A stretch of DNA of 30,686 bases from IMG/VR virus record IMGVR_UViG_3300021368_000288, positions 1 through 30,686 of that record; one strand, 5' to 3'. Positions within the stretch are counted from its first letter, which is position 1. Each line of letters begins with the position of its first letter. The notes beneath the pieces were generated by a model. That model saw nothing but the letters and a program-made list of their open reading frames with translations. It did no database searches and was not told the origin of the DNA. The stretch is from a virus. Made by a program: the position numbers and the translations under genes. Below are positions 1 to 30,686 of this stretch, in pieces.

Positions 1-21
1 CATTTTATCTAAATAATCCAT
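1..21 (-). CDS. Small terminase, 5' fragment repeated at window start
   Basis: The first seven codons (MDYLDKM) of the small terminase gene, cut off by the window start. The complete gene is at 30072-30572. This fragment exists only because the terminal repeat duplicates it. Confidence 0.85.
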
Positions 22-37
22 GATTTATTATATCGTA

Positions 38-130
38 TTATCTTTTTTTACAATGTTCACTGCCGTATTTGCAGTTACATAATTGAACGAAAGATCCGTC
101 CTCTTTTAGATAGATTGTACAATTAGCCAT
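38..130 (-). CDS. 30-residue Cys-rich microprotein
   Basis: An ORF of 31 codons starting ATG at 130, reading MANCTIYLKEDG and ending KYGSEHCKKR. Cysteines are at residues 4, 18, 20 and 27, a spacing that could bind a metal, though it is not a canonical zinc finger. The start overlaps the last eight bases of the upstream 62-residue membrane protein gene, the overlap style seen throughout this genome, and the stop lies shortly before the small terminase. It lies inside the terminal repeat; the right-hand copy has ATT instead of ATG. Function unknown. It is below the length where coding statistics help, so support rests on the overlap and composition. Confidence 0.5.
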   Translation of the reverse strand: MANCTIYLKEDGSFVQLCNCKYGSEHCKKR

Positions 131-311
131 TCTTTCTGAAGTTTATCGTAAGTAACCATATAGCTAATGTAATTACAATACCTAATCCTGTAATTCTTTG
201 TGCAGCCCCTGTCAAAGTAAAATAAGAAATTATTAGACCAACGAGCGTCCAGCTAAGACCTACTGTCTCTCTAATGGCCTCAATAAACCATTTCCATATC
301 TTTTCTATCAA
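123..311 (-). CDS. Small two-helix membrane protein
   Basis: A 62-residue protein starting at TTG 311, with AGGAGAG placed about seven bases upstream. Its first codon overlaps the stop of the large secreted protein gene (TTGA). The N-terminus is amphipathic (IEKIWKWFIEAI). Two hydrophobic segments follow, roughly residues 18-38 and 40-57, and the tail is positive (NFRKNG). Size and topology resemble small holins or accessory membrane proteins of phages, but no family is recognised. A recognisable holin sits elsewhere (7852-8064), so this could instead be an anchor or partner for the secreted protein made just upstream. Confidence 0.8.
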   Translation of the reverse strand: MIEKIWKWFIEAIRETVGLSWTLVGLIISYFTLTGAAQRITGLGIVITLAIWLLTINFRKNG

Positions 312-2470
312 ATCTCTCTCCTGTAAGCCATACTAAACATAGATGCTATTCTTACCAAAATTGTAGGAATCACAACCTCCTGAGATTTCTCTCTCTGATC
401 CTGTGTCATTCCTGAATTAATATCCTTAATAGTTATATCTGATATATCTACATTTACCAAACTTTGAATAGGATTTTCAAGAAACTGTTCAACCTGTACT
501 TCCACGATACTATCTGCCAAAGTGTATGGCATCAAAGAATCTTTTCCGTTCTCTATACTTCTTTCGACATACTCTTCGACTGCTTCTTTTACAACGGTAT
601 TTTCTTCATCTTCTAATATCTCAGATATTATTTTTACATCTTCAGTTTCTTCAAAACCTAAAACCTCTGCAACTGTTTCTACCTGTTCCTCTGTTAATTC
701 TTCAACTGTTTCTGTGTCTGTGATCTCAGTAACTACTGCCTGAACAACCTTTATTGTTTGTATATCAGCAGATTCTAAGGATTGAACTCCAATCTCTGAT
801 ACCTGTTCAACAACTGTTACAAGTTCCTCAGTTTCCAATGTTTCAACGAACTCTTCTACTTTTTCTTCTAATTCTTCTTCGTAGATCTCTTGTTCTTCTA
901 CTGTTAGTTCTTCTAACTCTTCTTCTTCAAGTATTTCTATTTCTTCTTCTAAAACCTCAATATTGACGACTTCTTCAATAATTTCTTCTACAATATCAAC
1001 TATTATTTCTTGTTCTTCTTCAGTAAGATCCTGTATATCTTTTTCTTTAATCTCTTCAAATTCTTCTTTTGTTATCTCTTCCGGAAGTATTTCTTCTAGG
1101 ATCTCCTCTTCTATTTCCTCAACAATGACTATTTCTTCTTCAATTTCCTGATCTTCAATGATTATTTCAATATCTTCAGGAACTTCAATTATGATGATTT
1201 CTTCCTCAAAATCGTCAAATTCTTCTAAAAACTCCTCTACTTCGAGTATTGTTTCGACAAATTCCTCAAATTCCTCTTCAGTTTCAAATTCAAGTATTTC
1301 AATCTCTTCTTCAAGTTCAACTTTCTTATCATCGATCTCCATTTGTTTTTCAAGTTCAATGATCTCTTCTTCTGATAATTCTTCAAATTCATCTTCCAAA
1401 TTTTTATCTTCATCATCAAACTCCAATTCAGATACCATAGAATCATCTTCGTAAAACTCTTTTTCGGTATCGTGTTCTTCTTCATCTGTTTCTATTATAC
1501 AATCTCCGCGTTCAATTTGTTCATCTGTCATATAGCAACCGTATATATCTTGATTTGTATTTCTTTGATTATCTCGATCAACTGTTCCATCTTCGACCTC
1601 ATAAGTTTCGTACTCAGATTTACTTCCATCATCCATAATAACTTCGACCTTTTCTGGCTCAGGAGGAGGAGGAGGAATATAAATAGTTGTAGTAGTAGTT
1701 GTTGTAGTAGTAGTTGTAGTAGTAGTTGTTACATATTTAAAACTTATATCATCTAACAAAGACCAATCATTAATGGCAATTGTAAAACTATCTATAAACG
1801 TTTCTAATGTGTCGTATATATTGTATATAACATCCTCGAACATAGTTTGAACGTTTGAATTATCTTGTCCCTCTAATACATTTACCTGTGTGGTTTCGTC
1901 TGTATGCGTATAAGTAACTGTTCCATCATTATTTAAAGCTCCGATACGGAAACCTACTTCGTAAATGTCGTGATCATCAGGTAGATCAAAAGTATAATTA
2001 TTACTATCATTACCATGTTGTTGATAGTGTAAATTCATGTGAAAATCCGTCATACCACAACAAGACCAAATATTATCAGGATCACTATGAATATTGTCTA
2101 TCTCTATATTATTTTCTATTTCATTACCATTTATATCTAATTCATCTTCAGGTAAAACTATATCTGTTGATTGTTCCCAAGTTTCAGGCACAGTAGTAGT
2201 TGTAGTCGTTGAAGTATTTTCGGGGATCGTAGTAGTCGTAGTCGTGGTAGTAGTTGTTGTTGTGTTTTCTGTTTCTTCTTCGGGCAAAGTTGTACTTGTG
2301 GTAGTAGTAGTACCATCAAAAGTTTCTATTTCCTGAACTTCTCCAACAATAGTTGTAGTAGTTGTTGAAGTTGTAGTTGTAGTAGTTGTTTGATCCTCTT
2401 CGTTAGCGAACGCGTAATGAATAGGATAGAGCAGCAATAAAAAAGATAAACACGATAAAAAGTGTTTCAT
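308..2470 (-). CDS. Large secreted Thr/Glu-rich surface-type protein
   Basis: A 720-residue protein with a clear signal peptide: MKH, a hydrophobic core rich in Leu, and an Ala-Phe-Ala cleavage-like site before NEEDQ. After it come several threonine-rich tracts (T runs with VPE and LPEEE between them), a probable beta-domain with CC and SLLDDISFKYV, a 15-Thr run, PPPPPEPE, then about 350 residues dominated by Glu, Ile and Val. Loose repeats of the type LTEEEQEIIVDIVEE recur in the acidic region, and the C-terminus is more hydrophobic (SMFSMAYRREI). Such Thr linkers and acidic repeats are typical of secreted proteins of Acidimicrobiia, so it may derive from the host. The start at ATG 2470 gives a proper signal peptide; GTG 2488 is an alternative. 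It has only a distant SD and follows a 15-codon ORF ending four bases before it. Role unknown: possibly superinfection, surface modification or adhesion. Confidence 0.85.
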   Translation of the reverse strand: MKHFLSCLSFLLLLYPIHYAFANEEDQTTTTTTTSTTTTTIVGEVQEIETFDGTTTTTSTTLPEEETENTTTTTTTTTTTTIPENTSTTTTTTVPETWEQSTDIVLPEDELDINGNEIENNIEIDNIHSDPDNIWSCCGMTDFHMNLHYQQHGNDSNNYTFDLPDDHDIYEVGFRIGALNNDGTVTYTHTDETTQVNVLEGQDNSNVQTMFEDVIYNIYDTLETFIDSFTIAINDWSLLDDISFKYVTTTTTTTTTTTTTTTIYIPPPPPEPEKVEVIMDDGSKSEYETYEVEDGTVDRDNQRNTNQDIYGCYMTDEQIERGDCIIETDEEEHDTEKEFYEDDSMVSELEFDDEDKNLEDEFEELSEEEIIELEKQMEIDDKKVELEEEIEILEFETEEEFEEFVETILEVEEFLEEFDDFEEEIIIIEVPEDIEIIIEDQEIEEEIVIVEEIEEEILEEILPEEITKEEFEEIKEKDIQDLTEEEQEIIVDIVEEIIEEVVNIEVLEEEIEILEEEELEELTVEEQEIYEEELEEKVEEFVETLETEELVTVVEQVSEIGVQSLESADIQTIKVVQAVVTEITDTETVEELTEEQVETVAEVLGFEETEDVKIISEILEDEENTVVKEAVEEYVERSIENGKDSLMPYTLADSIVEVQVEQFLENPIQSLVNVDISDITIKDINSGMTQDQREKSQEVVIPTILVRIASMFSMAYRREI
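1685..1729 (-). repeat. Trinucleotide (ACT/ACA) repeat encoding 15 Thr
   Basis: Fifteen consecutive threonine codons, only ACT and ACA, inside the large secreted protein. Four shorter ACT/ACA/ACG-type clusters lie between about 2196 and 2393 in the same gene. Runs like this can change length in whole-codon steps by slippage without shifting the frame, so linker length may vary between individuals. Confidence 0.9.
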
Positions 2471-2474
2471 CCAA

Positions 2475-2522
2475 TTACTTATCTCCACAACCGTTTGGAC
2501 AAGCCATACAACAGCCCTCCAT
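2475..2522 (-). CDS. 15-residue Cys-rich leader ORF
   Basis: ATG at 2522, reading MEGCCMACPNGCGDK then TAA. Four of its 15 residues are cysteine (C4, C5, C8, C12). A perfect GGAGG stands five bases before the ATG, directly after the stop of the upstream gene. Its stop is four bases before the ATG of the large secreted protein, which has no well-placed SD of its own. It therefore looks like either a leader peptide whose translation delivers ribosomes to the next gene, or a metal-binding microprotein. Function unknown. Confidence 0.55.
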   Translation of the reverse strand: MEGCCMACPNGCGDK

Positions 2523-2533
2523 GAAAACCTCCA

Positions 2534-2719
2534 TTACATCATTGTTTGTAGTAACACAGAAAAAGAAATGATTATACCCATGTAACTAAAAAACTCTGTT
2601 TTAGATAATTTGGAATTTGTTTTTTCATGCAATTCATCAATACGCCTGTTAATCTCTTGTTGGCCTTCAATTACCATCATTATTAATTCTTTTGTAGTCA
2701 TCCCATTATTTTCTGCCAT
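2534..2719 (-). CDS. Small protein: coiled coil plus C-terminal membrane segment
   Basis: 61 residues. Residues about 8-40 are charged and helical (KELIMMVIEGQQEINRRIDE...), followed by one hydrophobic C-terminal segment (YMGIIISFSVLLQTMM). This layout resembles XhlA-type holin-associated proteins, which have an N-terminal coiled coil and one C-terminal transmembrane helix, but the similarity is architectural only. The ATG follows the stop of the upstream gene by four bases with no strong SD, so translation is probably coupled. A lysozyme gene lies about 1.7 kb upstream in the same transcription unit. Confidence 0.65.
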   Translation of the reverse strand: MAENNGMTTKELIMMVIEGQQEINRRIDELHEKTNSKLSKTEFFSYMGIIISFSVLLQTMM

Positions 2720-2723
2720 GTTT

Positions 2724-2915
2724 CTAATGTACAGGAAAGATCAGATATTTTGAAATTTTGAGTCTATCTTTTGTTTCATCTTCAATAATGATACAACTTC
2801 TTTTAAGTACGATATGAACAACTCCATATCTCCATATAATATCTTGTGATTCGGGAACTAAAAAATCTGTGCCAGCTTCTACAAATCTTACTTTTTGATT
2901 AGGTTTAATCTTCAT
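2724..2915 (-). CDS. Hypothetical small beta-rich protein
   Basis: 63 residues beginning MKIKPNQKVRFVEAGTDFLV. The pattern of short alternating hydrophobic strands with Gly and charged turns (RYGVVHIVLKRSCIIIEDE) suggests a small SH3-like or OB-like barrel, but no family is recognised. The first bases overlap the end of the 138-residue gene (11 bases), indicating coupled translation. Function unknown. Confidence 0.65.
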   Translation of the reverse strand: MKIKPNQKVRFVEAGTDFLVPESQDIIWRYGVVHIVLKRSCIIIEDETKDRLKISKYLIFPVH

Positions 2916-3321
2916 CGAAATCGTAATGCATTTTCTTCGCAGCTTTTCTGTATTCCGATTCCCTTATTGCTTGAGCTAATAACTTATCTTCTTCTTTTAT
3001 AAGTTCTTCATAAACACTAAATAAAATATTTAGTAAGTCATCATAGCTTATACCCCATAAAACTTGATTTGAGACCGGAGTCTCTGTCAATACGTTAAAT
3101 AGATCTCTTCTTGTATAAACTATCGACCATTTAGATTCTATATTTTTAACATGAAGAGTAAACTCTACTCCTCCATAATGATCGAAGAAAATATGATGAT
3201 CTCTTATAGGATCTAACTCTTTTTTTTGTGAAATTCTGTTCCATAAACCTCGATTTGTAAGATGTGTTTTTACAACTTCAAATCCTCGATTTATATCATC
3301 AGAATAAGGTACTGCGTTCAT
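2905..3321 (-). CDS. Hypothetical early protein
   Basis: 138 residues, mixed alpha/beta by inspection, with a charged helical C-terminus (KLLAQAIRESEYRKAAKKMH). It is not recognised. It overlaps the upstream HTH gene by 23 bases, with no visible SD before ATG 3321, consistent with coupled translation. It lies between a putative DNA-binding protein and small membrane or surface genes, which gives no clear functional hint. Confidence 0.7.
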   Translation of the reverse strand: MNAVPYSDDINRGFEVVKTHLTNRGLWNRISQKKELDPIRDHHIFFDHYGGVEFTLHVKNIESKWSIVYTRRDLFNVLTETPVSNQVLWGISYDDLLNILFSVYEELIKEEDKLLAQAIRESEYRKAAKKMHYDFDED

Positions 3322-3547
3322 AATTTGGTGCGACTATTGATAATTTATACATGTGTTGTTTATGATTGTGCATATCACAAGTCTTGCCCTGTATATCAAC
3401 ATTAAAACCATTTACTTTTTCAGTTCTAATCTCTGAGATCCTTTGTGCATAGTCCTTTATAAAGTGTTCACGTAAGAACACAGAACTACATACCCAAGTA
3501 TCTTGATTTCTTATCAATATTTCTCTAATTTTACTTCTATCCGACAT
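3299..3547 (-). CDS. Putative helix-turn-helix DNA-binding protein
   Basis: 82 residues. The middle (DTWVCSSVFLREHFIKDYAQ then RISEIR..GF) matches the general shape of small phage HTH proteins in which an 'RISELR' helix is followed by a short wing and a His-rich end (here DMHNHKQHMYKLSI). It is preceded by the early-type RBS AGGTTGAAATG at 3547. Located just after the Mom-like gene and reading in the same direction, it is a candidate early regulator. The operator-like direct repeats at 7520-7554 or the palindrome at 10121 are possible targets, but nothing here proves that. Confidence 0.65.
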   Translation of the reverse strand: MSDRSKIREILIRNQDTWVCSSVFLREHFIKDYAQRISEIRTEKVNGFNVDIQGKTCDMHNHKQHMYKLSIVAPNYERSTLF

Positions 3548-3557
3548 TTCAACCTCC

Positions 3558-4262
3558 CTAACCGAATAAATTTAGTTGTTTATCCATTTCGTCAAAATCA
3601 ACTTCGTAATTTTTATTTTCTCCTTTAGGATATTTTAGTATCTCTAAACGAAAATTTTTCATAATGTTCTTTTTTTCTGTTTTAGATCCAATGATGTATA
3701 TATATCTATGTTTACCCTGAATATTTACTTTTTGTAGATCATAAAATTCTATTATGTCTTGATTACTTACATCAGGTTTTCCTAATTGCTTTTTAAAAGA
3801 AGAACTATGTTTCTTATGTCTAAAATTCTTAAAATGAAACTCTTTACCATCAGGATAACGATATTGAGTTGTGTTTGATGAGATTCCTGTATAAATAAAA
3901 TTAGTTGCCTGATAAATATATCCATGATGGCCACTATTTGGATCAGCGAAACTAACAATAATTGATGGTTTTGGTAATAGCTTAAATGTTTTAGACACAA
4001 AAGTAGATAAAACGTTTTTTGGTAGGTTATTTTCTGTAATCAACCTATTTAGTTCATAAACAATAGATTTATATTCATCTCCTGCTATTGATGCAGCTAA
4101 CGTAGCAGATGGGGACATTCCGTAAGTAACAACACCTGATATTATTCCATCAATATAAAGACCGTAAGCATGTGATACTTGACACATTCTTTTTGCATAG
4201 TGTTTGTTTAAAATCCAATCACTATAAACGTTCTTCGGTACTTTTTGTACTGATATTTGCAT
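3558..4262 (-). CDS. mom: Mom-like DNA modification protein
   Basis: 234 residues related to phage Mu Mom, a GNAT-fold enzyme that converts adenine in DNA to a carbamoylmethyl-type adduct and protects phage DNA from host restriction. Visible hallmarks are NKHYAKRM near residues 19-26, YELNRLI at 69-75, NVLSTFVSKTF at 83-93 and SFADPNSGHHGYIYQATNF at 104-122, followed by YTG. The His-Tyr pair, Ser, Asp and GHHGYIYQ positions are the ones expected to be catalytic in this family. ATG 4262 is chosen because GGGAG stands eight bases upstream; ATG 4277 is an alternative without SD. The gene overlaps the end of a 62-residue zinc ribbon gene, as com overlaps mom in Mu. Confidence 0.85.
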   Translation of the reverse strand: MQISVQKVPKNVYSDWILNKHYAKRMCQVSHAYGLYIDGIISGVVTYGMSPSATLAASIAGDEYKSIVYELNRLITENNLPKNVLSTFVSKTFKLLPKPSIIVSFADPNSGHHGYIYQATNFIYTGISSNTTQYRYPDGKEFHFKNFRHKKHSSSFKKQLGKPDVSNQDIIEFYDLQKVNIQGKHRYIYIIGSKTEKKNIMKNFRLEILKYPKGENKNYEVDFDEMDKQLNLFG

Positions 4263-4410
4263 AATATACTCTCCCATCGTTAGACCATCTCTTCTGTTCT
4301 ATCCAATAAGTAACATCACAATCCGAACAAATAAATCTAAAACCTCTAAATATTGTTCCTCTTTTCTTCCACATATCACACTCCAAACATAAATATCTAG
4401 TAAGACTCAT
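4222..4410 (-). CDS. Com-like zinc-ribbon protein upstream of mom
   Basis: 62 residues with CLEC at 8-11 and CSDC at 28-31, a CxxC-x16-CxxC zinc ribbon, followed by a basic, aromatic stretch (YWIEQKRW). Phage Mu Com is also, from memory, a 62-residue zinc-ribbon protein with the same Cys spacing, encoded directly upstream of and overlapping mom; it binds mom mRNA to expose the start. Size, metal site and position all agree here, so a similar role is inferred. ATG 4410 (MSLTRY) is chosen with GGGG six bases upstream and a 14-base overlap with the lysozyme gene. ATG 4458 would add 16 residues, overlap by 62 bases and lack an SD. Confidence 0.7.
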   Translation of the reverse strand: MSLTRYLCLECDMWKKRGTIFRGFRFICSDCDVTYWIEQKRWSNDGRVYYANISTKSTEERL

Positions 4411-4816
4411 ATCTACCCCAACAATGTTTGGAACTATTCCAATGATGCCATCCATCATAATAAGACAACCATCTAGCAGCTTTTACGTTTGTTTCAGGAT
4501 CATACATATCTAAATCCTTTTTATATATATCTTTTTCTAACCAACGTTCTGTCCGTTCATTAAATTGAAATAAACCCTGATCTCTTGATCCATCTTTATT
4601 TACACCGGTAGCTTTTGAATATCCTGAACTCTCACAATACATAACTACTAATGCAAAAGCGGACTCCTGTTTAAAATGGATATTTGTTAGCGGAATCCAC
4701 TCTTGCACCTCTTCTACTATCTCACATTGCTCAACCACTAGAGGAATGTCGTTAATTTCATTTATAGTGAAACTAACCTGAGATAATAAACTACAACCTA
4801 AAAGAAGATCAATCAT
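4397..4816 (-). CDS. Lysozyme-like transglycosylase (SLT-type)
   Basis: 139 residues. The motif VVMYCESSGY places the likely catalytic Glu at residue 62, followed by NKDGSRDQGLFQFN at about 73-86, the arrangement of SLT/Rpf-type lysozyme folds. Downstream are the substrate-side positions ARWLSYYDGWHHWNSS. The enzyme would cleave peptidoglycan glycan strands. A Leu-Leu-Gly-Cys sequence sits at residues 5-8, but the stretch before it is too short for a normal lipoprotein signal. The start overlaps the upstream stop (ATGA). It is placed in the early arm, far from the holin, so it may be virion-associated, act in lysis, or process cell wall for the neighbouring secreted protein. Confidence 0.8.
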   Translation of the reverse strand: MIDLLLGCSLLSQVSFTINEINDIPLVVEQCEIVEEVQEWIPLTNIHFKQESAFALVVMYCESSGYSKATGVNKDGSRDQGLFQFNERTERWLEKDIYKKDLDMYDPETNVKAARWLSYYDGWHHWNSSKHCWGRYESY

Positions 4817-4977
4817 TCTTCTTCTTGTTTAGCTTCTTGTTTTACAAACATTTCATTCTTAATTTTCCATTTAGGATGAAACAACGATTTATCTTGTTGA
4901 AACATTTTATTTGCTTGTTGAATGTCTTTTACTTTATAATCCTTTTGTAAAATAACCATTATTGTATATGTTTTCAT
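4813..4977 (-). CDS. Hypothetical 54-residue basic protein
   Basis: ATG at 4977 overlaps the upstream stop (ATGA) and the TGA stop overlaps the lysozyme ATG (ATGA), so it is locked between two genes by four-base overlaps. It reads MKTYTIMVILQKDYKVKDIQ..., then a Lys/Gln-rich body and an acidic end (KQEAKQEEE). No family is recognised. The double overlap is the main evidence that it is translated. Confidence 0.7.
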   Translation of the reverse strand: MKTYTIMVILQKDYKVKDIQQANKMFQQDKSLFHPKWKIKNEMFVKQEAKQEEE

Positions 4978-5225
4978 AATGCCCACTCATGTACATATTT
5001 TTGATGTTTACGTGGAGTACCATCATTATTAAGTGTAGCTTTCATCATTCCCTCTACACAATTACAATTCTCTTTATAAATTACAAAATTTTCTTCTTTT
5101 TGTAATAAATATACTTGTTGTCTTACACGACTTACAGACGGATCAAGAGAACAAATCTCTCCCTCCATTTCTAAAACCGCTCTTACTTTCTGTAAATTTG
5201 TCAATTCTTTATATAAAACTAACAA
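4974..5225 (-). CDS. Hypothetical early protein with CNC motif
   Basis: 83 residues from a TTG start at 5225, seven bases after the conserved early SD (AGGAGGTTGAAAA). The N-terminal half is helical and charged (NLQKVRAVLEMEGEICSLD...RVRQQVYLLQKEE). It then has ENCNCVEGMMKATLN and a basic tail (PRKHQKYVHEW). The N-terminal half could be a small helical DNA-binding unit, but this is not a firm call. It is the first gene after the candidate origin. Confidence 0.7.
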   Translation of the reverse strand: MLVLYKELTNLQKVRAVLEMEGEICSLDPSVSRVRQQVYLLQKEENFVIYKENCNCVEGMMKATLNNDGTPRKHQKYVHEWAL

Positions 5226-5324
5226 TTTTCAACCTCCTATTTTTATATATTATATTCTTTTCTCTACTCTTCTCTACTCTACTTTGTAATATCATGTGTT
5301 GTAACACCGTTGTAACACGTAACA
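5226..5324. other. Candidate replication origin / regulatory gap
   Basis: This 99-base gap follows the replication-initiator-like gene. In minus-strand order it holds two direct repeats of GTGTTACAAC (plus-strand GTTGTAACAC at 5298-5307 and 5309-5318; the first lies in the palindrome GTGTTGTAACAC), a purine-strand tandem repeat (plus TCTCTACTCT at 5261-5270 and 5271-5280), then an AT-only stretch (5240-5256). Iteron-like repeats next to an AT-rich stretch, beside the initiator gene, is an origin-like layout. The AT stretch also contains a minus-strand TATAAT (5254-5249), so a promoter for the next gene is an alternative or additional role. Confidence 0.4.
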
Positions 5325-5744
5325 TTACTTAATCTCATCTTTTATTTCAGGATGTAACTTCTTTTGAAGATCTTTGTACTTCTTATTAGATTCATCCATC
5401 TTTTTTCTCTGTCTGTATTCTTTTTGTCTTTGTGCATTCATCTTCCTGTATTTATCTAGTTGTGAATACTTATCCTCCCAATCGTGAACATAATATCCTG
5501 ATTTCTTTTTATCAATGAAACCTGAATCAATCATACTTTTTAGGAGATCCTTACCATCCCAAACTAAGTCTTTACATAGTTCAGGATGAGGAATAAAGCC
5601 CGGTTTCTTTCCATATTCAAAAGAATATGCCCAAAGTTTTACTAATGCTCCTATTGATTCCATTTGAGATAATTTATTCATCTTAGCGAATTGAACTAAC
5701 TTAGGATTCCTTAACAAAGATACATCGACTTGTATCCAAGACAT
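5325..5744 (-). CDS. Replication-initiator-like winged-helix protein
   Basis: 139 residues. The segment WIQVDVSLLRNPKLVQFAKM ... SIGALVKLWAYSFEYG ... KSMIDSGFIDKK ... YYVHDWED fits the N-terminal winged-helix domain of phage replisome organisers (DnaD/initiator-like), including the typical HDW ending. A basic, helical C-terminus follows (RKMNAQRQKEYRQRKK). It probably binds the phage origin and recruits host helicase loading. The ATG at 5744 has GGGAG upstream and overlaps the previous stop (TGATG); GTG 5747 is the alternative. It lacks a long C-terminal domain, so loader recruitment is uncertain. It is followed by an iteron-like gap. Confidence 0.6.
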   Translation of the reverse strand: MSWIQVDVSLLRNPKLVQFAKMNKLSQMESIGALVKLWAYSFEYGKKPGFIPHPELCKDLVWDGKDLLKSMIDSGFIDKKKSGYYVHDWEDKYSQLDKYRKMNAQRQKEYRQRKKMDESNKKYKDLQKKLHPEIKDEIK

Positions 5745-6391
5745 CACTCTCCCTTATCATTATCTAATGTTGATAAGTTTACAAGATCAGATATTTTATT
5801 CTTGATACTTTGCATGTTGTTTATCGATACATCATGTTTACTAATATTCATTTCTCCCAATGCTTGTGCAGTAAACGTTCTAGCTTTATCAAGATCATTA
5901 CCGGTTACGGTAAGTGCATAATCTTTGATATTGTTCATAATGTGCTGTTTTGATTCAGACACATCATTAACCTCTACTCCTGCATCTTCTAATTTCTGAT
6001 CTAGTGGAGTTTTCTCGTTTGTGTACCCCTCATACTTGTATTTAACGTCCTTACGCGGTTTATTTGCAGTATTCTGCGGCTTTTTAGACGTTTCTGAGTT
6101 GTTTTGTACAATATCCTCCATCTCTTCGTATAATGGTTTTTCAGAGAATAAAACCCTCAAACAACGTCCTCGTGCGACCGATTCTGCCTTTTCTAGTTTC
6201 TTATCTCTTACTATCTTTTCTGCACCGTGTCCTGTACAGATAGGATCAGAATCTCCATTGTAGAAAGTTGCCTTAAACACAACTAGATCTCCAATTTGAT
6301 TTACTAATTCTGTAATTAGTCTCCCCTCCGGATATTCCTCATTCATTCTTTTAATTAGATCATCTACTTTTATGTAGTCTTTAAGATCCAT
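5744..6391 (-). CDS. Possible Rad52/ERF-like single-strand annealing protein
   Basis: 215 residues. The N-terminal 90 residues (YIKVDDLIKRMNEEYPEGRL, VVFKATFY, CTGHGAEKI, LEKAESVARGRCLRVL) follow the order of conserved blocks in phage ERF/Rad52-type annealing proteins, which end in a 'GHA.E...EKAETSAIGRAL' like block. The middle is polar and probably disordered (NNSETSKKPQNTANKPRKD); the C-terminus is helical. It would anneal complementary single strands in recombination-dependent replication. It has a strong SD (AAGGAGG) and overlaps both neighbours, with the initiator-like gene directly downstream. Family assignment is by motif order only. Confidence 0.5.
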   Translation of the reverse strand: MDLKDYIKVDDLIKRMNEEYPEGRLITELVNQIGDLVVFKATFYNGDSDPICTGHGAEKIVRDKKLEKAESVARGRCLRVLFSEKPLYEEMEDIVQNNSETSKKPQNTANKPRKDVKYKYEGYTNEKTPLDQKLEDAGVEVNDVSESKQHIMNNIKDYALTVTGNDLDKARTFTAQALGEMNISKHDVSINNMQSIKNKISDLVNLSTLDNDKGE

Positions 6392-6590
6392 TCTTTACCT
6401 CCTTATTTTTTCCTAGATATTTCATAGTCGTACAACCATCAAAAGTTGCATTACCCCACGCGATATTCTCCGCGTATTTGAATCCTCTGTTTGTGTCTAT
6501 TGTATAGAAATGGATATAACTGTGTTCCACATTCCAATATAAGAACTTATACGTCCAAACAAATTTGTTTGGTATTTTGTTCTCAAACAT
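6381..6590 (-). CDS. Hypothetical early protein, 69 residues
   Basis: An aromatic-rich small protein (FVWTYKFLYWNVEHSYIHFY) of unknown function. ATG 6590 overlaps the stop of the upstream small membrane protein by one base (TGATG), and its end overlaps the annealing-protein gene by 11 bases. The strong overlaps support translation. Confidence 0.7.
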   Translation of the reverse strand: MFENKIPNKFVWTYKFLYWNVEHSYIHFYTIDTNRGFKYAENIAWGNATFDGCTTMKYLGKNKEVKNGS

Positions 6591-6763
6591 CAGAAGATAT
6601 TGTTTTTGTCGAGAATCTCTCCTTTTTGTAACCTAGTTACAAAATCAGATTTATCCTCTAGTCTTTTTTCTGTGATCCATAAAGATATATAACAAAATGT
6701 AAATATCAAACTAATGAATCCATACATTACAAGAAATAGATAAAACCATTCTTGAATCATCAT
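6590..6763 (-). CDS. Small membrane protein, 57 residues
   Basis: Starts MMIQEWFYLFLVMYGFISLI, one long hydrophobic segment at about residues 5-30, then a charged cytoplasmic-type tail (TEKRLEDKSDFVTRLQKGE). It is preceded by the conserved early SD AGGAGGTTGAAATG; ATG 6760 is equally possible and better spaced. It ends in a TGATG overlap with the next gene. Unknown role, possibly host membrane takeover or superinfection exclusion. Confidence 0.7.
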   Translation of the reverse strand: MMIQEWFYLFLVMYGFISLIFTFCYISLWITEKRLEDKSDFVTRLQKGEILDKNNIF

Positions 6764-6774
6764 TTCAACCTCCT

Positions 6775-6918
6775 TTAATATTTGTTTTTTATAAATTTAC
6801 TTTGTAACTTTGTTATAAGTTTTGATACCTTAAATGTAAACTCTAAAACATTTACATCTCCATTGTGATATCTTTCACACCAAAGTTCTATTTCTTTTAC
6901 TTTTTCTGTATCTGTCAT
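6775..6918 (-). CDS. Hypothetical 47-residue protein
   Basis: ATG 6918 overlaps the TGA of the upstream gene (ATGA), and the conserved early SD AGGAGGTTGAAATG lies inside the upstream gene's last codons. It reads MTDTEKVKEIELWCERYHNG and ends in a basic helical tail (KLITKLQSKFIKNKY). Its stop lies two bases before the SD of the next gene. No family recognised. Confidence 0.65.
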   Translation of the reverse strand: MTDTEKVKEIELWCERYHNGDVNVLEFTFKVSKLITKLQSKFIKNKY

Positions 6919-7310
6919 TTCAACCTCCTTTTATATGACTTTAACTTACTTACTAGACTTTTGTGTTCCTTTTTACCTTTTTGTAAAATATGTTTATATT
7001 CTTGATCCTCGTTTTCTCTCCAACAAGTAACAATATCAAACCAATCTCTATCAATACCGTAATCAATTTCTTTTAATATAAAATCCATAATTAAAACATC
7101 TTTTTGATTATCAATACTGAAAATACAATGTTTATCAGGTTTCCAATGATTTGTGTGATCCCAATTAAAATTCTTTTTGTTAAAGAAAGAATCTATATCA
7201 TCTTTAGATATGTCAATTAAATTATCCTCTATATCTTCTTCTAAGTTGATAAAATATAATTCATCATCATAAGGTATAGACCACGTTGTAGAACTCATTT
7301 TAAGTTTCAT
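6915..7310 (-). CDS. Hypothetical early protein, 131 residues
   Basis: Acidic N-terminal two-thirds (NLEEDIEDNLIDISKDDIDS) rich in Trp and aromatic residues (WDHTNHWKPDKHC, DRDWFDIVTCWRE), and a strongly basic C-terminus (KSYKRRLK). No family recognised. The last codons AGG AGG TTG AAA TGA double as the SD of the next gene. Its own RBS is a one-mismatch variant of the shared early motif. Confidence 0.7.
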   Translation of the reverse strand: MKLKMSSTTWSIPYDDELYFINLEEDIEDNLIDISKDDIDSFFNKKNFNWDHTNHWKPDKHCIFSIDNQKDVLIMDFILKEIDYGIDRDWFDIVTCWRENEDQEYKHILQKGKKEHKSLVSKLKSYKRRLK

Positions 7311-7320
7311 ATCAACCTCC

Positions 7321-7485
7321 TTAGAAATTTATTGGATAATGACAATGTTCACAAAAGTAAACCTCATCTAAAACATTTTCACTACCATCGAATTTAATAG
7401 TTTCTTCACAACATAGACAATTAAGAGTCAAACCTTTTAATTTGTTCTTTTCTACTATGTCTTGAAAGAATAATATATTACTCAT
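7321..7485 (-). CDS. Small zinc-ribbon-like protein, first early gene
   Basis: 54 residues: MSNILFFQDIVEKNKLKGLT, then LNCLCCEE and VYFCEHCHYP, i.e. CxCC ... CxxCH, a two-knuckle zinc ribbon with an acidic loop. It follows the conserved early SD (AGGAGG, 5 bases before the ATG) and is the first gene downstream of the putative early promoter at 7504-7532. A small zinc protein at the head of the early operon could be a regulator or a host-takeover factor, but no family is recognised. Confidence 0.7.
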   Translation of the reverse strand: MSNILFFQDIVEKNKLKGLTLNCLCCEETIKFDGSENVLDEVYFCEHCHYPINF

Positions 7486-7495
7486 TTCAACCTCC
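7485..7495 (-). promoter_or_regulatory. Shared early-gene ribosome-binding motif
   Basis: On the minus strand the 11-mer GGAGGTTGAAA stands at the starts of the genes beginning 7485, 6918, 6763, 5225 and 3547 (plus-strand TTTCAACCTCC at 7485-7495, 6918-6928, 6763-6773, 5227-5237 and 3547-3557). The gene at 7310 has a one-mismatch copy (7310-7320). Late genes instead use shorter sites of the type GGAGAATAATG. A further exact copy at 7622-7632 has no start codon after it and lies upstream of the putative early promoter. Confidence 0.85.
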
Positions 7496-7503
7496 TATAT
7501 ATA

Positions 7504-7555
7504 AGATTACTACATGATTAAAATTTTGTCATTGATTTTAGAAAAATTTTGTCAA
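7504..7555 (-). promoter_or_regulatory. Putative early promoter with two 12-bp direct repeats
   Basis: In minus-strand reading, TGACAAAATTTT occurs at 7554-7543 and again at 7531-7520, 23 bases apart. The first copy completes a consensus TTGACA; the second gives ATGACA at 7532-7527, followed after exactly 17 bases by TAATCT (7509-7504), a weak -10. Initiation would fall just before the SD of the first early gene. The repeats may be tandem -35 elements or operator sites for a regulator. Confidence 0.5.
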
Positions 7556-7565
7556 AGGTATGTTA

Positions 7566-7571
7566 TATAAT
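7566..7571 (+). promoter_or_regulatory. Plus-strand TATAAT ahead of structured element
   Basis: A perfect TATAAT on the plus strand. A start site six to seven bases downstream falls at 7577-7578, at the foot of the long helix that begins at 7576. No good -35 is seen at 16-18 bases upstream, and TATAAT can arise by chance in AT-rich DNA, so this is a candidate only. Confidence 0.35.
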
Positions 7572-7575
7572 ATAA

Positions 7576-7690
7576 GTGTTTTTTTAAGGTATCGGCTCCC
7601 TTATCGTGTACGTGCGATTGGTTTCAACCTCCAATACCTTTCAGAAACACAAAAAGAGGAGATTTCAAAATCTCCTCTTTTTAATTTAAG
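7576..7690 (+). ncRNA. Candidate structured small RNA complementary to early RBSs
   Basis: Bases 7576-7595 face 7631-7650 in a 20/20 inverted repeat with 17 pairable positions (16 Watson-Crick, one G-U; mismatches at 7584/7642, 7585/7641 and 7593/7633). The 35-base apical part holds a five-pair hairpin (ATCGT 7603-7607 with GCGAT 7614-7618) and the unpaired or weakly paired TTTCAACCTCC (7622-7632). That sequence is the exact complement of the RBS motif of at least five early genes. A plus-strand TATAAT precedes it and a perfect terminator hairpin (7651-7682) follows at once. If transcribed on plus, this would be an RNA of about 105 nt able to mask early Shine-Dalgarno sites. The strand is inferred: the repeat folds about equally well on minus. 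No known RNA family is recognised. Confidence 0.45.
7651..7682. terminator. Strong bidirectional hairpin terminator
   Basis: AAAAAGAGGAGATTT (7651-7665) and its exact reverse complement (7668-7682) form a perfect 15-bp inverted repeat with a 2-base centre. There is a GC-containing core and A/T runs on both sides, so it can end transcripts from either direction. It lies just after the last late gene (ending 7709) on minus, and just after the structured element on plus. It is the only clear intrinsic terminator I found. Confidence 0.9.
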
Positions 7691-7708
7691 ATCCTAAAAA
7701 GTCTATTG

Positions 7709-7855
7709 CTAGATCCCTTTAAGTTCTTCCTCTAATTCTAGTAAAAGTTTATTATTTTTACTATTCATATACTTGATGAAATCAAACATCTCGTAATAGA
7801 AGATCTTCAACAAATTACGTAGATCTAGTTTGAATTGTAACCAAGTTTTACTCAA
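7709..7855 (-). CDS. Small protein encoded after the holin
   Basis: 48 residues from a TTG start at 7855 that overlaps the holin stop, with GAGGA about five bases upstream. It reads (M)SKTWLQFKLDLRNLLKIFYY and ends in an acidic helical stretch (KLLLELEEELKGI). It fills most of the space between the holin and the terminator. Unknown function; a lysis accessory role is suggested only by position. Confidence 0.5.
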   Translation of the reverse strand: MSKTWLQFKLDLRNLLKIFYYEMFDFIKYMNSKNNKLLLELEEELKGI

Positions 7856-8064
7856 GCATCCTCAAAGGTTTGCTTTGGTTTATATTGTTCGAGCCCATTC
7901 TGAAGAACGCTAAGGGCACTTGTCAAAAATGCAACGCCCACTAGCTCCATAACTTGTGCGTCTATTATTCCTGTGGAATTTGCAAGATACAAACTGATAG
8001 CAGATTGTAAACCTGTTCTAAACGCCTTATTCAAAACGAACAACCAATATTGTTTATTTTTCAT
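7852..8064 (-). CDS. Holin (r1t-like, two-helix)
   Basis: 70 residues. A short basic N-terminus (MKNKQYWLFVLNKAFRTG) is followed by two hydrophobic segments (LQSAISLYLANSTGII, about 19-34, and VMELVGVAFLTSALSVLQNG, about 38-57) and a polar tail (EQYKPKQTFEDA). The pattern of R-T-x-x-Q-S before helix 1 and S-A-L-S-V-L-Q in helix 2 matches r1t-type holins. It would permeabilise the inner membrane at lysis. It directly follows the DUF5675 gene, with SD AGGAGA upstream. Confidence 0.75.
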   Translation of the reverse strand: MKNKQYWLFVLNKAFRTGLQSAISLYLANSTGIIDAQVMELVGVAFLTSALSVLQNGLEQYKPKQTFEDA

Positions 8065-8081
8065 AGATTTCTCCTATTGAT

Positions 8082-8663
8082 TTATTGAGCTTGAAGTCCT
8101 TTTAAGATTAAAGCTTTCCTGAGAGCACTCATTTCTGCTTTTACCTGTTGTAGTTCTTCAAGTACAGAATTATCAGACGGAGGAATATAATCAGTAGATT
8201 TATTAGATACCATGTCTCCATCGTAATCAATATAAGTAACTGTTACTTCCTCTCCGGATTCAATAACAGGAGCTACACGTTTGTAAACCTCCTTATAAGC
8301 ATCCGTACTTCTACCGATAAAATTATCTTGTGAAGTTTTTCCTAGTAAAAGGCAGCCCGCCGTATCGTCATCGTCATTGCCGATGTGCCAAAGCACGTAT
8401 TTGAATCCTTTGACATTATCAACATGGATCATGCCAATATGATTACTAAATTTACTAAGGTAGCGCGTGTGAAAGCCGCCTTCTTTTCTTAATGATAAGT
8501 TGTACTTGCCTGATGGGATTCGCGTCTCGCCCCATACTTTCGTTGTTTGTTCTTGATCTTCTAAGGTATATGCAAGAAATTCTCGTTTGTTGTTGGACAC
8601 ATCAAAGAGGATTCCATTTGTGAAATCATCAGAACTGTTAAATCTTAATACTTCAAGTTTCAT
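8082..8663 (-). CDS. DUF5675-family protein, probable cell-wall enzyme
   Basis: 193 residues. Blocks typical of DUF5675 are visible: TLEDQ near residue 34, GETRIPSGKYNLSLRKEGG (about 45-63), MIHVDN, VLWHIGNDDDDTAGCLLLG (about 90-108) and GRSTDAYKEV. The His near WHIGN and the Cys in TAGC recall L,D-transpeptidase-like active sites, although the catalytic mechanism of this family is not established as far as I know. The C-terminus ends in a coiled segment (EELQQVKAEMSALRKAL), possibly for oligomerisation. Its position beside the holin points to an endolysin-like role. Confidence 0.7.
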   Translation of the reverse strand: MKLEVLRFNSSDDFTNGILFDVSNNKREFLAYTLEDQEQTTKVWGETRIPSGKYNLSLRKEGGFHTRYLSKFSNHIGMIHVDNVKGFKYVLWHIGNDDDDTAGCLLLGKTSQDNFIGRSTDAYKEVYKRVAPVIESGEEVTVTYIDYDGDMVSNKSTDYIPPSDNSVLEELQQVKAEMSALRKALILKGLQAQ

Positions 8664-8666
8664 AAT

Positions 8667-9887
8667 TTACCTGATAACGTTAATTTTACTCCATTTCTCT
8701 TCTCCACCCAAAACTAATGTTAAGATTCCTGAACTAGAATTACCACCGTAAACATTGTCAAACCATTGTGATCCTGAGTCTAAACTAGGTGCAGTTGCAA
8801 TAAGTCTTGATCCTCCTGCATCAAATACTGAAAATGTATGAAAATGTCCCATAAGTAATACATCTGTATCTGCAACCATAGATCTTGCAAGTGATTGATT
8901 TGCTAACCAATTCTTAGATTTTGCTTGATGATTTGTCCCACCGCTACGCATTTGATGCCCATGTGCTAGAGTTATGATCGTATCTTGTAACTCAAACGTC
9001 ATACTTAGATCGTTTTCAGGTACAAGAAAGTCTATTTTCTTTTTATAATCCGGAGATTCTTTAAATATTTCTGCAAGTTCTTCTAATAACATTACGTCCT
9101 TATTGTCGCCGAATGAGGTATAAGCTTTACCGTTCTTACGATATTCGCCGTGATTCCCGGCTATAAAAGCTGCTATTGTTTTATCAAACATAGGAACTAA
9201 CTCTTTCATTAAGGTATAAACCATTCTCCTAGCTACCTTTTGTTGTTGCCTGTGATCCAAGATTATTGATGATTCTTGCATCGGATAAAATCCCGTGCAG
9301 CCTTCAACTATATCGCCTAATCCTGCTAATAATAACTGATCTATTGGCTCCGTCTTTCTAATCTCTCTTATTTCATCTTTAATCTTAGGAATAGAGTCCA
9401 TCCATCTTTCTACTGTTTGTTCCGTACCCTCTTTACCGATCTGAAGATCAGAGATACATACTGTATAGACTTTACCTTTCTTTAACTTAGTTTTTTTCTT
9501 AGGAATCTTAATTTTCTTAGTTTGATTTAGTAGTTTCTTAAAATCTTCATCTTCCATGAATTTCTTAGAAGATACGATCTTTGCTTTAAAATAATAGAAT
9601 CTTTCTACGTTGCCTGAGCCCATATTATTATCCCAAAACCGTATTTCTGCGGTGCCCGGAACTACTTGATATTTATGTGCATCTTTACCAAAGTATGATT
9701 CTAATTGTTCATTCCAATCAATATTGTTTGATTTCTGTGGAGAAGAGACGATCTCTCCTGATTGTTTTTCCTCTGAAAAGTAACCTGATGGCTCAAATCC
9801 CTGTGGATGTACACGTTTTTTCTTTTTATAAGGAGATCTGTCATAAACAGACTCTTTGAAGTTTTCTAAGTTATTTGAGGAGTCCAT
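8667..9887 (-). CDS. Calcineurin-like metallophosphoesterase
   Basis: 406 residues. The five metallophosphoesterase blocks are all present: SDLQIG at 146-151, GLGDIVEG around 189-196, GNHGE at 244-248, AHGH at 308-311 and GHFH at 347-350, so an intact two-metal site is expected. A basic, Lys-rich segment (KKIKIPKKKTKLKKGK, about 124-139) precedes the catalytic domain, and the first 60 residues look disordered. It may be a nuclease or phosphatase in DNA processing or host takeover; the substrate cannot be told from sequence. It overlaps a small HTH gene by 17 bases. Its place between fibre genes and lysis genes is unusual for a replication function. Confidence 0.85.
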   Translation of the reverse strand: MDSSNNLENFKESVYDRSPYKKKKRVHPQGFEPSGYFSEEKQSGEIVSSPQKSNNIDWNEQLESYFGKDAHKYQVVPGTAEIRFWDNNMGSGNVERFYYFKAKIVSSKKFMEDEDFKKLLNQTKKIKIPKKKTKLKKGKVYTVCISDLQIGKEGTEQTVERWMDSIPKIKDEIREIRKTEPIDQLLLAGLGDIVEGCTGFYPMQESSIILDHRQQQKVARRMVYTLMKELVPMFDKTIAAFIAGNHGEYRKNGKAYTSFGDNKDVMLLEELAEIFKESPDYKKKIDFLVPENDLSMTFELQDTIITLAHGHQMRSGGTNHQAKSKNWLANQSLARSMVADTDVLLMGHFHTFSVFDAGGSRLIATAPSLDSGSQWFDNVYGGNSSSGILTLVLGGEEKWSKINVIR

Positions 9888-10122
9888 CTCTATAATCCCT
9901 GAAATATCGTCTTACTGTGTTGTAACTTAGATGTTTAAAGTGTTCAAAGTGTAACACTAAGTATTGAGCAGCAATAGTATCTGATATAAACTTTTCTTTA
10001 GCTTCTTCTGCTATTTTAATAAAAATAGATCGAGCTTCAGAATTATCTAGGATATAGCGTTGAGATGCAAATTGCCCTGTATTTCGCCCATGTTTATTTT
10101 GAAATTCTTCTAAAGAATCCAT
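9871..10122 (-). CDS. Small HTH-like DNA-binding protein
   Basis: 83 residues. The C-terminal half (ISDTIAAQYLVLHFEHFKHL and SYNTVRRYFRDYRDGLLK) reads as helix-turn-helix with a basic recognition helix. The N-terminus is polar (QNKHGRNTGQFASQRY). The gene has no SD: a TATACT sits nine bases before the ATG and a perfect 6-bp inverted repeat lies directly upstream, so it may have its own promoter and be autoregulated. It is cotranscribed with the phosphoesterase (17-base overlap). Confidence 0.65.
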   Translation of the reverse strand: MDSLEEFQNKHGRNTGQFASQRYILDNSEARSIFIKIAEEAKEKFISDTIAAQYLVLHFEHFKHLSYNTVRRYFRDYRDGLLK

Positions 10123-10137
10123 ACTATATGTAGTATA
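10121..10137 (-). promoter_or_regulatory. Palindrome and -10-like box before HTH/phosphoesterase pair
   Basis: ATACTA (10121-10126) and TAGTAT (10131-10136) form a perfect inverted repeat around TATG, overlapping a minus-strand TATACT at 10137-10132 and the ATG at 10122. There is no Shine-Dalgarno. This is the layout of an operator over a promoter making a very short or leaderless mRNA, and the first product is itself HTH-like. Confidence 0.45.
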
Positions 10138-10157
10138 TACCCTTTATTCAGTATATT

Positions 10158-10478
10158 CTAGCTTGGTTTAGGATTATCGTCTTTGACTTGTTTAACGGCT
10201 TTATACCACGATCCTGTTTTATCTAGTTTGCCTTGATCTATGTCATGCCACAGCGCATCTAATTGATCGTTCCATGATCCATAAGATTCTGTACGTGATC
10301 TTTTATATCCGTTGTTTTGTTCATCTAATTTAGATTGAGCTAAATCTTCAATCGCTGTCTCGTATTCTGCATCAGTAAATTCCCTTACTTGATTATTTAC
10401 TTGTGCTTTCATAGGCTTAGCAGCATTAATCTCTGAAGTAGCTTCAGTTCTAAACTGTTCTATTGTTTTTATTGCCAT
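10158..10478 (-). CDS. Probable tail-fibre accessory/chaperone protein
   Basis: 106 residues with the block RTESYGSWNDQLDALWHDID followed by GSWYKAVKQVKDDNPKP. This 'Y..x..DQLDxLWHDI ... VK..NPKP' arrangement recurs in marine phage proteins next to tail fibres and resembles tail-fibre assembly proteins. The N-terminal half is helical and charged. It follows the last of the beta-sandwich fibre genes and has a good SD. A role in fibre folding or attachment is inferred from position and motif. Confidence 0.55.
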   Translation of the reverse strand: MAIKTIEQFRTEATSEINAAKPMKAQVNNQVREFTDAEYETAIEDLAQSKLDEQNNGYKRSRTESYGSWNDQLDALWHDIDQGKLDKTGSWYKAVKQVKDDNPKPS

Positions 10479-10525
10479 TGTTCTCCTATCTTACTATATA
10501 TTTCTTATACTTACTTCTTTAAACA

Positions 10526-11053
10526 TTAATCTCTTTTCAGACCATACAAAACAAAATTGCCACTAGCTATATTATCTGAAGAAAAATGAAAAGATATACC
10601 ATCACTTGCGGATTGTACAGTATGAACACCGCCACCCTGTCCACCAATTAACAGATTTCCACCTGTAACACTAGTAGTTTCATTTGTTATATAACTGTAA
10701 TCAGCAAGAGGAAAATTAAACAAATAAAATAATCCCTGCATTGTTTGACCTGTGCCTGTGCTACTTGCATAATTAGATGTTTTCCAATGTTGACCATTTG
10801 TAAATTGTGCAGTACTAAATGTTGTATCAGAACGCAAAGCATAAATTGAACTGTCATAATTAGAAGTTGAGTCCGGGCTACCACTTTTGGTAACTCTCAT
10901 ATATAAATTTTTATCAGTAGCGTCTGGTGCTACTTCACTTACCCTACAAACATAAACACTATAAGTAGTGTCAATCCCTGTTAGTGAAACAACAGCTGTT
11001 GCAGAACTAACGTTTGTTTCTTGTATCTTAATTAATTTACCTTTTTCAGCCAT
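10526..11053 (-). CDS. Tail-fibre beta-sandwich protein C' (second cassette)
   Basis: 175 residues, paralogous to the gene at 13409-13918. Shared blocks are GKLIQ/GKLIK, a VSLxGI strand, a YxxDYAY/YDSSIYA segment, GGGVHTVQ (QGGGVHTVQSASDGISFHFS here) and a GNF..Y ending. It is the last member of the second A-B-C cassette and overlaps the previous gene (TAATG). It is probably a virion surface or fibre component; the receptor is unknown. Confidence 0.65.
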   Translation of the reverse strand: MAEKGKLIKIQETNVSSATAVVSLTGIDTTYSVYVCRVSEVAPDATDKNLYMRVTKSGSPDSTSNYDSSIYALRSDTTFSTAQFTNGQHWKTSNYASSTGTGQTMQGLFYLFNFPLADYSYITNETTSVTGGNLLIGGQGGGVHTVQSASDGISFHFSSDNIASGNFVLYGLKRD

Positions 11054-11568
11054 TACAAAACTCCATACATACTTGCACCAAATCTGTCAATAGTACCACT
11101 ATCGACTCTTATTTGTATTCCTGTGATTACTTCAGCAGATTTATGTACACCTATATATTTTTGACCACTATGACTAGAGGTATTTACTTGTTGATGTTGA
11201 AAAAAAGTATAAGAGGCACTAGCTGGCGAATAAAAGTAAGCTACTACACTACCTGCACCAACACTTGTTGCGTCAACATATCCCGCACCCATAAGAAACT
11301 GTGCTTGTCCTGTTGCTCTATCTTGTGTGAAAGAAGATCCATATCTAAGTTGCAAACTAGCATAATCATATTCACTTGCCGTGATCGCACTTCCACTACT
11401 ATCCAATAATCTTAAATCTATATTTTCTGCACCTGCACCATTGATATCTAATTCTGAAAATGTTAATAAATACATATCATATTTAGTAGTAAAAACATCT
11501 GTCATGTCCACACTTGTAACAGAATTGTTTGTTTTTACAGATTTAATAAATTGAAATGAAGTAGGCAT
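11053..11568 (-). CDS. Tail-fibre beta-sandwich protein B' (second cassette)
   Basis: 171 residues, paralogous to 13918-14433. Shared features are VTSVDMTDVFTTKYDMYLL near the start, ASEYDYA, GGVVAY/GSVVAYFYSP, a YTFF segment with the Q-H-Q sequence, and a closing GTIDRFGASMYGVL. The regular alternation of hydrophobic residues indicates a beta-sandwich. Both ends overlap neighbours (TAATG). Confidence 0.65.
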   Translation of the reverse strand: MPTSFQFIKSVKTNNSVTSVDMTDVFTTKYDMYLLTFSELDINGAGAENIDLRLLDSSGSAITASEYDYASLQLRYGSSFTQDRATGQAQFLMGAGYVDATSVGAGSVVAYFYSPASASYTFFQHQQVNTSSHSGQKYIGVHKSAEVITGIQIRVDSGTIDRFGASMYGVL

Positions 11569-12176
11569 TATGAAGAAAACCTTATGCCATACAAACTAAT
11601 ATCAAAATTAGAGTAATTTCCACTATTTTTATAAACCCTTATCCCGTCAACTACACTTGTTTGTTTCATCATATATGAGCCAAAACTACCCATATAATGC
11701 GCGTCATTACTTAATCCTGTTACTTGCGCGGTACAAAAACTATATTTTGTTTTATCGCCTAAGTTGTAAAAGTAGGCATATCCGCCCATACCCTCACCCG
11801 TTGCGTTTCCTGTTCCAAAGCATGTACCAATTCTTGAATCGCTTGTAGTTCTACTTTCCGAGAAATTTTGTGATGGAATATTTGAAAAAGTTTGTCTTGC
11901 TCTTTCGTATGTATTACTTCCGTCCTCTAACACACCATTTTCATAAAATCTAAAATTTATTACTTCTTGATTATCTCCCTCTGATTTCATAGTATTTAAA
12001 GTTATAAAGTGAACATTATATTGATCCTCTTTTATATTTAAAAAATCTACTACCGAAACAGGTATGGCAAAAGATTGTGTTTCAATTAATTCTAATTGTC
12101 CTGCCATTCCTGACCATTGTCCAAAGGAGGTTAGATCATTAATATCTTTTGGACTAAATATTCCTGTATTACTCAT
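11568..12176 (-). CDS. Tail-fibre beta-sandwich protein A' (second cassette)
   Basis: 202 residues, paralogous to 14435-15040. Both start near GIFxPKDIN and share W.G..LELIE, VxxIDF, YxVHxxTxN, LRFYExGVLE, AYxYFYNLG and a final SLVDGIRV...YG. The N-terminal GIFSPKDINDL block is found only in the A members and may be the attachment segment. It overlaps the 100-residue gene upstream by eight bases. Confidence 0.65.
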   Translation of the reverse strand: MSNTGIFSPKDINDLTSFGQWSGMAGQLELIETQSFAIPVSVVDFLNIKEDQYNVHFITLNTMKSEGDNQEVINFRFYENGVLEDGSNTYERARQTFSNIPSQNFSESRTTSDSRIGTCFGTGNATGEGMGGYAYFYNLGDKTKYSFCTAQVTGLSNDAHYMGSFGSYMMKQTSVVDGIRVYKNSGNYSNFDISLYGIRFSS

Positions 12177-12471
12177 TTTCTTCCCATAACCAAGTATTTG
12201 TGTTTAATGTGTAATTATCCGCTGGTTTAGGTGGTATAAAAACATCATTTGTTTCATCATAAGTATAACCTATACTTGCGAAATTTCCTCTGTATGCAGT
12301 TCCACCTGATAAGTGTTCATTACCTATTGTATTATAAGAAGTCCTTTTACAAGTTTGTCCTCTGAAGTTACCGTAATGTTGTTCCCAATCTATACCGTCT
12401 GTATCTTCATCTACACCAACAATTACTTCAACTACTATCGATTCACTATTTAAAAATGCGTAATGTGCCAT
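12169..12471 (-). CDS. Conserved marine-phage structural protein
   Basis: 100 residues that I recognise as a domain common in marine phage genomes: MAHYAFLNSESIVVEVIVGV, then DWEQHYGNFRGQTCKRTSYN, then RGNFASIGYTYDETNDVFIP and a final WLWEENE. It usually lies among tail-fibre genes; its biochemical role is not established. It links the glycine-rich adhesin to the second cassette, with TAATG overlap at its start. Confidence 0.7.
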   Translation of the reverse strand: MAHYAFLNSESIVVEVIVGVDEDTDGIDWEQHYGNFRGQTCKRTSYNTIGNEHLSGGTAYRGNFASIGYTYDETNDVFIPPKPADNYTLNTNTWLWEENE

Positions 12472-13406
12472 TATGAAAAACTCACCGTACCCGTACCTGC
12501 TGTAAATTGTATTATTGTATCACTACCATCTGAACTACTAGAAGAGGTAAGTCCTGATCCTACTGTACATGTTATAGTATTTGCAAATCTTATAATAACA
12601 ATTCCTGATCCTCCATTTGCTCCTAGAGTTTCTGCATTATTTGCTCCACGACCACCTCCACCTGATCCTGTATTAGTTGTACCTGCAGTCGCTGCCGTAT
12701 TAAAGTCGCCTCCTGTACCTCCGCCTCCGGAGCCACCGCCAGCTTCTCCATTACCATTTCCTCGGCCTCCGCCGCCTCCACCTGCTCTTGTTACTGCAGA
12801 TCCTGTAATTGAAGAAGATAAACCATTTACACCACCTACGGATGCACTAGGAGAAGTATCGCCTGCTCCTCCGCCGCCTCCTCCCTGACGATCATCAGAA
12901 CTAGGCGGCTGCCTACCGTCTGATCCCTGTCCTGCAACTCCTAAACCTCTATCTCCTGAGTTGTAGCCACCACCACTGCCACAACCTCCATCAGCTTGTG
13001 ATCCTGATCCATTAAACGCTCGTGCTCCTCCACCGCCACCAAAAGATGTAACAGATCCAAAAACTGAACTAGATCCACGACTTGCAGAGTTTGCATTTCC
13101 TGACGATCCAGCTCCTACGGTAACTGTTATGTCTGTGTTGGTATTTACTTTTAACGGAGTTTCAGTAGAAGAGTTTCTTCCTGAGTTTTCTGAGGAGTAT
13201 GAATTTCTATAACCTCCTGCACCACCTCCGCCGCCACCGCCAAAATCTGTATTTCCTGTGCCAGCACCTCCGCCACCGCCACCAATGACTAAATATTGTA
13301 CGGATACTGTGTTAGGAACAATTATTGGACTATATTTTCGAGGATTATTACCAAGTTCTTGTGTTGGTGCGTTACCTGTGTATCCAAATTCTTGTCTAGT
13401 TACCAT
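12471..13406 (-). CDS. Glycine-rich receptor-binding adhesin
   Basis: 311 residues. After an N-terminal segment (MVTRQEFGYTGNAPTQELGN) comes VQYLVIGGGGGGAGTG and many further Gly runs (GGGGGGAG, GGGGGA, GGCGSGGG, GGSGGGG, GSGGGG) separated by short variable serine/asparagine loops. It closes with ANGGSGIVIIRF and a beta-rich end. The 'LVIGGGGGGA ... GGSGIVIIR' frame defines the Gly_rich_2-type tail-tip domains, in which polyglycine helices display variable loops. It probably determines host recognition. It sits exactly between the two A-B-C cassettes. Confidence 0.8.
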   Translation of the reverse strand: MVTRQEFGYTGNAPTQELGNNPRKYSPIIVPNTVSVQYLVIGGGGGGAGTGNTDFGGGGGGGAGGYRNSYSSENSGRNSSTETPLKVNTNTDITVTVGAGSSGNANSASRGSSSVFGSVTSFGGGGGARAFNGSGSQADGGCGSGGGYNSGDRGLGVAGQGSDGRQPPSSDDRQGGGGGGAGDTSPSASVGGVNGLSSSITGSAVTRAGGGGGGRGNGNGEAGGGSGGGGTGGDFNTAATAGTTNTGSGGGGRGANNAETLGANGGSGIVIIRFANTITCTVGSGLTSSSSSDGSDTIIQFTAGTGTVSFS

Positions 13407-13408
13407 AA

Positions 13409-13918
13409 TTAAACCACCTTATACATTGTGAACGTGCCGCTTGTAATGTTGCCACTATCAAAAGAAAAATTTATACCGTCATTTGTTTCCTGTACAGTAT
13501 GCACTCCGCCACCCTGATAACCCCTAAGCTCTGCACCGTTAGTTAAAAACGCTTGTTCAACTGTGAAAAAACTATATTTTGAACTTGAATTGAAACTATA
13601 AAGATAAAAAATCATATTATTAGCTTCTCCTGTGGCATTTCCAATTTCTTGTAAATCCCACCTAGTTTGATTTGTTGCAGAAGAATTGCCATAAGTTGTA
13701 GATGTTTTAAAATATTTATAAGCATAGTCATACTCACTATCACTATCTGCAGTTCCACTTGTTGTTGTTCTAACTTGTGTTCTAGCGTCATCAGTAGCTG
13801 GAACTAAATTACTTACTGCAACCATATAAACATCATCGGTATTAATCCCAACTAAGCTAACATTAGCTACTGCACTTGTTACTGTATTTGTTGCTACTTG
13901 TATAAGTTTTCCTGCCAT
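13409..13918 (-). CDS. Tail-fibre beta-sandwich protein C (first cassette)
   Basis: 169 residues from ATG 13918 (MAGKLIQVATNTVTSAVANV), chosen because it overlaps the upstream stop (TAATG) and has GAGGG eight bases before it; an upstream start would overlap the previous gene by 70 bases. It contains VSLVGINTDDVYMVAV, SEYDYAYKYF, GYQGGGVHTVQETNDGINFS and GNITSGTFTMY, shared with the gene at 10526-11053. Probably a structural fibre or surface component. Confidence 0.7.
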   Translation of the reverse strand: MAGKLIQVATNTVTSAVANVSLVGINTDDVYMVAVSNLVPATDDARTQVRTTTSGTADSDSEYDYAYKYFKTSTTYGNSSATNQTRWDLQEIGNATGEANNMIFYLYSFNSSSKYSFFTVEQAFLTNGAELRGYQGGGVHTVQETNDGINFSFDSGNITSGTFTMYKVV

Positions 13919-14433
13919 TACTCTACCCTCAATCCAAAAGTCTGTATAGTAATAGAGTCTAAAGTACCTGTATTTGTATAAACACAAAAACCCGTCATAC
14001 TTGAAGTATCTTTTAAAACCATAATTCCTTTTAATCCAATAGCACCTAAACTTCCCTGTGCTTGATGTTGGTTTATTAAAAAACTATAACGAGAACTAGA
14101 ATAAGGATTAAATACATAAGCAACAACACCACCGCCGTCCGAACTTTCGTCATCTTGTACTGCAAATCTATCAAACTCCGGCGAACTAGTTTCCTTTGGC
14201 TCTGTAAAAGTATTATAAGACCTTAAATAATGTGCTGCATAATCATAACTAGATGAACTTACTTTAGTGCCACTTGCGTTTATAAATCTCCAATATAAGT
14301 AATCTTCTGTTGTACTATCCATGTTTTTTGCAACTACTTTGTAAATATCGTAATCAGAATTAAAAACATCAGTTATTGAAATTGAAGATACAGAAGTTGC
14401 AGTTGTTTCGTCAATTAACCTTAATGAACTCAT
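13918..14433 (-). CDS. Tail-fibre beta-sandwich protein B (first cassette)
   Basis: 171 residues: SSISITDVFNSDYDIYKVVA, a YWRFINASGT strand pair, SSYDYAAHYL, GGGVVAYVFNP, YSFLINQHQ and a closing GTLDSITIQTFGL. It is paralogous to 11053-11568 and more distantly to the A and C members, implying repeated duplication of one beta-sandwich fold. Its ends lie one base from or overlap its neighbours. Confidence 0.7.
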   Translation of the reverse strand: MSSLRLIDETTATSVSSISITDVFNSDYDIYKVVAKNMDSTTEDYLYWRFINASGTKVSSSSYDYAAHYLRSYNTFTEPKETSSPEFDRFAVQDDESSDGGGVVAYVFNPYSSSRYSFLINQHQAQGSLGAIGLKGIMVLKDTSSMTGFCVYTNTGTLDSITIQTFGLRVE

Positions 14434-14434
14434 A

Positions 14435-15040
14435 CTAAATTTCTTTCACTCCATAAAGTTTTGCTGTTGCTGAAGTGATTGTTCCTGATAATGGCAAAAC
14501 CCTAATACCATCAACTAAACTTGCTTGTGGTAAAGCACCACCACCATACATGAAAACTGCTCTACTGTCATCACTATCATCATTGAAACTTTGCGAACTT
14601 GTAAAACTAAATTTGCTTGAATTTCCTAAATTATAAAAATATATATATGCACTTGATGGATCTGAAGTTGTATTAGCTACTTCTATTTCTCCATCTGCTG
14701 TATCTGTTATTTCTAAAAATGTGCCACTACTTGCACCCCATTGATGAGCTTGTTGATAAACATTAGCAGTTTCTAATACACCACTTTCATAAAATCTAAG
14801 TCTTATATTCATATTGCTACCTGTGAAAGAATTTATAGTCATATAGTGCACATCATATTTATTTTCTTGAATAGAAGTAAAATCAATAGCACTAACACTA
14901 GATACTGTTTGTTCTTCAATAAGTTCTAAACTACCACCCCACTCGCCATAGGATTTAAGATTGTTTATATCTTTAGGATTAAAAATTCCTGAATTTTTAA
15001 CTTGTTGATTCGGAAAGTTACCGCTGTATTTGTAAGGCAT
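14435..15040 (-). CDS. Tail-fibre beta-sandwich protein A (first cassette)
   Basis: 201 residues: GIFNPKDINNLKSYGEWGGS, LELIEEQTVSSVSAIDFTSI, YDVHYMTINSF, RLRFYESGVLE, AYIYFYNLGNSSKFSF and ASLVDGIRVLPLSG. It is paralogous to 11568-12176. It has SD AAGGA and follows a small beta-rich protein. Probably part of the adsorption apparatus. Confidence 0.7.
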   Translation of the reverse strand: MPYKYSGNFPNQQVKNSGIFNPKDINNLKSYGEWGGSLELIEEQTVSSVSAIDFTSIQENKYDVHYMTINSFTGSNMNIRLRFYESGVLETANVYQQAHQWGASSGTFLEITDTADGEIEVANTTSDPSSAYIYFYNLGNSSKFSFTSSQSFNDDSDDSRAVFMYGGGALPQASLVDGIRVLPLSGTITSATAKLYGVKEI

Positions 15041-15049
15041 ATTTTTTCC

Positions 15050-15388
15050 TTACGTTATTTCTAAAATACTCGCGAACGCTATAAGATCTCCTGAGGCTGC
15101 TCCTCCTGTGATCTTGACACTATCTCCGTTTTCTAAAAACATTTTCGCACCGTCTCCGACAATATCTATCGTTGAGTCTGCTGGAACTGTTATTGTACTT
15201 GCAATTTGTGTATCTGCTGATGCAGATGAATCTCTTACAACTACTGTAACTGTATCGTCCGCTGCACCGTCAATATTTGTTACACGAAGATTTACTAAAA
15301 CTGCAATAGCACCTGATGCAGAACATGTGTATATTGTTTGTTCTGAATTTGTTATTGCTAATCTTGCGTTTTTATATGTCTCAGCCAT
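15050..15388 (-). CDS. Small beta-rich structural protein
   Basis: 112 residues with strongly alternating hydrophobic strands (AVLVNLRVTNIDGAADDTV, VRDSSASADTQIASTITVPA, KMFLENGDSVKITGGAASGD). This is typical of short phage tail-fibre or decoration-type beta-sandwich domains. No named family is certain. It lies between the fibre protein at 15400-15894 and the first cassette. Confidence 0.65.
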   Translation of the reverse strand: MAETYKNARLAITNSEQTIYTCSASGAIAVLVNLRVTNIDGAADDTVTVVVRDSSASADTQIASTITVPADSTIDIVGDGAKMFLENGDSVKITGGAASGDLIAFASILEIT

Positions 15389-15399
15389 CTATTTCCTTT

Positions 15400-15894
15400 C
15401 TATCCTAATGCCAATATTAAACCGACACTTGCTCCACCACTTGCAGCATTTAACTGACCACTTGACGCGGTTAAGTTTGTACCTGCAATACCAGCTACTA
15501 AATCAGCGATACTTTCTTTTTTAGGATTACCACTATCATCAGCGTCTATTATTGTAATACTATCATTTGCAACGTTTACTGTACCAGCAGAAAGTGAATT
15601 TGGATCAAAGTTTACCGTTACTGTTCCTGTTGTTCCACCACCACTTAAACCTGTACCCGCAGTTACACCCTCAATATCTCCTGTTTCTGCGGAGATCCAC
15701 GCCGCTCCACTCCACGCCTTCAATAAATTTGCGGTAGTGTCATAAAACACGGTGCCTTCAACTTTATTTGTTAATGCACTATTTGCTGCACTTTCTGATG
15801 CAAATATAAAAACTAAACTGTCTTGTATGTCTTGAAATCTTGATTCGGTTACAAGATCTCCGGTAGTCCAATCAAACCATCCACCTGCTGCCAT
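15400..15894 (-). CDS. Tail-fibre protein
   Basis: 164 residues. The segment AAWISAETGDIEGVTAGTGL followed by SGGGTTGTVTVNFD is a recurrent motif in marine phage tail fibres. It is preceded by an N-terminal helical part (DLVTESRFQDIQDSLVFIFA) and SALTNKVEGTVFYDTTANLL, a typical fibre 'shaft' motif. It directly follows the tail-tip protein with a good SD. The C-terminus may trimerise. Confidence 0.7.
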   Translation of the reverse strand: MAAGGWFDWTTGDLVTESRFQDIQDSLVFIFASESAANSALTNKVEGTVFYDTTANLLKAWSGAAWISAETGDIEGVTAGTGLSGGGTTGTVTVNFDPNSLSAGTVNVANDSITIIDADDSGNPKKESIADLVAGIAGTNLTASSGQLNAASGGASVGLILALG

Positions 15895-15911
15895 AATTCT
15901 CCTTTATTTTT

Positions 15912-17156
15912 TTAAGTATAACTTATGTTTGTATCAATTCCCAACTTTGAAACTCCCAAAATCCAAGCACCTGTGGACGCAGGAGATAAACCGATTTGCC
16001 ATGTCCACGTTTTAGTTTTTGAATCTACACTATGAATAATATTCTCTATAAACAATTCATAGGTTTCGATAGTGCCTGACGGAGTTGTAACTTTTGTTTC
16101 TACAAAAGATCCAATATCTAAACCTAAGGCTTTAGGCCAAATTGATGTGTTAGTTTGTGGACGAAACTTTAATTGTCTTACAGTTGTTTGAGGTATATCA
16201 TTTTCTACTACCTTTTGTTTAGCTATTGATAAAACGTCTGAATCTTGTATATTCAATCTTCCTGTCTCTGATCTTGAATGTGTTCCAAACCTTTGAACTG
16301 AGTCATCAGATACTGCAGTTTGTTGTGATCCACCTGTTCTTGTCATAAGAATGGTATTACGGATCTTAGTATCGTCAAAGGATGATACTATATCAGAATA
16401 ATTAAGTTCTCCTGATCCCTGTCCGAATGTTGCTTGTGCAGTTGTGGTATTAGTTAATCGAAAGTTTCTATCTCTAAAAGTCGCGTTACCATTAGCTGCT
16501 ATAAAAAATGTACCGTTTTCTGCTCTTTCTACTGCTTGTAATGCAGCGAGTAATGTATCTGTTGTTGATTGTGTTTGTACCTCTAGTTGACCTGTTGATA
16601 TTGCCTGATCTGTATATCCAAAAGAATTAAGAATATTAGCTACTCTTACAGACGATAATTCTTGCTGTTGTCCGAATGCTAGTCTTGTAGTTTGTCCAAG
16701 TAGAGAAGATCCTAGTTTCCATCCAATAGAGTCCAAACTAGCATTATTTAACAATTTAAAGAGATCTACTGCTCTTATGTTGGTTACTGAGTCTGCACCC
16801 TGTCCACCGTAACTAACAGGAAAACTTTCTACAAAACCTGTAAATATTGTATATGTTGTACCTGAATATGCAGCTTTTATCCTGATCCTTTTCAATGGCT
16901 GTACTTTTGATCTATTATTTGTTGAATCGTAATAATGTGTTGTTTGATTTGGAGAAAACCTATTGTCTGAATTATCTAATTGAATTACTGCAGATCCGGG
17001 CTGGAACTGTGTTAAGTTTGAAGCTCTTCCTCTTGTAGTCTTGAAACCACGTAAAAAAGATGAAACATCTGTGTATGATTGTGAAGAATCTAAAGGATCT
17101 GAATCAAAAGCTATCTCACAAGTTAATGTTACATCCGAATCAAAAGCTACTGACAT
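15912..17156 (-). CDS. Tail-tip / minor tail protein (baseplate hub-like)
   Basis: 414 residues. The N-terminus (CEIAFDSDP..., DVSSFLRGFKTTRGR, FQPGSAVIQLDNSDNRFSPN) and the following RIRIKAAYSGTTYTIFTGFV with RAVDLFKLLN are characteristic of actinophage-type minor tail proteins with a hub-like fold. The C-terminal part includes EIAFDS-unrelated beta segments and WQIGLSPAS. It overlaps the tape measure stop (TAATG). It lies at the place where siphoviruses encode distal tail / hub proteins, and would join the tail tube to the fibres. Confidence 0.75.
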   Translation of the reverse strand: MSVAFDSDVTLTCEIAFDSDPLDSSQSYTDVSSFLRGFKTTRGRASNLTQFQPGSAVIQLDNSDNRFSPNQTTHYYDSTNNRSKVQPLKRIRIKAAYSGTTYTIFTGFVESFPVSYGGQGADSVTNIRAVDLFKLLNNASLDSIGWKLGSSLLGQTTRLAFGQQQELSSVRVANILNSFGYTDQAISTGQLEVQTQSTTDTLLAALQAVERAENGTFFIAANGNATFRDRNFRLTNTTTAQATFGQGSGELNYSDIVSSFDDTKIRNTILMTRTGGSQQTAVSDDSVQRFGTHSRSETGRLNIQDSDVLSIAKQKVVENDIPQTTVRQLKFRPQTNTSIWPKALGLDIGSFVETKVTTPSGTIETYELFIENIIHSVDSKTKTWTWQIGLSPASTGAWILGVSKLGIDTNISYT

Positions 17157-19114
17157 TATTCAGCTCCAGCTGCTACTAATCTTGAAAAGAATGCAGATTT
17201 ATCTTCAGCTTTCTTAGATGTAGTAACAATAATATCTTCAAGTGATTCATCTCCTATTTGTACATTTACTTCAATATTATTAGCAATATCTCTTAAAGCT
17301 TGATCTGCCATTGATGTTGCAGAATTAGGAATAAACTGATCAGGAGTAGGAACAGATACTCTAGGAACATCAATAGGTGCTCTTGCTAATCTTTCAGCTG
17401 CTGCAGCCATTGCATTTAGTTCTCTAGCTCTTGCATCTAATCCCTGTATCTCAGCTAAACTAGACATCAATCCAAGACCGATAGCTAAAAACCCATTTGA
17501 CTCTCCCGATTTTTGAGCAATCTTCATAAACTCTTCATCTGCTGCTAAAGACTTGAATGTCTCTACTTTTTCATTTAATTTAAGATATGTTTCTACTTGT
17601 TCGTCTAATTTTGATGTAGATCTATCAACTCTTTCTGTTAACTGTTCTTCTATGTCTGCTACTTCTTTTTTAGCGTCTCGTAGTTCCTGTGATTCTCTTG
17701 TAAGTTCAAATTCAACAAGTCTTAATTTCTCTTGTGCTACTGCTAACTCTTCACTAACATTTACTCCTTTTTGTTGAAAAAATAAGAGTTCTTGAATTTG
17801 TGCTTGTAATTCTTTCTTTTGTAATCTTTCTTCCGCTGTAGCTAATGCCTCTTTTCTTGTAGCTTCAGTAACCCTATCTTTAGCGTCTTGTAGTCCTGAT
17901 TCTGAATCTGCTAATTCTTCTTCGTCTCCTCTAAGTAACTGAACAAACTCTAAATATTTTTGTAAAGATGGAATTGCTTGTTTCTTTAGAACAACTGCAT
18001 TTTTTTCAAACTCTACTCTTTGGAGTAATGTTTGTTGTCTAAGTTTTTGTGTTTGTCCTGTAAGTAATGCATCTTGAACAATCTTCTCTGTGGTTAATCT
18101 ATTGAGAAATCTTTGTGTTTCATTAAGTTCTCTTTGTTCATCTGCTAACTGTGAAAAGTTACGTATTAAATGAACTATACCTTTATCTGTATCTCCTAAA
18201 CGATCTAATGCTAAAAAGAGATTAGTTACTCCCTCTGCTATCAATGTAAAAGCGTTTACAACACTAGGAGAAACATCTTCTACCAATTCTCTGAAAGCTG
18301 GCAACATTTCTTGTAATGCAGGAATAAGTTCAGTACCTATCTCCTCTTTAAGTTCTCTAAGTTCTGCACCTGCTGCTCTTGATTGGTTTGCAAAAGATTC
18401 TAAAGTTCTATCAAGATCTCCTATCTGAACTCCTGCTTTCTGTTGTATAAGAGCTAATGTAGCAAATGCTTTCTCTTGTCGTGTAAGTTGATCCGCATTA
18501 AGTTTTCCTGTTTGTTCAAAAGCTTTTGTTTGCACCTCAGCTTCGGTTATAGCGATACCATAAGTCTTAAGCGCTTCTCGCTCACCGACAAGAGCAGATC
18601 TAAATGCTTGAAGAACAGGCTCTGCACCTGCAGAGATGTTTGAGAAAGATGCAACGTCTGCTGCTATTTTTGTAAGTTCAATAGAAAGATCTGCGGATTC
18701 TTCTTGTGTAAAACCAATACCCTGTGCAACTGCACCTAAAGTAGCTTGAAGTTGTTGTGCCTCTCCTACTGTAAGACCGGCTTTATTAGCAAAACCCTCT
18801 AAGAATTGTGTAGCTCTTTCTGCTGCAGATCCAAATGTAGTTCCAAAAGCTGCTGCTGCCTCATCTGCTGCAACTGCTGCATTTACTGCTTGTTTAGAGA
18901 AATCAAAAAGAACTTTACCTGCAAATATAGCACCACCTGCTACTGCAACTTTACCGAGACCGGACATACTTTGACCGAATCTCTGATTAGATTTAGTTGA
19001 ATGATTTACAGTATCGTCTAAGTCTTTAGCGGATTTAGAAACCTTATCAAGACCTCTTGAAGTTTTATCTACTCCTGAAAGTTTCAGGATCATCTCTAGT
19101 GTTGCACTAGCCAT
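17156..19114 (-). CDS. Tail tape measure protein
   Basis: 652 residues, mostly helical. It begins MASATLEMILKLSGVDKTSR and continues with a Gly/Ala hydrophobic stretch (VAVAGGAIFAGKVLFDFSKQ), then the conserved FAT.. region (EAAAAFGTTFGSAAERATQF, ELTKIAADVASF, ALVGEREALKTYGI), then long coiled coils (about residues 320-530) rich in Glu, Lys and Gln. These are standard for siphovirus tape measures. By the usual scaling of about 0.15 nm per residue a tail near 100 nm is expected. It has a strong SD (GGAGGAGA) at the end of the frameshifted chaperone frame. Confidence 0.9.
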   Translation of the reverse strand: MASATLEMILKLSGVDKTSRGLDKVSKSAKDLDDTVNHSTKSNQRFGQSMSGLGKVAVAGGAIFAGKVLFDFSKQAVNAAVAADEAAAAFGTTFGSAAERATQFLEGFANKAGLTVGEAQQLQATLGAVAQGIGFTQEESADLSIELTKIAADVASFSNISAGAEPVLQAFRSALVGEREALKTYGIAITEAEVQTKAFEQTGKLNADQLTRQEKAFATLALIQQKAGVQIGDLDRTLESFANQSRAAGAELRELKEEIGTELIPALQEMLPAFRELVEDVSPSVVNAFTLIAEGVTNLFLALDRLGDTDKGIVHLIRNFSQLADEQRELNETQRFLNRLTTEKIVQDALLTGQTQKLRQQTLLQRVEFEKNAVVLKKQAIPSLQKYLEFVQLLRGDEEELADSESGLQDAKDRVTEATRKEALATAEERLQKKELQAQIQELLFFQQKGVNVSEELAVAQEKLRLVEFELTRESQELRDAKKEVADIEEQLTERVDRSTSKLDEQVETYLKLNEKVETFKSLAADEEFMKIAQKSGESNGFLAIGLGLMSSLAEIQGLDARARELNAMAAAAERLARAPIDVPRVSVPTPDQFIPNSATSMADQALRDIANNIEVNVQIGDESLEDIIVTTSKKAEDKSAFFSRLVAAGAE

Positions 19115-19315
19115 TTATCTCCTCCCTAACTTTCCTCTTGCTTGAGCTTCTGTCATTGCTTTAGCTTCCTTTTTATTCTTATCTATATAGTATAACTTCC
19201 AAGACTCAAACTCCTTAACGGACATCTGTTTTCTTAGTTGATCTACCGTCATCCCTAGATCTAAAGCTAATCTGAACTCAAAAGCGATTTCATCATTCTT
19301 CTCGAAATTGATCCG
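19115..19315 (-). CDS. Frameshifted extension of tail assembly chaperone (GT-type)
   Basis: An open frame of 66 codons plus stop with no usable start. It is in the frame one base downstream of the chaperone frame, and ends (TAA 19117-19115) directly before the tape measure ATG. It encodes AFEFRLALDLGMTVDQLRKQ, SVKEFESWKLYYIDKNKK and AMTEAQARGKLGRR. The 'LG.T..el......F..W..Y' pattern is that of GT-type C-terminal extensions. The shift must occur between 19315 and 19293 and be +1 or -2. The sequence CAA TTT CGA GAA is attractive for +1 slipping of tRNA-Phe from TTT to TTC at 19307-19304. The GAA/GAG stretch would permit -2. Confidence 0.7.
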   Translation of the reverse strand, partial: RINFEKNDEIAFEFRLALDLGMTVDQLRKQMSVKEFESWKLYYIDKNKKEAKAMTEAQARGKLGRR

Positions 19316-19649
19316 CTATATTAGCTTGATCCTCCTTTGTCCATGCCATACACTTATAGACACCTAAAAGAATCTGATCGATTATTTGTGGAGTCGCTTT
19401 AGAGTAGAAGTTTTCAACATCTTCTAATGAATCTAATTCAGGATCTTTTAATCCTTTTAAGAGTAGATACTTCTCAAAAAGAACATCATCTCTTATACCA
19501 TCTTCATTTTCAGATAGTTCGTTTATTTCAACAGTATCTGCTTTAGTCAATCCCTGAACAACAACAGATTTATTCCATTGTTCTAGTTCTACCTCCTGAG
19601 TTTTTAACGCAGGAGGATTAGATATATCTTCGAGTTTTAATCTTTTCAT
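19293..19649 (-). CDS. Tail assembly chaperone (G-type)
   Basis: 118 residues, acidic and helical: VELEQWNKSVVVQGLTKADT, FEKYLLLKGLKDPELDSLED, FYSKATPQIIDQILLGVYKC, AWTKEDQANIADQF. Position between the tail tube and the tape measure, size, and the 'WG/LT..D' type N-terminus fit the chaperone that coats the tape measure during tail assembly. SD AAAGGAGA precedes the ATG. Its end overlaps a second frame that would be fused by frameshifting. Confidence 0.75.
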   Translation of the reverse strand: MKRLKLEDISNPPALKTQEVELEQWNKSVVVQGLTKADTVEINELSENEDGIRDDVLFEKYLLLKGLKDPELDSLEDVENFYSKATPQIIDQILLGVYKCMAWTKEDQANIADQFREE

Positions 19650-19679
19650 ATAGATCTCCTTTAATCGTTAATCTATATT

Positions 19680-20087
19680 CTAAGCAGTTCCCTCAGTAAC
19701 GTCGCCTGTAATTTGAAAAGCTGCACTGAATCCTACGGCTCCTGCTATATCAGGAGTTCTATCGTAAGAAGTCAATATTGCTTTTCCACTAGCTTTTGGA
19801 TTACCTCCGGTAGTTCCTATTGGATAGAACTCGAAATCGACTTCAGATCCAAGAATACCGGTAAAATAACCATTAACAGTTGCATCAAATGTACCTGTTA
19901 ATGTTATTGTGCCATCCTTTAAGCCACTCACGAACGCTTTACTAGAATTACTGAAAGCGCTTACCTCGCTAACATCCGCTGTTCTTGATACTGCTACATC
20001 TGTAAGAACATTTGATATATCTCTTATTGTACCACCTGAATCATCGAACTTGAATGCTGCATTCTTTCCGTGTGTAAATGTTGGCAT
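19680..20087 (-). CDS. Tail tube protein, short paralogue
   Basis: 135 residues: MPTFTHGKNAAFKFDDSGGT, TADVSEVSAFSNSSKAFVSG, LKDGTITLTGTFD and SYDRTPDIAGAVGFSAAFQI. It shares all these blocks with the longer upstream gene (20097-20816), so the two arose by duplication. It lacks the C-terminal add-on domain of the longer copy. It belongs to the phage major tail tube family. Confidence 0.8.
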   Translation of the reverse strand: MPTFTHGKNAAFKFDDSGGTIRDISNVLTDVAVSRTADVSEVSAFSNSSKAFVSGLKDGTITLTGTFDATVNGYFTGILGSEVDFEFYPIGTTGGNPKASGKAILTSYDRTPDIAGAVGFSAAFQITGDVTEGTA

Positions 20088-20096
20088 TATTCTCCT

Positions 20097-20816
20097 TTAT
20101 CTTCCATGTCCAAAACTGATCGCAACAGTAAAACTAGGAGAAGATCCTCCTATTGTTAGTACCGCTCTTGCGTATCTTGCTGGATTACTTGTATTTGTTT
20201 TAAATTCAGATCCTGCAGTCGTTAATTGACTAAATGTAATGTAATCAGAAAACGAAACATTATCTGCACTTGTTTGTATTTTGGCATCTAATGTAGGAGA
20301 AGTTCCACTAGCCGCTGTTACGTGAATAGCTGCTCCACCTCCATTTGTACCTGCTGCTCCAAAATCAACTGAGGTTTCAGTTGAAGTAGTAGTAAAAGCT
20401 GCTGGAGCAACTAAACTTTTACCATCAAAAGTATCTGCATCAAATTGGAAAGCTACGGCTACAGCCACTATTCCTGCTATATCCGCTGATCTGTCGTATG
20501 ATGTTTCAATAACAGATCCTAATGTAGTAGGATTTCCTCTTGTATATCCGCTCGGAGCAATTGAGAAAGCAGATCCCGATCCACCTAATTGAGCTAAGTA
20601 CTCTGCATCTGAGTCGGGGCTTGTTGTTTCAAAGTAACCGCTCGCCGTAGCATTTCCGTCCTTTAAGCCACTTACGTAGCTCTTAGAAGAACTTGAAAAC
20701 GTACTTGTTTCGCTTACATCAGCTGTAAGTGAAACAGAAAGATCCGTAAGAGTTGTACTCAAATTAGTATTATCAAGAAGAACAACTGCATCTTTACCAT
20801 GATTAAATGTTGGCAT
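20097..20816 (-). CDS. Tail tube protein, long paralogue with extra C-terminal domain
   Basis: 239 residues. Residues 1-130 repeat the plan of the shorter paralogue downstream (MPTFNHGKDAVVLLDNT, TADVSETSTFSSSSKSYVSG, LKDGNATASGYFET, SYDRSADIAGIVAVAVAFQF). Residues 131-239 add a separate beta-sandwich (SLVAPAAFTTTSTETSVDFG, TSADNVSFSDYITFS, NPARYARAVLTIGG) of the type that projects from tail tubes. It is probably the major tail protein, with the short copy as a second tube component, or the reverse. Confidence 0.8.
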   Translation of the reverse strand: MPTFNHGKDAVVLLDNTNLSTTLTDLSVSLTADVSETSTFSSSSKSYVSGLKDGNATASGYFETTSPDSDAEYLAQLGGSGSAFSIAPSGYTRGNPTTLGSVIETSYDRSADIAGIVAVAVAFQFDADTFDGKSLVAPAAFTTTSTETSVDFGAAGTNGGGAAIHVTAASGTSPTLDAKIQTSADNVSFSDYITFSQLTTAGSEFKTNTSNPARYARAVLTIGGSSPSFTVAISFGHGR

Positions 20817-21064
20817 TATTCAGTTACCTCCCAAGCTTCGTTTTCAGGAGTTGTAGGATCGTCTGCTTTAAAACTCCCATTTTCATTTCTAGCTCTTTTT
20901 TTAGTTTTTTTAGATTTTTTATCATCATCAAATTTTACTGCAGCTTTATTCTTTATCAAACTTTTAGCGATTTTGTCATCGACTTCAAGAACGTCCCCTG
21001 CCTCTACTCTCTTTTCTTCTTTTCCATCCGGAAAGTTACTTCCGATTAATATTTTTATTTTCAT
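20816..21064 (-). CDS. Small virion-assembly protein
   Basis: 82 residues: a beta-rich N-terminus (MKIKILIGSNFPDGKEEKRV, EAGDVLEVDDKIAKSLIKNK), a Lys-rich linker (DDDKKSKKTKKRARNENGSF) and a C-terminal FKADDPTTPENEAWEV tail. Short proteins with a 'DDPSTPE.NEAW' tail are common between connector and tail genes of siphoviruses. Overlaps by four bases at the start and by one base at the end support coupled translation. Function not established. Confidence 0.65.
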   Translation of the reverse strand: MKIKILIGSNFPDGKEEKRVEAGDVLEVDDKIAKSLIKNKAAVKFDDDKKSKKTKKRARNENGSFKADDPTTPENEAWEVTE

Positions 21065-21471
21065 CCTATAACCTCAACTATAAATGTTACTCCGAGAAAA
21101 GAAGTACCCTGAGACACTTCATATTCTCCATAATCAGTTGCACTTACTACTCTAACAGACATTGCTGCACCTCCCAAAGTTATATCTCCCTCGATTGCTG
21201 CCTTTATACTATCTGATCCTGAACTTGCTAAAAACGCGTCTAAGGAATCTTGAGCAGATTGTGCATCTACTTTTTGTATATAAAGAATTACCGGTATTTC
21301 ATAAGTATCACTACCACGTTGCATTGTTGAATCAAAGTTCAATGTATTAAATGGAGCTATGATTACCGCAGGAGGATCAAGAAAATCAGGAACAATATCA
21401 TATACAGTAAGACTTGATATAGTCTCTAGTCTTGTTTTCAATCCATCTCTAATACTTGTAAAAGTAGCCAT
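21061..21471 (-). CDS. Tail terminator-like protein
   Basis: 136 residues: FTSIRDGLKTRLETISSLTV, PAVIIAPFNTLNFDSTMQRG, DTYEIPVILYIQKVDAQSAQ, DSIKAAIEGDITLGGAAMSV, GTSFLGVTFIVEVIG. The fold order (helix, VIIAP strand, EIPVILYI strand, helix, VTFIVEV strand) matches phage tail terminator/completion proteins that cap the tail tube and join it to the head. Its position before the tail tube genes agrees. Confidence 0.7.
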   Translation of the reverse strand: MATFTSIRDGLKTRLETISSLTVYDIVPDFLDPPAVIIAPFNTLNFDSTMQRGSDTYEIPVILYIQKVDAQSAQDSLDAFLASSGSDSIKAAIEGDITLGGAAMSVRVVSATDYGEYEVSQGTSFLGVTFIVEVIG

Positions 21472-22025
21472 TACTTAACCGACCTTGCTATATCTCTAGC
21501 TATATTTTCCATCATGTCATCTAGTTCCTTTTTTATTTTATCTTGATTTTCAAATACCGTACCGCCAATGAATGGTTTCATTTTCAAACCTCTTTGAGAT
21601 ATTGCTCTAGCTACTAAGAAAGCATTTAGTTTTGGAGTTCCTCTTGCTGCCCATTGTGCTAATGAAGATCCTTTCTTATATGGAGGAAAGAATGGTTTTG
21701 TTCTTTTTATTGGTTTAAAACTTCTAAAAATAGGTTTACCATGTATAAACGGTGCTGTTTTAGAACTTGATGCAAGTTTGATACCCTGACTCATTCTAAG
21801 TCTATTTGTATTACCTAATTTAGCTACAAATATAGAATCTCTTGTTTTACCTGTTGATTTTGATGATTTAGATCTAGGAGACGGAGGAAGTCTTAATCTG
21901 TCCTTTGATTCGTCTTTTAAGTCTCTACCTAATTTATTAAAAGATTCTAATGATCTCTTATTGAAGATAGTTTGACTATTTATGGATTTACTTAGATCTA
22001 AAGCACCATTAATTGTTAGTTTCAT
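21471..22025 (-). CDS. Head-tail joining protein (HK97 gp10-like)
   Basis: 184 residues, very basic. It has the helical, Arg/Lys-rich N-terminus with RSLESFNKLGRDLKDESKDR, LPPSPRS..STGKTRDSI and a C-terminal region (ARAISQRGLKMKPFIGGTVF, IKKELDDMMENIARDIARS) typical of HK97 gp10-like neck/tail-completion proteins. It overlaps the connector gene by four bases and the tail terminator by one, as expected for this place. Confidence 0.75.
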   Translation of the reverse strand: MKLTINGALDLSKSINSQTIFNKRSLESFNKLGRDLKDESKDRLRLPPSPRSKSSKSTGKTRDSIFVAKLGNTNRLRMSQGIKLASSSKTAPFIHGKPIFRSFKPIKRTKPFFPPYKKGSSLAQWAARGTPKLNAFLVARAISQRGLKMKPFIGGTVFENQDKIKKELDDMMENIARDIARSVK

Positions 22026-22717
22026 GCCCCATAAACCCTGTTCCTATTTACCTGTGTTATGCCTACATAAGGCCTTCCACTAGCTAGAGTTATGGTAGAT
22101 TTTTTAAACTTTTTACATAAAGTTTGGACATCAGGATCTAATTCAGAAAGAAATATTACAGGAGCTTGGCCTGTTTCCGGATTACCTGAGAATCCCATCG
22201 GACTATTCTTTCTTTGGAAAAACCTAGATGCTTGAATGAGTGTTGCTTGTAAAATCGCTGCTGGAACTGTTTCTGATCCTGTTTGTACAGGAAAACCAAA
22301 TTTTGCAGTAACTTTTAAACTTTTTGGATATGAGGTAGGAAGTATCTTACCTCCATTCTTTATTGCCATAACGATCTTATCGAATGGCATCTTTGGATCT
22401 AATTTATCTGCGTTATGGGGATATAAATAAAAATCAGTTCCAAGTGTCAATGTTTCGTGATCTGTCCCATCAACATTAAGAGTTTTTACAACTAAGCCTG
22501 TTGTTGTTGCTATATCATCAACATAAGCAAAATCAGTAAACTCACAATCATAATGACGATCCTCAGTAGAAGAGGTAGCGTAAAAAACTCTACCACAGAA
22601 GTCATCAATAGCAGCAGATGCTGCATCTAATGCAAAATCTAAGTTATTATCTTGTCCTGATCCGGACATTCCTAAGAATGTTTTTAACTCAGTTTTATCT
22701 ACGTATTGATGACTCAT
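22022..22717 (-). CDS. Head-tail connector protein
   Basis: 231 residues. The N-terminus (YVDKTELKTFLGMSGSGQDN, ALDAASAAIDDFCGRVFYA) is the signature of gp6/adaptor-type connectors that dock under the portal. It continues with a beta-rich middle (TLGTDFYLYPHNADKL, KVTAKFGFPVQTGSETVPAA) and helical ILQATLIQASRFFQRKNSPM. It would extend the portal ring and close the DNA channel. SD GAGGA precedes ATG 22717. Confidence 0.8.
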   Translation of the reverse strand: MSHQYVDKTELKTFLGMSGSGQDNNLDFALDAASAAIDDFCGRVFYATSSTEDRHYDCEFTDFAYVDDIATTTGLVVKTLNVDGTDHETLTLGTDFYLYPHNADKLDPKMPFDKIVMAIKNGGKILPTSYPKSLKVTAKFGFPVQTGSETVPAAILQATLIQASRFFQRKNSPMGFSGNPETGQAPVIFLSELDPDVQTLCKKFKKSTITLASGRPYVGITQVNRNRVYGA

Positions 22718-22767
22718 CTAATTCCTCGTCTAAATCGTCTAATATTATTTCGTCAAACCACAAAAGA

Positions 22768-22953
22768 TTATTTATTTTCTTTTGGTTTTACTGCTTTTGT
22801 TTCAGGTTTTTTAGCTTTTGGCATATCAGGAACAGGATCTCCGATACCTGCTACAAGAACTCCTGAAGTAAATGGACATTCTTTACCTTTTTGTAATTTA
22901 CCTGTTTTGTTATCTTTCCAAACTTTGTCGTTTTCTTTTTCGATAAGTTTCAT
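22768..22953 (-). CDS. Small protein after major capsid
   Basis: 61 residues from ATG 22953, with AGGAG six bases upstream: MKLIEKENDKVWKDNKTGKL, QKGKECPFTSGVLVAGIGDP and a Lys/Pro-rich tail. An ORF from 23031 would add 26 residues, but it lacks an SD and would run through the hairpin at 22977-23025, so the shorter form is preferred. Its position between capsid and connector suggests a structural or head-completion role. Function unknown. Confidence 0.55.
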   Translation of the reverse strand: MKLIEKENDKVWKDNKTGKLQKGKECPFTSGVLVAGIGDPVPDMPKAKKPETKAVKPKENK

Positions 22954-22976
22954 GTTTTTCTCCTTTTCTTGTGGTA

Positions 22977-23025
22977 AAGCAGAGTCGATAATTTCATTAC
23001 TCATAACGAAGCTATGACTCTGCTT
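22977..23025 (-). promoter_or_regulatory. 10-bp inverted repeat downstream of capsid gene
   Basis: AAGCAGAGTC (22977-22986) and GACTCTGCTT (23016-23025) are perfect reverse complements separated by 29 bases, lying between the capsid stop (23036) and the next SD. There is no T-run after it on minus, so it is not a typical intrinsic terminator. It may stabilise or delimit capsid mRNA, or fold over the following start region. Confidence 0.55.
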
Positions 23026-23035
23026 ATCCATAATT

Positions 23036-24262
23036 TTATTCTATATCGTTGATTCTTGTGAATGCTTGTGGTTTATACACGGCTAATGCATAACGTAATG
23101 ATGCTTTAACTGTAAGTATATCTTTAGCAAAGTCTCCATCAGCATTTGAATCAGAGATGGAAATTTCCATTCCTCTTCTAAATACGTGATTAGCTGCTAA
23201 GCCACCACCGAATGCACCTACGACAACATCGATTGTTGTAGATACTGCTCCACCGATCTGAGATGATTTAGTTACAGGTAAACCCCATATAGTAGGAGTA
23301 CCAGCTAAAGCTGATGCACCTAGCATAAAGTTGTTGTTTCCATCAACTTGTGCTACCAATGCGTTATAAGCTGCTGGACTCATTAATACTGCGTCCGGTG
23401 CTAATTTACCATTGATCTCTACATCTTTGATACCATCCAAAACAGTTCTTAACTTACCACCAGCAGTTGCAGGAAATGCTCCAGCAGTGTAAGTGATTGT
23501 GTTAATGCCTGTTTGTTGTGTAAGACCTTTTATCTCAGGTGCTACACCACCGCCGATTAGGAATTGTTTTTCTAATCTTTGCATAACGTGATTAGCAAGT
23601 CTGCCATCGAAGTATGCTTGTGCTCCTGCTTGATCTTCAAGTAACTCAGCTGTAATAGGCAAAGTTGTGATGAATTTTCTCACAGGTGCAGTAACTGCGG
23701 TATATGTGAATGCATCTTCTCCTGAAGCTGCACCCTCTGCTTTTTCAGCAGCGTTATTGGTTGCACCCTCTTGTAAGAAGTAGTATGTTGTTTGATCTGT
23801 ATTTATTGAATCAACAAGATCTAATGCTGGATTAGGATTTGGCTCTATTGCAGGAATAACCTGTTGATAGATTGTATCTCTATCCCATACAGAAGTTGTT
23901 ACAGTTGTTTTTGACTCGAATGGAATATTTTTCAATCCATGATCCATAAAACTCTTATAAGCTTGTGATTCTAAGAATTGTTGTCCTAGTGTTTTAGGAG
24001 CTTCTTCCACTTCTTCTTGATAGATAGGAGCAGTTTTTGCAACTTTCTCTTCTACCTTTTTATTAGAAGCTTTAATTTCTTCTAATGATTGAAGTTCTGT
24101 GATTGAGTCTCCAAGTTCAGCTAGTTCATTGTTTCTTCTTTTGATCTCTTCTTTTTGATCGGAAGATAATTCGGACATTTCTTCAACGGAGTCAAAAATT
24201 TCCATTAATTCATCAGACTTAATGTTCTTTTCGCTCCTAAGTTCTTTTAATGTCTTTGACAT
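23036..24262 (-). CDS. Major capsid protein (HK97 fold)
   Basis: 408 residues. The first ~95 residues are a charged coiled coil (LKELRSEKNIKSDELMEIFD ... IKASNKKVEEKVAKTAPIYQ), a delta/scaffold domain probably removed by the protease. The mature part has PFESKTTVTTSVWDRDTIY, ITTLPITAELLEDQAGAQAY, GGGVAPEIKGLTQQTGINTI, a P-domain, and FGGGLAANHVFRRGMEISIS near the end, all typical of HK97-type capsid proteins. It is directly downstream of the protease gene, with SD AGGAG. Confidence 0.9.
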   Translation of the reverse strand: MSKTLKELRSEKNIKSDELMEIFDSVEEMSELSSDQKEEIKRRNNELAELGDSITELQSLEEIKASNKKVEEKVAKTAPIYQEEVEEAPKTLGQQFLESQAYKSFMDHGLKNIPFESKTTVTTSVWDRDTIYQQVIPAIEPNPNPALDLVDSINTDQTTYYFLQEGATNNAAEKAEGAASGEDAFTYTAVTAPVRKFITTLPITAELLEDQAGAQAYFDGRLANHVMQRLEKQFLIGGGVAPEIKGLTQQTGINTITYTAGAFPATAGGKLRTVLDGIKDVEINGKLAPDAVLMSPAAYNALVAQVDGNNNFMLGASALAGTPTIWGLPVTKSSQIGGAVSTTIDVVVGAFGGGLAANHVFRRGMEISISDSNADGDFAKDILTVKASLRYALAVYKPQAFTRINDIE

Positions 24263-24264
24263 TA

Positions 24265-25368
24265 TTAGTCTCCTTTTATGTTGTTAAAAATGTTCTTTTG
24301 AACTTCCAAAAAGAGTTCATCATCGTCAATCTGATCGTAACCGTGTGTCTCGATGACATCATCCAATCTATTAAAGATTGAAGTCAATCCCTCTTGATAC
24401 TTAGTAATAAGATCAGTAGATTTTGAACTCAATGTCTTTTTTTCTGAGTTTCTTAGAAGTGCAAGATCTTCTATTCTCTCTATGAATGCTTTTATCTCCT
24501 CTAAAGAAGATATAGCATGCTCTTCAAGTCTCATACCCTGCTGGGCTGTTTTTCCGATACCTGCATCAGATTCACTTGAAACCTTATCTCTATAAGTCAA
24601 AGAAGTATCGTCCTCTGACTCATGTTCTTGACCTGTTAAACGTGTGTAATCGTCCATATTCTTACATGGCATATATACTGTCTCTCCATCTACCATGTGT
24701 TCGTGATGTCCTGAACATCCTAATTCTTCTGCTCTTTTTTCTGCCTCTTCAATAGTTGTATATAGATCGTCTCCTAATGGACGTTTGTGTTCTTTTACTT
24801 CTTCAAACTCTGTATCTACATCGTCTATTTGTTCTTCATCTTCGTTTGGATCTGAATCCATTGAATCTAAACCTGATTTAAGAGCTTGTACGAAAGAGTT
24901 TTGTTGTGATCCAACTAATACAGGAGAAACCTCCCATACTTTTACATCTTTGAGAACTCTTACAGGAACTTCATCTCCCTTTGAATCTACTGCAGTTGAT
25001 GTATCTGAATCCATTACTTGAAAACCGTATGAAAACTGTTGCATATCTTGCATCTGTTTTACTGTTTCATAAGCTTCTTTACCTGCTTGTGTGTCTAAAA
25101 AATATCCTTTAAATACTGCTTTTTGATTATCTGACTCAATGACACCTCGACCAATAACCTTACTCCATTCGTGATTCCAAACTAAAGGTACTTTGTTCCC
25201 TCCATATCCGGACTTTAGAGCTCCTGCTTTTGTTATATCATTATCCGAATCGATTGTATCAAATAAAGAAAAAACAGCTTCTAAGTATCTTTTATCTCCA
25301 TCCTCTTTTAATTCAATAGGAGATTTCTTGTAAACCAAGTCTTTTGGTTTCTTCATTTCATTATTCAT
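24265..25368 (-). CDS. Prohead protease with C-terminal scaffold-like region
   Basis: 367 residues. The N-terminal 165 residues form a U35-type protease: VWNHEWSKVIGRG (putative catalytic His 66), FKGYFLDTQAGKEAYETVK, MQQFSYGFQV (putative Ser 113) and KVWEVSPVLVGSQ. The remaining ~200 residues are acidic and helical, with GCSGHHEHMVDGETVYMPCK inside and a coiled region at the end, longer than in minimal proteases and possibly an internal scaffold. It would mature the capsid shell by removing the delta domain. GAGG lies six bases before ATG 25368, and there is an 8-base overlap with the portal gene. Confidence 0.85.
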   Translation of the reverse strand: MNNEMKKPKDLVYKKSPIELKEDGDKRYLEAVFSLFDTIDSDNDITKAGALKSGYGGNKVPLVWNHEWSKVIGRGVIESDNQKAVFKGYFLDTQAGKEAYETVKQMQDMQQFSYGFQVMDSDTSTAVDSKGDEVPVRVLKDVKVWEVSPVLVGSQQNSFVQALKSGLDSMDSDPNEDEEQIDDVDTEFEEVKEHKRPLGDDLYTTIEEAEKRAEELGCSGHHEHMVDGETVYMPCKNMDDYTRLTGQEHESEDDTSLTYRDKVSSESDAGIGKTAQQGMRLEEHAISSLEEIKAFIERIEDLALLRNSEKKTLSSKSTDLITKYQEGLTSIFNRLDDVIETHGYDQIDDDELFLEVQKNIFNNIKGD

Positions 25369-28300
25369 CTATTACCTCTACAAATGCCTCTGTGCATCTA
25401 CAATTTACTACAAGACCAGCCGGAGCTTTTGGATCGCCCGGAAAGTCTAACTTGATTCCATTATACAGATAAAAACTATCAGCCGGAACTCTTTGATTGT
25501 CTAATTCAAAATGTGATTCCCTCACAATTCCATCTCTTTGTGAAACCCATTCTTTTTCTAATACTTTACCTGTTGATTTAGCTGCTCTTTGTTGAGACCA
25601 ACTACTAGCTTTCAAAACTTCTGTTCTTGCTATTGTTCTTGATCTTTTAAGAGATTGTCCACCTAACTCAACATTTATCTTTCTTGCTAAATTATCAAAG
25701 AACTTATCTCCCTGAGCTGTGCCTGCAACAGGATTGACTATTCCTAGATCCTCTAATTCTTTCAAACTTTTTTCAACGATAGTTGATATTCTTCTCTTTG
25801 TAGTATTGTTTAGATCTTTCATTACAGACTTTGCATTATCTTGTAAGAATCCTGCTGCTTGTCCATCTTGAAATAAAGAGCCAACAGCAGGAGGTACTTC
25901 TCTTTGTCGTCTATAAAAACCCTCTGCTATAATATTGTTTATTGTTCTGCCTTGTGTTGGCAACAATGTTCCTAATGTAGTAAATACTGTTCTTACTGTC
26001 TCTTCTTCATCTATTGAGACACCTAGATCAACAGGATCAGCTGCCTTTCTTTCTTCTTTCTTTGGAAACAGACTATCGTAAGTTCTTACAGAGAAATCAT
26101 CACTCAAAGAGTAATACAATGGTAAAAACTGTCTTTCAAAATTTGTACTATCTATTACTTTTTCAATTCTTGATTCCATGTTGTTAAGATCAGAACTCTT
26201 TCTTATTTCTTTTGCAATCTCTCTCTTCTGTCTGTTTAGTTCTTTTGCATATAGAGTTTCTAATGTTTGTTCCCACCTACGTCTAAGATTGTCTATTTCT
26301 TTCCAATACATTTGTTTTTCTTCTTCTGTTTCTATCTTCTTTATGTTTGGTAAACCTAGAAACTTTACTGTTGGATCTTGCCATCCATAAAACTCGAAAC
26401 TTAGATCTTTCTCAGCTTCTAATTTATCTACTTGTCTTTGAGCCCATTCTTGTGCTCTCATTCTGTTCTCTTTTGATATGTCTCCGCCCCACAATAACCA
26501 TGCCACCTGACCGCCTGTCATGTCTCCCTCTCCTGATAAGAAGTCATCCGCTGCTTGTGAATCTAAATCTGATTCATGTCGTTGAAACCATGCAGACATC
26601 AAGCGAACTTTTCTTTCAGATATTTCTCCATTTGCCATTCTTCTAGCTGCAGATATTGTTGCGTCTTGTAATCCGTCTCCTGCAAACTCTAAATTATCTA
26701 ATCCTCTTTGTGCATTCCTTTGTATGTAATCAGGAACTTGATCTATCTGTTTTGTGTACTTTGGTTTCTTCTTAGGTTTCTTTTTTGGTTTCTTAGGTTT
26801 CTTTGGTTTTCCATACTTCTCATCACTTGCGTTTGGATGATTATCAGGAAGTAAATCTGTATCGAATGGAGATCTAGGAAACTTACCTGTCTTTAATGCT
26901 TTCAAGAACGCATTCACGCGTGCCATTGCCCATTGATCAGCCGACGTTACATTACCTCTAACCGAGCCGGGATTAGTTCTGTAAGCACCTACTCCTCTTT
27001 CAAAAACCTTTCTTAACATACCAATCGTTGCTCTATATTTTGGATTGTCTGAGTTATGATCTTCTACTTTCTTTTTTAATGCTTTCTCTACACGATTGGA
27101 AAGTTTCTTTTCTTCTTGATCTATTGGTTTTATTACTTGTAACTTAGATACTTCTACTGTTACTGATCGATCTGTTCTTTCGTGTGATCCATCTTCTAAG
27201 ATAGCCCATACTCTTACGTTTGCAGTTTCTTCATTTTGATTAAGTGATTCTATTACACCGTGAATTGTTGATGGAGGATCAGGATCTTTGTTTATACTCC
27301 ATGAAACTGAATCTCCTACTTTAAGATCTCCAAAGATTGCTTTATATCGTTCTATCTGTCTTAATCTTCGTTCAGCTTCTTTTCTTGTAGAGTAACAACC
27401 AAACTTTCTTTTACCGTTCTTTGAGTAAACACAATACTTTCCATCTTCTTTTTTAATTGTCTTAGCTTCAACCCAAGAGATATGAACTCTCTCTCCATCT
27501 TCTAAGATTACGAATGTATCGTCAAACTCATCTTCGTCTTTTTTTTTAGACTTACTATCTTCCATTAACCGATCGAAATCAGGATTACCTGTTGCTGTTT
27601 GACCTGTGAATACTCTTACATCTGAGCCGTCTGTTGGCACTTCTACTTGTTGAATACCTCTGAGATAAACATCCATACTAGGATCATCAGCATTGAAACC
27701 TGTTGCTTTTCTTGCCTCTGCTACTGTAATAAAACCTGCTTGTAAACCTTTAACAATCTTATCCATTTCCATTTGTTCATCAGATTGTAAAGCTCTTACG
27801 TCCGATAGATCATACTTCATAACAAAACCCTCGTCATCTGTAAAATCTTCTAGTAATAATTGATTCGTAAAATCTGCTGCAACATTCTTCCACATAGGTA
27901 TAAGTTTTTGTTCTGTGAAGAAGTTTCTAAGTTCTGAAACGTTATTATAAGTACTTGATGAAAGACCTGATCCGAGACCTGCAAGAATCGATGGAACACC
28001 TAAAACAGCAGATATTCTTTCTTCGTTTACGTGTCTTAGTTTTCCTATCTCTAAATCTTTCGGAGAAAAAGAAAGAGTTTGAATATCAACTTCTCCACCG
28101 GATATAACTAATGGACGACCTCTATTCTCTCCTCCAAATCTTCTTCCAAATACTTCTGCTATATTCTCTGATTCTTCTTTCGTCATAGATAGATCATTCT
28201 TAGGAGATATAACTACGCCCGGAACACCCATATTCTTTACAAGAGCAGATGCCATCTGTGATGCTGCTGCATCTCCTAGTATCTCAACCATTACTGATCG

Positions 28301-28870
28301 TAATGGAGATAAACCTCTTCTGTGATTTCTAGGATCTATCTTTTCTCTAATATGGATCATATCTTCACGAGGAATATGTAAGTTCTGTCCTTTTTGTTTA
28401 TATTCGTAATGTGTAATGAGTTCTTCTCTTGTTCCTTTTACATCAACTTGATCCGGAATCAAAGGATACAACTGAACAACCCCACCAGCTTCATTACGAA
28501 GTTTTAATATAAATGCATCTCCAGCAACACTCATAGAAGTAATAATGTATTGATTAAGTAGGTTACCTGACATATACGGACTAGGTTTTCTAAGTAACTG
28601 AGTAGCAGGATGATTAATTATCATCTGTTCCCCATCATCAGACATCTCATATACTTCAATAGGAGCTTCAGAGAAAGCAGTACCTAAAACATTAAGACAA
28701 GCAAGAGCTGCAGAGTTACCCTCCGGACTTACTTGATCGACTCCACTAAAGAAACCTATATCACTATTGAATGGAAAAACTACTTGATTATTAGGAAAAT
28801 TTCCATATCCTTTTGTTTGTTGATCTCCCTGTTGTCTAAAAAAATCTCTTATATTATCTGTCAAACCCAT
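25361..28870 (-). CDS. Portal protein fused to accessory domains and MuF
   Basis: 1169 residues, far above the 400-500 of ordinary portals. Residues 1-430 are an HK97-type portal (VSPEGNSAALACLNVLGTAF, PSPYMSGNLLNQYIITS, IHIREKIDPRNHRRGLSPLR, RHVNEERISAVLGVPSILAG). About 450-510 is a short domain (GKYCVYSKNGKRKFGCYSTR). About 514-580 is a TUDOR-like segment (KVGDSVSWSINKDPDPPSTI). About 590-685 carries GMLRKVFERGVGAYRTNP and QWAMARVNAFLKALKTGKF, a domain common in marine phages. A Lys/Pro linker lies at 688-704. About 715-795 includes QRNAQRGLDNLEFAGDGLQD and WLLWGGD. The C-terminal ~120 residues are MuF-like (SRTIARTEVLKASSWSQQRA, VVNCRCTEAF). The fusion joins functions usually on separate genes and may position cargo inside the head. 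Confidence 0.85.
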   Translation of the reverse strand: MGLTDNIRDFFRQQGDQQTKGYGNFPNNQVVFPFNSDIGFFSGVDQVSPEGNSAALACLNVLGTAFSEAPIEVYEMSDDGEQMIINHPATQLLRKPSPYMSGNLLNQYIITSMSVAGDAFILKLRNEAGGVVQLYPLIPDQVDVKGTREELITHYEYKQKGQNLHIPREDMIHIREKIDPRNHRRGLSPLRSVMVEILGDAAASQMASALVKNMGVPGVVISPKNDLSMTKEESENIAEVFGRRFGGENRGRPLVISGGEVDIQTLSFSPKDLEIGKLRHVNEERISAVLGVPSILAGLGSGLSSSTYNNVSELRNFFTEQKLIPMWKNVAADFTNQLLLEDFTDDEGFVMKYDLSDVRALQSDEQMEMDKIVKGLQAGFITVAEARKATGFNADDPSMDVYLRGIQQVEVPTDGSDVRVFTGQTATGNPDFDRLMEDSKSKKKDEDEFDDTFVILEDGERVHISWVEAKTIKKEDGKYCVYSKNGKRKFGCYSTRKEAERRLRQIERYKAIFGDLKVGDSVSWSINKDPDPPSTIHGVIESLNQNEETANVRVWAILEDGSHERTDRSVTVEVSKLQVIKPIDQEEKKLSNRVEKALKKKVEDHNSDNPKYRATIGMLRKVFERGVGAYRTNPGSVRGNVTSADQWAMARVNAFLKALKTGKFPRSPFDTDLLPDNHPNASDEKYGKPKKPKKPKKKPKKKPKYTKQIDQVPDYIQRNAQRGLDNLEFAGDGLQDATISAARRMANGEISERKVRLMSAWFQRHESDLDSQAADDFLSGEGDMTGGQVAWLLWGGDISKENRMRAQEWAQRQVDKLEAEKDLSFEFYGWQDPTVKFLGLPNIKKIETEEEKQMYWKEIDNLRRRWEQTLETLYAKELNRQKREIAKEIRKSSDLNNMESRIEKVIDSTNFERQFLPLYYSLSDDFSVRTYDSLFPKKEERKAADPVDLGVSIDEEETVRTVFTTLGTLLPTQGRTINNIIAEGFYRRQREVPPAVGSLFQDGQAAGFLQDNAKSVMKDLNNTTKRRISTIVEKSLKELEDLGIVNPVAGTAQGDKFFDNLARKINVELGGQSLKRSRTIARTEVLKASSWSQQRAAKSTGKVLEKEWVSQRDGIVRESHFELDNQRVPADSFYLYNGIKLDFPGDPKAPAGLVVNCRCTEAFVEVIDE

Positions 28871-30091
28871 TTAGGTTACTTCCCACTTTGTCTTTCTCAC
28901 TATCCCATGTCTTGCAGCATAAGCTAATGCATCGATCTGATCGTCATGTGTACCAGACGGAAAACTAACTAATTCCTTTTCAAATTCTATCAACCAATCT
29001 GCATTTTTCAAAAAGTAAATCGTACCATTTTCAACTCCAGCTGCAGCAGGAACTGCTCTTGCTGTTTTAGATTTATCTGCTTTTAGATTTCTTATTGGTA
29101 ATCCCTGTCGTCTAGCCATTTGAATGATACCTAATCCGAATGACGAATCTTCTACTCCAAACCATGCTACATTCCAATCATTTATAGTTTTTTCAATAAC
29201 AGGAAGTAACTCGGGAGCTTCTAGTCTTTTTCTAAATACATCAAGAACTAATAATTTACCATCCTCAGTAGTACCAACAACCATGATTACTGAGTAATCT
29301 GCAGTTTCTTTTACTGATAATGCAGTATCCATAGTTGCATATATTGATAAATCTTCTTTGTTGTACAATTTACCATCTACTAAATATCCGTTCTTAGTTT
29401 CTTCATAATACTTAAACCATTCTCTTTTGAACATGTTTCCAACTTCTGTGAACTCTGCTAAGAACTCTTGTGCGTAAACAAGTGATCCTAGTTCTTCACG
29501 AGCTTGAACTAACTCTTCAGGATTAATACGTGGATTATCAGACGTTTGAAAATGAAATACTTTCCAATCTTTTCTTCTTTTAGCAGATTCAAATAGATCA
29601 AAAAACCAATTTACTGAATTAGGAGTAGAGATAAATAATGCTTTACCAAAACTATCTGCAAGTATTGGACGAACTGTATGCCATGTCTCTTGATCCATGT
29701 AAGCTGCCTCATCAAAGATCACTAATGAGATACCACCAGCACCTCTTAATGATTCAGGTTTATTAGCTGATTTTATTTGTATAGATCCACCGTTCTGTAA
29801 TACAATTCTCTTTTCTACTTCTCTTATTTCTGCATATTCTTCCGGTAACTGTCTTATCAAAGATTTTAGATTCAACCAAGCTTCTAAAGATTGAGGATAT
29901 ACAGGAAAGATCAACCATACTTTTAATCCTTTTAATGCTTGATCTACGGAGCTTACAAGAGAAAGAGTTGATTTACCCCATCTACGTCCAGCACAAACTA
30001 TTGTATATCTATTCTCATCTAACGATTTAATTACATCGATCTGACCTACGTGTAGATCAGGAGGAGTTGCCTCAATAGTCCGTATCGCCAT
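28871..30091 (-). CDS. Large terminase subunit
   Basis: 406 residues. The ATPase has Walker A (CAGRRWGKST, about 33-42), Walker B (LVIFDEAAY, about 123-131) and a motif III (FISTPNS). The nuclease half has YATMDTALSV, a VEDSSFGLG block and SGTHDDQIDALAYA near the end, supplying the acidic metal ligands. It packages DNA into proheads. ATG 30091 (MAIRTIEATPPD) is chosen for normal length and a 20-base overlap with the small subunit; ATG 30169 would overlap by 98 bases. Confidence 0.9.
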   Translation of the reverse strand: MAIRTIEATPPDLHVGQIDVIKSLDENRYTIVCAGRRWGKSTLSLVSSVDQALKGLKVWLIFPVYPQSLEAWLNLKSLIRQLPEEYAEIREVEKRIVLQNGGSIQIKSANKPESLRGAGGISLVIFDEAAYMDQETWHTVRPILADSFGKALFISTPNSVNWFFDLFESAKRRKDWKVFHFQTSDNPRINPEELVQAREELGSLVYAQEFLAEFTEVGNMFKREWFKYYEETKNGYLVDGKLYNKEDLSIYATMDTALSVKETADYSVIMVVGTTEDGKLLVLDVFRKRLEAPELLPVIEKTINDWNVAWFGVEDSSFGLGIIQMARRQGLPIRNLKADKSKTARAVPAAAGVENGTIYFLKNADWLIEFEKELVSFPSGTHDDQIDALAYAARHGIVRKTKWEVT

Positions 30092-30572
30092 CCTGTTCCC
30101 AATCCCATTTAAAGTTGATCTGAGGATATTCCACGTTGGTAACTTGTACCTGTGGAGATCCAATTCCATAGATCTGTGCTATTATTTTATAACAAACGTC
30201 AAGTAAACCTTTCAACTCAGTAGGATTCATCTGTCTTAGATCCTTTTCGGATATTTCGGAGATTATATTAAAAATTACAGGTTTTATCTCTTCTGCTAAA
30301 TCTCTAGCGGTTTCTCCAACATAGGATAAAACTGTACTTATGATCTGTTCATTCTCTACTTTATTAATTGCATGAATACGATCAACCCAATGATTTTTAG
30401 ATGAGATCTGTTCTATTCTTCTATCCGTAACTCCGAAGAACTCCGAAACCTTTTTAAGAGATCTTTTTGCTCCTAAATCTTTATAATATACAAATCTTTT
30501 ATAGTCGATGTTTGATTCTCCTATCTGTTGTTGATGAGGAAACGGGATATGCATGTTATCTAAATAATCCAT
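30072..30572 (-). CDS. Small terminase subunit
   Basis: 166 residues. ESNIDYKRFVYYKDLGAKRS and LKKVSEFFGVTDRRIEQISS plus NHWVDRI give the HTH DNA-recognition domain of small terminases, followed by a helical oligomerisation segment and an acidic C-terminus (WDWEQDGDTDY). It selects packaging sites and hands DNA to the large subunit encoded next. The first codons lie in the terminal repeat. There is no SD; a perfect TATAAT lies five bases before the ATG. Confidence 0.75.
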   Translation of the reverse strand: MDYLDNMHIPFPHQQQIGESNIDYKRFVYYKDLGAKRSLKKVSEFFGVTDRRIEQISSKNHWVDRIHAINKVENEQIISTVLSYVGETARDLAEEIKPVIFNIISEISEKDLRQMNPTELKGLLDVCYKIIAQIYGIGSPQVQVTNVEYPQINFKWDWEQDGDTDY

Positions 30573-30686
30573 GATTTATTATATCGTATTATCTTTTTTT
30601 ACAATGTTCACTGCCGTATTTGCAGTTACATAATTGAACGAAAGATCCGTCCTCTTTTAGATAGATTGTACAATTAGCAATTATTT
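30552..30686. repeat. Terminal direct repeat, right copy
   Basis: Partner of the repeat at 1-135. In this copy the base matching position 128 turns the ATG of the small Cys-rich ORF into ATT. The base matching position 4 changes small-terminase codon 6 from Lys (left copy) to Asn. The left copy keeps both overlapping reading frames at the junction intact, so it is probably the better version there. Confidence 0.95.
30578..30583 (-). promoter_or_regulatory. Putative leaderless promoter (-10) for terminase/late genes
   Basis: Minus-strand TATAAT at 30583-30578 (also at 32-27 in the left repeat copy), only five bases upstream of the small terminase ATG, with no Shine-Dalgarno. A start at or next to the ATG would give a leaderless mRNA, frequent in actinobacteria. 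No convincing -35 is seen (TTGTAA at 15-base spacing is the best). Confidence 0.4.

Follow-up and report, generated by a model that had tools for sequence, protein, structure and literature searches.

A 15-codon, Cys-rich ORF in the 30,686-base virus record analysed here (the whole stretch, referred to below as the window) looks like a real gene when compared across related viral sequences. It belongs to a family of microgenes that occur once per genome, are probably protein-coding, and would encode a micro-protein acting in trans, as opposed to forming a leader dedicated to the gene behind them. The predicted product is a peptide of 11–15 residues in which two Cys pairs would be joined by a Gly turn (CC-G-x-G-CC in most members), and the family consensus is M[D/E]CCGxGCCxGG(K/R/N/S). 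The window carries portal, terminase, major capsid, and tail genes, and the features closest to the microgene are listed here; CCTM, TM62, and similar gene names were coined in this analysis.

38..130, minus strand: window copy of a second family of small Cys-containing ORFs, MANCTIYLKEDGSFVQLCNCKYGSEHCKKR
123..311, minus strand: TM62, 62 aa, membrane-protein-like; in many relatives the microgene is directly after TM62
308..2470, minus strand: BIGsec, called the large gene below; its 720-aa product has a signal-peptide-like N-terminus, Thr runs, and Glu-rich repeats
2475..2522, minus strand: the microgene, 15 codons plus TAA, with the product MEGCCMACPNGCGDK, read from the translation
2528..2532, minus strand: Shine-Dalgarno (SD) sequence GGAGG, five bases 5' of the microgene ATG, read from the sequence
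2534..2719, minus strand: CCTM, 61 aa, upstream of the microgene, with a charged N-terminal part and a C-terminal hydrophobic stretch
3558..4277, minus strand: a Mom-like DNA modification gene (Pfam PF25680, E 9.6e-38)

The preliminary description had reported a 15-codon Cys-rich ORF with an SD, followed four bases past its stop by a large gene lacking a well-placed SD of its own. The small ORF is confirmed at 2522..2475 with its GGAGG five bases from the ATG, the large-gene ATG is indeed at 2470, and the remark on the missing SD is fair, the nearest GGAG being 12 bases upstream and inside the small ORF. A further possible start of the large gene is the in-frame GTG at 2488. The microgene has an alternative in-frame ATG at 2534..2532, sharing bases with the TAA of CCTM, that would add four residues; the start at 2522 is favoured because three viral loci with an identical peptide start with MEGCC. 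The window peptide is off-consensus, with CCMACPNGC in place of CCGxGCC and a Cys layout of CC-x2-C-x3-C. Three contigs (L002–L004) were matched in a degenerate search with the exact window peptide, all coding for the same peptide; they start MEGCC and end D[K/N] plus a stop, both outside the residues set by the search pattern, and the gene 3' of their microgene is a divergent relative of the large gene. Between L002 and the window, seven of the ten searched codons are different, all silently, the residues themselves having been prescribed by the search. Relaxing the window-type peptide pattern while still requiring an SD gave no matches.

Neither of the two genes flanking the microgene has a recognisable family: the large protein has no match in Pfam, PHROG, or the annotated phage collection, and CCTM, which is holin-like by look only, has none in Pfam or PHROG, with CCTM relatives coming before the microgene in other contexts too. 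The Thr runs of the large protein are long and differ in length among its relatives, and the Glu-rich repeats are also long. The second family of small Cys-containing ORFs, with a conserved [I/L/V]C[N/K]CKxG core, is present in 78 loci, often near TM62 or DUF5675.

Seventy IMG/VR loci with relatives of the large protein were gathered without use of the peptide, and reading the DNA upstream of the large gene revealed a Cys-rich mini-ORF in most of those listed. A fixed filter (9–20 aa, at least four Cys, and an SD-like motif, which is therefore part of the filter) finds one ORF each in 64 of the 70 relatives and in the window, although close relatives make up 64 of the 70 and, the phages being related and gene-sharing, part of the conservation reflects recent descent. 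All 65 ORFs that pass the filter in these 71 sequences (482,970 bases) are on the sense strand; the antisense strand and one block-shuffled copy contain none. Six relatives have no filtered ORF: in four the locus is truncated on its upstream side (L036, L042, L072, and L073), L057 is cut just past the large-gene start, and L054 has no copy upstream or downstream of the large gene within its 13.7-kb record. The second-family Cys ORF of L054 ends in CNCKNGSSCCKEGG plus more. It had been asked at the outset whether relatives conserve the peptide or only its SD; an ORF of this kind is kept in the 64 relatives and the window, and an SD retained without the ORF is not seen among the relatives.

The pattern M[D/E]CCGxGCC occurs in at least 120 viral stretches, and among those listed 118 of 120 are ORFs of 11–13 aa, mostly ending GGK, GGR, GGN, GGS, or GG; the frames of the other two (L086 and L128) run on, and they were rejected as apparent chance hits. 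For codon analysis we used 118 ORFs, 117 viral ones and L210, with L048 counted elsewhere; among the matches listed, 88 are distinct in DNA and encode 41 peptides, and an SD-like motif of at least four bases precedes 109 of the 118. In the 80 distinct 12-codon ORFs, every one of the four Cys positions is TGT in some members and TGC in others, residues 5 and 7 draw on the full set of four Gly codons, and the last codons are the least conserved, with seven kinds of residue at position 12. A Gly-blind scan, requiring only M[D/E]CCxxxCC behind an SD, returned at least 120 matches, half of them in new loci and 91 distinct among the 120 listed, and in 120/120 of those listed Gly-x-Gly lies between the Cys pairs and a stop follows after 11–15 codons. 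Pattern-based sets are limited by their motif, from which the large-gene-derived set and the Gly-blind scan are free. In the large-gene-derived set, pS is 0.84 and pN is 0.13 over nine codons of 23 distinct canonical cores, a calculation in which the way of extracting the core already fixes Cys and Gly and from which the types seen in the window, L070, and L074 are omitted. The residues are under purifying selection with synonymous change, partly by construction where a pattern fixed them, and the microgene has its own ribosome-binding site or a position suited to coupling; we infer from the sequences that it is translated.

The microgene is present in a single copy in many different places. 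Of 40 records searched whole, 35 have the canonical motif exactly once; of the remaining five, the window and G001 have the window type, G008 and G037 have a CCGSCNC type, and G007 has none. Among 231 loci (many of them overlapping) 208 have exactly one copy, and among the 23 without one are truncated loci, halves of records, and the two apparent chance hits. Collapsing identical surroundings leaves 155 distinct contexts with 24 neighbour combinations, and the microgene stands before the large gene in 62 of these (59 assigned by script and three, L010, L011, and L158, by eye) and elsewhere in 93. The sample is biased in favour of the large gene, which served to retrieve 70 of the loci. The most frequent arrangements are these:

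after TM62 and before DUF5675: 46 of 155 contexts
after CCTM and before the large gene: 42 of 155
after a coiled-coil gene: 18 of 155, in five combinations (10, 3, 3, 1, and 1)
after an r1t-holin-like gene (r1t holin match just below the Pfam cut-off) and before the large gene: 10 of 155
before the major tail gene: 7 of 155, in three combinations (4, 2, and 1)
after the tail-completion gene: 6 of 155

Changes of place are also seen among phages that have the large gene. In L060, L068, and L069 the large-gene ATG overlaps the previous stop with no microgene in front, and the microgene is about 2 kb downstream, past the large gene; L051, judged by translation, has the same arrangement. The microgene is likewise downstream of the large gene in L067 and L071, where the upstream side is outside the locus, and G009 has a large-gene module without the microgene, which there precedes the major tail gene. 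With 111 large proteins placed on a quick tree, the switch between 'before large gene' and 'after TM62' needs at least five to seven changes: seven, or five once long branches are dropped as well. The count was repeated without five rows labelled 'elsewhere', a label that for L010, L011, and L055 reflects a late start call. Recombination between phages could explain some of the place changes. Conservation, single copy, change of place, and Gly invariance are established for the microgene at the level of sequence. A single copy, an invariant Gly pair, and many different neighbours together suggest that the peptide acts in trans. The microgene would lie in one of many junctions between late genes (tail and probable lysis genes) and would be read either through its own SD or by coupling to the preceding gene.

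Where the microgene and the large gene are adjacent they can be intimately connected. A one-base overlap of the microgene with the next start is frequent (a gap of -1 in many loci). Of 48 distinct cases with a long ORF opening no more than 130 bases away, 35 have its earliest possible start codon 2–5 bases past the peptide start and in another frame (ATG 15, CTG 7, TTG 7, and GTG 6). In L024, L035, L066, and others, two out-of-frame starts 2–5 bases apart follow one SD, and the bases that form the microgene's Cys codons also encode the charged start of the signal-like peptide of the large protein. One SD must then serve both starts, so it is plausible that in those lineages, and in the window, the large gene leans on the microgene SD. 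The suggestion that translation of the large protein depends on the small ORF thus holds up in part: coupling or a shared SD is plausible where the two are adjacent, but a dedicated leader does not fit the 93 of 155 contexts in which the microgene is elsewhere. Wherever it follows the microgene, the large gene probably borrows the microgene SD or its ribosomes, which would be a consequence of place and not the purpose of the microgene. A programmed frameshift or readthrough joining the peptide to the large protein is not needed for the family and was set aside, except in L010, L011, L012, and L014, where the microgene and the large gene share one frame with a stop between them and there is no ATG, GTG, or TTG before the hydrophobic stretch of the large protein; translation of the large gene there may involve readthrough, a rare start codon, or some other mechanism.

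The strongest rival to a product acting in trans is a portable cis-acting translation cassette that couples or tunes the next late gene, with the peptide conserved because the nascent chain acts on the ribosome. The frequent one-base overlaps are in its favour, as is the tight packing of the microgene between genes in every case, and an arrest peptide would require more than Cys codons. A single copy placed before genes as unrelated as those for the tail tube, DUF5675, an amidase, a coiled-coil protein, and the large secreted protein is nonetheless better explained by a product; moreover, a 12-mer ends within the exit tunnel and could act only at its last codons, which are the least conserved. 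We consider such a cassette unlikely.

In a leader peptide of the attenuator kind, expression of the large gene, at translation or transcription, would be governed by ribosomes that stall or finish on the Cys codons. The microgene is directly before or overlapping the large gene in the window and in the 62 contexts noted above, and Cys-rich upstream ORFs known in mycobacteria (Actinobacteria) are the nearest described case for this idea, as far as the available part of that source goes (PMC4633059). Against it, more than half of the contexts do not have the microgene in front of the large gene, and in the close relatives L051, L060, L068, and L069 it is held past that gene; a leader would be expected to remain beside the one gene it serves, whereas a product may move, which makes a leader or attenuator unlikely. 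A counter of Cys codons would also need no Gly, and the Gly residues are as invariant as the Cys. Nor does the DNA between the two genes offer the parts: a stop-to-start gap of four bases, or an overlap, leaves no space for a terminator, positions 1..5000 of the window contain no terminator-like sites (and 15 promoter-like sites against 26.6 expected), and the RNA fold of 2400..2600 is ordinary (z -0.57). The microgene has no fixed place before a regulated gene, its four Cys codons come with fixed Gly at residues 5 and 7 and not as a run with the other residues free, and neither alternative RNA structures nor a terminator was found between it and the gene. The likeness to attenuation peptides proposed in the preliminary description is not upheld on these grounds; transcription attenuation of the large gene is unlikely, an attenuator or leader of that gene is rejected as the main reading on account of the place changes, the Gly invariance, and the failure to find a terminator or an unusual fold, and we regard a leader-peptide role for the large gene as quite improbable.

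A precursor of a modified (RiPP-like) peptide, or a disulfide peptide freed at lysis, would also be short, rich in Cys and Gly, and close to probable lysis genes, but the peptide has no leader part and there is no modifying enzyme among the neighbours examined, making this very improbable. That the ORF is a nucleic-acid element (a binding, recombination, or packaging site) open by chance is hardly credible, for although it changes place and, by eye, has a higher GC content than the DNA around it, each invariant residue is encoded with variable third positions, pS far exceeds pN, an SD-like motif precedes most of the ORFs, and the silent differences between L002 and the window are accompanied by conserved MEG, D[K/N], and stop outside the search pattern.

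The hosts are probably marine Actinobacteria, as judged by sequence relationships. The nearest annotated relatives of the tail-completion protein are actinophages in 4/4 cases, and those of the major tail protein in 15/16, the other being a Microcystis phage; the terminase and DUF5675 searches gave mixed hosts. The samples are presumably marine, going by the IMG numbers and a MAG link. In 84,980 species genomes the peptide pattern occurs in 26 stretches, only one of which is the microgene: L210, on a contig of a MAG whose title gives Actinomycetota, where its neighbours match those of viral loci. A cellular origin was rejected, many of the other genome matches running on into a longer Cys-rich protein, which we take to be RnfC-like, and the rest looking like chance. 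Among cultured phages, no ORF with the motif was found in the whole record of Pontimonas phage phiPsal1 or in the regions of Arthrobacter phage Ottawa and Rhodococcus phage REQ1 that were searched. A WhiB domain is present in only one of 20 records, at G030:C1:15303-15500, inside a 220-aa open frame of a microgene-carrying phage; WhiB is reported in phages of Ca. Actinomarinales in the part of the source available (PMC7771536).

A trans-acting peptide of this composition could plausibly, if tentatively, be a soluble tetrathiol produced at a late stage of infection to bind a metal ion or carry out thiol/disulfide chemistry, either in the service of the virion or of lysis or directed against a metal or redox system of the host. 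More speculatively still, the family may constitute a novel class of ultrashort proteins in viruses: a tetrathiol peptide of 12 residues that many marine phages (probably of Actinobacteria) need in one copy per genome, wandering as a stand-alone gene between late-gene junctions and acting in trans as a metal- or redox-cofactor-like part of the virion or of lysis, with some lineages embedding it out of frame at the large-gene start, where one SD would serve two starts 2–5 bases apart. If so, some of the smallest conserved genes of tailed phages have been overlooked so far, because gene callers and homology searches fail at 12 codons. A peptide this short, e.g. MDCCGNGCCGGK or the window peptide, can be synthesised, which makes its redox state, its binding of metals, and any part it plays in lysis or the virion directly testable, and single copy with changing place gives a clean criterion for telling product from leader that is applicable to other tiny ORFs.

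In the literature searched, the peptide sequence strings had no match and Cys-rich metal-binding phage microproteins were not found, and the closest comparisons are with systems that share one or another property. Metallothioneins are longer than 12–15 residues and have more than four Cys. The microgene peptide, with 12–15 residues and four Cys, has in common with them and with designed tetracysteine hairpins the paired thiols with a small turn and a plausible metal site, a likeness without demonstrated homology. Rz/Rz1 are out-of-frame overlapping phage genes, and similarly give two products from overlapping frames within a late module; the microgene overlaps the first codons of the large gene, and does so only in part of the family. 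The Cys-rich upstream ORFs of mycobacteria resemble the microgene as very short Cys-rich ORFs ahead of a larger gene in Actinobacteria. By its title, Canestrari et al. 2020 reportedly presents them as cysteine-responsive attenuators, and they are proposed to act on cysteine-related operons, whereas the microgene changes place, is followed by varying genes, and has invariant Gly. Microgene members may sit unnamed in the global small-ORF catalogue, for which the available text gives a 30-nucleotide minimum (PMC11364881). Phage small proteins, as covered in the accessible portion of a review, are likewise short, phage-encoded, without an assigned function, and easily missed by annotation, with 51–79 residues in the examples given as against 11–15 in the microgene family (PMC11323111).
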